From contig NZ_JAGQAZ010000001.1 in NCBI RefSeq assembly GCF_024345375.1, positions 1,088,661-1,152,660 of the forward strand: a DNA stretch of 64,000 nucleotides. The letters are read 5' to 3'. The notes under the pieces were generated by a model. That model ran no database searches. It was not told the DNA's origin and saw only the letters and a list, made by a program, of their open reading frames with translations. How positions within the stretch are numbered: position 1 is the first letter of the stretch; each line of letters begins with the position of its first letter. This document shows positions 1 through 64,000 of the stretch, piece by piece. The translations under genes and the position numbers were made by a program. Source of the stretch: Cyanobium sp. WAJ14-Wanaka. Lineage in GTDB: Bacteria; Cyanobacteriota; Cyanobacteriia; PCC-6307; Cyanobiaceae.

Positions 1-549
1 GCCATTCGGGAGTACACCGAAACCAAGTTGGGTCGAGCTATCACCCATTTCGAGGGAATGGTGAAGGAGGCCGATGTGCACCTTTCCGTTGCCCGCAATC
101 CCCGGGTACCCCAGCAGACCGTGGAAGTCACGGTCTATGCCAATGGCACTGTTATTCGAGCCCAAGAACACAGCGACAACCTCTACGCCAGCATCGACCT
201 GGCGGCCAACAAACTTCACCGCCAACTGAATCGTTACCACGATCGCCTCAAGGATCACCACCACAGCCCTGGCCACCGGGCAACACCCACTCCCGGCACC
301 GAGCAAGTGGTGGATGAGCAGGTGGTTGAGGGAGCCCTAACCGATGGCAAGGAGCCCCAACTGCCCAACCGGGGGGTGCGGCGCAAGTACTTCGCCATGC
401 CGGCGATGGCCCTCGACGACGCCGTGCTCCAGCTGGAGCTGATCGACCACGACTTCTATGTCTTCCGCGATGCGGACAGTGGCCAAATCCAGGTGGTCTA
501 TCGCCGCAACCATGGGGGATTTGGCTTGATACAAACCAGGGAGTCTTGA
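1..549 (+). CDS. hpf: Ribosome hibernation promoting factor, long form (partial, 5' end outside window)
   Basis: Long-form hibernation factor (LrtA in cyanobacteria), which binds the 30S subunit and promotes 70S/100S dormancy in the dark or under starvation. The reading frame is open from base 1 (AIREYTETKLGRAI), so the true start lies upstream; a TTG at 28 is internal. The visible part has the end of the N-terminal S30AE domain, a His/Pro-rich linker (about bases 240-340) and the C-terminal dimerisation domain starting near VRRKYFAMPAM and ending with the typical VYRRNHGGFGLIQ. The stop overlaps the TTG start of deoC. Family assignment is firm; only the 5' end is missing. Confidence 0.93.
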   Translation, partial: AIREYTETKLGRAITHFEGMVKEADVHLSVARNPRVPQQTVEVTVYANGTVIRAQEHSDNLYASIDLAANKLHRQLNRYHDRLKDHHHSPGHRATPTPGTEQVVDEQVVEGALTDGKEPQLPNRGVRRKYFAMPAMALDDAVLQLELIDHDFYVFRDADSGQIQVVYRRNHGGFGLIQTRES

Positions 550-1256
550 ATCGGGACCATCCCCATCGGACCTCCGTAGGTGATTTGGCTGCCCTCCTGG
601 ATCACGCCCTGCTGGATCCCCACCAGGGCAGGGAGGCCGTCATCCGCTGCTGTGATGAGGCCCGCCACTTCGGCTTTGCCGGAGTTTGCGTGGCCTCCCG
701 CTGGCTCGAGGTGGCCCGCGAACGGCTGCCCCTCTCCGGAACTGGCAGTGGCAGAGGGAGTGGCCAGTCGCCGCGGCTGATCAGCGTGGTGGGGTTCCCC
801 TTTGGAGCCGTGCCCCAGCCCATCAAGCAGGCCGAGGCAGAAGCGGCCATTGAGGCAGGCGCCGATGAATTGGATGTGGTGCCCGACTTCGGAGCCCTGG
901 CCGATGGCAACAGTGGCGCCGTGCTGGATGAACTGGCGGCTATCTGCGAACTGGATCGGCCCGTCAAGGTGATCCTGGAGGTGGGAAAGCTCTCCCCAGA
1001 GAACCTGGAGCTGTTAGTGGAGATCGCCATAGACGCCGGTGCCCTCTTCCTGAAAAGCGGCAGTGGCTTTGCCCCCCCCGTCAGCGCGGCCCAGGTGCAA
1101 ACCCTGCGGGACCTGGCCAGGGGCCGGGCCGCAGTTTCCGCCTCCGGGGGGATCAGCGACCTCTGGCACGCCCTGGATCTGGTGGAGGCCGGCGCCACGC
1201 GCCTGGGCACCAGCCGCAGCCTGGCCCTGATGGAAGCCTGGCGCAGCCGTGGCTGA
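546..1256 (+). CDS. deoC: Deoxyribose-phosphate aldolase
   Basis: Class I aldolase that cleaves 2-deoxyribose-5-phosphate to glyceraldehyde-3-phosphate and acetaldehyde in deoxynucleoside catabolism (cytosol). The 236-aa product has the DeoC/LacD TIM-barrel features: the VVGFPFGA segment, DELDVVPDFG, the VKVILEVGKL strand and the Schiff-base lysine region FLKSGSGF, followed by VSASGGISD. The start is a TTG that overlaps the lrtA stop (TTGA); no better in-frame ATG lies nearby, so the first residues are uncertain. Its 3' end overlaps recO by 8 bases, which suggests translational coupling. Confidence 0.93.
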   Translation: MNRDHPHRTSVGDLAALLDHALLDPHQGREAVIRCCDEARHFGFAGVCVASRWLEVARERLPLSGTGSGRGSGQSPRLISVVGFPFGAVPQPIKQAEAEAAIEAGADELDVVPDFGALADGNSGAVLDELAAICELDRPVKVILEVGKLSPENLELLVEIAIDAGALFLKSGSGFAPPVSAAQVQTLRDLARGRAAVSASGGISDLWHALDLVEAGATRLGTSRSLALMEAWRSRG

Positions 1257-2043
1257 ACAGCGCCTCGAGGGCCTGGCCCTCAGCTGCAAACCGCTAGGGG
1301 AGCAAGACCGACTGTTGACCCTGCTCAGCGAAGAAGAGGGGCTTACTCGCCTGGCAGTGCCTGGCGCCCGCAGACCCAAAAGCAGCTTGGCCGCGGCCGT
1401 ACCCCTGGCCCACCTACGGCTGCAGGTGGGGGGGGGCGGCAGCAGTGGCACCGGCCTCAAACGGGTGCGCCAACTCAAGGTTGTGCGCAACTACAGCCTG
1501 CTGGGCCAGCGCCTAGAAACCCTCGCCGCAGCCCAGGCCTTGGCCGAAATCTGCCTGGCCCTGGTGCCGAGCGGCAGCCCCGCCCCCGGCATGCTCAATG
1601 CCCTTCTGGTGCAAATCGGCCGACTGGAGGAGCTGCTGAGGGAGAAGGGTCCAAATTTGGAGGCCCTGGCCACGGCGGTGCAGGGCGCCGTCCACCTCTT
1701 GGCCATTGGCGGCTATGCCCTGCCGCTGGCCCATTGCAGCCGCAGCGGCGATCTCCTGGAGCCACCGATCGGCAACTGGGAGTGGCGCTGCAGCCTGCTG
1801 CCCAGCGAGGGGCTGGCCATAGGTGCCATTGCCGGGGCCCGGATCATGCTCAACGCCTCCGAATTGGCGCTTTTGCAAAGGTTGCTCAGGCCAGCCCTTC
1901 CCCGCAAACGCGACGGGGAACTGATGGGCCCTGAGGCGGTTTGGCTCCATTTGCTTTCCCTCGTGGAGAGCTGGTGCAGCGAGCACCTGGGCCGCAAACC
2001 AAGAGCCTTCCAACTACTGAGAACTGGCTTTGGAGCATCATGA
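1249..2043 (+). CDS. recO: DNA repair protein RecO
   Basis: RecO acts with RecR to load RecA on SSB-coated single-stranded DNA in RecF-pathway repair. The 264-aa product opens with the OB-fold signature (EGLALSCKPLGEQDRLLTLLS...GLTRLAVPGARRPKS) and continues into the helical C-terminal domain. The zinc-finger cysteines of many RecO proteins are not obvious here. It starts with GTG at 1249 inside the end of deoC. Its 3' end overlaps the proposed start of the MFS gene by 14 bases. Confidence 0.9.
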   Translation: MAEQRLEGLALSCKPLGEQDRLLTLLSEEEGLTRLAVPGARRPKSSLAAAVPLAHLRLQVGGGGSSGTGLKRVRQLKVVRNYSLLGQRLETLAAAQALAEICLALVPSGSPAPGMLNALLVQIGRLEELLREKGPNLEALATAVQGAVHLLAIGGYALPLAHCSRSGDLLEPPIGNWEWRCSLLPSEGLAIGAIAGARIMLNASELALLQRLLRPALPRKRDGELMGPEAVWLHLLSLVESWCSEHLGRKPRAFQLLRTGFGAS

Positions 2044-3409
2044 ACAGCCAGATCGTGATGGATCACCCCGATTGAGCGGCCCCAAAGTCACCGTGGGAAT
2101 AGCGGGCGTCTTAGCCCTACCTGAATTTCGAAAGCTCTGGCTTGGACAGATCTTCAGCCAGTTGGCCGACAAGTTCTACATCGTCTTGATGGTGTTCCTG
2201 ATCGCCCAGTACTGGGTGGGCACTGCACCCCCCACGGGCGGAGCCCTTGCCGAGGCCGCCGACGCCTTCAAATTCAACATCGATAGCCGGGCCCAACTGA
2301 TCACCCTGCTGGCCACAGGCATCTATGTGGCCAACACAATTCCGGCGATGGTGCTGGGCCTGGTGGCAGGGGTGTGGGCCGATCGCTGGCGCAAGCGGGA
2401 GGTGATGGTGGCCTCCAACGCCCTGCGGGCCGGCCTGGTCCTATTGGTCCCCCTTTGTCTGGTGGAGGGACCCATCTGGCTGGGATTGAGTTGGGGCTAT
2501 TGGGCCCTCCTGCTGATCACCTTCCTGGAATCGGTACTCACCCAGTTTTTTGCCCCTGCTGAACAGGCCGCCATCCCGATGCTGGTGCCCCAGCCCCAGC
2601 TCCTGGCGGCCAATTCCCTCTATCAAGCCACCAGCATGGGGGCCACGATCGTTGGCTTTGCCCTGGGCGATCCAATCCTGCGCCTACTGCAAAGGCTGCT
2701 CAATGGGGTTGGCATCCACGACGGCGAATTCGTATTGCTGCCCCTCTGCTACGGCCTGGCAGCCCTATTCATCGCCCGAATCCACGTCCAGGAACCAGCG
2801 CGCAGCGAGAGCAGCGACAGCATCTGGCAGGAAATTGGCGATGGTCTGCAGGTGCTCAAGGAGCGGGCCAGTGTGCGCAGTGCCATGGTCCAGCTGGTGC
2901 TGCTCTACAGCCTGCTGGCGGCCCTCTATGTGCTGGCAATCAGCCTGGCTTCCGCCATCAAGGGCCTGGGGCCCACCCAATTCGGCACCTTGCTGGCGAT
3001 GAGCGGCGTGGGCCTGGCAGTGGGAGCCGTGGCGGTGGCCCAGCTGGGCAATGGCATCAACCGGCGCAGTCTGGCCTCAGCTGGCCTTGGCACAATTGCC
3101 TTCAGCCTGGTTTTGTTGGGGCAATTGCGCGGCAATTTGTGGTTCACCCTGGGCCTTTGCGCCGTGCTTGGCATAGGTGCTGCCCTGCTGGCCATCCCAG
3201 CCCAAACCACGATCCAGGAAGACACCCCAGAAGCGATGCGGGGCAAGGTTTTTGGCCTCCAAAACAACCTGATCAATATCGCCTTGAGCCTGCCCCTGGT
3301 GCTCGCCGGCACCGTGGTGAGCCGCTATGGCCTGATGCCGGTGCTCTGGGTGCTGGCGGCAATTGCCCTAGGGGCGGCCCTCATGGAGCGACCCTGGCGG
3401 CGCTGTTAG
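2030..3409 (+). CDS. MFS family transporter
   Basis: Polytopic inner-membrane protein of the major facilitator superfamily (459 aa from the TTG at 2030; an in-frame GTG at 2093 is an alternative start just before the conserved ALPEFRKLWLGQ segment). It shows repeated hydrophobic segments. The loop GVWADRWRKREVMV between TM2 and TM3 fits the MFS motif-A position. The FRKLWLGQIFSQLADKFY opening resembles the MFS_3 (enterobactin exporter-like) group. The substrate cannot be told from sequence. It follows recO with an overlap and precedes a glycosyltransferase by 6 bases. Confidence 0.85.
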   Translation: MEHHEQPDRDGSPRLSGPKVTVGIAGVLALPEFRKLWLGQIFSQLADKFYIVLMVFLIAQYWVGTAPPTGGALAEAADAFKFNIDSRAQLITLLATGIYVANTIPAMVLGLVAGVWADRWRKREVMVASNALRAGLVLLVPLCLVEGPIWLGLSWGYWALLLITFLESVLTQFFAPAEQAAIPMLVPQPQLLAANSLYQATSMGATIVGFALGDPILRLLQRLLNGVGIHDGEFVLLPLCYGLAALFIARIHVQEPARSESSDSIWQEIGDGLQVLKERASVRSAMVQLVLLYSLLAALYVLAISLASAIKGLGPTQFGTLLAMSGVGLAVGAVAVAQLGNGINRRSLASAGLGTIAFSLVLLGQLRGNLWFTLGLCAVLGIGAALLAIPAQTTIQEDTPEAMRGKVFGLQNNLINIALSLPLVLAGTVVSRYGLMPVLWVLAAIALGAALMERPWRRC

Positions 3410-3415
3410 CTTGAG

Positions 3416-4645
3416 ATGCCGGATGCTTCAGCCCTGGTGGCCCACATTGCCTGGCTAGGCAAGAAATCCCCCTTCTGCGGCAACGTCACCTACGGCCTCA
3501 GCACCACCCACGCCCTGCGCAGTCGCGGGCATGGAATCAGCTTTATCCATTTCGACACGCCCGCCGGCACCATGAGCAGCGGCGGCGGGCCCGATGTTTC
3601 CCTGCCTTACCTGGTCAAATCCCAGGTGTACACAATCCCCTCCCCGGGGGCCCAGCGGGAGCTGAGGGAGTCACTGGAGCGACTGCGGCCCGATCTGGTG
3701 CACGCCAGCCTGACCCTCTCACCCCTGGATTTCCGCCTACCAGACCTATGCCAACAACTGGGGCTGCCGCTGGTGGCCACCTTCCACCCAGCCTTTGACG
3801 CCAGCCTGCGCAACATCACCGCCGGCACCCAGCAGCTCACCTACCAGCTCTATGCGCCGGCCCTGGCCAAGTTTGATCGGGTGATTGTGTTCTCCGAACT
3901 CCAGGCTGAGCTGTTGATGCGCTTGGGCCTGCGATCCGACCGCCTGGCCGTAATCCCCAACGGCGTGGATGTGGGAACTTGGAAACCAGCCATCCCAACG
4001 GCCATCAGCCCAGATCTGGCCGACCTGCGCAGGCGCTTTGCAGGCCGGCGGGTATTTCTCTACATGGGCCGGGTAGCCACCGAAAAAAATGTGGAGGCCC
4101 TGCTCAAGGCCTGGCGTCTGGTGCGGCCTGCCGGTTGCGTGCTGTTAATCGTGGGGGACGGCCCCCTGCGCAGCGCCCTGCAGACCTCAACGGAAGAGAA
4201 CGATGTGGTCTGGTGGGGCTATGAACCCCGCCTGGAAATGCGCGTGGCCCTCCAGCAGCTGGCGGAGGTATTCCTGCTCCCCTCCCTGGTGGAGGGGCTG
4301 TCGTTGGCGCTACTGGAAGCCATGGCCTCCGGCACCGCCTGCGTGGCCACCGATGCCGGTGCCGATGGCGAGGTACTAGAGGGGGGAGCCGGCATCGTGA
4401 TCAGCACCCAGGGCGTCACCACCCAATTGCGCACCCTGCTGCCGGTGCTACGCGACCAACCCGTACTCACGGCCGAATTGGGGCGGCAGGCCCGCACCCG
4501 GGCCCTGGAGCGCTACACCCTGGAGGGCAACATCGACCAGCTGGAGAGGCTCTATGCCGAGCTGGCGCCCCGCCTCAAGCTAGAGCTGCCCCCACCTCAG
4601 CACAACAGGCCGCAAAGGCCGCTGCCGGGTCTGGGGCAGCGGTGA
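3416..4645 (+). CDS. Glycosyltransferase family 4 protein
   Basis: Retaining GT-B glycosyltransferase of family 4. The N-terminal acceptor domain carries [18 protein letters not shown]. The C-terminal nucleotide-sugar domain has the linker [33 protein letters not shown] and the donor-binding E-x7-E region [23 protein letters not shown]. The 409-aa length is normal. It probably glycosylates a lipid or polysaccharide; the sugar and acceptor are not identifiable. The last 71 bases overlap the 3' end of pyrF on the other strand, so the C-terminal tail (rich in P, Q, R) is encoded antisense to pyrF. Confidence 0.88.
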
Positions 4646-5327
4646 TCGGCCGGCCAATCACCAACTGGCTGGAACCAGCTGAAATCGCCTGGGCGGGGGT
4701 CAGCACCCGCTGCTGGTCCCCAAGGGCCACACCGGCGGGGCGTATGCCTGGGGTCACTAGGTGGAAGGGCACGGGGTGGTCGGCCCGCAGCTGAGCCACC
4801 TCCAGGGGAGAGCACACACAGCCGCCAATGCCCGCCTGGGCAGCCAGCTGGGCCAGCTGGGGCACGTAGTTGGCCAATGGCTCAGTGATCTTCAATTCAG
4901 CGGCAAAACGGGCCGGATCCCAGCTGGTGAGCACCGTCACCGCCAAGAGCGTCGGCGCGGGCAAGCCTGCGGCCCCTGCCGACTCCTGGGCCGACTCCTG
5001 GGCAGCCCGCAGGGCCTCGCTGCCGGCGCAGGCATGCACGGTGATCAGCTGGGCGCCCAGGCGGGCCGCGCTGCGGCAGGCGCCGGCCATGGTGGCCGGG
5101 ATGTCGTGGAACTTGAGATCGAGGAATACCTGCTTGCCCTGGTCATGCAGCTGTTGCACCACCACCGGTCCGCCGGCTGCGTACAGCTCCAGGCCCACCT
5201 TGACCCAACGCAGCTTTGGCAAGCCAACGGCAAAAGCGAGGGCCTGCTCGGGATCCATGCCATCGAGGGCCACGATGATCCTTTCGGCCGGATCGGCAGC
5301 CGCAAAGGGAGCAGCTAAGGGCGCCAT
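4575..5327 (-). CDS. pyrF: Orotidine 5'-phosphate decarboxylase
   Basis: Last step of UMP synthesis: OMP decarboxylation in the cytosol. The 250-aa TIM-barrel protein shows [18 protein letters not shown] and the catalytic D-K-x-x-D cluster in [11 protein letters not shown], then TVHACAG and the phosphate-binding LVIGRPIT near the C terminus. The ATG at 5327 shares one base with the tyrS stop (TGATG), so it is the last gene of a DUF1825-tyrS-pyrF operon. Its 3' end is antisense to the glycosyltransferase tail for 71 bases. Confidence 0.96.
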
Positions 5328-6613
5328 CAGCTCGCCACCAGGCGCCGGAAAATTTTCTTGCCGATTTGCAGCACCTTGCCCTCCAGCTCAGTTGCCGCAG
5401 CGAACTCCTGATTCGGGTCGGCCAGCTTGATCCCGTCGAGCTTGACCCCACCGCCCTGGATCTGGCGGCGGGCATCGCTACTGCCGGAGCAGATGCCAAT
5501 GGCACTGAGCAAGTAAAAGGCCTTGGCCGGGAAATTCACCCCGTCCATAGAGGCCTCGGGCACATCTGCATCGGCCGCACCCACGCCAGCCGCTCCCCCC
5601 ACCAGCTTGGCCGCATCGGCCTGGGCCGCCTGGGCGGCAGCCAGTCCATGGCGCTGGCCAGTGATTTCAAGGGCCAGGGCCTTCTGGCGCTCCCGGGGAT
5701 TGGCGGGCAAGCCAGCCAAATCCAAGTTGGTGAGCAGGGTGATGTAGTCGGAGAGCACCGCATCGGGCACCTTCTCAAGCTTCGAATACATCGAGAGCGG
5801 GTCTTCGGCTAGGCCCACGGTGTTGCCCAGGCTTTTGCTCATCTTCTGGACCCCATCAAGGCCCGGCAGGATCGGCAGGAGCATCGCAAATTGGGGTCGC
5901 TGGCCGAAGTGACGCTGCAGATCGCGGCCCATGGCCACGTTGAACTTCTGGTCGGTGCCGCCCAGCTCCAGATCGGCGCTAATTGCCACTGAGTCGTAGC
6001 CCTGCAAGAGGGGGTATAGAAACTCGTGCAAGGAAATCGGCGTGCCCGAGCCGTAGCGGTTAGCAAAATCTTCTTTCGCCAGCATCTGGCCCACGGTGGT
6101 GGTGCCCAGCAGCTCAATCACCTCAGGCAGATCCAAACCCGAAAGCCAGTCGCTGTTGCGCCTTACCTCCAGTCGACCGGGGGTCTCAAAATCAAGTAGG
6201 GCATGGGCAGGGTCCTGACCCTGGCCCAGCTGCTGCAGATAGGTTTCGGCGTTGGCCTCCACCTCGGCAGCGCTGAGCTGCACCCTGGTGGCGCTCTTGC
6301 CCGTGGGATCACCGATGCGGGCGGTGAAATCGCCCAGGATCAAAACCGCCGTATGGCCCTCATCTTGGAAGGCCCGCAACTTGCGAAACAGGATTGAGTG
6401 CCCCAGGTGAATATCCGTGCCGGTGGGGTCAATGCCGAGCTTGATCCGCAGGGGCCGGCCCTCGCTGGCAGCTTCCTGGAGCCTCGCGGCCAATTGTTGA
6501 TCACCATCGCTGGCCGACCCAGCCGCCGCTCCACAGGGGAAAAGATCGGCCACACCCCTGGCCAAAGCTTCCGGCATGGCCCCAGCTCCCGTTGACCAAT
6601 CTGCTGCTGCCAT
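5327..6613 (-). CDS. tyrS: Tyrosyl-tRNA synthetase
   Basis: Charges tRNA-Tyr. The class I signatures are clear: the HIGH-type motif DIHLGHS about 70 residues in and KMSKSLGN in the second half. A C-terminal S4-like RNA-binding domain follows ([20 protein letters not shown]). I choose the ATG at 6613, which overlaps the upstream stop by one base (TGATG), over a TTG one codon earlier; this gives 428 aa. The N terminus carries an approximately 50-residue extension before the conserved [11 protein letters not shown]. It shares its operon with DUF1825 and pyrF. Confidence 0.96.
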
Positions 6614-6927
6614 CAATCAAGCTCGCCCTTCATGCGCTCGAGGGTTTGGTTCATCTGCCCAAACATCGTTTCAGGAGTGAGTCCAAACTGGCCCAACTGG
6701 GTGCGCAACTGCTCAATGGTCAACTTTGCCTGGAAGTCTTCCGAGAGCTCAAAACGCTTCATGAACACCCGATAGCGCTCCATCATTTCTTCCATTCTCT
6801 CGATGTAGAGCTTTTTGCCCTCCCGATCAAACCTGGCGTACTCGCCACCCAGCTCCATCAGCTGCTGGTAATCAACAAAAAGGCGCTTGGCCTCATCTTG
6901 AACAATTTCGGATTCGAAGAACGCCAT
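6613..6927 (-). CDS. DUF1825 family protein
   Basis: Small (104 aa), charged, mostly helical protein beginning [17 protein letters not shown]. It matches the DUF1825 family, which is conserved across cyanobacteria and of unknown function. It contains no signal peptide or membrane segment. Dense E/K/R heptad-like stretches ([19 protein letters not shown]) suggest a coiled coil or helical bundle. It is the first gene of a tightly coupled operon with tyrS and pyrF and is transcribed divergently from the NarL-type regulator at 7010. Confidence 0.88.
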
Positions 6928-7009
6928 CGTCCAGGGCCAGGGCCGTGATCAATCAATTTTGGAGACAGGCGCCAGGTCTGCATAGTGCGGATCCACGTAT
7001 GGGCGGCAA

Positions 7010-7759
7010 GTGGGCAAAAATGGGGCCACTAATTGCCCGCCACCCCTGGATTTAACACCCCTAATCGACCAGGTTTGCCGCAATAACGACCAGGCCAACC
7101 TGCTGTTGAAGGACGTCCGAATCGTGGCGTGCTTTGGCAGCAGGGCCCTCCTGGTGGCATTTCTCGGCTGGACCGCCAACCATGCCTCGGTGGTGGGAGC
7201 TGCCACCACCGAAGCGGAAGCACTCCAGCTGGTGGAGACCCATCAGCCCCAGATGGTGCTGCTCAGCGACCGCCTGGAGCAGGGCAATGGCATTTCGCTG
7301 GTGCAGCGGATAAAGGGCCGTTGGCCGCAGATGCACACCATCCTGCTGATCTGCCAGGAGCAGCGTCAACACCAGATCAAGGCCGCGATAGATGCCTGCT
7401 GCGATGGCATTTTGCTGGAATCGAAGCTGGGCCTGGGTATGGGGGTGGCCGCCCTCAACGCCGTGGGCGGCGGCGGCATTTTTATCGACAAAAGCCTGCA
7501 GGAGATCTTCCGTCGCGGCCACGAACATGGCGCGCCGATCGAACCGCTCACGGCCCGGGAGTTGGAGGTGCTTGCCCTGGTGGCCAAGGGCAAGGGCAAC
7601 AGCAAGATCGGCTCAGAGCTCTACATCTCAGCCGACACAGTCAAGACCCACCTCAGCAACGTGATGCGCAAGCTCCAGGCCCAGGACCGCACCCAAGCCG
7701 CCGTAATTGGTCTGCGCTGGGGGCTGATCGACTGGCCTGAGATGGATTGGCCTCGCTAG
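7010..7759 (+). CDS. NarL/FixJ-type response regulator with an atypical receiver domain
   Basis: The C-terminal half (about residues 180-240) is a clear LuxR-type helix-turn-helix: LTARELEVLALVAKGKGNSKIGSELYISADTVKTHL is the canonical DNA-binding block. The N-terminal half is spaced like a receiver domain, but the usual acidic pair after the first beta strand is replaced (VRIVACFGSR). The phosphoacceptor region reads VLLSDRLEQGNG, with Ser at the usual Asp position and Asp one residue later, and the beta-5 lysine region reads GILLESK. Phosphorylation may therefore be lost. It starts with GTG at 7010; the 249-aa length is slightly long because of the N-terminal lead. The target genes are unknown. 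Confidence 0.85.
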   Translation: MGKNGATNCPPPLDLTPLIDQVCRNNDQANLLLKDVRIVACFGSRALLVAFLGWTANHASVVGAATTEAEALQLVETHQPQMVLLSDRLEQGNGISLVQRIKGRWPQMHTILLICQEQRQHQIKAAIDACCDGILLESKLGLGMGVAALNAVGGGGIFIDKSLQEIFRRGHEHGAPIEPLTARELEVLALVAKGKGNSKIGSELYISADTVKTHLSNVMRKLQAQDRTQAAVIGLRWGLIDWPEMDWPR

Positions 7760-7770
7760 GTTGTGTAGAG

Positions 7771-8454
7771 ATGGCCCAACGCCCCTGGCTGGATCCCTTA
7801 GCCCGCAGGTTGCTCCTGGCGGCGGGAGCAACCGATCCGACTGGAGCAATCAACAAAGATGGGGATAAAGATGGGGATGTGGAGAGGGAGCTGCTGGCCC
7901 TGAAGTTGCGCCAAAACCCAGCCCTGCGCCTAGGCAGCGCCGAAGAGGTCCGCCACGCCGGAGCCCTGGGTTGGCGCCTAGACGTGAACCGAGCCACCGC
8001 CGCCGATTGGCTACGCCTGCCCGGCATCGGCCCAGACCAGGTGGATCTTTTATTGCGCCTACAACAGGGCGGCGTGCAGCTAACGGGAGCCGAAGATCTG
8101 GAGCGGGCCTTGGAATTGCCCAGCGCCAAAATCGAAGGCTGGTTACCGGTTTTGGATTTCCGTTGGTATGGCGAACCACCAAGCAGCCCAGCCCAGCCCC
8201 CTCGGGTCAATTTGAACCACGCCAGATCGCCAGAGCTCATTGGCCTCGGGCTCTCCCAGGAGCGGACCCAAAGGCTGATCTGGGAAAGGGCCAGGGAACC
8301 CTTCCAGGATTTAGCCGATCTCCAGCACCGGCTCCAGCTGCCTGCGGCATTGGTGGAACAGTGGATTGGCCGGGTGCGCTTTGGCCCGGCTGCAGCGAGC
8401 CCCCACAAGGGGGGGCCGGCCCTGCCCCTGGCACCGCCCAAGGCCAGGGGTTAA
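7771..8454 (+). CDS. Helix-hairpin-helix (ComEA-like) domain protein
   Basis: A 227-aa protein with two helix-hairpin-helix units: WRLDVNRATAADWLRLPGIG (about residues 68-87) and PRVNLNHARSPELIGLGLS (about residues 142-160). The DVNRA/LNHA plus LPGIG pattern is that of ComEA/T2SK-like DNA-binding repeats. No signal peptide is visible, unlike classical ComEA. I take the ATG at 7771; a TTG at 7747 is in frame but overlaps the upstream gene. Its stop TAA shares one base with the ATG of the GIY-YIG gene (TAATG), indicating translational coupling. The function is inferred to be DNA binding. Confidence 0.75.
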   Translation: MAQRPWLDPLARRLLLAAGATDPTGAINKDGDKDGDVERELLALKLRQNPALRLGSAEEVRHAGALGWRLDVNRATAADWLRLPGIGPDQVDLLLRLQQGGVQLTGAEDLERALELPSAKIEGWLPVLDFRWYGEPPSSPAQPPRVNLNHARSPELIGLGLSQERTQRLIWERAREPFQDLADLQHRLQLPAALVEQWIGRVRFGPAAASPHKGGPALPLAPPKARG

Positions 8455-9080
8455 TGGCTATCCAGGGCGATCTATTTGCCGCTGCAGACACCCTGCAGCC
8501 GGTTCAAATCCCTGGGGACCTGCCCCTACTGCGGCACCAATTGCTCAGCTGGCAAGAGCGCCTGCTGGCCCACCAAGGCCCGCTTTTTGCGGGGGAAGCA
8601 GCACCCAGCAGCGGCCAAGGTCTGCTTTTTGAGCCTGGTCCAGGTGATGCGACGCACCTGGCCAGCAGCTTTAGCCCCCTAGGCCTCCAACCCCAGGCCC
8701 TCTCCTTCTGGCGCTGGCCCCAGGCGCCCCAGCAGGGTGCCGCCCTGTACTTCGTGATCGATCGCCCAGATTCAGGCCCAGCCACGGCCTACCCAGCCCC
8801 AGCCCTGCTGCTCTACGTGGGTGAAACCGCCAAGGCCGACCAGCGCTGGAAAGGCGAGCACGACTGCAAAAGCTATTTAGCGGCCTATCAGGAGGCCCTC
8901 CAAAAAGCCGATCTCCGTTGCCAGCTGAGCATTCGTTTTTGGCTTGATGTACCGGAAACCATCAAGCCCCGCCGCTGCCTGGAACAGGCCCTGATCCAGC
9001 GCTGGCTCCCACCTTTCAACAAGGAAACCCGCGGTCGCTGGAGCACCCCCTTCACCGCCGAAACCAAAACGGGCTCCTAA
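8454..9080 (+). CDS. GIY-YIG nuclease family protein
   Basis: 208 aa. The C-terminal half has a GIY-YIG-like fold signature: ALYFVID (residues 97-103) for the first strand, LLLYVGET (118-125) for the YIG strand, an Arg at 131, and the metal-binding Glu in CLEQALIQRWLPPFN (residues 175-189). The N-terminal 90 residues are variable and not recognised. The start is the ATG overlapping the HhH gene stop by one base; a longer upstream frame runs antisense-like through the HhH gene and is not credible. It could act on branched or damaged DNA; the substrate is unknown. Confidence 0.75.
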   Translation: MAIQGDLFAAADTLQPVQIPGDLPLLRHQLLSWQERLLAHQGPLFAGEAAPSSGQGLLFEPGPGDATHLASSFSPLGLQPQALSFWRWPQAPQQGAALYFVIDRPDSGPATAYPAPALLLYVGETAKADQRWKGEHDCKSYLAAYQEALQKADLRCQLSIRFWLDVPETIKPRRCLEQALIQRWLPPFNKETRGRWSTPFTAETKTGS

Positions 9081-9106
9081 ATTAAGGACCGTTTGCATCC
9101 CCATTC

Positions 9107-10624
9107 ATGCAGTTTCGTTGCCTGCCCCAGGACCTCGGCAATGCCATTGCCAGCTGGGAAGGCGACGGACTGGTGGTGGGGTTATTCGCTGAAGCAAAGG
9201 CCCTGGGCCACCAGGCCACAACCCATCAAGCCCTTGTCCAGAGATTTGGGCCCGAACTCCTGGAACGGCTAGAGCAACGCCGCTTCAAGGCAAAGCCCGG
9301 CGCATCGATCTGCATCGAGCGCCTGGGGGCAAAACCCCAAACCCTGATCCTGGTGGGCCTCGGCAACGAAGACCAATGGGATCTTGATCGTCTGCGCCAG
9401 GCCGGCGCAGCCGGCGCCAAGGCCGCCGTGGCGGCGGGAGTGGGCCAGCTGGGCCTGGCCCTACCAACCGGTGAAATACCTGCTGAAGCCGCTGGTCAGG
9501 CCATGGCCGAGGCCGTGCGTTTGAGCCTCTTTCAAGACCAGCGCTTCAAAAGTGAAAGTGAAGCCCCCAATTTGCCCAGCGAGGTGTGCCTGCTCGGCCT
9601 AGGCGGTGACCTCAAGGAGATCAACCGGGCCCTGGAGGCCGTCGATGCCATCTGCTCCGGGGTGGAGCTGGCCAGGGAATTGGTGGCCGCTCCCCCCAAT
9701 GTGGCCACCCCCCAGCACCTCGCCGATACCGCCTCGCAGATCGCCCAAGATTTTGGTCTCCAGTACCAGGTGCTTGAGCGGGCCGACTGCCAGGCCCTAG
9801 GCATGGGTGCCTTTCTTGGAGTGACCCAGGGATCCGATCTGCCACCCAAGTTCATCCATCTCACCTACAGGCCCCAGGGGGGCTCCAGCCGCAGGGTGGC
9901 CCTGGTGGGCAAAGGGCTCACCTTCGATTCAGGCGGCTACAACCTCAAAACTGCCGGCTCCCAGATCGAAATGATGAAGTTCGACATGGGCGGCAGTGGC
10001 GCCGTATTGGGGGCGGCGAGGGCCATTGGCCAGCTCCAGCCGGAAGGCGTGGAGGTGCACTTCATCGTGGCCTCCTGCGAAAACATGGTCAGTGGCGGCG
10101 CCATGCACCCCGGCGACATCCTGACCGCCTCCAACGGCAAAACGATCGAGATCAACAACACCGATGCGGAAGGGCGGCTCACCCTGGCCGATGCCCTTGT
10201 TTACGCCTGCAAGCTCGATCTCGATGCGGTTGTGGACCTGGCAACCCTTACGGGTGCCTGCCTAATTGCCCTCGGCGAAGAGATTGCTGGGCTGTGGTCG
10301 AGTAGCGATGGGTTGGCGGCTGCCCTGCTTGGCGCCGGCGACAGCAGCGGCGAGCCGCTCTGGCGCATGCCCCTCAGGCCCTCCTACAAACAGGGCCTTA
10401 AGAGCTCCATTGCAGACATGAAAAACACCGGACCCAGGCCCGGTGGCTCGATCACTGCAGCCCTGTTCCTTCAGGACTTCGTCAGCCCCAACCTGCCCTG
10501 GGCCCACCTGGATATCGCCGGCACCGCCTGGAGCGACAAGGGCAGGGGCATGGATCCCGCTGGGGCCACAGGTTTTGGCGTGCGCACCCTGGTGCATTGG
10601 GTCTGCCAGGGGGCAGCCACCTAG
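9107..10624 (+). CDS. pepA: Leucyl aminopeptidase (cytosol aminopeptidase, M17)
   Basis: Two-metal hexameric peptidase that removes N-terminal residues from peptides in the cytosol. The 505-aa length is typical. The M17 metal/active-site signatures are present: VGKGLTFDSGGYNLK (residues 268-281, metal-ligand Lys269 and Asp274), the downstream MKFDMGGSG, and NTDAEGRL (351-358). The first 170 residues form the variable N-terminal domain. It has its own 26-base spacer after the GIY-YIG gene and is followed by a small membrane protein. Confidence 0.95.
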   Translation: MQFRCLPQDLGNAIASWEGDGLVVGLFAEAKALGHQATTHQALVQRFGPELLERLEQRRFKAKPGASICIERLGAKPQTLILVGLGNEDQWDLDRLRQAGAAGAKAAVAAGVGQLGLALPTGEIPAEAAGQAMAEAVRLSLFQDQRFKSESEAPNLPSEVCLLGLGGDLKEINRALEAVDAICSGVELARELVAAPPNVATPQHLADTASQIAQDFGLQYQVLERADCQALGMGAFLGVTQGSDLPPKFIHLTYRPQGGSSRRVALVGKGLTFDSGGYNLKTAGSQIEMMKFDMGGSGAVLGAARAIGQLQPEGVEVHFIVASCENMVSGGAMHPGDILTASNGKTIEINNTDAEGRLTLADALVYACKLDLDAVVDLATLTGACLIALGEEIAGLWSSSDGLAAALLGAGDSSGEPLWRMPLRPSYKQGLKSSIADMKNTGPRPGGSITAALFLQDFVSPNLPWAHLDIAGTAWSDKGRGMDPAGATGFGVRTLVHWVCQGAAT

Positions 10625-10658
10625 GTTTAAAGCCACCTACCTCCCCATCTGAAATCCC

Positions 10659-10913
10659 ATGGCCGTTCAGAAGATCCGCTGGTATGTCAAAGCCCAATTG
10701 GGGGTTTTGCTGTTGCCGGCGGGCCTGTGCCTGTTTGGCGAAGCGGTGATCCGCAAGGGCATTCAGGTTTTAGCTGCCTCGGGAAAAATCGAAACCTTGG
10801 CCAACCCAGGGCCCTGGTTTTGGTACGGAACCCTTGGTTTGATCCTGATCAACGCCGGCGTGGGCCTGATGATCGAGAGCGGTCTGCTGCGGGGCTATCC
10901 GGGCCGCAATTAA
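10659..10913 (+). CDS. Conserved small membrane protein, function unknown
   Basis: 84 aa with two hydrophobic segments (about residues 14-31 and 54-76) separated by a short loop containing GKIETLANPGP; the N terminus (MAVQKIRWYVKAQ) is basic and likely cytoplasmic. I recognise no named family, but the layout looks like the small hypothetical membrane proteins shared by Synechococcus and Prochlorococcus. It lies 34 bases after pepA and is convergent with msrA. Confidence 0.7.
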   Translation: MAVQKIRWYVKAQLGVLLLPAGLCLFGEAVIRKGIQVLAASGKIETLANPGPWFWYGTLGLILINAGVGLMIESGLLRGYPGRN

Positions 10914-10925
10914 ACCTATGGGCCT

Positions 10926-10948
10926 ACTGGGCAATCAATAAGCCCAGT
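10926..10948. terminator. Candidate bidirectional terminator hairpin
   Basis: Inverted repeat ACTGGGC (10926-10932) / GCCCAGT (10942-10948) with a 9-base loop in the short convergent spacer between the small membrane protein and msrA. There is no clear T-tract, so termination is inferred from position only. Confidence 0.4.
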
Positions 10949-11583
10949 TACCAGGCGGCTCCTGTGCGGGCCTTGTTTCCCCAAAGGGAATCCAGGCGGC
11001 GGTCCCGACCGCAGGCCCAGCGGTAATAGTTGTATTTGACGCTGTTGCGATCGGCATAGTTCTGGTGGTAGCCCTCCCCTAGCCAAAAGCGCTGCAGGGG
11101 CTTGATCTCAACGCGGATCGCCGCCTCAGGCCTCTTCAATTCCGCCGCCGCTGCCTTCAGGCTCGCCTCGGCGGCGGCGCGCTGCTGGGGTGAATTGAAA
11201 AAGATCACCGGCCGGTATGAATCACCGCGATCACAGAACTGTCCCTTGCCATCAAGGGGGTCCACATTGCGCCAGTAGCTGCGCAGTAGGGCGGGGTAGC
11301 TGATGCGCTTGGGATCAAAACGCACCAAGACTGCCTCCTGATGACCCGTTCCCTCTCCAGATACCTGCTGATAGGTGGGATTGGCCAAGCTGCCGCCGCT
11401 GTAGCCGCTTTCGGCCTTAACCACCCCGGGCAGTTTTCCCAAATCGTGCTCTAAACACCAAAAACAGCCCCCAGCCAGCACCGCCTCCTGGGTAGGAGGT
11501 GCTGCATAGGCCAGCGGTGCCAGCCAAAACAGGGCAAGAAAAAAGCTGAACAAACCGTGGGCAATGCGCCAATTTGCCTTCAA
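10948..11583 (-). CDS. msrA: Exported peptide-methionine (S)-S-oxide reductase
   Basis: Reduces the S-epimer of methionine sulfoxide in proteins. The active-site block [11 protein letters not shown] sits right after a hydrophobic signal-like N terminus ([20 protein letters not shown]...AYAA), so this copy probably works in the periplasm or thylakoid lumen. [10 protein letters not shown] and LGEGYHQNY are also family features, and a C-terminal Cys in YRWACGRD is the likely resolving cysteine. The start is a TTG overlapping the lpxB stop (TTGA). It is the last gene of the long envelope block. Confidence 0.93.
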
Positions 11584-12770
11584 AGCGAAACCTCCAGTAC
11601 CTGATCCAGGATCGCCCTTGCCGCCCGCTGGGTAACCCCAGGTTCGCCCAACTCACTGCGCAGGCGTCCGTAGCCAACGAGCATCTTCTGGCGAGGGGCC
11701 GAATCAGCTGCAAGCAGGGGAAAAGCCTGCTGGAGGATCGCTTTGACCGTTAGGCCTTCCTGCAGCAGCTCTGGCACCAGGCGCTCCCCCAGCACCAAAT
11801 TGACCGGAGAGATGTGGGGCACGTTGAAGCGCAGGATATGGCGTGCCAGGAAAGCCGTCACCCGACTAACCCGATAGACCACCACCTGGGGCACACCGCG
11901 CAGGGCCAACTCCAAATTGACGGTGCCCGACTTGGCAATCGCCACATCAGCGGCAGCACAGAGGGCTGGTTTAAGTCGATCGGAATCGGCGGCCGGAATG
12001 ATTAGGGCCCTGACGCCCAGCTGATCCAGGTGCCTAGCCAGGTGACTTTCAAACCCAGGCAAACCGGTGGAAACCACCACCTGCAGGTTGGGATCCTGGC
12101 GCTGCAGGGAAGCGGCCGCAGCGGCAATTTTGGGAAGCATGTAGCGCAACTCCTGGCGCCTAGAGGCGGGCATCAGTAGCAGCACTGGGGCATCAACGGC
12201 CAGGCCCAGCTGCCGCCGGGCATCGGTCTTTGTTGGCAGCTCGCCGATCGTGTCCAGCAGGGGGTGGCCCACATAGGTGACGTTGGCGCCACGGCAGCGG
12301 TAAAAACGGGCCTCCTGTTCGAAGATCGCCAGGATTTGATTGGTGAAACTGATCAGGTTGCTGCGGCCCTTGGAGCCAAATTTGAAGGCCCACTCCTGGG
12401 GAGCGATGTAATAGGTGACGGGCACTTGGGGGAATTTGCGCTTCAGCCTCAGGCCAAGGCTCACGTTGGGGCCCATGTAATCGATCAAGACAACCCCATC
12501 GGGGGGCTCTCCCTTGAACCAACGCTTGAGACGGCGCTGCAGCTTCAGGGTGGGCAGCACAAAAGGGATGGCCTCGAGCAGACCAATCGCCCCCATCCGG
12601 GTGGTGTTGGCCAACAGGACAGCCCCTGCCCTTTCCATCCGCTCACCACCCAGGGCCACCACCTCTAACTGCAATCCGCGGCGCTGGGCCTCTTGATACA
12701 GGGCCTTCACCAACAGGGATCCCTGGAGATCCCCGGAAACCTCACCGGTACTAACCAAAAGGCGCAGCAT
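11580..12770 (-). CDS. lpxB: Lipid-A-disaccharide synthase
   Basis: GT19 glycosyltransferase that joins UDP-diacylglucosamine to lipid X to form the lipid A disaccharide at the inner membrane. Family features include [18 protein letters not shown] at the start, the conserved [12 protein letters not shown] segment and, towards the C terminus, [25 protein letters not shown] take the ATG at 12770, which shares one base with the lpxA stop (TGATG), giving 396 aa. It overlaps msrA by 4 bases downstream. It works with LpxC, LpxA and FabZ encoded just upstream. Confidence 0.96.
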
Positions 12771-13576
12771 CAACGCGCCCCGGGGATGGGCCCCCTCCTA
12801 GAGGGGGCCAGGGAGGCCTCCAGGAAGGCCACCAGCTGTTCAGCCGCGCCGCCCAGGGATTGGCTGCGCAACCTTTCGAGGGCCTGGGCCAGGGGCACAC
12901 CCTCTCGATAAATCAGGTTCCAGGTGCGCTTGAGTTCAGTCAACTGCTGGCCCGCATTGGCCTCGGCCAGGCCACTGCGCTGGAGGCCGATCTTGTTGAG
13001 CGCCCGCACCCGCGAGGGATGGCCCTCAACCATGGTGAAGGGGGGCACATCCCGCTCAATCCGACTCATGCCACCCACCATCGCCAGGGTGCCGATATGG
13101 ACGAACTGGTGGATGCCCAGCACTCCGCCAATCACGGCCCGGTCGCCCACCACCACATGGCCGGCCACGGCCACCCCATTGGCAATCACTATTCGATCGC
13201 CCAGCTCACAGTTGTGGCCCAGGTGGCTGTAGGCCATCAGCAAGTTGCCATTACCCAGCCGCGTTTCCTGTTCGCCGGTGGTGGCACGGTTGATGGTTAC
13301 GCACTCCCGGATCGTGTTGTCATCCCCCATCACCACGGCGGTGGGGTCACCTGAGTATTTGAGGTCCTGGGGTTCAAGGCCGATGCAGGCACCGGGAAAA
13401 ATGTGGTTGCGCTCCCCCATGCGCACCCGACCATCCAGCACCACATGGGGGCCAATCGTGCTGGCCGCACCGATCACCACATCGGCACCAATAACCGCAT
13501 AGGGGCCTACCCGAACCCCTTCACCCAATTGGGCCTTGGGATCAACAACAGCGGTGGGATGGATGGAGGTCGCCAT
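12770..13576 (-). CDS. lpxA: UDP-N-acetylglucosamine acyltransferase
   Basis: First step of lipid A synthesis: transfer of a 3-hydroxyacyl group from ACP to UDP-GlcNAc. The 268-aa protein is built of left-handed beta-helix hexapeptide repeats ([33 protein letters not shown]) followed by the helical C-terminal domain. The catalytic histidine region is in [15 protein letters not shown]. It begins 3 bases after the fabZ stop and ends in the lpxB start. Confidence 0.96.
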
Positions 13577-13579
13577 CGC

Positions 13580-14041
13580 TCACGCCACCAAGGAGAACAT
13601 CAATTCACCGGAACAGGCCAGTTGGCCATCCACCGTTGCTTCGGCCTTCACCTTGCCAAAGCGCTGGCGCTTGAGACTCAGCAATTCGCAGGTGATCAAT
13701 AGCTGGTCTCCAGGCACCACGGGCCGGCGAAAGCGCACCCCATCAATGCCCGCAAATACAAACAGCCCCTTCGGGAGATCTGGCATCTGGGTAACGATCA
13801 GGCCGCCCACCTGGGCCATCGCCTCCACAATCAATACGCCTGGCATCAAGGGGCGCCCGGGGAAATGCCCCTGGAATTGGGGCTCGTTAATGGTGACATT
13901 CTTGATGGCCACCGCCCTCTTGCCAGGGTCGTGCTCAATCACCCGATCCACCAGGGCAAAGGGATAGCGGTGGGGCAATAGACCCTGAATCTGCTCGGCA
14001 CTGAGCACAACTAAAGAGGTTGCGGTTTCTGGCTCAGACAA
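13580..14041 (-). CDS. fabZ: 3-hydroxyacyl-ACP dehydratase FabZ
   Basis: Hot-dog fold dehydratase of type II fatty acid synthesis. It shows the FabZ signatures [14 protein letters not shown], the catalytic-His strand [23 protein letters not shown] (His in GHFPG, Glu in VEAMAQ) and [12 protein letters not shown]. 153 aa. The start is a TTG; no ATG fits between it and the conserved region. Sitting between lpxC and lpxA is the classical arrangement in which fatty-acid and lipid A synthesis share the 3-hydroxyacyl-ACP pool. Confidence 0.96.
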
Positions 14042-14076
14042 GGATTTATGGGGCAGGGGAGCGTGGAAAAGCGAAC

Positions 14077-14952
14077 CTAGGCCGCCAGGCTTTGGGGGCA
14101 GCTTGCCAAGACAGCGGCCAGGGAAGTGTGAAGCCCATGGGAGCCCCGATAGGCAAACACCTGGGCCCTTGGCAAGCCAACAAGCGCCAGATCGCCAATC
14201 AAGTCGAGGATTTTATGGCGTACCGGTTCATCGTTAAAACGCAGGGGGGGGTTGAGCCACTGGTCGCCATCGCAAACCAGGGCATTTTCCAGGCAACCTC
14301 CCTTGATTAAACCTGCTGCCAGCAACTGATCCACCTGGGAGCGCAGGCCAAAGGTGCGGGCTGGGGCGATCTCCGCAACAAAGTTCTGGGGGGTGAGGCC
14401 TAGGGAGAAGAGCTGGCGGCCAATGGCCCGATCCTGGAATTCAATGGCTGCCCCCACCTGGAAACAGGCGGCAGGTAGGGCAGTGGCAAAACTGCTGCCC
14501 TGCTGAAGAGTGACGGGTGACTCCACCATTGGGGCAGTCACGGACGTGCCTAGGGGGGCCAAACCAGCCTCAGCGATTGCTTCCACCCAGGGAAGGGCCG
14601 AGCCATCCAGCAGGGGCACCTCCTCCCCCTCCACCAGGATTTCTGCCTGACTCACCCCGGTGCCAGCCAAGGCGGCCAAAAGATGCTCCACCGTGGCTAG
14701 CCGCCCGCCCTCGAGCTGAAGGGCCGTGCAGAGCTCGGTGTCGGCGACCTGGGAAGGCTCAAGCCGCACTAGGGGATGGAATGGCTTACTTAGCCAGCCA
14801 ACCCAGTAACCCGGCCTCTCGGAGGGCTGGAGCCTGACTCTGGCCGCAATGCCGCTGTGGAGGCCCACCCCGCTGCGCTCGACTGGGCCAGCGAGGGTAT
14901 GGGCTTCGCCGTAATTCTCTGGCCAGGGATAGGAATCGAGACCGGGCAGCAC
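14077..14952 (-). CDS. lpxC: UDP-3-O-acyl-N-acetylglucosamine deacetylase
   Basis: Zinc amidase catalysing the committed step of lipid A synthesis. The zinc ligands are visible: His90 in TVEHLLAAL and the His246/Asp250 pair in [22 protein letters not shown] near the start and [13 protein letters not shown] are family features. 291 aa. The GTG start shares its first base with the last base of the bamA TAG (TAGTG). It is followed by fabZ after 35 bases. Confidence 0.96.
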
Positions 14953-17051
14953 TAGAACTTCCAGCCCACACCAAGGTTGAAGCGGTAGTTGCTGGTGAAA
15001 TCCTGGGTCGCGATTTCCAAGCGCAGGGGACCTACCGGGGTGTTGACAATCAAGCCCGTACCCACGGAGAAACCATCACCTGGCTTACCAAGCTTTCCAC
15101 CTGGATTGCCACTGATATCTGCCTGACTGCCAAAAGTAGTGCCAGCATCCACAAAAAGTTCGCCGCTAATAATCTTGAAAAGTGGAAATCTGTATTCAAT
15201 CGTGGCCTCTGCCATGCTCTTACCCACGCCCAAGTCGCAGGTGTAGTAGCCGCGAACTGAGTTGCCACCACCCAGACAGAACGCTTCGTAGGGGGGGACA
15301 TCTCCAACCATCGTGCCCAGGGTTCCCTGGAAGGCAAGGGCCTGTTTACAGTCTGGGGTTTCGCCATTTTTAGGCCTACAGCCCTTGAATATTTTTATCC
15401 AGTTAACCGGGATGTAATGGGTGGCACTGGCTCGCAAGCGGTTAAAAGTTGGCGAATCGGGGCCAACCGACATGAACTGCTCGGTACTTGCCGTAAAGAA
15501 ATTGCCTTTAGTGGGGTTACGGGGATCGTTGAGGGTGCTGTAGGCGGTGCCTAGGCGAAAGCTGAGCAGTTGGTTTTCAGTTGCACAATTATAAGCCAAA
15601 CAAATATTCGAGTTGGGCTGGCCAGCTATGGAAGCCCTAGCAGCAGCCGTTCCGGAATAATCCATCGGGGTTACTTTTTGGCCACCAAAAGCAAGGATCA
15701 AATTCCAGGGTGCCTTTTTAAAAGGATTGCCGCCATTCAGGGGCCGCACGAATTGAACGCTGGCACCAATGCGCTGTACCGCCACCTCATTGCCGGTATT
15801 AGTGGGCGGGGAATCGCCATTTAACGTGGCAAAGTAACTGTTATTTTCACTTTGAAAGATTTGCGGCACCTCCCTACTGAAGAAAATCCTAGTGCGCATT
15901 GAGGTGCGATATTTATTCCCCTTAATCCAAGGATTGGAGAGGCTGATATCACCCAATCCCCCATATTGTCCATAGGAGATGTTTGTTGAAAGATCCCAAG
16001 CCTTACCCCAAAGGTTGGAGTCCTGCAATTGGATCTGACCAAATACACCCTGGCTTTGGCTATAGCCCAAACCACCAGACAAAGAGCCTGAAGACTGCTC
16101 GACAATGCCAAGCACCACGGTTACCTTGCCCGGTTCTGAGGGCAGGGGCTTAAGGGTCACCTTGACATCGCCAAATAGGCCCGTGCCGTAGAGGCGCTTG
16201 ATGTCCTCTTCCAAGGTGCGGCGATTAAACAGGGCACCAGCCTTAAGGGACACCTCGCGGGTAATTACGTACAACTTGGTCTTGCCCTTAATAGTCTGAC
16301 CCTTGTCGTTGGTGGTGGAGCCTTCCTTGTTAATGAACTCCACGTCCACCCCGGCCACGGTGCCCTCCCGCACCTGCAGCTGAACATCACCATCGGGGCT
16401 GACCCGGCCAGGCCCCGTAACCCTGGCCAGGGAGTAGCCCTGGTCTGCATACCACTTCTGCAGTTCCTGCATGCGCTGCTGCAGGGTGTTGAGATTGAGG
16501 GTCTTGCCGTAGTCGGCCGCGAAGGTCTCCTTGATTACCTGGGGCGGCAGTTTGGGCTTGGCCAGGTCAAGGCTGACCTTGGTAAGCACCGGATTGGCCA
16601 CCAAGGTGACCACTAGGCGCACGCCCAAGGGGCCATCGATGGGCTTGATCTGCACATCCGAAAACCAACCGCTGGCGTAGATGGCCGAGAGATCGTTTTG
16701 CAGCTGGCTGCGGGTCACCCTGGTGCCAGGGGTTGTCACCATCGCCGCATAGGCAGCCAACTCCAGGCGCTCCCGCTCCGGATGGCCCTGAAGGCCCTCA
16801 ATGGCCACCTCGGAAATCAGTACCTGCTTTTCGGCCGGAGGGGTTTTGGCTGCCGCTGCAGGAAGATTTTTTTTGGCAGGCTGGTTTTTTGGTGCAGGCT
16901 TGTTTCCTGGCGGAGCCTGGGCCAGCGCTGGTGCAGAGGCCAAAATCATGGCCCCAATGGCGGGAAGGGCTGCCCCAATGGCGGGAAGGGCAGAGGCCCT
17001 AAAACCAAGCGAGCCAGCCATGGAAAACACTAGGGAGCGGCTAGGCCGCAA
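14952..17051 (-). CDS. bamA: Omp85/BamA-type outer membrane assembly protein
   Basis: Cyanobacterial Omp85 (Toc75 relative) that inserts beta-barrel proteins into the outer membrane. The 699-aa product has a signal peptide (cut near PALAQ), a Pro/Lys/Ala-rich linker (about residues 48-70), POTRA repeats (about residues 75-315; e.g. GSLSGGLGYSQSQGVFGQ marks the barrel entrance) and a C-terminal barrel ending in Phe (FNLGVGWKF). The VRGYYTCDLGVG region corresponds to the conserved VRGY loop of Omp85. The start is TTG at 17051; ATG at 17021 is possible but would shorten the basic n-region. The signal peptide contains a 7-residue tandem duplication (see repeat). Confidence 0.93.
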   Translation of the reverse strand: MRPSRSLVFSMAGSLGFRASALPAIGAALPAIGAMILASAPALAQAPPGNKPAPKNQPAKKNLPAAAAKTPPAEKQVLISEVAIEGLQGHPERERLELAAYAAMVTTPGTRVTRSQLQNDLSAIYASGWFSDVQIKPIDGPLGVRLVVTLVANPVLTKVSLDLAKPKLPPQVIKETFAADYGKTLNLNTLQQRMQELQKWYADQGYSLARVTGPGRVSPDGDVQLQVREGTVAGVDVEFINKEGSTTNDKGQTIKGKTKLYVITREVSLKAGALFNRRTLEEDIKRLYGTGLFGDVKVTLKPLPSEPGKVTVVLGIVEQSSGSLSGGLGYSQSQGVFGQIQLQDSNLWGKAWDLSTNISYGQYGGLGDISLSNPWIKGNKYRTSMRTRIFFSREVPQIFQSENNSYFATLNGDSPPTNTGNEVAVQRIGASVQFVRPLNGGNPFKKAPWNLILAFGGQKVTPMDYSGTAAARASIAGQPNSNICLAYNCATENQLLSFRLGTAYSTLNDPRNPTKGNFFTASTEQFMSVGPDSPTFNRLRASATHYIPVNWIKIFKGCRPKNGETPDCKQALAFQGTLGTMVGDVPPYEAFCLGGGNSVRGYYTCDLGVGKSMAEATIEYRFPLFKIISGELFVDAGTTFGSQADISGNPGGKLGKPGDGFSVGTGLIVNTPVGPLRLEIATQDFTSNYRFNLGVGWKF
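16951..16992. repeat. 21-bp tandem duplication inside the bamA signal peptide
   Basis: Two adjacent 21-bp copies (16951-16971 and 16972-16992) differ only at the last base. They encode a doubled ALPAIGA-type heptad in the hydrophobic core of the Omp85 signal peptide and keep the frame. Confidence 0.9.
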
Positions 17052-17063
17052 ATTTGAGTGACC

Positions 17064-17819
17064 TTAGCCGTAATGTCTCGGCTCAGGACACACCCCTTGG
17101 ACCCGTTTGCAGACCTGCCCGTAGGCCTCGACAACTCCCCCTAAATCCTGGCGAAATCTGTCCTTGTCGAGGATGCGGTCCTGGTCGTCGGCCACAGCCC
17201 CATCCCAGAGACGGCAGGTATCCGGGCTGATCTCATCTGCCAAGACCAGCTCACCTGATTGGGTTAGGCCCAGCTCAATTTTGAAATCGACCAGGATTAG
17301 CCCCGCTTCCGTAAAAAGCTCCAATAATTCCCGGTTGACCAGGCGGGCGAGGTCTTCGATTGCCTGGCGTTGCACCGGGCTGACCAGGCCCAGCAGTTCC
17401 AACCTGGCCTCAGTGAGCAGGGGGTCTCCATAGGCATCGTCCTTGTAATAGAGGTCGAGCAAGGGGGGATCCAGCGGAGTCCCCGCCCCAATTGGCATCT
17501 GCTTACAGAGGGAGCCCGCCGCGATATTGCGAATCACCACCTCGATCGGAATCACCCGCACCGGCCTAACCAACATCCAGTTGGATCCATCCACACCGAG
17601 GTAGTGGGTGGGCACCCCCCGGGCAGCCAAGCGTTCAAACACCAGTGCTGAGATCCGGCAATTGAGCTCACCCTTGCCAGCCAGCTGGGCCTTTTTGAGG
17701 GCGTTGAAGGCGGTGGCGTCGTCCTTGTATTCGACCGCCACCACGTCGTCGTGGTTGGTGGCATGCACTCGTTTGGCCTTGCCCTCGTAGAGCAGGGGGC
17801 CGAGGGTGTAGGCGCTCAT
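17064..17819 (-). CDS. purC: Phosphoribosylaminoimidazole-succinocarboxamide synthase
   Basis: SAICAR synthase of purine synthesis: ATP-dependent joining of CAIR and aspartate. 251 aa with the family signatures [25 protein letters not shown], the [13 protein letters not shown] block, [11 protein letters not shown] and [12 protein letters not shown]. The ATG overlaps the preceding hypothetical gene by 4 bases, so the two are probably translationally coupled. It is 12 bases upstream of bamA. Confidence 0.96.
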
Positions 17820-18877
17820 GGCTTGCTTTGAAGCTGGGTTTGGGGCGGGTTTTGGGGCTGGAGAGCAGCTGCGTGGCCGCCGGCGGACCGGGGGGAGCGC
17901 AGTTGCAGTTCCAGGGCTGCCAACCGCTCCCGATCAGCTCGCGCTAATGGGGCTGGTTCAGTAATTGGGGCTTGGCGCCGGCGTGCCTGCCATTCACCGT
18001 AGGCATCGTCGATGCGGCCACTGAGTTTTAGGCGTCGCTGCATGGCCACGGAACGGCCCAGCCCCCCTTCGGCTTTATTTCCAGTTGGAGTTGGGGCATT
18101 GGCAGCATCCAGATCCAGCTGGCGATCTAGCAGCTCTGCCACCAGTCCCCAGGAGCCTGAGGCTGCGGCCTGCTCCAGGGCCAACTCCAGCAGCCGCTGT
18201 TTTTGCCCCCTTGGCAAGGAGTCTTGGGGGGGCAAAGCCTCCAGAAGGGCCACGGCCAGGGCGATGCGCTCGGCCCGCACCGCTCCGCCCTGACGGCCAG
18301 AGAGCAGCACCTCCGCCGCTTCGCGGTTACGCCCCAGGCTCTCCAGATGGCTCGCCAATAGATCCAGGGCCGAACGGGTGATCCAGCTGCCGTCTTCTTT
18401 TTGCTTGAGGGGCAGTTGGCGCAGCTCCAGGCTGGTAATGGGCCCTGAAGCCAAGTTTTGGAGGGCCTGGGCCGCCAGGCCGTGATGGAGACCGGCCGCA
18501 GCAGCCCGCCACTGCATTTCCATCCAAAGGTTTCGCTCCGCCCCTGGCGCTGGCGAAAAACGGGCCAAAACCTGCAGCGCCAAATCCGGAGCCTCGCAAG
18601 TCAGCAAAACCTGGGCATTGGCCAGCACCACCGCCAAGGGCTGGGGCGCTGGCTTGATTGTCATCAATCGCTCCTGCAGCAGCTGGACGGTGCTGCTGTC
18701 GCCCTTGGCAATGGCCTCCTCGCAGGCGCTGGCGAGATCCTGCCCAGCTCCAGACTGGGAGAGTCCAGCTTTGCCAGCTCCAGGTTGGGCGACTCCAGGC
18801 TGGCCGACCGCCAGGACCACCAAACTGGAAAGGCCTACCTTTACCAGGGCTGAAAATGGATAAGGCCGGGCCGGCAT
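17816..18877 (-). CDS. Exported protein of unknown function, TPR-like helical
   Basis: 353 aa with a signal-peptide-like N terminus (basic [15 protein letters not shown], then a hydrophobic [13 protein letters not shown] and AQ-type cleavage). After it comes a low-complexity G/A/Q stretch, then Leu/Ala-rich helical repeats (about residues 45-275) resembling a TPR-like solenoid, and a charged C-terminal tail ending in [10 protein letters not shown] recognise no named family. It begins the purC-bamA-lpx block, so an envelope role is plausible but only inferred from context. Confidence 0.75.
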
Positions 18878-18966
18878 GTAGAGAAGGTGGGCACGGCGGC
18901 CCGCAATGCGGCGCCCAACCTAAGGGAGCTGCTGCGCTCCTTCCAACCCCCATCCCCCCCAAGTAG

Positions 18967-20268
18967 ATGGCTCCAGCCGCAAGCCAAAGCCCAGCCCGGA
19001 TCCTGGTGGTGGGAGGCGGAGGCCGGGAAAACTCCCTGGGCTGGGCCCTGGGCCGCTGCCCAGGTGTGGAGCATGTGTGGATAGCACCGGGAAATGGCGG
19101 CACCGCTGATTTGGTGGGAGTTGGCCAGCTCGCCATCGCCGAAGGCGACCAGGCCGCCCTGGTGCAGGCCTGCCAGCAGCACCAGATCGAACTGGTGGTG
19201 GTGGGCCCGGAAGCCCCACTGGCCTCAGGCCTGGCCGACGCATTGCGCAGTGCCGGGTTCGCAGTTTTTGGCCCCGGGGCCGATGGGGCCCAGCTGGAAG
19301 CCAGCAAGCAGTGGGCCAAGGCCCTGATGCTGGAGGCGGGCGTACCTACGGCGGGCTACTGGGCCGCCAACAGCCGCGAAGAGGCCCTGGCAGTGGTGGA
19401 TCGCGAACAGCAGGCCTTTGTGGTCAAGGCGGATGGTTTGGCCGCTGGCAAGGGGGTCACGGTGGCGGAAAACATCGAAGAAACGATGGCGGCCATTGAG
19501 GAGATATTCGCTGGCCGTTTTGGCGAGGCCGGCGCATCCCTGGTATTGGAAGAGCGGCTGAGCGGCCCGGAGGTGTCGGTGTTTGCCCTTACCGATGGCT
19601 CCGGCATGGTGCTGCTCCCCCCGGCCCAGGACCACAAGCGTATCGGCGAAGGAGACACCGGGCCCAACACCGGCGGCATGGGCGCCTATGCCCCTGCCCC
19701 CCTGCTCGATGGGGCAGGCCTGGAAAATGTGCGCACCCTTGTGCTTGAGCCCATCCTGGCGGCCCTGCAGGGGCGCGGAATTGATTACCGGGGCGTTATC
19801 TATGCGGGTTTGATGCTCACCGCCCAGGGCCCCAAGGTGATCGAATTCAACTGCCGCTTTGGCGATCCAGAATGTGAAACCTTGATGCCCCTGATGGGTC
19901 CTGAATTGGCCCCAGTGCTGCTGGCCTGCGCCTCAGGCAACCTGGAAGGCGCTCCCAAACTGAGCGTTTCCCCCCGCTGCAGCGCCTGCGTGATCGCCGC
20001 AGCCCAGGGATATCCCGGCGAAATCCGCAGCGGTGATCCGATCTCCAGCGGCCTCCAAAACCAAAACGACCTCCAGCTATTCCACGCCGGCAGCCAACGC
20101 AATGCCAGCGGCCAATGCCACACCAGTGGCGGCAGGGTGCTGGCGGTGGTTGCCCAGGCGGAGGATTTCGATGGGGCCTTTGAGCGGGCCTACGCCGGCC
20201 TTAAGCAGGTGCATTTTGAGGGAATAACCTTCCGCCGAGACATCGGCCACCAGGTGCGCCACCGATGA
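18967..20268 (+). CDS. purD: Phosphoribosylamine-glycine ligase
   Basis: GAR synthetase, second step of purine synthesis, an ATP-grasp enzyme. 433 aa with the N-terminal dinucleotide-like [28 protein letters not shown], the ATP-grasp segment [17 protein letters not shown] and [12 protein letters not shown] (metal ligands). The ATG at 18967 lies in an 89-base divergent region facing the exported hypothetical protein. Its stop overlaps the nblS start by 4 bases. Confidence 0.96.
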
Positions 20269-22283
20269 GCTGGCAAGCGCGGTTAGGGCAATGGTGGGCT
20301 GAATTCAGCCTGCAAACCAAGCTGCTGGTGGTGGCAACCCTGGTGGTGAGCCTGCTGATGACAGGCATCACCTTCTTTGCCCTCAACAGCATCCAAAGGG
20401 ATGCCCAACGCAGTGACACCCGCTTCGCCCGCGACCTGGGTCTGCTGCTTTCCGCCAACGTGACGCCGCTGGTGGCCGAGGGCAACGACCGCGAACTGGC
20501 CGCGGTGGCCGATCGCTTCTGGCGCTCTAGCCGCAGCCTCCGCTACATCTTTTTCGCCGACCCGGAAGGGGTCATTTACCTGGGTATTCCGATTGGCGGC
20601 ACTGCCGGCAGCAGCAGCCAGTTACTTACCCGCCGGCTGGAATTGCCAGCCGACATCCAAAAGCGCCCGGAAAACCCCCTAATCCGCCAGCACCTCAGCC
20701 CCGACGGCAAGGTGACCGATGTATTTGTACCAATCGTGAGCCAGGGGCGTTACCTGGGGGTATTGGCCCTGGGCATCAACCCCAACGAAACCCTGCTCAC
20801 CAGCGCCGCCCTGACCAGGGAAGTAACCGTGGCGGTGTTCATCTCAATCTGGGTGCTTGTGATCCTGGGCGCAGTGTTCAACGCCCTCACAATCACTCGG
20901 CCCGTAAAAGAATTACTGGAGGGGGTCCGCTCTATTGCCGGCGGCGATTTTGAAACGCGCCTCTCACTGCCGGTGGGCGGCGAACTGGGGGAACTGCTCG
21001 GCGGCTTCAACATGATGGCTACCCAGCTAGAAGTTTACAAAGCGGCAAACATCGAAGAGCTCACCGCTGCCCAGATCAAGCAGCAATCCCTAATCGCAAC
21101 GATGGCCGATGGGGCAGTTTTACTAGATGCCGAAGGGGCAATTGTGCTGGTAAACCCCACTGCCCGAAGGCTGTTTCGCTGGGAAGGTCGCAACCTAGAA
21201 AGCAAAGACCTGATCGCCGAGCTCCCCGAGGTCCTGGCAATAGAGCTGCAGGCCGCCCTGGAAAGCATGGTCAGCAACAGCAAGGATTCCGCCGATGTGC
21301 GCTGCAGCTTTGGCGAGCCGGCCCGCACCCTACGGATAGTGCTGCAGGCCGTTAAAGATGCCAGTGGTGAAAGCCTTAAAGGTATAGCGATGACCATCCA
21401 AGATCTCACGCGGGAGGTGGAGCTAAATGCGGCCCAAAGCCGTTTCATCAGCAACGTTTCCCACGAGTTGCGTACTCCTCTTTTCAACATCAAGAGCTAC
21501 GTGGAGACCCTCCATGACATGGGGGACCAACTGACGGAAGCGGAGAAAAAAGAATTCCTTGGCATTGCCAACGACGAAACCGACAGGCTCACCCGCCTCG
21601 TGAATGATGTTCTGGACCTATCCAGGCTAGAGAGCGAGCGGGTATGCACCCTGGAGCCCCTGGACGTGGCACCAGCAATTGAGCAAACCCTGCGCACCTA
21701 CCGCCTAAACGCCGAAGAAAAGGGCGTCAAACTGGGCTTTGATGCCGAGGCCCAACTGCCTCGGGTTCTAGGCAATTGGGATTTATTACTGCAGGTGTTC
21801 GACAACCTGGTGGGCAATGCACTCAAATTCACCCCCCAGGGGGGGCAATTAATGCTGCGGGTCTACCCCTGGCCCGATCAATGTCAGCTCACTTACAACT
21901 CCAGTGACGGCTCCAGCAATAACTCAAGCGACAGCCTAAATGACAACCCGAGCTGTGAACTCACCTCCCCATTGCCCAGGCTGCGCATTGAAATTGCCGA
22001 CAGTGGTTGTGGCATCTCAGAAGCCGATCAAAGTCGCATCTTTGAGCGCTTCTACCGGGTAGAAAACGCGGTACATACGGAAGCTGGCACGGGCCTTGGC
22101 CTGGCGATTGTGCGCGGCATTTTGGAGAAGCACGGCAGCTTCATCAAGATGGCAAGCGGGCTGGGGGTAGGCACCCTCTTCTGGTTTGACCTGGCCCTGG
22201 AAGATTCCGATTCCGATGAATTGCAGCTGCAAGCTGATCGCCGCCGCTACGACTACGAAGCCAGCAGCCTGACCCGGAGCTAA
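20265..22283 (+). CDS. nblS: Sensor histidine kinase NblS/Hik33
   Basis: Membrane kinase that controls high-light and nutrient-stress responses in cyanobacteria. 672 aa: TM1 (about residues 20-40), a periplasmic sensor (about 41-185), TM2 (about 187-210), HAMP (about 211-262), a PAS domain (about 270-380), the phosphoacceptor His400 in NVSHELRTP, and a HATPase domain with GTGLGLAIV near the C terminus. The order TM-HAMP-PAS-HisKA matches NblS/DspA. A Ser/Asn-rich insertion sits inside the ATPase domain (bases about 21896-21960). It is coupled to purD (4-base overlap) and convergent with kaiC. Confidence 0.94.
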   Translation: MSWQARLGQWWAEFSLQTKLLVVATLVVSLLMTGITFFALNSIQRDAQRSDTRFARDLGLLLSANVTPLVAEGNDRELAAVADRFWRSSRSLRYIFFADPEGVIYLGIPIGGTAGSSSQLLTRRLELPADIQKRPENPLIRQHLSPDGKVTDVFVPIVSQGRYLGVLALGINPNETLLTSAALTREVTVAVFISIWVLVILGAVFNALTITRPVKELLEGVRSIAGGDFETRLSLPVGGELGELLGGFNMMATQLEVYKAANIEELTAAQIKQQSLIATMADGAVLLDAEGAIVLVNPTARRLFRWEGRNLESKDLIAELPEVLAIELQAALESMVSNSKDSADVRCSFGEPARTLRIVLQAVKDASGESLKGIAMTIQDLTREVELNAAQSRFISNVSHELRTPLFNIKSYVETLHDMGDQLTEAEKKEFLGIANDETDRLTRLVNDVLDLSRLESERVCTLEPLDVAPAIEQTLRTYRLNAEEKGVKLGFDAEAQLPRVLGNWDLLLQVFDNLVGNALKFTPQGGQLMLRVYPWPDQCQLTYNSSDGSSNNSSDSLNDNPSCELTSPLPRLRIEIADSGCGISEADQSRIFERFYRVENAVHTEAGTGLGLAIVRGILEKHGSFIKMASGLGVGTLFWFDLALEDSDSDELQLQADRRRYDYEASSLTRS

Positions 22284-23818
22284 TCGTCGTCGGCCACACC
22301 GCGCACTATGCGCGATAGCTCGCTGCGCTCATCGGTGCTGATGCGGTGGGGAACACCACTGATAATCCGCTCAAAGTTAGAAAAGGAATCCTTGATCTCA
22401 GGGCCGTTGCTAGTTATCACAAATTCGCGGATTCCCTTATCGTGCCATGAGCCGCGCATCTTGAACACGTTGAGGGCGCGGGCCATCTCACCGCAGATTT
22501 CCACGTATTGAAGCAACAGGATTGTGTCCGTAATCGTGGAGATATGGGAATCGGTGATCGAATGGCTACCCATAAACTCCTCGGAGGTGTTCGTGAAGAA
22601 GCCGGCAATTTCCTCCTGCTTGGCATAACCGGTCACACCGATTACAAACTGGCGGAAGGCGTTATGGCTGACCCCCCGGGCCAAGGCAGATAGGGAATCG
22701 ATAGCCATCCGGGATGGCTTGAACTGACTGATCTCGGTTTTGATGATTTGGAGATGGTCCTCTAGGCCCGTGGATTCCGGATAGGCACAGATGATCTTGA
22801 GCAGCCCGTCCTGCTCCATCTGCTCAAAGTCAATGCCCCAACTGGTGGCATTACGCAGCAACTGGGCCCGTGATTCCTCGTAGGCGAATAGGATTGCCCG
22901 CTCCTTGTTGGCGCAAGCATTCTCAACGAATTTGCTTACCAGCAGTGTCTTACCCGTACCGGTGGCACCGGTTGCCAAAATAATCGAATCCTTGAAGAAT
23001 CCCCCTCCGCACATCTCATCTAGACGGGGCACACCCGAGCTCACTCGCACATTCGAACTGCGCTGGGTGAGGCGCATGGCGCCCAGGGGGAAGACGCTGA
23101 TGCCATGGCTGCCCATGGTGAAGGGGAACTCACCCTTCATGTGGGTGGTGCCCCTTAGTTTGAGAATTTCCACGGTGCGGCGACGGCGCTCCCCCTCCAG
23201 CACGTTGCGCAGAATCACCACGTTGTCGGAGACAAATTCTTCGACGCCATAGCGGGCGATAGGGCCATATTCATCAATGCGCTCGGTGGTCATCACCGTG
23301 GTGACACCGATTTCCTTGAGCCTGGCAATTAGGCGAAAAATCTCACGTCTTACCACCGAGACAGCATCGTATTGCTGAAACACTGCTGTGATCGAATCAA
23401 TCGCCACCCGGCGGGCTTTATATTTACGAATCGCGTAGTTGATTCGCTCAATCAAACCTGAAAGATCAAAACTACCGGCCACATCCTGGCCCTCTGGATC
23501 GGGAGAAGCATCCAGAATGAAAAGCTTGTCCTGCTCCACCATCTCCTGGAGATTCCAGCCAAAGCTGGCGGCGTTGCGCAGGATATCTAGGGGCGATTCC
23601 TCAAAGGTGACAAGGATTCCAGGCTCGTTGTAATGACGAATGCCGTTGTAGAGAAAGTTCAGCGAGAAGACGGTTTTACCCGTGCCAGAGGTGCCGCTGA
23701 TCAAGGTGGAGCGGCCGATCGGCAGGCCGCCGTGGCAGACATCATCGAAGCCCTCTATCCCGGTCGGGAGCTTCTGCACCTGCATCAGGGAGGAACCGGT
23801 GGAGCTGGGATCCTGCAT
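22280..23818 (-). CDS. kaiC: Circadian clock ATPase/kinase KaiC
   Basis: Core clock protein: double RecA-like ring ATPase that phosphorylates and dephosphorylates itself over about 24 h. 512 aa. CI has Walker A GTSGTGKT and the Glu pair in TFEESP (73-74). CII has Walker A GATGTGKT and the pair in FAYEES (314-315). The autophosphorylation Ser-Thr pair is intact in DSHISTITDT (Ser427-Thr428). The C-terminal A-loop/tail region (IISGVPHRISTDERSELSRIVRGV) is present, ending in an Asp-rich stub. The last 4 bases are shared with the nblS stop on the other strand. kaiB lies 71 bases upstream. Confidence 0.98.
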   Translation of the reverse strand: MQDPSSTGSSLMQVQKLPTGIEGFDDVCHGGLPIGRSTLISGTSGTGKTVFSLNFLYNGIRHYNEPGILVTFEESPLDILRNAASFGWNLQEMVEQDKLFILDASPDPEGQDVAGSFDLSGLIERINYAIRKYKARRVAIDSITAVFQQYDAVSVVRREIFRLIARLKEIGVTTVMTTERIDEYGPIARYGVEEFVSDNVVILRNVLEGERRRRTVEILKLRGTTHMKGEFPFTMGSHGISVFPLGAMRLTQRSSNVRVSSGVPRLDEMCGGGFFKDSIILATGATGTGKTLLVSKFVENACANKERAILFAYEESRAQLLRNATSWGIDFEQMEQDGLLKIICAYPESTGLEDHLQIIKTEISQFKPSRMAIDSLSALARGVSHNAFRQFVIGVTGYAKQEEIAGFFTNTSEEFMGSHSITDSHISTITDTILLLQYVEICGEMARALNVFKMRGSWHDKGIREFVITSNGPEIKDSFSNFERIISGVPHRISTDERSELSRIVRGVADDD

Positions 23819-23889
23819 GGAAAAAACGGGCTTACGACGACGCTAGGCAGAAAGTGGCGCCCAAACCATGGAGAAGAGCTGAAGAGCGC

Positions 23890-24240
23890 TCAGTCGCCGG
23901 TAGCTGGGGCTTCGGTGGCATCGATCTCGCCATCGTCAAAGTCCTCCTCCACCAGCTCCTCGTAGAGCAGATCAAGCCCGATCAATACCCGCTCCCGGTT
24001 GGAGAGGTCGCCAATAATGCGGCGCACGGGCGGCGGCAAAATTTTGGCGAGGGTTGGGGTAGCCAAAATTTTGTCCTCCTCTGCCAGCTGGGGATTTTTG
24101 AGAACATCGATCACCTTGAGGGCATAGACACCACGAAACTCCGTTTCCAAGATGTTGCGCAGGGTCTTGAGGGCCCGCATCGAGTTGGGCGTGTTGCCGG
24201 CGACATACAACTTGAGGATGTAGGTCTTTCTGGGGGTCAT
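23890..24240 (-). CDS. kaiB: Circadian clock protein KaiB
   Basis: Fold-switching thioredoxin-like protein that binds phosphorylated KaiC and sequesters KaiA. I start at the ATG at 24240 ([17 protein letters not shown]), where all known KaiB proteins begin; the frame is open for 29 more codons but that stretch overlaps kaiA and looks unrelated. This gives 116 aa with an acidic C-terminal tail ([19 protein letters not shown]). The conserved [22 protein letters not shown] and [15 protein letters not shown] are intact. kaiA ends 31 bases upstream. Confidence 0.97.
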
Positions 24241-24271
24241 GGCAGGGGCCTGCTGGGTCGAGCCAAAAAGG

Positions 24272-25117
24272 TCAAACTTGGGCGCCCAAGGGCGCGTCGG
24301 GAGGCACCGAACGGCGGTACATCTCACAAAGATGGGCCATCACATCAAGCAGGGCAAGGCGATAGTCCTGCAGAAAGTCGTTCTTGTGTCCCTCCAGCTT
24401 GAGCTGCTTGGAGAAGCCATCGATCAGATTCATGTGAATCTCTACAGCTTTGGTGACCGCCAGGTCACAGAAAAAGGCAGTGTTCACAAAGCTTTCTAGG
24501 GCCTGGTTGGCCGCGGCCGGATCCCGGAAATAGCTCAAAAGCAAGTCGCGGTAGGTGCGCTCAAGGGAACGCATCAGCACCTCCCTCTCCTGCTCCGGCA
24601 GATTTCGCAAAAAGCGAGCCGGATCCCGCTTATAAAAAACCCCAACATATCCTAGCCGGCCCTTGAGCCGATTGGCCAGCTTCCAGCGCTCCGGGGGGCC
24701 CGGGGGCGCCTGCTCAGCCGCGCCATTACTGGCGGACAACCGACCGCGGCGCAGGAAACGGGATACGGCCGCATCGAAGCTGTAGCTCAATTGCTCGAGC
24801 TGGTCTGGCGGCAGATGCACCTCGGCATCGTGGAACTCCAGTTGGCCACTGACCTCTCCCACCACCACAGCCGGCAGCACCAGGCCCGCCCCCAGCAGGG
24901 ATTGGTACACCTCAGGGGCAATCGCTCCCTGCTCCAGCAGCAGGGCATCAAAGGCATCCCGGCGCTCCTCGAGAAGGGCCGCCAGATTTGGGGTTGGCTG
25001 GTTGGGCAGATCGAGCCAAACAAGTTCGCAAGGGCCGCCGTCCAACCAGCGCCCGCAGGCCTCCTGGAGCAGCGGATCACGAATCAGGGAGGCAATGGTT
25101 AGGGCGGGCTCGGGCAT
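24272..25117 (-). CDS. kaiA: Circadian clock protein KaiA, full length
   Basis: Stimulates KaiC autophosphorylation by binding its C-terminal tail. The gene is full length here (281 aa from the ATG at 25117; an upstream in-frame start at 25150 would add 11 residues). The N-terminal pseudoreceiver domain spans about residues 1-130. The C-terminal KaiC-binding four-helix bundle is well conserved ([64 protein letters not shown]). Prochlorococcus lacks this gene, so its presence argues against that genus. It is transcribed divergently from rplU, upstream of kaiB. Confidence 0.97.
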
Positions 25118-25313
25118 GGACCGCGATCGCAACGGGCAGGCCCCGGACAATTGGCGTTCAAATATTGACTAAAGGATGGCTGAAGTTGGAGAATTATTGT
25201 TTGTTTTTCAATTTGTGCGCCAGGCCCAATGAAGGCCCGGGTTTTGTGCCGACCCTGGGCTTTGCCCGAGTTCAGAGCCTTACCTCCTTCAGCCTGGCCA
25301 CGCCCTTGCTGCC
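25118..25313. other. Divergent intergenic region kaiA/rplU
   Basis: 196 bases between the clock cluster and rplU, with an AT-rich core (about 25155-25215) that stands out from the surrounding GC-rich DNA and presumably holds both promoters. A TTGACT hexamer at 25165-25170 could serve as a -35 for rplU, but I cannot place a convincing -10. A GCGATCGC octamer (the cyanobacterial HIP1 core) lies at about 25124-25131, just upstream of the kaiA ATG. Confidence 0.5.
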
Positions 25314-25691
25314 ATGACAGACAAGAAAGTCACCGAGGCCCCCGGGCCCACCACTCCGAGCCCCTACGCAATTGTCGAGGCCTCCGGCCAACAGTTCTGG
25401 GTGCAACCAAACCGCTACTACGACCTCGACCGGATCAGCGCCGAGGTGGACAGCACCTTGACCCTGGAGAACGTTCTCCTCGTCAATGACGGCAAGGCCG
25501 CCACCCTCGGCCAACCCTTCGTCAAGGGCGCCAGCGTGGAGCTGAAGGTGATGGCCCATCGCCGCGGCCCCAAACTGATCGTTTACAAAATGCGGCCCAA
25601 GAAGAAGACCCGCCGCAAGAACGGCCACCGTCAGGAGCTCACCCGGGTGATGGTCCAGTCCATCTCCGTCGGCGGCAAAGCCCTGGCCTGA
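25314..25691 (+). CDS. rplU: 50S ribosomal protein L21
   Basis: Large-subunit protein that binds 23S rRNA. 125 aa with the L21 signatures [52 protein letters not shown] and a basic C terminus [15 protein letters not shown] short Thr/Pro-rich N-terminal extension (about 16 residues) precedes the core. It forms the usual rplU-rpmA pair, 58 bases apart. Confidence 0.97.
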
Positions 25692-25749
25692 TCCAAGCCT
25701 GCACTTTCCAGGCTTACCCCCAGCTATTTCACCCTGATTTCCTCCCCCC

Positions 25750-26013
25750 ATGGCCCACAAGAAAGGCACAGGCTCCACCCGCAACGGCCGGGATTCCAAT
25801 TCCAAGCGCCTCGGCGTTAAGCGCTACGGCGGTGAGACCGTAAGCGCCGGTTCAATCCTGATCCGTCAGCGGGGGACCTCGGTGCTACCCGGGGTCAATG
25901 TTGGTCGCGGCTCCGACGACACCTTGTTCGCACTGGTGGATGGCGTAGTCAACTTCGAGAGCATCAAGCGCGGCCTGCGCAACCGCAAGCGCATCAACGT
26001 TGCCATCGGCTGA
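25750..26013 (+). CDS. rpmA: 50S ribosomal protein L27
   Basis: L27 reaches the peptidyl transferase centre. The 87-aa product begins [28 protein letters not shown], the family hallmark with a mature N terminus needing no cleavage, and continues with the conserved [27 protein letters not shown]. It is followed 34 bases later by a strong intrinsic terminator. Confidence 0.98.
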
Positions 26014-26047
26014 AATTGGCCCCAGGCCAATAAAGGGAGTCCTTGCT

Positions 26048-26072
26048 GCCGGCGGACATCCGCCGGCTTTTT
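26048..26072 (+). terminator. Intrinsic terminator after rpmA
   Basis: Perfect 8-bp stem GCCGGCGG (26048-26055) / CCGCCGGC (26060-26067) with a 4-base loop and a T5 tract at 26068-26072. It ends the rplU-rpmA unit. Confidence 0.92.
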
Positions 26073-26095
26073 AATGGCCCAGCCCACGGGCTCGT

Positions 26096-26842
26096 TCAAG
26101 CCAACCGATAGGCCCTGGTGGTGATCAGGTAGGGGTGGAATACCTCCAGAAAACGCCCCTGCAGGGTGCGGAAAAAAGCCTCCACCAGCTCTGGGGCATC
26201 GAAGTGAAAGGGGTACTCACCCTGAAAGCCCTTGAAGAAATACCAGTTGAGCAGGGCGATGCCGGCTGGGGCGAGGCGCTCGGCAAACAGGGCAAGCTGG
26301 TCGGCAGGATCGCTCAGATGCTCAAGCACATCCAGGCAAACGATCGTGTCGAAGCGCGCGGGCAGGGCCGGGTCAGCCATATCCCGATAGCAGCTCAGCT
26401 TGGCGCCCAGGCCGAGCTCGACAGCGCGAGCCTGTACAAAGGCGCGATTGTGGGGGTTGAGATCCACAAACCACACCCGCTCCACCTCAGGCAGGGCCGC
26501 TGCAGCCAGGGCATGGCTGCCGATGCCGCCGCCAAAATCGAGCACCCTGCCCTTGGCGAAGGTTTCCTGAAGGCGCAGGGTGTCGGCGATGTAGTCGGCG
26601 CTGCCCAGGTGCCAGGCCGCCAACTCCAGCAGGTGCCCCGTACCAACTGTTTCCTCGTAGAAACGGCCGGCCTGCTCCGGGTCAAAGGCGCCGGGATGGA
26701 TTGCCGCCAGGTCGTTGGTGCTGTTGGGCAGCCGCCCGGCCAATTCCTCGATGCTGAGGTCCAAATATCGGGCCAACTGCGCCGAGAGGTCGAAGCCATC
26801 CGCCAGGAAGCGTTGCGGATTGAGCACAGGAAGGGTGGTCAT
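26096..26842 (-). CDS. Class I SAM-dependent methyltransferase
   Basis: 248 aa from the ATG at 26842 (the frame is open further, to 26956, but that stretch would overlap truB). The Rossmann SAM-binding motif I is RVLDFGGGIGSHALAAA, followed by VWFVDLNPHNRAF (motif II acid) and FDTIVCLDVLEHLSDP (motif post-I/IV), the layout of the Methyltransf_11/25 group. The N-terminal 90 residues are helical and unassigned. The substrate is unknown. It is transcribed divergently from truB. Confidence 0.85.
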   Translation of the reverse strand: MTTLPVLNPQRFLADGFDLSAQLARYLDLSIEELAGRLPNSTNDLAAIHPGAFDPEQAGRFYEETVGTGHLLELAAWHLGSADYIADTLRLQETFAKGRVLDFGGGIGSHALAAAALPEVERVWFVDLNPHNRAFVQARAVELGLGAKLSCYRDMADPALPARFDTIVCLDVLEHLSDPADQLALFAERLAPAGIALLNWYFFKGFQGEYPFHFDAPELVEAFFRTLQGRFLEVFHPYLITTRAYRLA

Positions 26843-26927
26843 GGCTTCACCGTAGGGCCCAGGCAATGGCCCCAATGGTGGGCCGCAGAGGGGCAGAGTG
26901 GCCGCAGGCACTGCTGGCACCCGATCG

Positions 26928-27815
26928 ATGGCTTGCGGCTTCCTAGTGCTCGACAAACCGGCCGGCCTCAGCTCCCACGCCTGTGTGGGCAGGGTTAGGC
27001 GGGCCTATGGCCTGAAGCGGGTGGGCCATGGCGGCACCCTCGATCCCGCCGTGACCGGGGTGCTGCCGATCGCCCTTGGCCCTGCCACCCGCCTGCTGCC
27101 CTACCTGGAGGGCGATAAAACCTACCGGGGTGTAATCCAACTGGGTATTCGCACCAGTAGCGACGATCTGGAGGGAGAGGTGCTGGACCGCTCGGCCGTA
27201 CCCGCCCTCGGGGAAGGGGAACTGGATGCAGCCCTGGCGGCCTTTCGCGGCGCCATTGAGCAGGTGCCGCCCCAGGTATCGGCGGTGCATGTGGATGGGG
27301 AGCGGGCCTACGCCCGGGTCCGGCGCGGCGAAACCCTGGAATTGACGGCCCGGGCCGTGACGATCCACCGCCTGGAACTGTTGGCCTGGGATGCAAGCAG
27401 CGGCAGCCTGGAGCTGGAGGTGGCTTGCACCGCTGGCACCTACATCCGATCCCTGGCAAGAGATTTGGGGGAGGCCCTGGGTTGCGGAGGCAGCCTGGCC
27501 CGGTTGCGTCGCACCGGGGCCCTGGGCTTTCGCCTCGACCGGGCGGTGGCGTTGGAGGAGCTCGAGCAAGCACCGCCGCCGGCCCTGATAGATCCCCTGG
27601 CAGCCCTTGCCCACCTGAAGCAACAAAGGCTCGACCCTGACCAGGAGTTGGGCTGGCGCTGTGGCCGCTTGCTTGAGGCCAGCCCCGAGCTGGGCACGGG
27701 GCTCCAGACCGGTCAAGCAGTGGTCGTGGTTGGGGCAGATGGGAGCTTGGCCGGCATGGCCCGGGCCGTAGAAGGCGGCCTATTGCAGCCCAAACTGGTG
27801 TTCAACGCCGCCTGA
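26928..27815 (+). CDS. truB: tRNA pseudouridine(55) synthase
   Basis: Makes pseudouridine 55 in the T-loop of tRNAs. 295 aa from the ATG at 26928 (GFLVLDKPAGLSSHACV follows at once; a GTG at 26898 is the alternative). The catalytic Asp lies in KRVGHGGTLDPAVTGVLPIALG; GDKTYRGVIQLGIRT and GTYIRSLARDLGE are further TruB motifs. The last 103 bases overlap the 3' end of the nagB-like gene on the opposite strand. Confidence 0.95.
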   Translation: MACGFLVLDKPAGLSSHACVGRVRRAYGLKRVGHGGTLDPAVTGVLPIALGPATRLLPYLEGDKTYRGVIQLGIRTSSDDLEGEVLDRSAVPALGEGELDAALAAFRGAIEQVPPQVSAVHVDGERAYARVRRGETLELTARAVTIHRLELLAWDASSGSLELEVACTAGTYIRSLARDLGEALGCGGSLARLRRTGALGFRLDRAVALEELEQAPPPALIDPLAALAHLKQQRLDPDQELGWRCGRLLEASPELGTGLQTGQAVVVVGADGSLAGMARAVEGGLLQPKLVFNAA

Positions 27816-28531
27816 TCGGCCACCAGGGTGACCAGGGGGTGCAAGCCCAACCAGCTGGCTGGCAGTAGCTGCGTCGGTGCCGAGCTCAGCAACTGCTGGA
27901 GAATCCCTGCCTTGGCCGCACCGGTCACCACCAGCAGCACCTGGTCAGCCGCCAGGATTTCCGCCATCCCCAGGGTGATGGCCCATGGCGGAACCGCCCT
28001 AGGATCCCCCCCAAAGGCAGCGGCGTTTTGCTGGCGCGTCGCCCCACTGAGCTCCACCAAGCGGCAGGGGCTATCCCGCGAGCAAGGGGGCTCGTTGAAG
28101 CCCACATGGCCATTGAGCCCCAGGCCCAACAACTGCAGGCCCACCCCACCGGCGGCCGCCAGCTCGTCGGCGTAGCGCTGCGCCTCCAGACCAGCAGAGG
28201 ACGCCCCACCATTGGGAAGCCGCACCTGGCGGGGATCAAGGCCCAAGGGTTCACGCAGGTGGCGGACCATGAAGGATGCAAAGGATTGGGGATTGAGCTC
28301 CGATAAACCCACGTATTCGTCCAGGTTGAAGCTGCGCCAGCACTGGCGCCGATGCGCCTGCTCTGTCCCATCCAGCTCCGACCACAGCCGCACCAGCTCG
28401 GCATAGATCGGCTCCATGGTGCGCCCCGTTGCCAAGCCGAGGGTGCCTGTCGATGCCTCCAGCAGCCTGGCCGCCACCCATCTGGCCACCTCAGCCCCAT
28501 CGGCCAGGGCGATCAGCTCATGGGGCTGCAT
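27713..28531 (-). CDS. nagB: Glucosamine-6-phosphate deaminase/6-phosphogluconolactonase family protein
   Basis: 272 aa of the NagB/RpiA/SugarP isomerase fold. It has GLATGRTMEPIY, NLDEYVGL (the catalytic Asp region) and GLGLNGHVGFNEPP, the NagB signature with Asn-Gly-His as in several bacterial NagB proteins. It likely interconverts glucosamine-6-phosphate and fructose-6-phosphate. After VTLVADQAALNTSLG the last approximately 30 residues are a Pro/Thr/Ala-rich tail encoded antisense to truB. The gene begins inside the end of the SpoIID-like gene (14-base overlap). Confidence 0.85.
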   Translation of the reverse strand: MQPHELIALADGAEVARWVAARLLEASTGTLGLATGRTMEPIYAELVRLWSELDGTEQAHRRQCWRSFNLDEYVGLSELNPQSFASFMVRHLREPLGLDPRQVRLPNGGASSAGLEAQRYADELAAAGGVGLQLLGLGLNGHVGFNEPPCSRDSPCRLVELSGATRQQNAAAFGGDPRAVPPWAITLGMAEILAADQVLLVVTGAAKAGILQQLLSSAPTQLLPASWLGLHPLVTLVADQAALNTSLGCNRPPSTARAMPAKLPSAPTTTTA

Positions 28532-29903
28532 AGGGTTTTAGCTCGGTGCCCCTGAAGTAGTAGCGCAGGATTTGGGGATAGTCCTCCCCGCGCAGGGCCA
28601 GGGCGTAGGCACCCCATTGGCTCATGCCCACACCATGGCCAAAGCCACGCCCAATCGCCATCAGGGTGGGGGCAGCGCTGGGCTGTGGTTCCACCAGGGG
28701 TGGGGGCAGCACCGGCAGAATGGCCTGGTCTGGATCAATCGCCACCGGCCCAGCCAATTGGAAATGGACCATGGTGCTGCGCAAGCCAAGGCGACTGCGC
28801 AACTCCGGGCCGGTTACCACCAAGGTGCCCAGGGGCCCCACCACCCGGGCCTGGCGCACCCTCCCAGAGGGGGTGGTGGAGAGCACGTCAATGCGACTGG
28901 CCCCTCCCGTTTCGGCAAAGGCCTTGCGCAGGGCCTGCGGCTCCAGCTGCAGCTGCCAGCGGGCAACCGGGCTTTCCTGGTCCACATCGGGCACACTCAC
29001 CAGGTAGGGCAACTGCTCTCTCCAAAGATCACCACTGTTTTCGGTGCTGCCGCCACTGCTGCTGTGGAAAACGGCATTCACCAGGCTTGGGCCGTACATC
29101 AGCACCTGGCCGCGGGTTTTGGCGACAGCTTCCCGGGTGGAGGGGGTTTCCGCTTCAACCCCCTTGTAAACCTGGCTGGCCACCGTGGAACTCACATCAA
29201 AGGCCTTGGCAGCCGAACGCTGCCTGAGGGCATAGGTGCGGGCCGCGACCGCCTGGGCCCGCAGTGCCGCCTGGGGCCAGCTGGCAGGCATTTCACTACC
29301 CACCACGCTGGTCAAATAACTCTCCAAACCCACATGGTTGATCGCCTGGAGCATGGCGGGATTGACCAACAGCTGGAGGCGCCCGCGGTAGCTGCGCTGT
29401 TTGAGGGCAAAGTCACCGCCAGGCTTGGCCACACCCAGGGAAAAACCACTGTCGAGGGGCTCTATCCAGATCTCGCGCACCGAAAGCACGGTCGTAGGGC
29501 CGCCTGGGTCGGCCTGCACCAGCACGCTGCCAGCTTCCAGGCTGAGGCTGATCTCTGCTCCGGGGGCAATTACCTGGCGCTCTCCAGCCGCACCAGCGCC
29601 CCCCACCAACCGCAGGGCCAGGGGATAGTCGGTGGCGCTAACGCGCAGGCTTGGGCCTTCAGCCAGCAACACCCGCACCGTGGGCTCACGGCTGTCCTGA
29701 CTCTGGATGTACTGCCTCTGGATGGCCCCAAAGGTGGTGGGGGCGGGCTGCAGAGGCCCTTCCTGGGCGAGGGCAAGGGCCGGATGGCTAGCCAAACCCA
29801 ATCCGCCCAGCAGGCCCCACAGGCGCTGGCACTGCCGGGAGCGCAAATTGGCGGATGGGGGCGGCGCCACGGGCAACAACAAAAACAGCCAAGGGGCTTC
29901 CAT
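28518..29903 (-). CDS. SpoIID/LytB domain protein (exported)
   Basis: 461 aa from the ATG at 29903; the frame is open to 30230 but upstream codons would overlap rnz on the other strand. An N-terminal hydrophobic segment (APWLFLLLPVAPPP, then GLLGGLGLASHPALALAQ) looks like a signal sequence. The SpoIID domain follows: YRGRLQLLVNPAMLQAINHVGLESYLTSVVGSEMPASWPQAALRAQAVAARTYAL, VFHSSSGGSTENS and the C-terminal GRGFGHGVGMSQWGAYALA. Members cleave or bind peptidoglycan; the cyanobacterial role is unknown. Confidence 0.88.
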   Translation of the reverse strand: MEAPWLFLLLPVAPPPSANLRSRQCQRLWGLLGGLGLASHPALALAQEGPLQPAPTTFGAIQRQYIQSQDSREPTVRVLLAEGPSLRVSATDYPLALRLVGGAGAAGERQVIAPGAEISLSLEAGSVLVQADPGGPTTVLSVREIWIEPLDSGFSLGVAKPGGDFALKQRSYRGRLQLLVNPAMLQAINHVGLESYLTSVVGSEMPASWPQAALRAQAVAARTYALRQRSAAKAFDVSSTVASQVYKGVEAETPSTREAVAKTRGQVLMYGPSLVNAVFHSSSGGSTENSGDLWREQLPYLVSVPDVDQESPVARWQLQLEPQALRKAFAETGGASRIDVLSTTPSGRVRQARVVGPLGTLVVTGPELRSRLGLRSTMVHFQLAGPVAIDPDQAILPVLPPPLVEPQPSAAPTLMAIGRGFGHGVGMSQWGAYALALRGEDYPQILRYYFRGTELKPYAAP

Positions 29904-29970
29904 TGTGCCCAGCTCGACTGGGGATAGCCAGCGCCGCGTGGCAGCATGCTGAAGAGGCGCTGGGGGCCGC

Positions 29971-30918
29971 ATGCAGGTCACCTTCTTAGGCACAAGCTCC
30001 GGGGTTCCCACCCGCGGCAGGAATGTTTCCTCCGTTGCCCTGCGGCTACCGCAACGCTCCGAGCTCTGGCTGTTCGATTGCGGCGAAGCCACCCAGCACC
30101 AGTTTTTGCGCAGCGAGCTGAGGGTCTCCCAACTCAGCCGGATCTTCATTACCCACATGCACGGCGACCACGTGCTGGGCCTGCCAGGGCTGCTGGCCAG
30201 CCTGGGGATGGCGGGCAGCTGCGGCGGCATGGATCTCTACGGCCCTGATCCCCTGCGCGATTACCTAGAAGGGGTGCTGCGCACCACCTCCACCCGGATT
30301 GCCTACCCCCTGCGCACCCACCGGGTAAAACAGGCCGCCAGCTCAGGGGAGCTGCTATTCGACGATGGGGAGTTCAGCGTACGCGTTGCCCCCCTTACCC
30401 ACCGGATCCCGGCCTTCGCCTACAGGGTCGATCAAAAAAAACGCCCAGGGCACTTCGACGTGGCGCAGGCCCAGGCCCTGGGCATTGCCCCCGGGCCCAT
30501 CTATGCCGAGCTCAAGGCTGGCCGCACCATCACGCTGGAAGACGGCCGAATCATCAATGGAGCATCCCTCTGCGGCCCCGAGCGTCGCGGTTGCAGCCTG
30601 GTTTATTGCACCGACACGGTGTTTTGCGAAGCGGCCGTTGAGCTGGCCCGGGGCGCCGATCTATTGATCCACGAAGCCACCTTCTGCCATGGGGAACAGG
30701 AGTTGGCCTACCAGAGGCAGCACTCCACCAGCACCATGGCGGCCCAGACAGCCCTGGAGGCGGGGGTAAGGCAACTGGCCTTGACCCACCTGAGCCCCAG
30801 GTACATGCCGGGCAACCAGACCACCCCAGACGACCTGCTCGCAGAAGCCCAGGCGATCTTCCCGAACTGCCTGCTCGCCAAGGATTTCCTCAGCCTGGAA
30901 ATCGCCAGTGGCAGCTAG
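29971..30918 (+). CDS. rnz: Ribonuclease Z
   Basis: tRNase Z, the metallo-beta-lactamase nuclease that trims tRNA 3' ends, needed here because the tRNA in this window lacks an encoded CCA. 315 aa. Zinc ligands are visible: [15 protein letters not shown] (H-x-H-x-D-H), the later LVYCTDTVF, and a final His in [31 protein letters not shown] is the typical opening. Diverges from the SpoIID-like gene; psbV follows on the same strand. Confidence 0.95.
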
Positions 30919-30981
30919 CGCTTGCAACAGTTCACGTGATTCCGCACCGGAGGCCCCTTCCCCCGTGATACAAGGTCTCCG

Positions 30982-31542
30982 ATGCGGTTGATCCGCCCCC
31001 TCCGGCTTCTCCCAATGGCCTCCTCCCTCTCCTTAGCTGCCTTCCGCAATGCTGCGGGCAACCTGGTCCGTGCACTGCTGGTTTTGCCCCTGGCCCTGCT
31101 GCTGGGATTTGCTTCCCCGGCGATGGCAGCCCAATGGAGCGCCGAACAACTGACCGTGCCTGCCACCCCTGACGGCACCGAGGTGACCTTCAACGAGCAG
31201 GAAGTCAAAGCGGGCCGCAAACTCTTCAACAACAGCTGTGGTGAGTGCCACGCCGGTGGCATCACCAAGACCAACCAGAACGTGGGTCTTGACCCCGAAA
31301 CCCTGGCCCTGGCCACCCCTGCCCGCGACAACGTCGAGGCCCTGGTGGATTACATGAAGGACCCCACCTCCTACGACGGCGAATACTCGATTGCCGACCT
31401 ACACCCAAGCCTGCGCAGCAGCGACATCTTCGTGAAGATGCGCGATCTGAACGACGACGATCTCAGGCTGATGGCTGGCTACATCCTGGTTTCTCCCAAG
31501 GTGCAGGGCCTCCAGTGGGGCGGCGGCAAGATCTACTTCTGA
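30982..31542 (+). CDS. psbV: Cytochrome c550, extrinsic photosystem II subunit
   Basis: Lumenal haem protein that stabilises the Mn cluster of photosystem II. The mature part starts after a signal peptide ending FASPAMAAQ. The haem-binding motif is CGECH, followed by AGGITKTNQNVGLDPETLA; the distal-ligand region is ADLHPSLRSSDIF and the protein ends GGGKIYF, as in PsbV. Two starts are possible: ATG 30982 (186 aa) or ATG 31015 (175 aa); the latter leaves a normal-length signal peptide. A terminator follows immediately. Confidence 0.96.
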   Translation: MRLIRPLRLLPMASSLSLAAFRNAAGNLVRALLVLPLALLLGFASPAMAAQWSAEQLTVPATPDGTEVTFNEQEVKAGRKLFNNSCGECHAGGITKTNQNVGLDPETLALATPARDNVEALVDYMKDPTSYDGEYSIADLHPSLRSSDIFVKMRDLNDDDLRLMAGYILVSPKVQGLQWGGGKIYF

Positions 31543-31554
31543 TTCCCCAAAGCA

Positions 31555-31577
31555 AGCCCCCTCTAGGGGGCTTTTTT
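31555..31577 (+). terminator. Intrinsic terminator after psbV
   Basis: Seven-base stem AGCCCCC (31555-31561) / GGGGGCT (31566-31572), TCTA loop, and a run of T to 31577, starting 12 bases after the psbV stop. Confidence 0.93.
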
Positions 31578-31886
31578 GCTGTACCACCATTCCTGGAGCT
31601 CTCCGGAGAGCCGCTGCGGGAAGAGGGTGATCACCGTGCGGGTTGGTCGCGCTCCGGGCAGGAGCAGCTCCACCGCATAGCTGGGACAACGCCTGGATGC
31701 CAAGTCGGGCACAAAGCGCCGACCGATGCGCCGCCAGCTGGGCTCCTTACTGCGCCAGGCCAGCCTGCAGCAGGGCCAGGGGAGCTCCTCTCGATCGAAT
31801 AGTCGACAGCAGGGGCCAAGCACCCGATAGCTGAACTGGCCGCCGGGGCTGGCGTGCTCAGTGCCATGCTCCAAGAGGCCTTGCAT
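31563..31886 (-). CDS. Hypothetical protein, low certainty
   Basis: Open frame of about 107 aa from the ATG at 31886 (an ATG at 31907 and a longer start at 31952 are also in frame). It begins MQGLLEHGTEHASPGGQFSYRV and contains five Cys and many Arg/Leu; no family recognised. The upstream ATG sits directly on the T-tract of the petF terminator and the stop lies inside the psbV terminator, so its boundaries are squeezed between regulatory hairpins. It could be a real small protein or chance coding in GC-rich DNA. Confidence 0.45.
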   Translation of the reverse strand: MQGLLEHGTEHASPGGQFSYRVLGPCCRLFDREELPWPCCRLAWRSKEPSWRRIGRRFVPDLASRRCPSYAVELLLPGARPTRTVITLFPQRLSGELQEWWYSKKAP

Positions 31887-31906
31887 AGGGGAAGCCGAAG
31901 CGGCCA

Positions 31907-31931
31907 TAAAAAAGCCACCCCGCAGGGTGGC
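31907..31931 (-). terminator. Intrinsic terminator of petF
   Basis: Perfect 7-bp stem GCCACCC (31914-31920) / GGGTGGC (31925-31931) with a CGCA loop; on the minus strand it is followed by a U6 tract (31913-31908). It lies about 105 bases downstream of the petF stop. Confidence 0.88.
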
Positions 31932-32035
31932 AGAAAAAGGAGTGGGGATCAACGCAAGGTTGGATGCCGTTGATCGCGGGGATTAACCGCTTGACCTGAT
32001 GGCTGGAATTAATCGTTGGGCGAAGGCCCAAGCGA

Positions 32036-32335
32036 TCAATAGAGCTCTTCTTCAGCGTGGGTCTTGATCGTGCAATCGCTGGTGGGGTAAGCCACACAGG
32101 TGAGCACGAAGCCAGCTTCGATTTGGTCGTCGTCGAGGAAGCTTTGGTCGCTTTGGTCGACGGTGCCTGCGGTCAGTTTGCCGGCACAGGTGGAGCAGGC
32201 ACCAGCGCGGCAGGAGTAGGGCAGGTCAACGCCCTGCTCTTCAGCAGCGTCGAGGATGTACTGATCATCAGGTACCTCGATCGTTTTGTTGAGGCCTTCG
32301 CTCTCGCCGATGAGGGTGACCTTGTAGGAAGCCAT
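32036..32335 (-). CDS. petF: Plant-type [2Fe-2S] ferredoxin
   Basis: Photosynthetic ferredoxin that takes electrons from photosystem I and feeds FNR, thioredoxin reductase and others. 99 aa with the cluster ligands in [11 protein letters not shown] and a final Cys in [13 protein letters not shown], the standard C-x4-C-x2-C...C pattern. The acidic surface and EEELY C terminus match cyanobacterial PetF. It is monocistronic, with its own terminator downstream; ftrV elsewhere in this window encodes part of a ferredoxin-using enzyme. Confidence 0.97.
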
Positions 32336-32477
32336 GGAAAAGATTGGGGCTCACAGACAGCCGGAGGGCTAGGTCTGTAGGACTCGCCATTCATACATCC
32401 CCCAGAGGCCTTTCCAGGGCTTTTTTGGCGCTGAGGGGGTGAAGGCCAATCAAAGACAGGGCACTGATCAGTGTGCC
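32336..32477. other. petF upstream / prmA downstream region
   Basis: 142 bases holding the petF promoter region on the minus strand and the end of the serA-prmA unit. A 12-base perfect palindrome CACTGATCAGTG (32462-32473) sits 4 bases after the prmA stop; it could be a weak terminator hairpin although no U-tract follows. Confidence 0.4.
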
Positions 32478-33368
32478 TTATGTGACACGCCGGATCTTCA
32501 TCAGGCCCCACTGGCTCTGTTGGGCGCTGAGTTCGGAGCTCCAACCCTGTGCCGCCAAGGCCTGTTGCAGGTTTGGAGCCTGGTCCACCAAAAGGCCACT
32601 CAAAAGACCCACGCCGCTTGGTGCCAAAACGCTGGCAAAGCTCGGGCAAAGGGCCTCAATCACCGGCGCCAGGATGTTGCAGAGCAGCAGGTCGGCCGGC
32701 TGGCCTGCCAGCAGGTCCTCAAGCACCTCAATCGACCCCAGGGCCACCTCCAGCCGATCGCTCAGGCCATTGAGGGCTGCGTTGTCGCCGGTGGCCCGCT
32801 CTGCCAGGTAATCGGTATCTGCGGCGGCCACATTGAGCGCCCCGAGCCGCAGGGCCCCGAGCCCCAAGACGCCGCTGCCGCAGCCCAGATCGGCCACCCG
32901 CAGGCCCGCCAGATCCATGCCCTCCAAGGCCTCCAGGCACAGGCGGGTGGTGGGATGGCTGCCGGTGCCAAAGGCACTGCCAGGGTCCATGCAGATCACC
33001 AGGCGCTGCCGGTGCTCCTCGGGGCAATCCAGCCAGGCCGGCAGGATCAGAAACCTCTCCCCCACGGGATCAGCCTGCCAGTGCTGCTTCCAGCTCAGGC
33101 TCCAGTCCTCGTCGGCCTGCTGGCTCCAGCTGATTGCGGGCAAGGTCAGGCCAAAGGGCTCGGCCAGGGCCCCGAGGGCCTGCTCGAGGTGTTGGCGCTC
33201 TGCGGGTGGCCAATCACTTTCAGGTAGCCAGGCCAGCAGGGTGCGCTGGCGGGGTGTTTCCGGGCGGTGCTGGATCGCCACCCGGGGGATGCCCAGGGCC
33301 GTCAACTTCCAAAGCAGGGATTCCTCCAGCTCCGGCGCAGAGGCCAGCTCCAACCTCCACCAGGCCAT
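32478..33368 (-). CDS. prmA: Ribosomal protein L11 methyltransferase
   Basis: SAM-dependent trimethylation of L11. 296 aa with an N-terminal substrate-recognition domain and the C-terminal methyltransferase: PGSAFGTGSHPTTRLCLEAL (PrmA signature), VADLGCGSGVLGLGALRLGA (motif I), AADTDYLAERAT and LLLCNILAPVIEAL (NPxY-like substrate motif variant NILA). It starts 2 bases after the serA stop, so the two are likely cotranscribed. Confidence 0.95.
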   Translation of the reverse strand: MAWWRLELASAPELEESLLWKLTALGIPRVAIQHRPETPRQRTLLAWLPESDWPPAERQHLEQALGALAEPFGLTLPAISWSQQADEDWSLSWKQHWQADPVGERFLILPAWLDCPEEHRQRLVICMDPGSAFGTGSHPTTRLCLEALEGMDLAGLRVADLGCGSGVLGLGALRLGALNVAAADTDYLAERATGDNAALNGLSDRLEVALGSIEVLEDLLAGQPADLLLCNILAPVIEALCPSFASVLAPSGVGLLSGLLVDQAPNLQQALAAQGWSSELSAQQSQWGLMKIRRVT

Positions 33369-33370
33369 CT

Positions 33371-34957
33371 CTAAAAAGTGACCGTGTGGGCCTGTTGGAT
33401 GCCGTTGATGCCGTTGATGGCTGCCAACAGGCTGGCCGGGATCGGGTCGTCCAGGCTCACCACCATCACCGCATCACCCCGCACGATGCGGCGACCCACC
33501 TGCATCGAGGCGATGTTGATGTTTTGCTCGCCGAGCACCGAGCCCAGGTGGCCAATGATGCCGGGCATGTCCCGGTGACGGGCGATCAGCATGTGGCGGC
33601 TGGGGGCCACGTTCACCGGGAATTCATCGATGGTGGTGATGCGCAGCTCACCATCGGCAAAGACGGCGCCGGTAACGCTGTGGCTGCCATGGGCCCCTTT
33701 GCTGCTCAATTGCAGGGATCCACCGGCAAAATCGCGGCTGGCCTCATCCTTGACCTCCAGCACATGGATGCCGCGGGCCTTGGCCTCCAACCCGGCATTC
33801 ACGTAGTTGATGCTGTCCCCGAGGGCGGTGGAGAGGAGGCCTTTAAGGGCCGCAATCACCAGGGGCTGGGCAGGATGGTTGGCAAATTCGCCCTGGAGTC
33901 GCACCTCCAGCTGCTCGACGCTGCCACCGGCCAGTTGGCTGACCAGCTGGCCAAGGGTTTCGGCCAGTTGCAGATGGGGTTTTAGCTGCTCCATCACCTC
34001 GGGGGTGAGGCCAGGGATATTGACGGCGCTGCGGGCCGGCAGCCCCAGCAACACGTCGCGGATCTGCTCCGCCACATCAATCGCCACGTTTTCCTGGGCC
34101 TCCTCCGTGGAGGCCCCCAGGTGGGGGGTGAGGATTAGCCGCTCTGGCACCGAGCGCAGGGCTGAATCGGCCTCCAGGGGCTCATTGGCGTACACATCCA
34201 GGGCAGCACCACCGATCACACCGTCGCGGACGGCATGGGCCAGGGCCGCCTCATCGATGATGCCGCCGCGGGCGCAATTGACGATGCGGGCAGTGGACTT
34301 CATCGTTTTGAGCAGCTCCGCATTCACCAGGTTCTCGGTCTCTGGGGTGCGGGGCAGGTGCAGGCTCACGTAATCGACTTCGGCGAACAGGGCCGGTAAC
34401 TGCATCAGCCGCACCTGCATTTGCTGGGCTCGCTCGGCCGAGACGAACGGGTCGTAGGCCATCACATCCATGCCCATGGCCTTGGCTACCCGGGCCACAT
34501 GGGAGCCGATCTTGCCTAGCCCCACCACCCCCAGCTTCTTCTTGTAGAGCTCGTTACCCACATATTTCTTGCGGTCCCAGCCGCCGGCCATGGTGCTCGC
34601 ATGGGCGTGGGGCACGTGGCGCGAAAGCGCGAGCATCAGGGCCAGGGCATGCTCTGCGGCGGCGATGGTGTTGCCCTCGGGCGAATTCACCACAATCACG
34701 CCCCGCTTGGTGGCGGCGGGCACATCAACGTTGTCGACCCCCACCCCGGCGCGGCCAATGATGCGCAACTTGTCTGCGGCTTCAATGATCTCCGCGGTCA
34801 CCTGGGTGCCTGAGCGGATCATCAAAGCGTCGTATTCGCCAATGATCGATTTCAGCTCGGCCGGCGGCAAGCCGGACCTCACATCCACCTGGGCCACCTG
34901 GGAGAGGATGTCGATCCCCGCCTGGTCAATCGGATCAGAAACCAGAACCTTTGTCAT
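33371..34957 (-). CDS. serA: D-3-phosphoglycerate dehydrogenase
   Basis: First step of serine synthesis. 528 aa from the ATG at 34957 (MTKVLVSDPIDQAG); the frame is open to 35080 but that would overlap the divergent gene. Features: NAD-binding GVVGLGKIGSHVARVAKAMGM, catalytic Arg/Glu/His regions (NCARGGIIDE, LTPHLGASTEEAQENVA), an intervening ASB domain and a C-terminal ACT domain (LIARHRDMPGIIGHLGSVLGEQNINIASMQVG) for serine feedback. This is the long three-domain type. Confidence 0.97.
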   Translation of the reverse strand: MTKVLVSDPIDQAGIDILSQVAQVDVRSGLPPAELKSIIGEYDALMIRSGTQVTAEIIEAADKLRIIGRAGVGVDNVDVPAATKRGVIVVNSPEGNTIAAAEHALALMLALSRHVPHAHASTMAGGWDRKKYVGNELYKKKLGVVGLGKIGSHVARVAKAMGMDVMAYDPFVSAERAQQMQVRLMQLPALFAEVDYVSLHLPRTPETENLVNAELLKTMKSTARIVNCARGGIIDEAALAHAVRDGVIGGAALDVYANEPLEADSALRSVPERLILTPHLGASTEEAQENVAIDVAEQIRDVLLGLPARSAVNIPGLTPEVMEQLKPHLQLAETLGQLVSQLAGGSVEQLEVRLQGEFANHPAQPLVIAALKGLLSTALGDSINYVNAGLEAKARGIHVLEVKDEASRDFAGGSLQLSSKGAHGSHSVTGAVFADGELRITTIDEFPVNVAPSRHMLIARHRDMPGIIGHLGSVLGEQNINIASMQVGRRIVRGDAVMVVSLDDPIPASLLAAINGINGIQQAHTVTF

Positions 34958-35030
34958 GCCCGGCGGGTGGGTGGGTGAGCCGGGGGTGCAGTGTAGTGAC
35001 CGGTTGGCTTGTTCCTGGAGGTTTCTGGCG

Positions 35031-35543
35031 GTGACTACACCTGTGGGGGCCAGCGTGGTGGTCGTTGTGGCGGATCGCAAGCGGCTGCATCAACTGCACA
35101 GCCAGCTGGCTGAGCGCCAGCCCTCGATGGTCCAGCTGCTGGCCATTGGCGAGGGCGAAACAGCTTTCGCCGATGTGGCGCGCCTAAACCCCGCCGCCGC
35201 CCGCCAACGGCGGCAGCGCAGCATGGCCCGCTGGCTGATTCCCTTTGGCTTTTTTGCCGGTCTGACCTTTACCTACATGACCGATCTAGACACCTTTGCC
35301 TTTGCCGGTGAGTGGAGCCAGCACCTGGTGGGAGCCCTGTTGGGCATGGGATCGGGCTGGATGGGCAGCTTTGCCGCCGCCGCCAGCGTCAGCTCGGAAG
35401 AGGACGACCGGATCCGCAGCCTGCGCAACCGGCTCGAGGAGGGCAACTGGCTACTGCTGGTTGAAACGCCCTTTGGGGTGGAAATGCCCTGGGCCCTGCT
35501 GCAACAGGCCAAACCCAGGGCCGTGGTGCGCCTCGACGACTGA
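35031..35543 (+). CDS. Conserved membrane-associated protein of unknown function
   Basis: 170 aa from the GTG at 35031, which lies in the divergent gap after serA. It starts with a hydrophobic Val-rich strand (VGASVVVVVADRKRLHQLHSQLAE), then a hydrophobic pair of segments (WLIPFGFFAGLTFTYM and HLVGALLGMGSGWMGSFAAAA), and a soluble C-terminal tail with NWLLLVETPFGVEMPWALLQ. The layout suggests two short membrane spans flanked by two soluble alpha/beta pieces. No named family is recognised. The longer frame starting at 34569 is antisense to serA and not used. Confidence 0.75.
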   Translation: MTTPVGASVVVVVADRKRLHQLHSQLAERQPSMVQLLAIGEGETAFADVARLNPAAARQRRQRSMARWLIPFGFFAGLTFTYMTDLDTFAFAGEWSQHLVGALLGMGSGWMGSFAAAASVSSEEDDRIRSLRNRLEEGNWLLLVETPFGVEMPWALLQQAKPRAVVRLDD

Positions 35544-35547
35544 AGCA

Positions 35548-36315
35548 ATGGCCAGCAACAGCGAATCCATCTTGGAATTGGCAGCCCAGGCCCTCAGGAG
35601 CTGGGAGCCGCTCTGGACTGGTTTTCTGGACGGCCAACAGCGGGAGGAGACCGAGCAGCAACTGGCCCTGCTGGCCGAATTAAATGTGCAGAGCTGGGGC
35701 GGCCATCCGGGGGCCGAACGGCGGCGACTGCTACTGCAACACCAAGAGAGCAGCCCCTTTCTGGGCGAGGGCGACGGGCGCCACGGGGAAGACGGGCTGG
35801 GCGGGCTGGAAATTAGTGGCAATTTTCTGTTTGATCCCGCCACTGCCGCCGACTTTCGCTCGGGTCTGCTGGCCTGCGCAGGAGTGGACCCCAGCGCCCT
35901 GGGAGATGTGTGGGTGCGGGGCGATCGGGGGGCCCAGGCCATTGTTTGCACGGAGCTGGCAGACCTACTCGATGACCAGCAGGCCCAGGTGCGCAGCATC
36001 GATGTGCAGCTGCAGGCCAGACCCCTGGGGGAATTACAACTACCCGCCCAGCGGATGCCCCGGCGACTGAACAGCGTGGAGGCCTCCCTACGGCTCGATG
36101 CCCTGGCATCTGCTGGCTTTGGCCTGTCCAGGAGCCGCATGGCCGGGCTAATTCGCCAGGGGGATCTGCGCCTCAATTGGCAATCAGTCAGCAGCCCCAG
36201 CCAGGAACTAAAACCAGGGGATCGGGTGCAATGGAGCGGCCGCGGTGAACTGACCCTCGAGGCCGCCGAACGCACCAAGCGGGAGCGCTGGAGAGTCGTG
36301 ATGGTGCGCTGCTAG
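35548..36315 (+). CDS. Photosystem II S4 domain protein
   Basis: 255 aa with a variable N-terminal domain (WGGHPGAERRRLLLQ, GNFLFDPATAADFRSGLLACAG) and a C-terminal S4 RNA-binding domain (RLDALASAGFGLSRSRMAGLIRQGDLRLNW...LKPGDRVQWSGRGEL). This two-part layout is the YlmH-like photosystem II S4 family of cyanobacteria and plastids. The exact RNA target and the link to PSII are not settled in general. It starts 4 bases after the previous stop and is followed by tRNA-Val. Confidence 0.88.
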   Translation: MASNSESILELAAQALRSWEPLWTGFLDGQQREETEQQLALLAELNVQSWGGHPGAERRRLLLQHQESSPFLGEGDGRHGEDGLGGLEISGNFLFDPATAADFRSGLLACAGVDPSALGDVWVRGDRGAQAIVCTELADLLDDQQAQVRSIDVQLQARPLGELQLPAQRMPRRLNSVEASLRLDALASAGFGLSRSRMAGLIRQGDLRLNWQSVSSPSQELKPGDRVQWSGRGELTLEAAERTKRERWRVVMVRC

Positions 36316-36331
36316 GTTGCTGGCGCTTCTG

Positions 36332-36403
36332 GGGCGATTAGCTCAGAGGTAGAGCACTACCTTGACACGGTAGGAGTCACTGGTTCGATTCCAGTATCGC
36401 CCA
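36332..36403 (+). tRNA. tRNA-Val (GAC)
   Basis: 72 nt fold into a complete cloverleaf: acceptor GGGCGAT/ATCGCCC with discriminator A, D-stem GCTC/GAGC, anticodon stem CTACC/GGTAG around loop TTGACAC (anticodon GAC, reads GUC), and T-stem ACTGG/CCAGT around TTCGATT. The 3' CCA is not encoded. It sits between the PSII S4 gene and murD. Confidence 0.97.
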
Positions 36404-36429
36404 TTTTCCAGTTCACGCTGTAGGCAACG

Positions 36430-37866
36430 TTGTCTGAGAACCCTGGGGCCGCAGCTGGTTTAACCGTTGTGGTCGGCCTGGGTAGGTCGGGCAGGGGGGC
36501 CGCCAAATTGCTCCGCCAGCAGGGTGGATCGGTATTGGTGATCGATAGCCAAAGCGGGGCGGAGCAAGAAGCCCTTGCCGGCAGCCTCCGCCAGCTCGGC
36601 ATTGCCGTAGAACTGGCGAAACCCCTCACAGCAGAAACTTTCACCGCCCTGGCAACCCGGCCCAACCGCGTGGTGGTGAGCCCCGGCATCCCCTGGGATC
36701 AACCCACCCTGGTGGCCCTACGCCAGCAGGGAATGGCCGTGGAAGGGGAGGTGGCCGTCGCCTGGCGCGCCAGCACTGGCAGCCCCTGGATTGGCATCAC
36801 CGGCACCAATGGCAAAACCACCGTGACCCACCTGGTCAGCCACCTGCTCCAAAGCGCAGGTCTGGATGCACCGATGGCCGGCAATGTGGGTTTCTCGGCC
36901 GCCGAGCTGGTGCTCGAGCGCCTGCAACCGGGCCAATCCCTGCCCCAATGGATGGTGGTGGAACTGAGCAGCTACCAAATCGAAGCAGCCGCCCAGGTGG
37001 CACCAAAAATCGGCATCTGGACCACCCTCACCCCAGACCACCTGGAGCGCCACGGCAACCTCGAAAACTACCGGGCCATCAAGCGCAGCCTGCTGGAGCG
37101 CAGCGAAGTGCGCATCCTCAATGGCGATGACCCCGACCTCCTTAGCCGTGCCAGCAGCTGGGATCGGGCCACCTGGGTAACGGCGGGGCCGCGCTTGGCC
37201 CTGCGGTCGCAGCTGCCGGAGGACATAGGTCCGGCGCTCTGGATTGAGGGCGATGGGGTGTGGCGCCAGGGCCCTGGCGGGCCTGAGCATTTAATGGCGG
37301 CCGATTGCCTGGCCATGCCCGGCGCCCACAACCGCCAAAACCTGCTGCTAGCTGCCGCGGCCGGCCTGGAGGCGGGCCTCAGCGGCCAGCAAATGGAAAA
37401 GGCCTTTCGCCATTTTCCAGGGGTCCCCCACAGGCTCGAGCGGCTGCGCTGCCACAGGGGGGCGACCTACTTCAACGACAGCAAGGCCACCAACTACGAC
37501 GCCGCCGAGGTGGCCCTCAAAGCCCTGCAGGGCCCCCTTGTGGTGCTGGCGGGTGGTGCCTCCAAGCAGGGCGATGCCAGCGGCTGGATCGAGGGGCTCA
37601 AGGCCCAGGCCAGGGCAGTGGTGCTCTTTGGCGCAGCCCAACAGGAATTTGCCGCCCTGCTTGATGCCGCTGGCTATGGCGGCACGGTGGTCTGCTGCCC
37701 AGAGCTGGCGGCGGGCGTCACCCAGGCAGCCGCCCTAGCCGAAAGGCTGGGTTGTCCTGAGGTGGTGCTTTCACCTGCCTGCGCCAGCTTCGATCAATAC
37801 AGTGATTTCGAAGCCCGCGGCGACCATTTCCGCCAGTTGGTAGCTTCCCTGCCCGACAAGGATTGA
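36430..37866 (+). CDS. murD: UDP-N-acetylmuramoylalanine-D-glutamate ligase
   Basis: Adds D-Glu to UDP-MurNAc-L-Ala in cytoplasmic peptidoglycan synthesis. 478 aa: N-terminal GLGRSGRGAAKLL dinucleotide-like motif, the central ATP-binding GITGTNGKTTVTHLV, VELSSYQIE, LTPDHLERHG and the C-terminal YFNDSKATNYDA (carbamoylated-Lys and ligand-binding region). The start is TTG at 36430, 26 bases after the tRNA; a GTG at 36469 would delete part of the first strand. Confidence 0.95.
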   Translation: MSENPGAAAGLTVVVGLGRSGRGAAKLLRQQGGSVLVIDSQSGAEQEALAGSLRQLGIAVELAKPLTAETFTALATRPNRVVVSPGIPWDQPTLVALRQQGMAVEGEVAVAWRASTGSPWIGITGTNGKTTVTHLVSHLLQSAGLDAPMAGNVGFSAAELVLERLQPGQSLPQWMVVELSSYQIEAAAQVAPKIGIWTTLTPDHLERHGNLENYRAIKRSLLERSEVRILNGDDPDLLSRASSWDRATWVTAGPRLALRSQLPEDIGPALWIEGDGVWRQGPGGPEHLMAADCLAMPGAHNRQNLLLAAAAGLEAGLSGQQMEKAFRHFPGVPHRLERLRCHRGATYFNDSKATNYDAAEVALKALQGPLVVLAGGASKQGDASGWIEGLKAQARAVVLFGAAQQEFAALLDAAGYGGTVVCCPELAAGVTQAAALAERLGCPEVVLSPACASFDQYSDFEARGDHFRQLVASLPDKD

Positions 37867-37870
37867 GGCG

Positions 37871-38329
37871 ATGGCCTACTGGTTGATGAAAAGCGAGCCC
37901 GATGTCTACGGGATCAGCCATCTCCAGGCCGAGGGCACGACCCTCTGGGATGGCATTCGCAACTACCAGGCCCGCAACTTCATGCGCAGCATGGCGGTGG
38001 GCGACCAGGCCTTCTTCTACCACTCAAATACCAAGCCACCGGGGATTGTGGGGCTGATGGAGGTGGTTGAAACCGGGCTCACCGACCCCAGCCAATTCGA
38101 TCCCGCATCAAAGTATTTCGACCCCGCTGCCAGCCCCGCCAAGCCGCGCTGGGATTGCGCCCGCTTGCGCTATTTGCGCACCTTTAGCAATTTCCTCAGC
38201 CTTGATCAGCTCAAGGAATCCTTTGGCCCAGAGGAGCTTGGAGTGGTCAAACGGGGCAACCGCCTTTCAATCCTGCCGGTGCCTGAGGCCAGTGCCCAGA
38301 AGCTCTTCTCCCTCCTGGAGGGGAGCTAG
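37871..38329 (+). CDS. EVE domain-containing protein
   Basis: 152 aa, entirely an EVE (PUA-like) fold: it opens MAYWLMKSEPDVYGI, followed by LWDGIRNYQARNFMRSMAVGDQAFFYHSN and GIVGLMEVV, the set that defines the family (human THYN1 relatives). The fold's cage is built to bind modified bases in nucleic acids, but the target here is unknown. It starts 4 bases after murD and precedes a membrane protein by 11 bases. Confidence 0.9.
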   Translation: MAYWLMKSEPDVYGISHLQAEGTTLWDGIRNYQARNFMRSMAVGDQAFFYHSNTKPPGIVGLMEVVETGLTDPSQFDPASKYFDPAASPAKPRWDCARLRYLRTFSNFLSLDQLKESFGPEELGVVKRGNRLSILPVPEASAQKLFSLLEGS

Positions 38330-38340
38330 CCCCCCTGGCG

Positions 38341-39096
38341 ATGCAGCTGCCCCAGCCCAGACACCAACACCACCCGGCAATCGCCATTCGAGGGGCCCTG
38401 GAGAGGGGCTGGAAAGCCTTCCGCCACTGCCCCTGGGTGTTGATGGGCTTCACCCTGGTTAGTGGGGGTACCAACCTGCTGAGCCAGCTGCTCTATCGCT
38501 ACGAGAGCAGCCGCATCGTGGGTCTATTTGGCCATCCCGATGGCCTGGCCGTTGCCCTGGCCGGCCTGGCCTGGCTGGCCTATGCAGCCACCAGCCTCTG
38601 GTTGGTGGTGGGCCTGATGCGGGGAGCCCAACTCGCCCTAGCTGGCCAGAGACCCAGCCTCCAGAACCTAATGCGCCTTGATGGCCGGGCCATGGCCCGC
38701 TGCGGCGGCACCTTGTTGTTGATCCTGGTGCTCAATGCATTGATTTTGCGGTTTGCCCAGGCCAGTGCCTGGCTGCTGACCCTGCTGCAGCCCTGGCTTG
38801 CTCCCATCCCCCTGGTGGCGGGAGTGGCGGTGGCGGTTTATCTGGCTGCCGATCAAATCCTTTGCCTGCCGCTCACCCTGATCGGCGGGCTATCACCCCT
38901 GGCCTCCTTCCGCAGCGGCCGGGCTGCCGTCGATCCCCACTGGCTCCATGCCCTGGGCCTGACCCTGGTGGTGCTGCTGATTCTGTTGGCCGGTTTTTTG
39001 GTGCTGCCCGTGGGACTGCTGGTGGCCCTGCCGGTGACCTTCTGCACCCTGGCAGCGGCCTACGGGCAACTATTCGCAGAGATCAATTCCCTTTAA
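38341..39096 (+). CDS. Polytopic membrane protein of unknown function
   Basis: 251 aa with about five or six hydrophobic segments (about residues 35-50, 65-90, 115-135, 140-170, 200-240), connected by short loops, and an amphipathic, His-rich N terminus (MQLPQPRHQHHPAIAIRGALERGWKAF). The organisation resembles the DUF2189/DUF975-like integral membrane proteins that have a GWKxF start, but I am not certain of the family. Its last 14 bases overlap the DUF2811 gene on the other strand. Confidence 0.7.
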   Translation: MQLPQPRHQHHPAIAIRGALERGWKAFRHCPWVLMGFTLVSGGTNLLSQLLYRYESSRIVGLFGHPDGLAVALAGLAWLAYAATSLWLVVGLMRGAQLALAGQRPSLQNLMRLDGRAMARCGGTLLLILVLNALILRFAQASAWLLTLLQPWLAPIPLVAGVAVAVYLAADQILCLPLTLIGGLSPLASFRSGRAAVDPHWLHALGLTLVVLLILLAGFLVLPVGLLVALPVTFCTLAAAYGQLFAEINSL

Positions 39097-39358
39097 AACT
39101 GGCTTGGCCTGGAAACAAATTGGCCAGGTAGCAGCGGGTAACCCCCCGATCCTCCAGGCCGTTTTGCACTAAAAAACCCGCCACAGCCGCCTGCACTAGG
39201 CGGTATTGATCCCAATTGGGATGGCCTTCAATGAAGATCTTCATGGCACTGAGCAGGGCTTCGGGCACCTCGGCGCGAAAGCTGACCAGTCCCTCCTCGA
39301 CCTGGGCTACTTGCTCCTTAGGAAGCTTTACCAACTCCTTCGCCACGCCCAGGGCCAT
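39083..39358 (-). CDS. DUF2811-like small protein
   Basis: 91 aa. The segment VPEALLSAMKIFIEGHPNWDQYRLVQAAVAGFLVQNG and the closing RCYLANLF match the DUF2811 pattern seen in cyanobacteria: helix, HPxWDQxR, helix, xRCYLxxLF. It could be a ribbon-helix-helix-like or small helical protein; the function is unknown. It is transcribed towards the membrane protein gene and overlaps its end. Confidence 0.78.
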   Translation of the reverse strand: MALGVAKELVKLPKEQVAQVEEGLVSFRAEVPEALLSAMKIFIEGHPNWDQYRLVQAAVAGFLVQNGLEDRGVTRCYLANLFPGQASFKGN

Positions 39359-39698
39359 TTGCCGCCATCAATTGCCAACCCAGTTAGCCCCCACCCCGCC
39401 AAGGGCGTCAACCAACTGCAAAAAACCGTGGGCCCACCGTTCGCAAGCTGAGATCGCCTGACCCCACAGGGGCCCAACCAAGCAGGGGCGAGGCCTTAGC
39501 CGGACATCAAGCCAAAACCTGGAGAGTCAAGGGACTCGGACGAGCCAGCCAAGTAATCCCCAGGGCCCAGGTGGCCGCTAGCTGCCGGCAGCCTGGCCTG
39601 GGGAAAAGCTGGGGAATTTCCATCCCTGGGCTGGGGAGGGATCAATACCCCAGCAACCATCAGAGCTACTGATCGACCCAAAACCAACTAAACCGGTC
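39359..39698. other. 340-base intergenic region with a strong hairpin, no credible gene
   Basis: I see no protein frame with plausible start and family similarity here (a 63-codon minus-strand frame at 39496-39687 looks random). It contains a long imperfect inverted repeat at 39558-39603 and a smaller one, ATCCC...GGGAT, at about 39622-39642. It might host a structured RNA or the promoters of DUF2811; neither can be decided by reading. Confidence 0.5.
39558..39603. repeat. Long imperfect inverted repeat (hairpin)
   Basis: Outer arms CCCCAGG (39558-39564) / CCTGGGG (39597-39603) pair perfectly. The inner arms CCCAGG/CCTGG and GCCG/CGGC extend the stem with small bulges to a short loop around TAGCTG. 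No T-tract follows on either strand, so it is not a standard terminator. Confidence 0.75.
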
Positions 39699-40097
39699 TC
39701 AGGCTGGATTGAACCCAGCTAGCCCCGCTGCCAAGGCTTGAGCAAAGGCTGGGGCCGCTCCCTGGCTCCAGCTCCCCTCCACCGCCCGCCTTTTAGGGCC
39801 AGGGCCAGGCATGGCCTCTGGACTGAGCAGGAAACGCAGGCCCCAACCATTTCGATCACCTTCCAGCTCAAGCCAAAGCTCCCCCAACTCCCACTCAAGG
39901 GTGATCGATTCCTCTGCCATCAACTGATCCGCAAGGTCCCTGTGCTGGGACTGCAGCTTGGCCACGCCCTGCAGCAGCTCCTGGGCCTCTGCTGCGGTGA
40001 GCTCCGTGGCCCAGCCGCAGCCACCCACCAACACAACATAAGGGTGACGCCTTGGATCGACCAGAAAACGCCAGCCCTCACCCTGTTGAACCAGCAT
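39699..40097 (-). CDS. DUF1818 family protein
   Basis: 132 aa, cyanobacteria-restricted family. It starts MLVQQGEGWRFLVDPRRHPYVVLVGG, followed by the conserved WATELTAAEAQEL, EESITLEWE and LWLELEGDRNGWGLRFLL blocks, and ends in an Ala-rich helix. The composition suggests a small alpha+beta soluble protein. The function is not known. It lies 12 bases downstream of rpoZ and is probably cotranscribed with it. Confidence 0.88.
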   Translation of the reverse strand: MLVQQGEGWRFLVDPRRHPYVVLVGGCGWATELTAAEAQELLQGVAKLQSQHRDLADQLMAEESITLEWELGELWLELEGDRNGWGLRFLLSPEAMPGPGPKRRAVEGSWSQGAAPAFAQALAAGLAGFNPA

Positions 40098-40109
40098 TCC
40101 GGCTAGTTA

Positions 40110-40340
40110 TCAGCCAGGCAGCAGATCGGGTTGATCCTGCTCGTCGCTGAGTTCAATGATCGCCCGCTGCACGGGCTTGACCATCGAGTCATCGAGTAGG
40201 CCATCAAAATCATCGAAACGGCGCTGCTTGGCCCTAAAGGCAATGCGCACGGTGGTGAGGTAGCGGTTGCTGGAGTAGCGAATCAGGCTGTCGGCCCGCT
40301 GGGCCAATTCCTTGTAATTCACACCGATTGCACTTTGCAT
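40110..40340 (-). CDS. rpoZ: RNA polymerase omega subunit
   Basis: 76 aa from the ATG at 40340 (a GTG five codons earlier is the alternative). The family core is visible: [37 protein letters not shown], then the cyanobacterial tail [21 protein letters not shown]. Omega helps assemble RNA polymerase by chaperoning beta'. It is divergent from the Hsp70-like gene and upstream of DUF1818. Confidence 0.93.
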
Positions 40341-40402
40341 CTTGCCCAAACGCACCTGATCTTGTCTCTAGCGATGATCGTAGGGCAGTCGCGGCCAGAG
40401 GG

Positions 40403-41944
40403 ATGGAAAACACCGGCACCCTGGCGATTGACTTGGGCAGCAGCAGCACCGTGGTGGCATACCAGCCCGCCGGTGGTTCGCCAGAGCTGATTGCCCTTCC
40501 TCCCTACAGCTGCCAGAACCCTCCCCTAATACCCAGCCTGCTCTGGATTGCCAGTGGGGAGCAGGCCAAGCCCCTAATCGGCCGCCAGGTGCTGGACGCC
40601 GGCCTGGCCCGCAGCAATAGCCCCCAACTGCGGCGGGATTTCAAACGCCTGATCGGCTCGGGCGGCCCCGGAGCCAGCGCCGCAGAGGCGGCAGGGGCCC
40701 TGCTGCTGGAACAGATCTGGGCCGCCAAACCCAGCGAGATAAAACCCCAGCGGCTGGTATTGACGGCCCCCATCGACACCTATCGCAGCTACCGGCACTG
40801 GCTCAGCCAGGTCTGCAGCCAGCTGGATGTGGCCGAGGTGGCCCTGGTGGATGAACCCACCGCTGCCGCCATTGGCGCCGGACTACCCCCCGGCAGCACT
40901 GTGTTGGTGGTGGATGTGGGCGGCGGCACCGTCGACCTGGCCCTGGTGACCCTGGAGGGTGGCGAGGGGCGGGCAGCACCGATCGCCCAGCTGCTCCGCT
41001 TTGCCGGCCGCGACCTCAAGGGCAGCCAGCAGGCCCTGCGCTGCGCCCGGGTAATTGGTAAGGCGGGCCTTGCCGTGGGGGGCCGGGACCTCGACCACTG
41101 GATAGCGGCCGAACTGTGCCCGCATTTGCCGATTGAACCGGATCTTCTGGAGGCGGCCGAACGGCTCAAATGCCTGCTGAGCAGCCAGGAGGAGGCGCTG
41201 GTGATCTACGGCCCAGCCGGCCGGCCCCCGCTTGGGCTGCGGATGGGCCGCCCCCAATTGGAGGCTCTTCTGGCAGAGCGGGGCCTAATCGACCAGCTCG
41301 ATGGCTTACTCGATCAGGTGCTGGCCGCCGGCCGCAGCGCCGGCATCACCCCGAAACATATCACCGCCGTACTGCCCGTAGGCGGCAGCAGCCAAATCCC
41401 CCTTTTGCAGCAATGGATCCAGCAACGGCTGGAGGGGGTGCCCCTGCGCGGCAAGCGGCCCGTTGAGGCGGTGGCCCTAGGGGCCCTGGCCCTCACCCCG
41501 GGGGTGCGGTTGATGGATGTGCTCAGCCATGGGGTGTCGCTGCGCTGCTGGGACCAGCGCTCAAATCGCCACCACTGGCATCCCCTGTTTGTGCCCGGCC
41601 AAAGCTGGCCCACGGAGCGGCCCTTTGAGCTGGTGCTGGCCTGCAGCCAGGAGGGTCAAACCTCCCTGGAAATGCACCTGGGCGAGCCCCAAAACGAACA
41701 AAGGGGGGAGGTGGTATTTCAAAACGGCCTGCCCGTATTGCGCCAACGCCGCGCCGGCGCCAGCCAGGTACGGGCCTGGGAAAAGCAACCGGCGGCCATC
41801 CCCCTGCTTCCATCAGGAGTGCAGGGCTGCGACCGGATCCGGGCCAGGCTTTCGATCAATGGCGCAGGCCAACTCAGCGCCCAACTCCACGACCTCCAAA
41901 CCGACAGCCCCCTGGGCGAGCGCCTGCTGGGCCTAGTGCGCTGA
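40403..41944 (+). CDS. Hsp70-family protein without a helical lid
   Basis: 513 aa from the ATG at 40403. The actin-like ATPase domain is complete: phosphate-1 LAIDLGSSSTVVAY (7-20), VDEPTAAAIGAG (149-160), phosphate-2 VVDVGGGTVDLALV (169-182), adenosine motif VLPVGGSSQIPLLQQW (323-338). The C-terminal approximately 140 residues look like a short beta-type substrate domain (DVLSHGVSLRCWD...HPLFVPGQSWP) with no room for the DnaK helical lid. It is therefore a divergent Hsp70, not DnaK; its clients are unknown. Confidence 0.88.
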   Translation: MENTGTLAIDLGSSSTVVAYQPAGGSPELIALPPYSCQNPPLIPSLLWIASGEQAKPLIGRQVLDAGLARSNSPQLRRDFKRLIGSGGPGASAAEAAGALLLEQIWAAKPSEIKPQRLVLTAPIDTYRSYRHWLSQVCSQLDVAEVALVDEPTAAAIGAGLPPGSTVLVVDVGGGTVDLALVTLEGGEGRAAPIAQLLRFAGRDLKGSQQALRCARVIGKAGLAVGGRDLDHWIAAELCPHLPIEPDLLEAAERLKCLLSSQEEALVIYGPAGRPPLGLRMGRPQLEALLAERGLIDQLDGLLDQVLAAGRSAGITPKHITAVLPVGGSSQIPLLQQWIQQRLEGVPLRGKRPVEAVALGALALTPGVRLMDVLSHGVSLRCWDQRSNRHHWHPLFVPGQSWPTERPFELVLACSQEGQTSLEMHLGEPQNEQRGEVVFQNGLPVLRQRRAGASQVRAWEKQPAAIPLLPSGVQGCDRIRARLSINGAGQLSAQLHDLQTDSPLGERLLGLVR

Positions 41945-42000
41945 ATAAACCAACTTGCTAACCAATTAGCCCACGAGCCAGGTACCTGATACAACAGAGC

Positions 42001-42849
42001 TTGCCTATCTCCCCAACTGTCTTGGCCCTACGCCGGAACAAGCTTCCGCGGTTTTGGCTGGGAATCACCCTGGGGTTGGTGACGGCATTTCTTGGCGCGA
42101 CCTACTGGTGGGAGCGCCAATTACCCCAGAAGCTTGAGCAGGCCGGTGCCAGGGGCAACCTGGATTCCTGCCTGCTCTATAGCGACCAGCTAGAGGCCCT
42201 GCGCTGGCTTGGCGGCAGTGCACCCCAGGAGCAGGGTCAATGCCGCAGGCTCAAGGCTGCCCAGCTCTGGCAACAGGAGCAGTGGCTGGCGGCCCTGCGT
42301 TTGCAGGTCCAGCTGGTCAATTCCCCCGCCGGCACCCCCGCCGACCAGCGGCAGTTCGAGGGCTGGCAAACCGAACTGCAAACCCGGGCCCTCGATCGCT
42401 TCCAACAGGGCGACCTGGGCGGGGCCCTGAAACTGCTGGCCGTGATCGGAGAAGACCACAACAGCACTGGCACCGCCGCCGGCGACAACTTCAAGGAGAT
42501 CTGGGCCCGCAACCAACAGCAATTGCAAAGGGCCAAAAAGCTTGTGGCTGAAGCCCGCTGGTGGGAAGCCCTAGATGGCCTAAACCGCCTGGATCACCCC
42601 TGGTTTAGGGGCCAGGCCCAACCCCTCCAAGCCAAGGTGCAGGCAGGGATCAACAAAATGGCGGCCCATGAGCGGGAGCACGATGGCCACGGCAGCCTTC
42701 CCCACACCGTGCCGGCCGACCAACTCGATGCCCAGGTACAAGCCCGCCTGGCCAAGGGTATGGATGAATGGTCTGCCTTTAAGGCTGCCTGCAAGGGCCT
42801 AGGTGGCAAGGTTGTGGAAGCCGGTCCGGAATCGGCCTGCCAGCGCTAG
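42001..42849 (+). CDS. Membrane-anchored protein of unknown function
   Basis: 282 aa from the TTG at 42001: a basic N terminus, one transmembrane helix (about residues 17-35, FWLGITLGLVTAFLGATYW), then a long soluble helical region rich in Gln, Leu and Ala that resembles TPR-like or coiled-coil helices. Two Cys occur in SCLLYSDQLEAL and GQCRRLK, another pair at the C terminus (ACKGLGGK...SACQR). No family recognised. It follows the Hsp70-like gene by 56 bases, so a shared function is possible. Confidence 0.7.
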   Translation: MPISPTVLALRRNKLPRFWLGITLGLVTAFLGATYWWERQLPQKLEQAGARGNLDSCLLYSDQLEALRWLGGSAPQEQGQCRRLKAAQLWQQEQWLAALRLQVQLVNSPAGTPADQRQFEGWQTELQTRALDRFQQGDLGGALKLLAVIGEDHNSTGTAAGDNFKEIWARNQQQLQRAKKLVAEARWWEALDGLNRLDHPWFRGQAQPLQAKVQAGINKMAAHEREHDGHGSLPHTVPADQLDAQVQARLAKGMDEWSAFKAACKGLGGKVVEAGPESACQR

Positions 42850-42893
42850 CGGCCCCATGACAAGATTGGCCACCAACGAGCGCTTAAGGCCTG

Positions 42894-43148
42894 ATGCAGC
42901 CAGTAGATCAGTTGCAGGAAGAAAATCAACTGCAGCCAGGCCAACAGGTGCGGGTTTGCCAGAGCGTGGTGGTGTTTCACCATCCCCAGCACCGTGGCGT
43001 TGCCTTTGATCTCCAGGGCCAGCAGGGTGAAGTGGTTACCGTGCTCAACGACTGGAAAGGACGGGTGATCAGCCCAACCCTGCCGGTGATAGTTGCCTTT
43101 GGCAAATTCCGGGCCCACCTGAGGGCCGACGAAATCGAAGCTGTGTAG
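42894..43148 (+). CDS. ftrV: Ferredoxin-thioredoxin reductase, variable chain
   Basis: Variable subunit of the FeS enzyme that passes electrons from ferredoxin to thioredoxin in the light. The 84-aa protein has the SH3-like core RVCQSVVVFHHPQHRGVAFDLQGQQGEVVTVLNDWKGRVISPTLPVIVAF and the tail KFRAHLRADEIE typical of FtrV. A short Gln-rich N-terminal extension precedes it. The catalytic subunit (ftrC) is not in this window. Confidence 0.92.
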   Translation: MQPVDQLQEENQLQPGQQVRVCQSVVVFHHPQHRGVAFDLQGQQGEVVTVLNDWKGRVISPTLPVIVAFGKFRAHLRADEIEAV

Positions 43149-43159
43149 ATAAAAGCCGC

Positions 43160-43693
43160 CTAATCAGGCCGGAGCAAAAACACCCCTTCCTCTGCATCGA
43201 TGCCCTGCAGGGCCACCTGGATCACCTCATGGCGGCTGGTTGGTATCACCCGCCCGCAAAAATCAGGCTGGATTGGCACCTCGCGATGGCCGCGATCCAC
43301 CATGGCCAGCAAATAAACCCGCCTGGGCCGGCCCCAGGTCTGCAGGGCTTCTAGGGCCGCCCGCACCGTGCGGCCCGTAAAAATCACATCGTCCACCAAG
43401 ACCACCTGGCGGCCCTCCAGGCTGGCCGGCAAATCCGTGGGCTGCACCATCCGGGTACCCACCCGTTCCAGATCATCACGGTGGAAGGTGGGATCCAGGC
43501 TGCCCTGATCAATCGGATGGCCCGCCATGGCCTGCAACCGCGCCGCCAGCACCTCCGCCAGGGCCACGCCGCGGGTGGGGATGCCCACCAAAATCAGCTG
43601 CCTGGGATCGCCGACCCCCTCCAGCACCTGGGAGGCCAGGCGATCCACCGTGCGGCCCAGGTCAGGGGCAGAAAGCACTTCGCGCCGATTCAT
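43160..43693 (-). CDS. pyrR: PyrR: pyrimidine operon regulator / uracil phosphoribosyltransferase
   Basis: 177 aa from the ATG at 43693. It has the PRPP-binding motif VVLVDDVIFTGRTVRAAL and the PyrR-specific GIPTRGVALAEVLAARL, TFHRDDLERVG and LLAMVDRGHREVPIQPDFCGR segments. In Gram-positives PyrR binds pyr mRNA leaders; in cyanobacteria the regulatory role is unproven and uracil salvage may dominate. It converges with ftrV. Confidence 0.93.
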   Translation of the reverse strand: MNRREVLSAPDLGRTVDRLASQVLEGVGDPRQLILVGIPTRGVALAEVLAARLQAMAGHPIDQGSLDPTFHRDDLERVGTRMVQPTDLPASLEGRQVVLVDDVIFTGRTVRAALEALQTWGRPRRVYLLAMVDRGHREVPIQPDFCGRVIPTSRHEVIQVALQGIDAEEGVFLLRPD

Positions 43694-43941
43694 GGGCTCC
43701 AAGCCACGCCGCCCATGCTATTGGCCAAGGCCCTGTTGCCAAAAGCTGACCCAAATGGGATCGGCGGGATCGCCAAGGAACGTTCGATGTAGTTCGATGT
43801 AGGTTGTCAAGAAGGCATGGATCATGCCGCTAGGTGAGACGGGTGAGTTCAATTCCCTCCCAGCAGCAGGTCCAGTGGTTGGACTCCCAAGCCCCTAACG
43901 GGCCCGGGGATAGTCCCGCATTCGCTTCAAAGCGCACAAAT
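43694..43941. other. pyrR-gpmI divergent region with a 10-bp direct repeat
   Basis: About 250 bases without a convincing gene; the frame open from 43834 is continuous with gpmI but its residues do not look like phosphoglycerate mutase. A perfect tandem repeat GTTCGATGTA occurs twice (43782-43791, 43792-43801). Promoters for both flanking genes presumably lie here. Confidence 0.5.
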
Positions 43942-45531
43942 ATGGCCATTGCGCCGGTGGTTCTCGCCATCCTCGACGGCTGGGGGCACCGTTCAGGCGA
44001 CGCCCACAACGCAATTCGGGCGGCCGCAACTCCGGTGATGGATGCCCTCTGGCATGCCTATCCCCACAGCTTGATCGAGGCCAGTGGTGCTGCGGTCGGA
44101 CTGCCCGATCAGCAAATGGGCAATTCAGAGGTGGGTCACCTCACGATTGGCTCAGGACGCATCATTCGCCAAGAATTGGTTCGGATCAGCCAGGCCGTCC
44201 AGGACGGCAGCATTGCCAGCAATCCAGCCCTCAATGCCCTGGCGGACCAGCTGCTAATCAGCGGAGGCAGCCTGCACCTGATCGGGCTCTGCTCCGATGG
44301 CGGAGTGCATAGCCACGTTGACCATCTCGGCGGCCTGCTGCTTTGGGCTGCTGGGCGGGGCCTCAAGGATGTCTGCATCCACGTGATCACCGATGGCCGC
44401 GACACGGCTCCCAACAGTGCCGGTGAATTCATCAACCGGGTGCTGCAGCTGATCAAAGCGGCCGGCATAGGCAGGATCGCCACCCTCTGCGGTCGGTACT
44501 GGGCGATGGACCGCGACAACCGCTGGGAGCGCACCGAAAAGGCCTACCGGCTTTTGACCGCACCCGAGGCCGTAAGCGAGCTGGATCCCATAGCGGCCAT
44601 AGAAGCCTCCTATGGCGAGGGCGTGGGCGATGAATTCCTGGAGCCGCTGCGGCTCAGTGACGACCTAATTGCCCCCGGCGATGGGCTGGTCTGTTTCAAC
44701 TTCCGTCCAGACCGGGTACGCCAATTGATCCGTGCCCTGGTGCTTAAGGATTTCGAGGCATTCGAGCGCCCAGCCATCCCCGATTTGCAGGTGGTCACCT
44801 TCACCCAATATGAAAAGGGCCTGCCTGTTGCCGTCGCCTTCCCTCCCGAGTCGCTGGATGGACTGCTGGGCCAGGTGGTTTCGGAGGCGGGCCTGCGTCA
44901 ATTCCGCACCGCCGAAACCGAGAAATATCCCCACGTGACCTACTTCATGAACGGAGGCATTGAGCAGGCCTTCCCCGGCGAAGACCGCCACCTGGTGCCC
45001 TCGCCGCGGGTTGCCACCTACGACCAAGCTCCCGCCATGTCGGCTGATCAACTCACCGACAGCTGCATCGCGGCCATTCAGAAGGGCATCTATTCGCTGG
45101 TGGTGATCAACTACGCCAACCCAGACATGGTCGGCCACACCGGCAAAATGGAGGCCGCTAAGGAAGCGATCACCACGGTCGACACCTGCGTGGGCCGCCT
45201 GATGGAAGCCACCAACCGCCTGGGTGGGACCATCTTGATCACCGCAGACCACGGCAATGCCGAAACCATGGAGGGCCCCGATGGCCGCCCCTGGACTGCC
45301 CACACCACCAATCCGGTGCCAGTGATCCTGGTGGAGGGTGAAAAACGCAAGTTGCCCGGCCATGGCACAAATGTGCAATTGCGCGATGGCGGCGGCCTGG
45401 CCGACATAGCCCCCACCCTGCTGGAAATTCTTGAACTGACCAAGCCCGCCATGATGAGTGGCCAATCCCTGGTAATTCCAGCCGGCGTTACCAGCGAACC
45501 GAGCCGCATTCCCCAGGCACTTGGCGTCTAG
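43942..45531 (+). CDS. gpmI: 2,3-bisphosphoglycerate-independent phosphoglycerate mutase
   Basis: Interconverts 3- and 2-phosphoglycerate using two Mn ions. 529 aa from the ATG at 43942 ([22 protein letters not shown] follows; the upstream open stretch is ignored). The phosphorylated Ser lies in [12 protein letters not shown]. Further family motifs are [43 protein letters not shown], the metal region [12 protein letters not shown] and [11 protein letters not shown]. It is upstream of secG. Confidence 0.96.
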
Positions 45532-45582
45532 CAAGCCCTGGCCATCTAGCCTGGCCCCATTGCTCAGCAGCTAGTAGCCCAG

Positions 45583-45813
45583 ATGATCAGCTCGGTTTTG
45601 TCCTGGGTATGGATTGGTAGCGGCGTGCTGCTGATTATCAGCGTGCTGCTGCACAGCCCCAAGGGCGATGGCATGGGCGGTCTGGCCTCTAGCGGCGGCT
45701 CAATGTTCACCAGTGCCCGCAGTGCCGAGGACACCCTCAACCGCATCAGCTGGACCCTGCTAGCCATCTTCCTGGGCCTGGCCGTGGTGCTCAGCGCCGG
45801 CTGGCTGAAATAG
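45583..45813 (+). CDS. secG: Protein translocase subunit SecG
   Basis: Small accessory subunit of the SecYEG channel. 76 aa: a first TM (about residues 3-22), a cytosolic loop with the signature LLHSPKGDGMGGLASSGGSMFTSARSAEDTL, and a second TM (about 52-73). The gene ends inside the first copy of a 15-bp tandem repeat. It lies 51 bases after gpmI. Confidence 0.93.
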   Translation: MISSVLSWVWIGSGVLLIISVLLHSPKGDGMGGLASSGGSMFTSARSAEDTLNRISWTLLAIFLGLAVVLSAGWLK

Positions 45814-45859
45814 GCCTGGCTGAATAGGCCTGGCTGAAATAGGCCTGGTTGAAATAGGC
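45801..45859 (+). repeat. Four tandem copies of a 15-bp unit at the secG 3' end
   Basis: Units with the consensus CTGGCTGAAATAGGC: 45801-45815 (includes the secG stop), 45816-45829 (one base shorter), 45830-45844 and 45845-45859 (one substitution), followed by CTCAC. The array fills the spacer between secG and msrB. Confidence 0.92.
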
Positions 45860-45896
45860 CTCACTTACTGCATACAACTTCTCTAATTACTTCTGC

Positions 45897-46379
45897 ATGA
45901 ACCGCCGCGGACTATTGGCCAGCCTTAGTAGCGGCTTTGTCGCCCTCCTTGGCGGCGCCAAAGCGGCGGTGGCCGCCTCAAAAGCGGGCGATCCCGCCTG
46001 GCAACTCAGTGAAAGCCAATGGCGTAAGCGCCTTAGCCCGGAGGCCTTTGTGGTGCTGCGCCAGGAGGGCACCGAGCAACCCTTCAGCAGTGCCCTAAAC
46101 AACGAAAAAAAGGCTGGCACCTTTGTCTGCGCAGGTTGCAAATTGCCCCTGTTCAGCTCCAAGGCCAAATACAACAGCGGCACCGGCTGGCCCAGCTTCT
46201 GGGAACCCCTTGCTGGCGGAGTGGTCACCAAGCTGGATTTCAAACTGCTTCTGCCCCGCAGTGAATACCACTGCCGTCGCTGCGGCGGCCACCAGGGCCA
46301 CGTCTTTGATGACGGCCCCAAGCCAACGGGCAAGCGTTACTGCAACAACGGAGTGGCGCTGAACTTCATTGCCAGCTGA
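45897..46379 (+). CDS. msrB: Exported peptide-methionine (R)-S-oxide reductase
   Basis: Reduces the R-epimer of methionine sulfoxide. 160 aa. The N terminus MNRRGLLASLSSGFVALLGGAKAAVAA looks like a signal sequence with a twin-arginine pair, pointing to the periplasm or lumen. Zinc Cys pairs are at CAGC (78-81) and CRRC (126-129), and the catalytic Cys149 is in RYCNNGVALNF; the family more often has an NS dipeptide after this Cys region. It pairs functionally with the exported MsrA in this window. Confidence 0.93.
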   Translation: MNRRGLLASLSSGFVALLGGAKAAVAASKAGDPAWQLSESQWRKRLSPEAFVVLRQEGTEQPFSSALNNEKKAGTFVCAGCKLPLFSSKAKYNSGTGWPSFWEPLAGGVVTKLDFKLLLPRSEYHCRRCGGHQGHVFDDGPKPTGKRYCNNGVALNFIAS

Positions 46380-46389
46380 GGCTGGCAAT
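46368..46389. terminator. Hairpin between convergent msrB and amt
   Basis: A perfect 9-bp stem ATTGCCAGC (46368-46376) / GCTGGCAAT (46381-46389) with a 4-base loop spans the msrB stop codon in the 18-base spacer to the amt stop. No T-tract; it may act as a bidirectional terminator. Confidence 0.55.
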
Positions 46390-46397
46390 GGCTGGGT

Positions 46398-47684
46398 TTA
46401 GCCCGTGAATTCGGTGTTATAAGCCTCCTCGCCGTGGGCCTGGATGTCCATGCCCTGGCGCTCTTCCTGGTCGCTCACCCGCAGCGGTATGGCCAGGGCA
46501 ATCAACTTCAACACCACGTAGGTGCCCACCCCCACCCAGAGGGCCGTAAAGCCAGCGGCCTTCAGCTGAATCACCAGCAAGCCGGAGTTGCCCGCCAGCA
46601 GGCCATTGGCCCCGGCGGGATTGACCGATTGCAGGGCAAAGACACCAGTTAGCAGCATGCCCAGAAAGCCCGCCACCCCGTGGATGGGCAACACATCGAG
46701 GCTGTCATCCAAACCACTGCGATTTTTCCACTGCAGGGCATAGCTGCAAATCAAGGCCGCCATAAACCCGATCAACAACGCCCCGAGGGGGCTCACGAAA
46801 CCAGCGGCCGGGGTAATCGCCACCAGGCCCGCCACCGCGCCCGTGGCAACCCCCACCGCCGTGGGCTTGCCCCGCTGGATCGTTTCAATCACCATCCAGC
46901 CCACCGCCGCCGCCGCCGCGGCGGTATTGGTGGTGAGACAGGCCAAAGACGCCAGGTTGCCGGCGATCAGGGCGCTGCCGCCGTTGAAGCCAAACCAGCC
47001 AAACCAGAGCAAACCCGCACCGAGAAGGATGAAGGGCACGTTGTGGGGCGGGGCGCCATGGCCCGGATAGGAGCGGCGCCTGCCGATCACAGTGGCCGCC
47101 ACGGCAGCACCCACACCCGAGGCCATCTCAACCACCAGGCCACCGGCAAAATCCAGGGCGCCCAGGCCCTCCACCCCCAGGAAGCCCCCTGGACCCCAAA
47201 CCATGTGGGCCAGGGGCAGATAGATAAAGGTGCTCCACAGCACAACAAAGGCCAGCCAGGCGCGGAAGTTCATCCGCTCCACCACCGCCCCGGAGATCAG
47301 GGCTGGCGTGATGATCGCAAAAGTGAGCTGGAAAAAGGCCACCGCCCCATGGCTGAGCTGGCCATCGCCATAGGCCACAGACCAGTTGCTAAGGCCCGCC
47401 CACTGCAGACCGCCAATAAATGGAGCCGAAGGACCAGAGCCAGGGGAGAAGGCCAGGCTGTAGCCATACAAAACCCACAGCACGCTGACCAGGGCCATGG
47501 CCGAGAAGCTCATCACCATCGTGTTGAGCACGTTGCGGCTGCGCACAAAACCGGCGTAAAAGAGCGCCAATGCCGGCGTCATCATCAACACCAGGGCCGC
47601 GCACAACAGCACAAAGCCGTTGTTGGCGCTTTGTAAGGCTTGCACTACGGGGGCGGGAGCGAAAGAACCAAGCTGCGGGGCCAA
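46398..47684 (-). CDS. amt: Ammonium transporter (Amt family) with Glu at the first twin-His position
   Basis: Eleven-helix trimeric ammonium channel. 428 aa from the TTG at 47684; a GTG 13 codons in (47645) is an alternative. Family features include MMTPALALFYAGFVRSRNVLN, DFAGGLVVEMASG and GFLGMLLTGVFA. The pore twin-histidine pair is altered: the first position is Glu186 (GAG at 47127-47129, DFAGGLVVEM) while the second, His335 in VLPIHGVAG, is kept. A palindromic NtcA-like box lies just upstream. The gene converges with msrB. Confidence 0.93.
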   Translation of the reverse strand: MAPQLGSFAPAPVVQALQSANNGFVLLCAALVLMMTPALALFYAGFVRSRNVLNTMVMSFSAMALVSVLWVLYGYSLAFSPGSGPSAPFIGGLQWAGLSNWSVAYGDGQLSHGAVAFFQLTFAIITPALISGAVVERMNFRAWLAFVVLWSTFIYLPLAHMVWGPGGFLGVEGLGALDFAGGLVVEMASGVGAAVAATVIGRRRSYPGHGAPPHNVPFILLGAGLLWFGWFGFNGGSALIAGNLASLACLTTNTAAAAAAVGWMVIETIQRGKPTAVGVATGAVAGLVAITPAAGFVSPLGALLIGFMAALICSYALQWKNRSGLDDSLDVLPIHGVAGFLGMLLTGVFALQSVNPAGANGLLAGNSGLLVIQLKAAGFTALWVGVGTYVVLKLIALAIPLRVSDQEERQGMDIQAHGEEAYNTEFTG

Positions 47685-47697
47685 GGCGCAGCGTTTA

Positions 47698-47711
47698 GTA
47701 GCAGTCGCTAC
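47698..47711. promoter_or_regulatory. Candidate NtcA box upstream of amt
   Basis: GTA-N8-TAC (GTAGCAGTCGCTAC) inside the perfect palindrome TTTAGTAGC-AGTC-GCTACTAAA (47694-47715). This is the consensus of the cyanobacterial nitrogen regulator NtcA. It is only 14 bases from the TTG start, closer than the usual -41.5 placement, so either the GTG at 47645 is the true start or it acts otherwise. A second, imperfect GTA-N8-AAC lies about 25 bases further upstream on the minus strand. Confidence 0.6.
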
Positions 47712-47767
47712 TAAAGCTCCAATTTCTGTTCAATTCGCTACCGAATAGGGGCTCCGGCGGGCGGGCA

Positions 47768-47795
47768 TAAAAAAAGAGGACCCGCAGGTCCCCTT
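47768..47795 (-). terminator. Intrinsic terminator of groESL
   Basis: On the minus strand GGACC-TGCG-GGTCC (plus coordinates 47778-47791) forms the stem with flanking G/C pairs, followed by a T-run (47775-47768). It is about 70 bases past the groEL stop. Confidence 0.88.
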
Positions 47796-47863
47796 GATAC
47801 GACTGAAGAATTGGAGATTGGGTGATCCGAAGACCACCCGCCCTGAGAGCAATCGCCCTGAGA

Positions 47864-49540
<1,677 letters not shown>

Positions 49541-49587
49541 TCAAACTCAGAAGAGCTTGATCAGTCAGTGCCTATCAGCTGAGCAAG

Positions 49588-49899
49588 TCAGTTGACGATG
49601 GCCAGGATGTCCTTCTCGGACAGCAGCACGAACTCATCGGAGCCGAGCTTGATGTCGGTGCCGGCGTACTTGGAATAGAGCACCTTGTCGCCCACGCCCA
49701 CTTCAGGGGCTTGGCGGGAGCCATCGTCGTTGCGCTTGCCAGGACCAACCTGCACCACTTCGCCCACCTGGGGCTTTTCCTTGGCGGTGTCAGGAAGAAG
49801 GATGCCTCCGGCGGTTTTTTCTTCCGACTCGGAAACCTTGATGAAAACGCGGTCTCCGAGGGGCTTGACCGTGGAGACGCTGAGAGAAACAGCAGCCAT
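49588..49899 (-). CDS. groS: Co-chaperonin GroES
   Basis: Heptameric lid of GroEL. 103 aa from the ATG at 49899 ([12 protein letters not shown] follows about ten residues later). The mobile loop [29 protein letters not shown] and the C-terminal [28 protein letters not shown] are typical. groEL begins 89 bases downstream. Confidence 0.97.
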
Positions 49900-49984
49900 G
49901 AATAAATTGCGGGAGCAACGGCATGACGTCTGAGACGCCACAGGGATACGGGCCAGGCAGCTTGCTGCAACGGATTGCAGCCAA

Positions 49985-50011
49985 CTGGCACTCGAGCCCG
50001 CTGAGTGCCAA
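49985..50011 (-). promoter_or_regulatory. CIRCE operator of groESL (HrcA site)
   Basis: Inverted repeat TGGCACTC (49986-49993), 9-base spacer, GAGTGCCA (50003-50010), close to the CIRCE consensus TTAGCACTC-N9-GAGTGCTAA. It lies about 86 bases upstream of the groES ATG, the expected place for HrcA repression of groESL. Confidence 0.9.
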
Positions 50012-50059
50012 CCCTATGGGGCCCTGGAGCCGCTGACCAGGCCGGTCCTGTGCGGTTGA

Positions 50060-51613
<1,554 letters not shown>

Positions 51614-51630
51614 TCTGAGGAACCCCACCC

Positions 51631-52038
51631 ATGAGTCTCACCCTCCGCGTTCTGGCTCCTGACCAGAGCGTTTTCGATGGCAGCGCCGAAGAGGTAATCC
51701 TGCCTAGCACCACCGGCCAATTCGGGATCCTGCCCGGCCACGTGACCATGCTTGCCGCCCTCGACACCGGCGTAATGCGTCTGCGTGATGGCAACGGCTG
51801 GTCTTCGATTGCCTTGATGGGCGGTTTTGCCGAAGTGGAAGCAGACGAAGTCACCATCCTGGTGAATGCAGCCGAGCTGGGCAGCAATATCAATGCATCC
51901 GCTGCAGAGGCCGAGTTTGAGGCCGCCCAACTGGCAGTGGCAGGATTTGAGGGTCAGGCCAATAGCCCTGAAAAGCTGAAGGCTGGCCAAGCCCTAGCCA
52001 AGGCCAAGGCCCGCATGCAGGCCAGCAAGGAAAACTAA
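51631..52038 (+). CDS. atpC: F1 ATP synthase epsilon subunit
   Basis: Regulatory subunit that couples the central stalk and inhibits ATP hydrolysis. 135 aa: the N-terminal beta-sandwich contains LTLRVLAPDQSVFDG, LPSTTGQFGILPGHVTMLAALDTG, and the C-terminal helical hairpin is rich in Ala/Lys (AKAKARMQASKEN). It starts 17 bases after atpD and is followed by a strong terminator. Confidence 0.97.
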   Translation: MSLTLRVLAPDQSVFDGSAEEVILPSTTGQFGILPGHVTMLAALDTGVMRLRDGNGWSSIALMGGFAEVEADEVTILVNAAELGSNINASAAEAEFEAAQLAVAGFEGQANSPEKLKAGQALAKAKARMQASKEN

Positions 52039-52057
52039 ATTTCCTAGACAAGCTCCC

Positions 52058-52101
52058 ATCCCCCAGATTTCAGCAGTGCTGGTTTCTGGGGGATTTTTTT
52101 T
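52058..52101 (+). terminator. Intrinsic terminator of atpD-atpC
   Basis: Ten-base perfect stem ATCCCCCAGA (52058-52067) / TCTGGGGGAT (52085-52094), an internal loop containing the small inverted repeat CAGCA/TGCTG, and a run of T ending at 52101. Confidence 0.95.
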
Positions 52102-52118
52102 GGGGAAAAGTGGCATTA

Positions 52119-52143
52119 AAAAGCGCCCCCCGAGGGGAGCGCC
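52119..52143 (-). terminator. Intrinsic terminator of the PSRP-3 gene
   Basis: On the minus strand GGCGCTCCCC-TC-GGGGGGCGC makes a G/C stem followed by T's (52123-52118), just after the PSRP-3 stop. It faces the atpC terminator. Confidence 0.85.
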
Positions 52144-52170
52144 GCATGATCGAAATGCCGAAACCACCAA

Positions 52171-52689
<519 letters not shown>

Positions 52690-52739
52690 TCAAACGACTA
52701 ACCTACCAGCCGCCAAGGCGCTACCCCCCATCTCCAGCG

Positions 52740-53402
52740 ATGACGCTGCGCCTACTGCTCGATTCCGCCGACCCCAAAGCCTGGCGGCAATGGCTGCCCA
52801 CCGGCCTGTTCCACGGAGTCACCACCAATCCCAGCCTGCTTAGGCGGGCTGGCCAAAGCTGCACCACGGCCAACCTGGCGGTTCTCAGTCGTCAGGCAGA
52901 GGAATTCGGTGCGCAGGAAATTCACCTCCAGGCCTGGGGAGCGAATCAGATCGCCATGGCCGAATGCGGCCAGGCCCTGGCGGCAATGGTGCCAGGAAAA
53001 ATCCTGGTGAAGCTGCCCATCACAGCCCTGGGCGCGGCAGTGGCCCAACAACTGATCAGCCAAAACCGCATTCCGATCACCTTTACCGCCTGCTACGAGG
53101 CGCCCCAGGTTTTGCTGGCCGCCGCCCTCGGGGCCCATTACATCGCCCCCTACTTGGGTCGCATCAGTGATCAAGGCCGCGATGGCCATCGGGAGGTGAT
53201 TGGCATGCAGCGCTGCCTGGATGGGCTGGGTTCATCGCTGCGCCTGTTGGTTGCCAGCCTCCGCCAGAAGGAGGATCTCAGCCGCCTGGCCGCAGAGGGG
53301 CTCACCACCTTCACGCTCAGCCCCGACCTTGCTGAGGCCCTATTCAGCTGCCAAGCCACCGAGGCGGCGGCGGCCCAGTTCGAGCAGGATGCAGCTGGTT
53401 GA
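52740..53402 (+). CDS. Transaldolase / fructose-6-phosphate aldolase-like protein
   Basis: 220 aa, the short TalC/FSA type. It opens LRLLLDSADPKAWRQWLPTGLFHGVTTNPSLL, carries the Schiff-base lysine in ILVKLPIT, then ITFTACYEAPQVLLAAALGAHYIAPYLGRI, and finally TFTLSPDLAEALF. It probably moves a dihydroxyacetone unit or acts as an aldolase; the substrate preference is not clear from sequence. It slightly precedes a HAD hydrolase. Confidence 0.88.
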   Translation: MTLRLLLDSADPKAWRQWLPTGLFHGVTTNPSLLRRAGQSCTTANLAVLSRQAEEFGAQEIHLQAWGANQIAMAECGQALAAMVPGKILVKLPITALGAAVAQQLISQNRIPITFTACYEAPQVLLAAALGAHYIAPYLGRISDQGRDGHREVIGMQRCLDGLGSSLRLLVASLRQKEDLSRLAAEGLTTFTLSPDLAEALFSCQATEAAAAQFEQDAAG

Positions 53403-53415
53403 ACTCAGCGGCGGC

Positions 53416-54198
53416 ATGACACCAAAGGCCATCGTGCTGTTCGACATCGATGGGGTAATTCGCGATGTGGCCGGCAGCTATCGGCGGGCCATCGTTGAAA
53501 CGGTGCAGCACTACTGCCAGCAAAGGCCCGAGCCCGCCGCCATCGACAGCCTCAAGGGCGAGGGTTGCTGGAACAACGACTGGGAGGCATCCCTGGAGCT
53601 GCTGCGGCGCCTCGGCCACACGCCCCTGCCGGATTTAGGCAGCCTGGTGGAGGTGTTTGGTGGGTTTTATTTCGGCGGCGATCCCGAAGGTGATCCAAGC
53701 CTCTGGCAAGGCTTCATTGGCAGCGAGCCCCTGCTGGTGCAGCCCAGCTTTTTTGCTGAGCTCAGTGCCCTTGGTGTGGCCTGGGGTTTCGTCAGTGGCG
53801 CCGAACCACCCTCCTGCCGCTATGTGCTCGAAACCAGGCTGGGCCTGGTCAAGCCCCCCCTAATCGCCATGGGGGATGCCCCCGACAAACCCGATCCCAC
53901 AGGCCTGCTGCACCTGGCGGCGGCCCTCGCGGGCAAGCCCCTCGGGCCCGGGGCTCCGGCGGTGGTTTACCTGGGGGACACCGTGGCGGATGTGCTCACG
54001 GTTCAGCGGGCCCGCAGCCAACAACCCAACCAACGCTTCATCAGCCTGGCGGTGGCACCGCCCCACCTCCATGGCAACCCGGAGGCCCGCAGGTCCTACG
54101 AGGCCCGCCTCCTGGCCGCCGGTGCCGACCAGGTGATCGCCAGCACCGAAGAGCTGCTGGGCAGCCTGGAGCAATTAGATGCCATCAGCAGGCGCTAG
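53416..54198 (+). CDS. HAD-superfamily hydrolase (subfamily IA, TIGR01548-like)
   Basis: 260 aa from the ATG at 53416 (a start at 53389 would overlap the aldolase). Motif I AIVLFDIDGVIRDV has the nucleophile and acid Asp; a Thr/Ser motif II appears as FVSGAEPPSCRY; motif III Lys lies in KPDPTGLL; motif IV is VYLGDTVADVL. The family is typical of cyanobacteria; its phosphate substrate is unknown. It lies 13 bases downstream of the aldolase stop. Confidence 0.85.
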   Translation: MTPKAIVLFDIDGVIRDVAGSYRRAIVETVQHYCQQRPEPAAIDSLKGEGCWNNDWEASLELLRRLGHTPLPDLGSLVEVFGGFYFGGDPEGDPSLWQGFIGSEPLLVQPSFFAELSALGVAWGFVSGAEPPSCRYVLETRLGLVKPPLIAMGDAPDKPDPTGLLHLAAALAGKPLGPGAPAVVYLGDTVADVLTVQRARSQQPNQRFISLAVAPPHLHGNPEARRSYEARLLAAGADQVIASTEELLGSLEQLDAISRR

Positions 54199-54224
54199 CT
54201 TGCTAGCAAAAGTGATTACACCCC

Positions 54225-54470
54225 ATGGCTGCCATCAGCGTCCGAGGCCTTGGCGACGACCAGCTGCGCCAACTGAAAGACCAAGCCCACCATCAGGGCA
54301 TCAGCCTTAATCGACTAGCCCTGAGCCGGCTGACCGGGGAGCAACACCCGGTGGACGGACTCCATCGTGATCTTGAAGACCTGGCTGGCACCTGGTCTGA
54401 GGAGGAAGGCAATGCCTTTAAGGCTGCCATCGCTCCGCTAGAGCAGGTGGATCTGGAGCTCTGGAGCTGA
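54225..54470 (+). CDS. VapB/FitA-type antitoxin, ribbon-helix-helix
   Basis: 81 aa. The N terminus ISVRGLGDDQLRQLKDQAHHQGISLNRLALSRL is a ribbon-helix-helix (Arc/MetJ) DNA-binding segment as in FitA; the C-terminal DLAGTWSEEEGNAFKAAIAPLEQVD is a likely toxin-binding tail. It lies 4 bases upstream of a PIN toxin, the classical antitoxin-toxin order. It probably autoregulates the pair. Confidence 0.85.
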   Translation: MAAISVRGLGDDQLRQLKDQAHHQGISLNRLALSRLTGEQHPVDGLHRDLEDLAGTWSEEEGNAFKAAIAPLEQVDLELWS

Positions 54471-54474
54471 GGGC

Positions 54475-54885
54475 ATGCGACCCATTTCCCTCGACACCAA
54501 TGCCTACGTCAATTTCAAGCGAGGCTCAGCGCCATGCGTGGAAATAATCAATAGGGCAGAAAGACTTTTGATCAGCAGCACCGTGATTGGTGAATTGCTG
54601 GCGGGCTTTGCCTGTGGCAGCCAAGAAGCACGCAATCGGGAAGAACTAAGCCAATTTCTAGCTTCACCACGGGTAGGGCAATGCCCCTCCAGCCTTGCCA
54701 CCGCAGACACCTATGCCCTGGTCTATCGGGATTTAAGGAGTAAGGGCAGACCGATCCCCACCAACGACATTTGGATCGCCGCCAGTGCCATGGAGATGGG
54801 CTCCATTCTTTGCAGCTTTGATGAGCATTTTCACCAGGTTGATGGCCTGCGAATCATCCGCAGCTGGGCTGAAGCCCTGCCCTGA
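54475..54885 (+). CDS. VapC-type PIN-domain toxin
   Basis: 136-aa PIN ribonuclease. Acidic metal-binding residues: Asp in ISLDTNAYVNF, Glu in STVIGELLAGF, Asp in IPTNDIWIAASAMEMG, and Asp in SFDEHF. With its RHH partner it forms a toxin-antitoxin module; VapC family members cleave tRNA or rRNA. The codon usage looks more A/T-rich than the neighbours (bases about 54530-54660), which hints at acquisition by transfer. Confidence 0.9.
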   Translation: MRPISLDTNAYVNFKRGSAPCVEIINRAERLLISSTVIGELLAGFACGSQEARNREELSQFLASPRVGQCPSSLATADTYALVYRDLRSKGRPIPTNDIWIAASAMEMGSILCSFDEHFHQVDGLRIIRSWAEALP

Positions 54886-54887
54886 AC

Positions 54888-56195
54888 TCAACGCTCCATG
54901 GCGCTGGTGGTTTTGAGGGCGGCCGCCGTCAGGTTCTCGTGGCCGCGATCGGTTACGGCCACATCGTCTTCGATGCGGATACCTATCCCTTTCCAGCGCC
55001 CATCGATGGCCGGTTGCCCCTCGGGCACGGGCAGCCGGTCGCTTACGTACAAACCGGGCTCCACCGTGAGCACCATGCCGGCCTCGAGCTCCACGTGGTG
55101 TTCACCGAGTCGATAGGCCCCCACATCGTGCACATCCAGGCCCAACCAATGGCCCGTGCGGTGCATGTAGAGGTGCCTGTAGGCGCCCTGCTCAATCAGG
55201 CCATCCACATCCCCCACCAGTAGCCCCAGATCCACCAGCCCGGCCACCAACACCCGCAGGGCGGTCCCGTGCACGCCCTCGGCGGTAAAGCCCGGCGCCA
55301 CCGAGGCCACCGCCGCCTCCTGGGCCGCCAGCACCAGCTCGTAGAGGGCCCGCTGCTCGGCGGAAAAACGTCCCCCCACCGGGAAGGTGCGGGTGATGTC
55401 GCCGTTGTAGTAGTCGCTGAGGCTGCAGCCGGCATCGATCAGCACTAGATCGCCGTCGCGCAGGGTGGAGCCATTGGCGGTGTAGTGGAGCACGCAGGCG
55501 TTGTCGCCGCCGGCCACAATCGAGCCATAGGCGGGGCCCCGGGCCCCCTGCTCGAGGAAGTGCTGCTCGATCACCGCCTGCACCTGGCGCTCACTGAGGC
55601 CTGGGCGGGTCACCTGCCGCGCCAACTCATGGGCCTCCGCGGAGATGCGGGCCGCCTCCCGCAGGCGCTCTAGCTCTTCCGGCCCCTTGCGCAGCCGCAG
55701 GCCATGTAATAGCGGACAAGGGGCCACCAACCCCAGGGCCGCCGAGCCGCTGCGGGGTGCCCGATCCAGCTGCTCACCCCAGGCCTGCAGCACGAGGGGC
55801 TCCACGGAGGGATGGCGGCCGACCCGAAAGGCAATCCCCTCGGCGCCCTTGAGATACTCCGCCAGGCGTTGGGGCAATTCAGCTAGGGGGTGGGCCATGT
55901 CGGCGCCAAATTCAGCCACCGCCCCCTGGCAGCCCCAGCGGAAACCATTCCAAACCTCGGCCGTGGGCTCCTTGGGCTCCACAAACAGCACGAAGCGGAC
56001 ATCGTCGCGATGGGGCAAAAACAGGGCCACCGCGCCCGGCTCATCAAAACCAGTCAGGTACCAAAAGTCGCTGTTTTGGCGGAATGGATACTCGCAATCG
56101 GCGTGATGCACGACCATCGGTGCTGCCGGTATCACCGCTGCAGCACCGCCCAATTCCGCGAAAAATCGGCTGCGGCGCTGGGCGAAAATTGTCAT
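54888..56195 (-). CDS. pepP: Xaa-Pro aminopeptidase P
   Basis: M24 dinuclear Mn peptidase that removes residues before proline. 435 aa from the ATG at 56195. The N-terminal domain shows the SDFWYLTGFDEP-type strand QNSDFWYLTGFDEPGAV. Metal ligands are seen in LIDAGCSLSDYYNGDITRTFPVGG (two Asp), the His of HRTGHWLGLDVHD, and the Glu in LTVEPGLYV and IRIEDDVAVT. It lies 3 bases past the vapC stop, in convergent orientation. Confidence 0.95.
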   Translation of the reverse strand: MTIFAQRRSRFFAELGGAAAVIPAAPMVVHHADCEYPFRQNSDFWYLTGFDEPGAVALFLPHRDDVRFVLFVEPKEPTAEVWNGFRWGCQGAVAEFGADMAHPLAELPQRLAEYLKGAEGIAFRVGRHPSVEPLVLQAWGEQLDRAPRSGSAALGLVAPCPLLHGLRLRKGPEELERLREAARISAEAHELARQVTRPGLSERQVQAVIEQHFLEQGARGPAYGSIVAGGDNACVLHYTANGSTLRDGDLVLIDAGCSLSDYYNGDITRTFPVGGRFSAEQRALYELVLAAQEAAVASVAPGFTAEGVHGTALRVLVAGLVDLGLLVGDVDGLIEQGAYRHLYMHRTGHWLGLDVHDVGAYRLGEHHVELEAGMVLTVEPGLYVSDRLPVPEGQPAIDGRWKGIGIRIEDDVAVTDRGHENLTAAALKTTSAMER

Positions 56196-56316
56196 CAAAT
56201 GGCGCCCGAAAGGGCAACGGTTCGATGCCAGTTTGGTTCAACCCCAACTGCAGTTGTTGGCAGAGCCGATTAAATGGGGTCCAGAGGCCAATTCCCGTGC
56301 TCCAACCCCTCCCTGA

Positions 56317-57333
56317 ATGAACGACATCGTTGGCCTAGCGGTGCTGGTGGTGGTGGTGATCGCAGGTTCTGCCCTGGCCTCTGGCATTGAGGCGGCAGTG
56401 CTGACCGTGAATCCGGCGAGGGTCCATGAATTGGCGAACCGCCCCCATCCGGTGCGGGGGGCTAGGCGGCTGGCCCAACTGCGCCAGCGCCTGGGTCGCA
56501 CCCTGGCCGTACTTGTGATCGCCAACAACGGCTTCAACATTTTTGGCAGCCTGATGCTGGGCGGCCTGGCGGCGGTGGTGTTCCACAGGCACGACTTCCC
56601 TGAGGTGGCCCTGCCGCTGTTTTCAGTGGGCCTGACGGTGCTGGTGATCCTGCTAGGTGAAATCCTGCCCAAATCGATGGGCAGCCGTTTTGCCATGCCG
56701 GTGGCCCTCGCCAGTGCCCCTGCCCTGCACCTGCTCAGTCAGCTGAATCTGCCCCTGGTACTGATTCTCGAGCGCCTACTGCCTGCGATTACGGCCGAAA
56801 ACGAAATCAGCACCGACGAGGACGAGATCCGCCTACTGGCCAAGCTGGGCTCCCAAAAGGGACAAATCGAAGCCGATGAGGCGGCGATGATTGCCAAGGT
56901 GTTCCAGCTAAACGACCTCACCGCCAGGGATTTGATGGTGCCGAGGGTGGCCGCGCCAAGCCTGAGCGGCAACGCCACCCTGGAGCAGCTGCGCTCCGAA
57001 CTGTTGGCCAACAACTCCGAATGGTGGGTGGTGCTTGGCGAAGAAGTAGACGAAGTACTAAGTGTGGCCAGCCGGGAAGCCCTGCTCACCGCCCTCTTGA
57101 AAGGCAACGACCATCTGACCGCTGCGGCCCTCGGTGAGCCGGTGGAATTTGTGCCGGAAATGATTCGAGCCGACCGGCTGCTCACCGGCTTCCGCCGCAA
57201 CAGCACTGGCGTTCGGGTGGTGGTAGATGAATTTGGTGGATTTGTGGGTGTGATCGGCGCCGAGGCTGTTTTGGCCGTACTGGCGGGTTGGTGGCGCCGG
57301 CCCCAATTTGCGGGCGAGGGCCAGGGCCCATGA
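56317..57333 (+). CDS. CNNM/HlyC-CorC-type membrane protein
   Basis: 338 aa: DUF21-type transmembrane domain (TM segments about residues 5-24, 65-85, 98-118, 130-150; SALASGIEAAVLTVNPARV is the conserved first TM with Glu), followed by a cytosolic pair of CBS-like repeats (LTARDLMVPR) and the linker VRVVVDEFGGFVGVIG. Similar proteins transport divalent cations or support heavy-metal tolerance; the substrate is unassigned. Its stop overlaps the GTPase start (ATGA). Confidence 0.88.
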   Translation: MNDIVGLAVLVVVVIAGSALASGIEAAVLTVNPARVHELANRPHPVRGARRLAQLRQRLGRTLAVLVIANNGFNIFGSLMLGGLAAVVFHRHDFPEVALPLFSVGLTVLVILLGEILPKSMGSRFAMPVALASAPALHLLSQLNLPLVLILERLLPAITAENEISTDEDEIRLLAKLGSQKGQIEADEAAMIAKVFQLNDLTARDLMVPRVAAPSLSGNATLEQLRSELLANNSEWWVVLGEEVDEVLSVASREALLTALLKGNDHLTAAALGEPVEFVPEMIRADRLLTGFRRNSTGVRVVVDEFGGFVGVIGAEAVLAVLAGWWRRPQFAGEGQGP

Positions 57334-58682
57334 GGCATGCCCCACCCCCTTCAGCTCCCTCCACCCCCGAGCGCTGTCGCCTGGGCCTGGAGCAGTGGCG
57401 CGGCCAGCTGCAACTAAGCGGCCGGGAAAATTCGGTGCTGGCAGGAGAGCTGGCAGCAGTAGATCGCCAACTCGAACGTCTGCAGCAGAAGCGGCTCAAG
57501 CTGGCTGTTTTTGGGCGGGTCGGAGTGGGCAAATCGAGCCTGCTCAATGCCCTGCTGGGCCATGGGGCCTTCGCCACGGATGTGGCCCATGGCTGCACCC
57601 GCCACCAGGCGAGCGAGCCCTGGGATCAGCCAATCCCAGGGCTAGAGCAGGTGGAGCTGGTCGACACCCCCGGCATTGATGAAATTGCCGCCGCCGGCCG
57701 GGCGCGCCTGGCCGCCCGGGTGGCCCTAGGTGCCGACCTGGTGCTGTTGGTGCTTGACGGCGACCTCAACCGGGTGGAACTAGAAGCCCTCGATGTGCTT
57801 TTAGCTAGCGGCAAACCGCTGCTGCTGGCCCTTAACCGCTGCGATTGCTGGCCAGAAGCAGAAAGGGACCAATTGATCGCCAGCATCCGCCGGCGCCTGC
57901 CGATCCAGGCCCGCCAGCTGGAACTAATTCCTGTGGCAGCAGCACCGCGACGGGCCCAGCTCCTCGCCGATGGCAGGGTGCGCAGCGAGGCCAGCTCCCC
58001 CCAGATGGGTCCGCTGCGCCAATCCCTAATCGGTCTGCTGAGCCGGCACGGCAGCCTGCTGCTGGCCATCAATGCCCTCCGGGCCGCCGATCGGCTCGAG
58101 CAGCAGCGTCAACACTGGCGCCTTAGCCACAGTCGCCAGGCGGCCCAGAGCCTGATTGGCCGTTATGCAGCCCTAAAGGCCACCGGCGTGGCCGCCAATC
58201 CCTTCGTGTTGCTTGATCTGGCAGCGGGCATGGCCTGCGACACAGCCCTGGTCCTGCAGCTTTGCCAGCTCTATGGCCTGAAGATGCAGACCAGCGGTGC
58301 CAGGCAATTACTAACCCGCCTTTCCGGCCACAGCGCCCTGCTGGGGGGCGCCCAACTGGGCATCCAATTGGTATTGGGCCTGATCCGCCAACTGCTATTG
58401 ATGGCCGCCCCCCTGACCGGAGGCTTAAGCCTGGCCCCAGCTGCCCCGGTGGCGATGGCCCAGGCCGCCCTGGCCGTGCACACCACCCGCCTAACCGGCC
58501 GGCTGGCCGCAGCTGAATTGCTCAAGGGTGCCGAGCGGGGAGGCCGGCCAGGGGCCCTGCTGCGCAGACTCGCCCTAAGCGATCCTGCCGTGGGGGCCTG
58601 GCTCAGCACCTGGCAGGTGAATCCAGGCGACGGCGTTGGCCCGCAGCAGGCCCGCATGCACCTGCTGGCCCTGCTGCCCTGA
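57330..58682 (+). CDS. Era-like GTPase with C-terminal hydrophobic domain
   Basis: 450 aa from the ATG overlapping the previous stop by 4 bases. G motifs: G1 FGRVGVGKSSLLN (residues 61-73), G3 VDTPG (111-115), G4 NRCD (169-172). After about residue 260 comes a region rich in Ala/Leu with hydrophobic segments (VLLDLAAGMACDTALVLQL, LLLMAAPLTGGLSLAPAAPVAMAQ), resembling the DUF697 membrane GTPases of cyanobacteria. It may organise membranes or ribosome/thylakoid biogenesis; this is inference. Confidence 0.85.
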   Translation: MRHAPPPSAPSTPERCRLGLEQWRGQLQLSGRENSVLAGELAAVDRQLERLQQKRLKLAVFGRVGVGKSSLLNALLGHGAFATDVAHGCTRHQASEPWDQPIPGLEQVELVDTPGIDEIAAAGRARLAARVALGADLVLLVLDGDLNRVELEALDVLLASGKPLLLALNRCDCWPEAERDQLIASIRRRLPIQARQLELIPVAAAPRRAQLLADGRVRSEASSPQMGPLRQSLIGLLSRHGSLLLAINALRAADRLEQQRQHWRLSHSRQAAQSLIGRYAALKATGVAANPFVLLDLAAGMACDTALVLQLCQLYGLKMQTSGARQLLTRLSGHSALLGGAQLGIQLVLGLIRQLLLMAAPLTGGLSLAPAAPVAMAQAALAVHTTRLTGRLAAAELLKGAERGGRPGALLRRLALSDPAVGAWLSTWQVNPGDGVGPQQARMHLLALLP

Positions 58683-58692
58683 GCTGCCTGCA

Positions 58693-59295
58693 GTGAATCA
58701 AGTCGCCCTATTTGGCACCAGCGCCGATCCCCCCACCTACGGCCACCAGGCCCTGCTGGAGGGACTCCTCGCCACCTATCCAGTGGTGGCCACTTGGGCT
58801 AGCGACAACCCCCTCAAGGCCCACGGGGCACCCTTGGCCCAAAGGGCCGCCCTACTGGCTGTTCTGGTCGATTCGATTGGCAATCCCCGCCTGCAGATGG
58901 TCCAGGAGTTGAGTAGTCCTTGGGCGATCGAAACCCTGCAGAGGGCCCGGCAACGCTGGCCCCAGGCCGGGCTGGTTTTTGTGGTGGGCAGCGATCTGGC
59001 CGGCCAAATCCCCCGCTGGAAACAGGCCAGCGCACTGCTGCAGGGCTGCCGCCTGGCCATTGCACCCCGGGCCGGCTGGCCGTTCACTTGTGAGCAGCGC
59101 CAAGCCCTCGAGGCCATCGGCGGCCAGGTGATCGAGCTAGCCCTCACCATTCCCGCCACCGCCAGCTCCCGGGTTCGCCAGCAGCACGATCCCAGCCAAA
59201 TTCCGCCCGCCCTCCAACCCACCCTGTTGCAGCACAATCTCTATGGCCTGCAGGGGCAGGCAGGTTTAGAGCAGGAAGATTTCGAGCAGCCCTAA
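58693..59295 (+). CDS. nadD: Nicotinate-nucleotide adenylyltransferase
   Basis: Joins NaMN and ATP to give deamido-NAD. 200 aa from the GTG at 58693 (VNQVALFGTSADPPTYGHQALLEG), 10 bases after the previous stop; the longer upstream frame is discarded. The nucleotidyltransferase signature GTSADPPTYGH has Thr-Tyr-Gly-His in place of the classical HxGH, and SSRVRQQ near the C terminus is the ISSTxIR equivalent. The stop TAA overlaps nadE by one base, so the last two NAD steps are coupled. Confidence 0.93.
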   Translation: MNQVALFGTSADPPTYGHQALLEGLLATYPVVATWASDNPLKAHGAPLAQRAALLAVLVDSIGNPRLQMVQELSSPWAIETLQRARQRWPQAGLVFVVGSDLAGQIPRWKQASALLQGCRLAIAPRAGWPFTCEQRQALEAIGGQVIELALTIPATASSRVRQQHDPSQIPPALQPTLLQHNLYGLQGQAGLEQEDFEQP

Positions 59296-60983
59296 TGCGA
59301 TTTGCCCTGGCCCAAATCAATCCATTGGTGGGCGACCTGACGGGCAATGGGGCGCGAATTTTGGCCGCCTGCCAAGAGGCGGCAACAGCAGGCGCCGACC
59401 TGGTAGTGACGCCCGAGCTGTCTCTTTGGGGCTACCCGCCCCGGGACCTGCTGCTGCGCCGCTCTCTGCAGCTGCAACAGCAAATAGTTTTGGATGGGCT
59501 CAGCGGTCAGCTGGCGGCAACCTGCCCCGACCTGGCAGTGCTGGTGGGCGTTGCCGAACCGATCGAGGCGGCTGAACTGCCCAACCTCTACAACTCGATT
59601 GCCCTGGTCGAGGCAGGGCAATGGCGGATCGTGGCCCGCAAGCGCCTGCTGCCCACCTACGACGTTTTCGACGAACAGCGCTATTTCCGGCCCGGCCAGG
59701 AGGAGGCGGTTTTAGAGCTCCAGCGGGCCGGCCACAGCTGGCGCCTGGGCCTGACCATCTGCGAAGACCTCTGGGTGGAGGAAGAACTACAGGGCCACCG
59801 GCTGGTGGGGCCCGATCCCATTGCCGCCATGCGGCCCCACAAAATCGACCTCCTGCTCAATCTCTCGGCCTCACCCTTTGGCCAGGCCAAGGCTTCACTG
59901 CGCCACCAGCTGGCGGCCCGGGCCGCCCAGGGCCTCGGTTGCCCAGTGGTCTACGTGAACCAGGTGGGTGGCAACGACGAATTGGTATTCGATGGCGCCA
60001 GCTTCGTGGTGGACGCCCAAGGTGCGTTGGTGGCCCAGCTGGCCTGCTGCCGAGAGCAGGTGGGTATTTGGGATTGCCCCTCCTATTCAGCAACGCCGCC
60101 CCTACCAGCAGCCCCTGAGCAGCTGTTTCGGGCCCTGGTGCTCGGTGTTCACGACTACGCCCACAAATGCGGCTTCCGCCAGGCCCTGCTGGGCCTCAGT
60201 GGCGGGATTGATTCGGCCCTAGTGGCGGTGATTGCGGCGGCTGCATTAGGGGGAGAGCAGGTCCAGGCCCTGCTGATGCCTTCCCCCTACAGCTCGCGGG
60301 GCTCCCTGGTGGATGCCCAAGAGCTTGCAGGGCGCCTGGGGATCCATACCTCCGAGGTGGCAATTGAAGCCTTGATGGATTGCTTTGATAGCAGCCTGGC
60401 CAAGCCATTGGCCGGCCCGCCCGCCGGGATCACCGCCGAAAACCTGCAATCACGGATCCGCGGCACCCTGCTGATGGCCGTGGCAAACCAGCAGGGCCAG
60501 TTGCTGCTTTCCACCGGCAATAAATCCGAGCTTGCCGTTGGCTACTGCACCCTCTACGGCGACATGAACGGTGGCCTGGCCGTAATTGGCGATCTCTACA
60601 AAACCAGTGTTTTTGAGCTTTGCGATTGGCTAGATGGCCCGGCCTCCGCCAGCTGCAGAAAAGATTTAGGCCTAGCGGCCAATGGTGAATTAATTGGTGC
60701 GGCCATTCGCACCAAGCCCCCCAGCGCCGAACTCAGGCCCGAGCAACTTGATAGCGATTCGCTCCCGGATTACGCGGTCCTAGATCCGCTGCTGAAAGCC
60801 ATGGTTGAGGAACTGTGCAGCCCAGAGGAACTAATCGCTGCGGGGGCGCCCCCCGAGCTGGCCCAGAGGGTGGGGCAGTTGATGGCCAGGGCCGAATTCA
60901 AACGCCGCCAAGCCGCCCCCCTCCTCAAGGTGAGTGGTCGGGCATTTGGCAGTGGCTGGCGGATGCCGATCGCTGCTCGCTAA
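59295..60983 (+). CDS. nadE: NAD+ synthetase, glutamine-hydrolysing
   Basis: Converts deamido-NAD to NAD using glutamine-derived ammonia. 562 aa in two domains. The N-terminal nitrilase/CN-hydrolase amidase has Glu41 in LVVTPELSLWGYPP, Lys in VARKRLLPTYDVF and Cys in LTICEDLW. The C-terminal synthetase has the P-loop LGLSGGIDSALVAVI and STGNKSELAVGY. The 3' 4 bases are shared with the DUF3326 stop on the other strand. Confidence 0.96.
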   Translation: MRFALAQINPLVGDLTGNGARILAACQEAATAGADLVVTPELSLWGYPPRDLLLRRSLQLQQQIVLDGLSGQLAATCPDLAVLVGVAEPIEAAELPNLYNSIALVEAGQWRIVARKRLLPTYDVFDEQRYFRPGQEEAVLELQRAGHSWRLGLTICEDLWVEEELQGHRLVGPDPIAAMRPHKIDLLLNLSASPFGQAKASLRHQLAARAAQGLGCPVVYVNQVGGNDELVFDGASFVVDAQGALVAQLACCREQVGIWDCPSYSATPPLPAAPEQLFRALVLGVHDYAHKCGFRQALLGLSGGIDSALVAVIAAAALGGEQVQALLMPSPYSSRGSLVDAQELAGRLGIHTSEVAIEALMDCFDSSLAKPLAGPPAGITAENLQSRIRGTLLMAVANQQGQLLLSTGNKSELAVGYCTLYGDMNGGLAVIGDLYKTSVFELCDWLDGPASASCRKDLGLAANGELIGAAIRTKPPSAELRPEQLDSDSLPDYAVLDPLLKAMVEELCSPEELIAAGAPPELAQRVGQLMARAEFKRRQAAPLLKVSGRAFGSGWRMPIAAR

Positions 60984-62086
60984 CGCAAGGGCCTGCCCAG
61001 GGACCCGGGCCAAATGCCTTCCCGCAATGCCAACAGCAGGCCCGCAGCTTCGCCATAGCTACTGGCCTCCAGGGCCTCCAAGCCAAGGGCGGCAGCGCCC
61101 ACATCGAGCACGCAGGGGTTGTGAACCGCAATTAGGGGCACACCCCGCTCGGCGCAGGCCAGCACCGCCTCTCCCCCCAGGGCTCCAGCCGGCGCCACGA
61201 CCGCACCAAGCTGCTGGGGGAAAATTGCTGCCCCCAAAGCCAAGTGGCGGCCGCCAGCTGGATGACCCAGCCCTGAGTGACCATGCGCTGAGTGATCCAG
61301 CGGCGCCAACTCCACCAGGTTGGGGGCCCTACTCAAGCCCACCAAAACACAGGCCAAAAAGGTGTAACCCAGCTCTTCCCCGGCGGCCCGGGGATCTAGA
61401 TCTGGATCCAAGGGCAGGGGGTTCAGGGCTGGGGCATGGGCGCAGGGCAAGCCCAAATGGGCACTCAACAGGTGACTAATCACCGCCTCCGCCCCCGCCA
61501 AACCATCCACTCCGCTCCCCTGGCGATAGGCGGCCAGGGCCTCCCCATGGGGATCCTCCGGGAAGCGGGCCACCACGGCGATTGCCGTTGCCCCGGCGGC
61601 CCTTAGCCGCTCACCAGCTCTTAGCAACTCATGCGGCCGGCCCAGGCTTCCCCAGCTAGCACCACTGGCGCCATGGCTAAGGCTCACCTCCAGCGGGGCT
61701 TCAGTGATAACAACCGGGCCAATCTCGAGGCCCAAAGTCGCCCGGCAGGCATCGGCAACCTGCAGGTGGCGCTGGCGTAGCTCGGTTTCGATTCCCGCAT
61801 CAAGCAACAGGCCAATCCGCTGGCGCCTAACCGGCTCCAGGGCCAGCTCGCCCCGCGCGAAGCGATTCAGGGCAGAGCCCTCCACGTAGTGGATGCGGGG
61901 ATCACTCCAATAGAGCGAGGCCCCGTTCATCACATTGGGATGGGTGATTAGGCAACCACTTGCAGCAGCCAGCAGCCGTGCCGCCGGCAATCCATCGCCG
62001 GCATAACCGCCTAGCTCGCAGCCAATCCCGGTGGGAATAACCAGCAGGGTGGGCAGGGGTGCCCCGGGTCCGGCGACCGTGGTCAC
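60980..62086 (-). CDS. DUF3326 family protein
   Basis: 368 aa from the GTG at 62086 (VTTVAGPGAPLPTLLVIPTGIGCELGGYAGDGLPAARLL), overlapping the upstream small gene by 4 bases. The TLLVIPTGIGCELGGYAGDGLP opening, HPNVMNGASLYWSDPRIHYVEG, GLLLDAGIE and VIHNPCV-like AVHNPCVLDV are conserved cyanobacterial features. The function is unknown; the Asp/His-rich blocks would suit a metal- or nucleotide-binding enzyme, but nothing is proven. The longer frame to 62191 is not favoured. Confidence 0.85.
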   Translation of the reverse strand: MTTVAGPGAPLPTLLVIPTGIGCELGGYAGDGLPAARLLAAASGCLITHPNVMNGASLYWSDPRIHYVEGSALNRFARGELALEPVRRQRIGLLLDAGIETELRQRHLQVADACRATLGLEIGPVVITEAPLEVSLSHGASGASWGSLGRPHELLRAGERLRAAGATAIAVVARFPEDPHGEALAAYRQGSGVDGLAGAEAVISHLLSAHLGLPCAHAPALNPLPLDPDLDPRAAGEELGYTFLACVLVGLSRAPNLVELAPLDHSAHGHSGLGHPAGGRHLALGAAIFPQQLGAVVAPAGALGGEAVLACAERGVPLIAVHNPCVLDVGAAALGLEALEASSYGEAAGLLLALREGIWPGSLGRPLR

Positions 62087-62292
62087 GGCGAATCGGCCAG
62101 GCAGAAGACGGCCTCCAGCACCAGTTCCCGGCCCCAGCTGGCAGCCTCGGGCCCAGTAATCTCGGCCGGCGACACAGAAGTAATGGCCCAACGCAGGGGC
62201 TTGCCTTCGACCGTTGCCAAGGCGGCCTCGATTTGGGGCAGCAGCGGACCTTCCTGGCGGACCAACCGCAGCTGCCGCGGCTCAAGCCTCAC
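62083..62292 (-). CDS. Small conserved hypothetical protein
   Basis: 69 aa from the GTG at 62292, which overlaps the ferredoxin stop (GTGA). It starts VRLEPRQLRLVRQEGPLLPQIEAALATVEGKPLRWAITSV and closes LVLEAVFCLADSP; an approximately 30-residue longer frame exists but would overlap the ferredoxin. Coupled to both neighbours (4-base overlap at each end), it behaves as a real gene in the operon. No family recognised. Confidence 0.7.
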   Translation of the reverse strand: MRLEPRQLRLVRQEGPLLPQIEAALATVEGKPLRWAITSVSPAEITGPEAASWGRELVLEAVFCLADSP

Positions 62293-62672
62293 TTTTGATA
62301 CTTGCCGAATTGCGCCTCGTAGAGCGCATCCTCCTGGCCGGCCTTGAGCTGGAGATCGGAGCGGGGCAACGAAACACATAACAGGGCAAAGCCCTGCTCC
62401 TGCAGCTCTTTCTTCACACCCATTGCATCGGGTTGATGCACCTGACCCTGGCTAATCAGGGCCGCACAGGTGGTGCAAACCCCGGAGCAGCAGGAGCTCG
62501 GCAGCGGTACCCCCGCCGCTTCTGCCGCCGCCAACACGGTTTGATCGCTACGGCAGGAAAAGCTATGGCTGCTGCCATCTAGCTCAGCCACGACCCTGAA
62601 ATCCTGGACCTGGTTCGAGATTTGGCCTTCGCCCGAAATTTCGGCTGTGCTGGAAAAACTGGATTCGGTCAC
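62289..62672 (-). CDS. [2Fe-2S] ferredoxin-like protein
   Basis: 127 aa from the GTG at 62672 (a longer frame reaches 62792 but overlaps the oxygenase gene). The C-terminal domain has the plant-type ligand pattern CCSGVCTTC with a fourth Cys in FALLCVSLP; the strand VAELDGSSHSFSCRSDQTVLAAAEAAGVPLPS precedes it as in PetF-like ferredoxins. About 35 Ser/Glu-rich residues precede the domain. Downstream of a 2OG oxygenase, it could be its redox partner, but that is inference. Confidence 0.85.
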   Translation of the reverse strand: MTESSFSSTAEISGEGQISNQVQDFRVVAELDGSSHSFSCRSDQTVLAAAEAAGVPLPSSCCSGVCTTCAALISQGQVHQPDAMGVKKELQEQGFALLCVSLPRSDLQLKAGQEDALYEAQFGKYQK

Positions 62673-62727
62673 GGGGAGGGGGTTAAAGGCAGGCAGCTCT
62701 GGCTCCAATTCTCTCAGGTTGCAAGGG

Positions 62728-63480
62728 CTAGGCCTGCTGCCACTGGCTTGGGTGGGGCGCCAAATACTCCGGTGGGGCCTGGCCATCGCCAACGGGAGGA
62801 GCCGTTAGGACCAGATCCAGGCTGATCGAAAAACGGGTGTCATCTGGGTCTTGATTGGCCAGCACCGCGTGATCGAGGCCTGAAGGGAAGAGCAGCAGCA
62901 GGCCCGCCCGGGGCGCCACATCAACCCAAGGGGTAGTCCAGGGAGCTGCATTTGGAGATGGATGTGAAGCAGTTAGGGCAGGGAGCGGGCCCCCATGGCC
63001 CACGGCCATGCCGGGCACCAATTCATTCAGCTGGCGCTGGGGGAAAAGGCGCAGACAACCCTGACGGCCCGAGCCATCCCCACTGAGGTAATAGACCGCG
63101 CTCAGGTGGGCATTGGGGTGGTGATGTCGACCAACCACCTGGCCATAGCCACTGACCACGGGCCAACAGCGCTGGATATGGATTGCCAGCTGGCCCAGGT
63201 CAAAACCCAGTTCCTGGAGATAGCTGCGCCCATGGGCCAGCAGCTGGTCAACCAGGCCTGAAAAAACCGGATGGCGCTGCAACTGCCAAACACCATTTAG
63301 GTCGCCAGTCCAGGCGCAACCGGGATCGGGGTTAGAGCTCGCATCGCCCTGCAGTTGGGAAATCGCCCGTAGCTGCAGGGCTATCTCGATCGGATCAGGA
63401 GCCAACTGCACCCGTCCAAGGGCGACGGGGAACAGGGGCTCAATCGCCAAAGCCCTAGGCCATGGCAGCCGCGCCACCAA
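62728..63480 (-). CDS. Putative 2-oxoglutarate-Fe(II) oxygenase (TIGR02466-like)
   Basis: 250 aa, from the TTG at 63480 or the next codon GTG at 63477; both overlap the atpG stop by about 25 bases. It has the [16 protein letters not shown] segment (H-x-H/N iron-ligand strand), a distal His in [13 protein letters not shown] and an Arg in [13 protein letters not shown] that would bind 2-oxoglutarate. This matches the prolyl-hydroxylase-like family TIGR02466. The substrate is unknown. It is cotranscribed with atpG. Confidence 0.82.
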
Positions 63481-64000
63481 CCACTTCCAGGATCTCCTGG
63501 GTAATGGCAGCCTGGCGGGCCTTGTTGTAGTCGAGGGTGAGGGTCTTGGCGAGGGCCTTAGCGTTATCGCTGGCGTTATTCATCGCCGTCATCCGGCTGG
63601 CCAACTCGGAGGCGGCAGCTTCCTGCAGGGAGCGCAGCAACTGGTTTTCCAGATACAGCGGCAAAAGGGCATTCAGCAGTTGATCAGGGCTCTGATCAAA
63701 CACGATGTCGGATGGGAGCTTGGCCTCCACGTTGGCAGCACTGCCCACCTCAACCCCCAACTTGCCCTCGCGGGTGGTGAGACGGAAGATCTCATCTTCA
63801 GGAGTGGCAATCCCCTGGGGATCTAGGGGCAACAGGGTTTGCAGCACGGGCTTGGAACTCACCAAGTTGATGAACTTGGTAAAGATGATTTCCACCCGAT
63901 CAGTTGAACCAGAAAGGAACTGGGCCAACACTTCATTGGCAATACCCATCGCCTCACTGGCATTGGGGACCTGCTCCAAGCCAGTAAAAGTGGCGCGAAT
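63455..64000 (-). CDS. atpG: F1 ATP synthase gamma subunit (partial, start beyond the window)
   Basis: The C-terminal 181 residues of the rotor subunit of F1. The frame is open to base 64000 and continues upstream, so only the end is visible. It shows [14 protein letters not shown] (part of the cyanobacterial gamma-specific insertion region), [40 protein letters not shown] and the C-terminal [17 protein letters not shown], which are definitive for gamma. Its stop overlaps the oxygenase gene. Confidence 0.96.

What the first reader, a model, noticed from the sequence alone, without database searches (positions are those of the whole stretch)
46398..47684. Ammonium transporter with Glu in place of the first pore histidine
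The raw codon at 47127-47129 reads GAG on the minus strand, giving DFAGGLVVEM where canonical AmtB has a histidine at this pore position; the second histidine (VLPIHG) is intact. Fungal Mep1/Mep3-type transporters carry a similar Glu-for-His change, and the twin-His pair is known to shape NH3/NH4+ transport. A natural E/H pore in a cyanobacterial Amt could shift pH dependence or transport mode, which matters for picocyanobacteria living on nanomolar ammonium.
Basis: partly seen in the sequence, partly recalled or inferred. Interest (0 to 1): 0.52.

Follow-up and report, generated by a model that had tools for sequence, protein, structure and literature searches.

The report
Bacterial ammonium transporters with glutamate pore
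A cyanobacterium carries, beside a normal ammonium transporter, a second copy in which one of the two pore histidines has been replaced for good by glutamate, and the same swap arose independently in two other bacterial groups, although the papers consulted describe it as natural only in fungi.

Summary
Codon GAG at window 47127-47129 (minus strand) encodes Glu186, aligned with AmtB His168; the second pore His (H335 = AmtB H318) and the other pore landmarks are intact. It is not an error: 37 of 37 family orthologues that cover the column have Glu, with both Glu codons in use. They form one clade (support 100/100), separate from His-type paralogues, one of which this genome also carries. A perfect NtcA box (GTAN8TAC) lies upstream of 35 of 36 orthologues, so the gene is probably induced by nitrogen starvation.

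Following the few other Glu hits opened two more bacterial Glu clades (an actinobacterial family, 37 of 37 read; a Desulfosporosinus family, 28 of 28 read). The tree needs three gains, and one common origin is rejected. The passages read call natural Glu here a fungal (Mep1/Mep3) trait. Among 400 Cyanobiaceae-type genomes, the Glu gene never co-occurs with the salt-adaptation gene ggpS (0 of 38 against 124 of 362).

Most likely it is an active, electrogenic, higher-flux ammonium importer with looser cation selectivity, working beside a His/His copy. That transport mode is inferred from engineered AmtB H168E and yeast Mep1; nothing was measured.

The parts
46398..47684 (-). Amt gene with Glu at the first pore His position (428 aa from TTG; real start possibly GTG 47643-47645)
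   Evidence: PF00909 391.3 bits
47127..47129 (-). codon GAG, Glu186 = AmtB position 168
46680..46682 (-). codon of His335 = AmtB His318 (second pore His, kept); place computed from residue number
47698..47711 (-). GTAGCGACTGCTAC, perfect NtcA consensus GTAN8TAC
   Evidence: conserved upstream of 35 of 36 orthologues
47864..49498 (-). groEL, upstream neighbour (context only)
   Evidence: PF00118; same order in L033 by reading frames
45897..46379 (+). msrB-like SelR-domain protein, downstream neighbour (context only)
   Evidence: PF01641

Best explanation
This is a working ammonium transporter of the AmtB type whose first pore histidine has become glutamate and stayed so in one orthologous group of picocyanobacteria. 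SHOWN by sequence: the column, its fixation, the otherwise canonical pore, a separate clade, a co-resident His-type Amt in this genome and in 32 carriers read, the conserved NtcA box, and two more independent bacterial Glu clades. INFERRED: NtcA turns the gene on when nitrogen is short. NH4+ is bound and deprotonated at the canonical S1 site and Phe gate. The acidic side chain hydrates the mid-pore, so that proton plus NH3 pass electrogenically at higher flux and some hydrated NH4+ (and perhaps a little K+) passes directly. The His/His copy in the same cell keeps the selective mode, so the two divide the work as yeast Mep1/Mep3 and Mep2 do.
For: Glu in 37 of 37 orthologues with codons GAG 27, GAA 9; 17 AmtB pore landmarks other than H168 identical in 37 of 37 rows (rows include a few duplicates); NtcA box 35 of 36 against 6 of 32 AmtB-type His paralogues and 2 in the whole window; another PF00909 match in 37 of 38 carriers, read as His in the 32 carriers where a further copy was fetched; three independent gains. 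Engineered AmtB H168E is active, with large currents, and keeps part of its current in D2O (PMC9040831); Mep1 (Glu) is electrogenic, Mep2 (His) electroneutral (PMC7048316).
Against: No transport was measured. AmtB H168E has Km 12.87 against 0.8 mM (PMC9040831), a poor fit for a gene induced by nitrogen hunger unless other residues restore affinity. The same paper saw no K+ current for H168E in proteoliposomes; K+ passage showed only in yeast growth. Mep1 with His restored is inactive (PMC7048316), so context decides and analogy may mislead. Wild-type AmtB, with both His, is also described as electrogenic, so electrogenicity alone would not set the Glu copy apart. NtcA binding is inferred from a motif.
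Confidence: 0.6

Rival explanations
1. Glu is a near-equivalent of His at this place: transport is ordinary, the change was fixed by drift after duplication and is kept because reversal needs other changes.
For: Outside this column, no diagnostic residue is shared by all three Glu clades, so there is no common remodelling of the pore; AmtB H168E supports methylammonium transport where 13 of 14 other variants did not (PMC3647058, passage).
Against: Three independent gains, each fixed, beside His copies that stay His; in AmtB and Mep2 the change alters flux, Km, pH optimum and selectivity (PMC9040831, PMC7048316).
Confidence: 0.25
2. The Glu copy is mainly a sensor or regulator of ammonium (with P-II) and transports little.
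For: P-II genes lie beside the Glu gene in L091, L108 and L073, and cells keep another Amt.
Against: No P-II gene next to the cyanobacterial Glu gene in the window or L033; the pore landmarks are all kept; in yeast the His form Mep2 signals and the Glu forms do not (PMC7048316). P-II beside amt is the usual bacterial arrangement (recalled).
Confidence: 0.1
3. Artefact or recent import: a sequencing error, a decaying copy, or a gene taken from fungi.
For: One carrier (G261, L156) has the gene split between reading frames and one actinobacterial copy (G741) has a stop inside, so damaged copies or assembly errors exist.
Against: Open frames and Glu across eight genera; sister to His-type Amts of the same bacterial family with 99/95 support; closer to E. 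coli AmtB (317.6 bits) than to yeast Mep2 (215.1 bits). Fungal Mep1 itself was not at hand.
Confidence: 0.02

Closest known systems
E. coli AmtB and its solved Glu168 chain (PDB 2now_A)
   Same: Same family, all compared pore landmarks; the solved chain has the very same residue at the column
   Different: In AmtB the Glu was engineered; here it is natural, fixed in a clade, and sits in a paralogue kept beside a His/His copy
Fungal Mep1/Mep3-type permeases
   Same: Natural Glu in place of the first pore His, second His kept, alongside a His/His relative (Mep2) in the same cell (PMC9040831, PMC7048316, passages)
   Different: Bacterial sequence nearer AmtB than Mep2; independent origin within bacterial families; no direct comparison with Mep1 sequence was possible
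Picocyanobacterial amt2 of PMC9361551
   Same: A second ammonium permease found mostly in freshwater strains (68/132 genomes, 54/67 freshwater; passage)
   Different: The passages do not say whether amt2 is the Glu copy or the AmtB-type His copy; the pore residue is not mentioned there
AmtB-type His/His paralogue of the same genome (L002, G000 C1:849213-850436)
   Same: Nearest relative within the genome, about 53-55% identical
   Different: His at the column; no NtcA box in the 700 nt upstream examined

Membership tests
Amt/Mep/Rh family (PF00909) | Matches the family profile over its length | tested here: met
   391.3 bits, profile 2-399 of 399, cut-off 23.2
Amt/Mep/Rh family (PF00909) | Twin-His: first pore histidine | tested here: not met
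   Glu186 at AmtB H168
Amt/Mep/Rh family (PF00909) | Twin-His: second pore histidine | tested here: met
   His335 at AmtB H318, 37 of 37 rows
Amt/Mep/Rh family (PF00909) | Phe gate and S1 site (F107, F215, W148, D160, S219) | tested here: met
   Identical in 37 of 37 rows
Amt/Mep/Rh family (PF00909) | Ammonium transport | not testable with these tools
   Needs expression and uptake assays
Fungal Mep1/Mep3 type | Glu at the first pore His, His at the second | tested here: met
Fungal Mep1/Mep3 type | Common descent with fungal Mep1 | tested here: inconclusive
   Nested among bacterial His-type Amts and nearer AmtB than Mep2, but no Mep1 sequence was at hand
Fungal Mep1/Mep3 type | Electrogenic transport with shifted pH optimum | not testable with these tools
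   Needs electrophysiology

The most novel reading that the evidence does not exclude
Bacteria evolved a Mep1-like Glu pore at least three times, in lineages that also hold a His/His Amt, as a division of labour between a tight, selective importer and a fast, electrogenic one that lets some K+ through. Because such a pore would be K+-permeable and K+-sensitive, it is affordable only where outside K+ is low, which would explain why in picocyanobacteria it is found only in genomes without the salt-adaptation gene ggpS. [quoted passage not shown]
Probability: 0.35. Interest if true: 0.78.

Novelty: new variant of a known kind. Interest (0 to 1): 0.6.

Why it matters
The twin-His motif is treated as nearly invariant in this family, with Glu as a fungal exception (PMC3647058, PMC7048316). 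Three bacterial clades with fixed Glu, in genomes that mostly hold another Amt, give replicated natural material to ask what the first pore His is for, whether it sets selectivity against K+, and why cells keep both kinds. The cyanobacterial clade also ties a pore residue to nitrogen control and, by a marker gene, to the salinity divide of picocyanobacteria.

Tried and rejected
Lone variant or error: rejected, 37 of 37 orthologues. Misaligned column: rejected. Viral source: 39 of 39 IMG/VR Amts that cover the column have His, best identity 45%. One origin of all Glu rows: rejected, AU p 0.0002; actinobacterial plus Desulfosporosinus p 0.002, cyanobacterial plus actinobacterial p 0.00002; the third pair was not tested, and the groups were named after trees had been seen. 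A shared set of compensating residues: none besides the site itself in all three clades. P-II gene next to the cyanobacterial copy: not seen in the window or L033. NtcA box at His-type paralogues with up to 700 nt upstream: still 6 of 32, but most had under 600 nt and one only 165 nt. A structure model was not run, because solved AmtB, including a Glu168 chain, is a close template. A first tree lacked the actinobacterial Glu rows, which I had dropped by mistake as duplicates; one search includes them.

Full report
OBSERVATION. The minus-strand ORF 46398-47684 translates to 428 residues with DFAGGLVVEMASG and VLPIHG and matches PF00909 with 391.3 bits. Residue 186 is Glu, codon at 47127-47129. 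Aligned with E. coli AmtB, E186 falls on H168 and H335 on H318. The best PDB hit, 2now_A (319.9 bits), is an AmtB chain with Glu at this column, visible in the printed alignment; that the entry is the H168E mutant is recalled. AmtB residues F31, Y32, Q104, F107, I110, L114, Y140, W148, D160, A162, V167, L208, W212, F215, S219, T273 and H318 are identical in 37 of 37 rows of the clade (the rows include the own locus twice and one other genome twice). Besides H168, five sites differ strongly between the clade and 50 His-type cyanobacterial rows: AmtB 9, 27, 231, 271 and 321.

FIXED IN A CLADE. The genome (2.14 Mb in 7 contigs, 99.93% complete) has two PF00909 genes, the window gene and a His-type copy elsewhere. 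Of 400 genomes sampled from its family, 38 carry the orthologue at 74-100% identity, in 8 of 59 genera; three are partial or split copies (G268, G261, G319). Glu is present in 37 of 37 that cover the column; G268 does not cover it. Codons are GAG 27 and GAA 9 in the 36 loci counted. In 37 of 38 carriers there is at least one more PF00909 match; the exception, G144, is 73% complete. In the 32 carriers where at least one further copy was fetched over the column, every copy read there has His; five others have only unread fragments, and some third copies were not fetched. The named carrier is Cyanobium usitatum Tous (L033), which by its identical match table is the same assembly as G106.

REGULATION. 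GTAGCGACTGCTAC at 47698-47711 fits the NtcA consensus GTAN8TAC, centred near -41.5 in canonical promoters (PMC3898017, start of abstract in the listing). Such a box is upstream of 35 of 36 orthologues (36 of 37, which counts one genome twice), mostly 77-143 nt before residue 18, against 6 of 32 AmtB-type His paralogues, 0 of 52 actinobacterial and 0 of 28 Desulfosporosinus-family Glu genes, and 2 places in the 64-kb window. The order groES-groEL-amt-msrB-gpmI of the window recurs in L033 by my reading of its frames.

TWO MORE BACTERIAL CLADES. Among 80 loci related to the window protein (the best 80 of a capped scan), 93 of 97 aligned copies that cover the column have His and 4 have Glu: L033, L073 (Desulfosporosinus nitroreducens), L091 and L108 (MAGs filed under Actinomycetota). 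In the family of L091's genome, 37 of 151 sampled genomes carry a copy of at least 73% identity and 37 of 37 have Glu; one of them (G741) has an in-frame stop. 36 of these 37 genomes show a second match; His-type copies read from the family have His in 12 of 12, five of them from Glu carriers, besides L243 and L238. In an order-level sample 15 of 15 newly fetched copies have Glu. In the family of L073's genome, 28 of 45 genomes carry a copy of at least 71% identity and 28 of 28 read have Glu; a 29th, a fragment in G849, was not read. 27 of these 28 genomes show a second match, but a His copy was read in only two of them (G656, L237; G816, where the two genes lie side by side) and in two non-carriers (L331, L332). 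P-II genes lie beside the Glu gene in L091, L108 and L073. The Desulfosporosinus-family clade also has Gly for Ser219 in 27 of 27 rows; the actinobacterial copies, Glu and His alike, mostly have Phe for Trp148.

INDEPENDENT ORIGINS. With the column removed, a 91-row tree gives each Glu clade 100/100. The cyanobacterial one is sister to His-type Amts of its own family (99/95), the actinobacterial one to His-type copies of its family (100/98), and the third groups with Bacillus-type His copies (100/94). The state changes three times. Holding all Glu rows together is rejected (p 0.0002). The only site diagnostic of all three clades is this one. These rows were gathered by following Glu hits, so they say nothing of how common Glu is in bacteria at large.

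HABITAT. In the 400-genome sample 124 score over the cut-off: 0 of 38 Glu carriers against 124 of 362 others (Fisher p 4e-7). Within the mixed genus g10 it is 0 of 8 against 8 of 17 (p 0.026), taking the 25 genomes of g10 with a match. Relatedness inflates the first p value; some carriers are incomplete; many genomes lack both genes, so lack of ggpS is no proof of fresh water; and I assume that searches drew the same 400, since unmatched genomes are not all listed. That L091 and L108 come from a reservoir and a lake is my reading of their isolate labels, told by no tool. The third clade is not known to be planktonic.

MECHANISM. Engineered AmtB H168E gave 22.28 nA at a 200 mM ammonium pulse, Km 12.87 against 0.8 mM, about a quarter of its current in D2O where wild type gave none, no K+ current in proteoliposomes, yet K+-dependent growth in yeast; the authors read this as transporter and channel modes side by side (PMC9040831, passages and Discussion). 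Yeast Mep1 (Glu) is electrogenic and Mep2 (His) electroneutral; Mep2 H194E has higher Vmax and a shifted pH optimum, and Mep1 with His restored is inactive (PMC7048316, passages); the optimum is pH 6 for Mep1 and pH 4 for Mep2 (PMC10794816, passage). By analogy the window protein should import fast and electrogenically with looser selectivity. A high Km suits nitrogen hunger badly, so either other residues of the clade restore affinity or the gene serves ammonium pulses while the His/His copy scavenges. This is open.

NOVELTY. PMC3647058 calls fungal Glu the only common natural variant, and PMC7048316 names fungal Mep1-like proteins as the exception (passages). The paper searches listed no title or abstract start that reports a natural bacterial Glu Amt. 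I read passages of eight papers (PMC9040831, PMC10433425, PMC3647058, PMC10794816, PMC7048316, PMC9361551, PMC11851481, PMC6603209), one section of the first, and none whole. Most subscription journals are not held, so an earlier report is possible.

Noticed in passing
upstream of 9 of 36 Glu-type and 5 of 32 His-type cyanobacterial amt genes, e.g. L145, L146, L147, L150: A palindrome GTTCANNNTGAAC lies between the NtcA box and the start in some Glu-type genes; it is not in the window. A second regulator site is possible.
   Followed up: partly
L303-L329 (family of Desulfosporosinus nitroreducens): 27 of 27 rows of this Glu clade also have Gly in place of Ser219 of the ammonium-binding S1 site, a second unusual change in the same pore.
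   Followed up: no
L060, L108: Two MAG records titled Bifidobacterium breve carry Amts that group with picocyanobacterial and small-genome actinobacterial copies; the titles look wrong (inference).
   Followed up: no
L156 (G261), L254 (G741): Glu-type genes that are broken: one split between reading frames, one with an in-frame stop; decay or assembly error.
   Followed up: no
L198-L236: 39 IMG/VR contigs encode Amts, mostly about 30% identical to the window protein; all 39 have His at the first pore column.
   Followed up: partly
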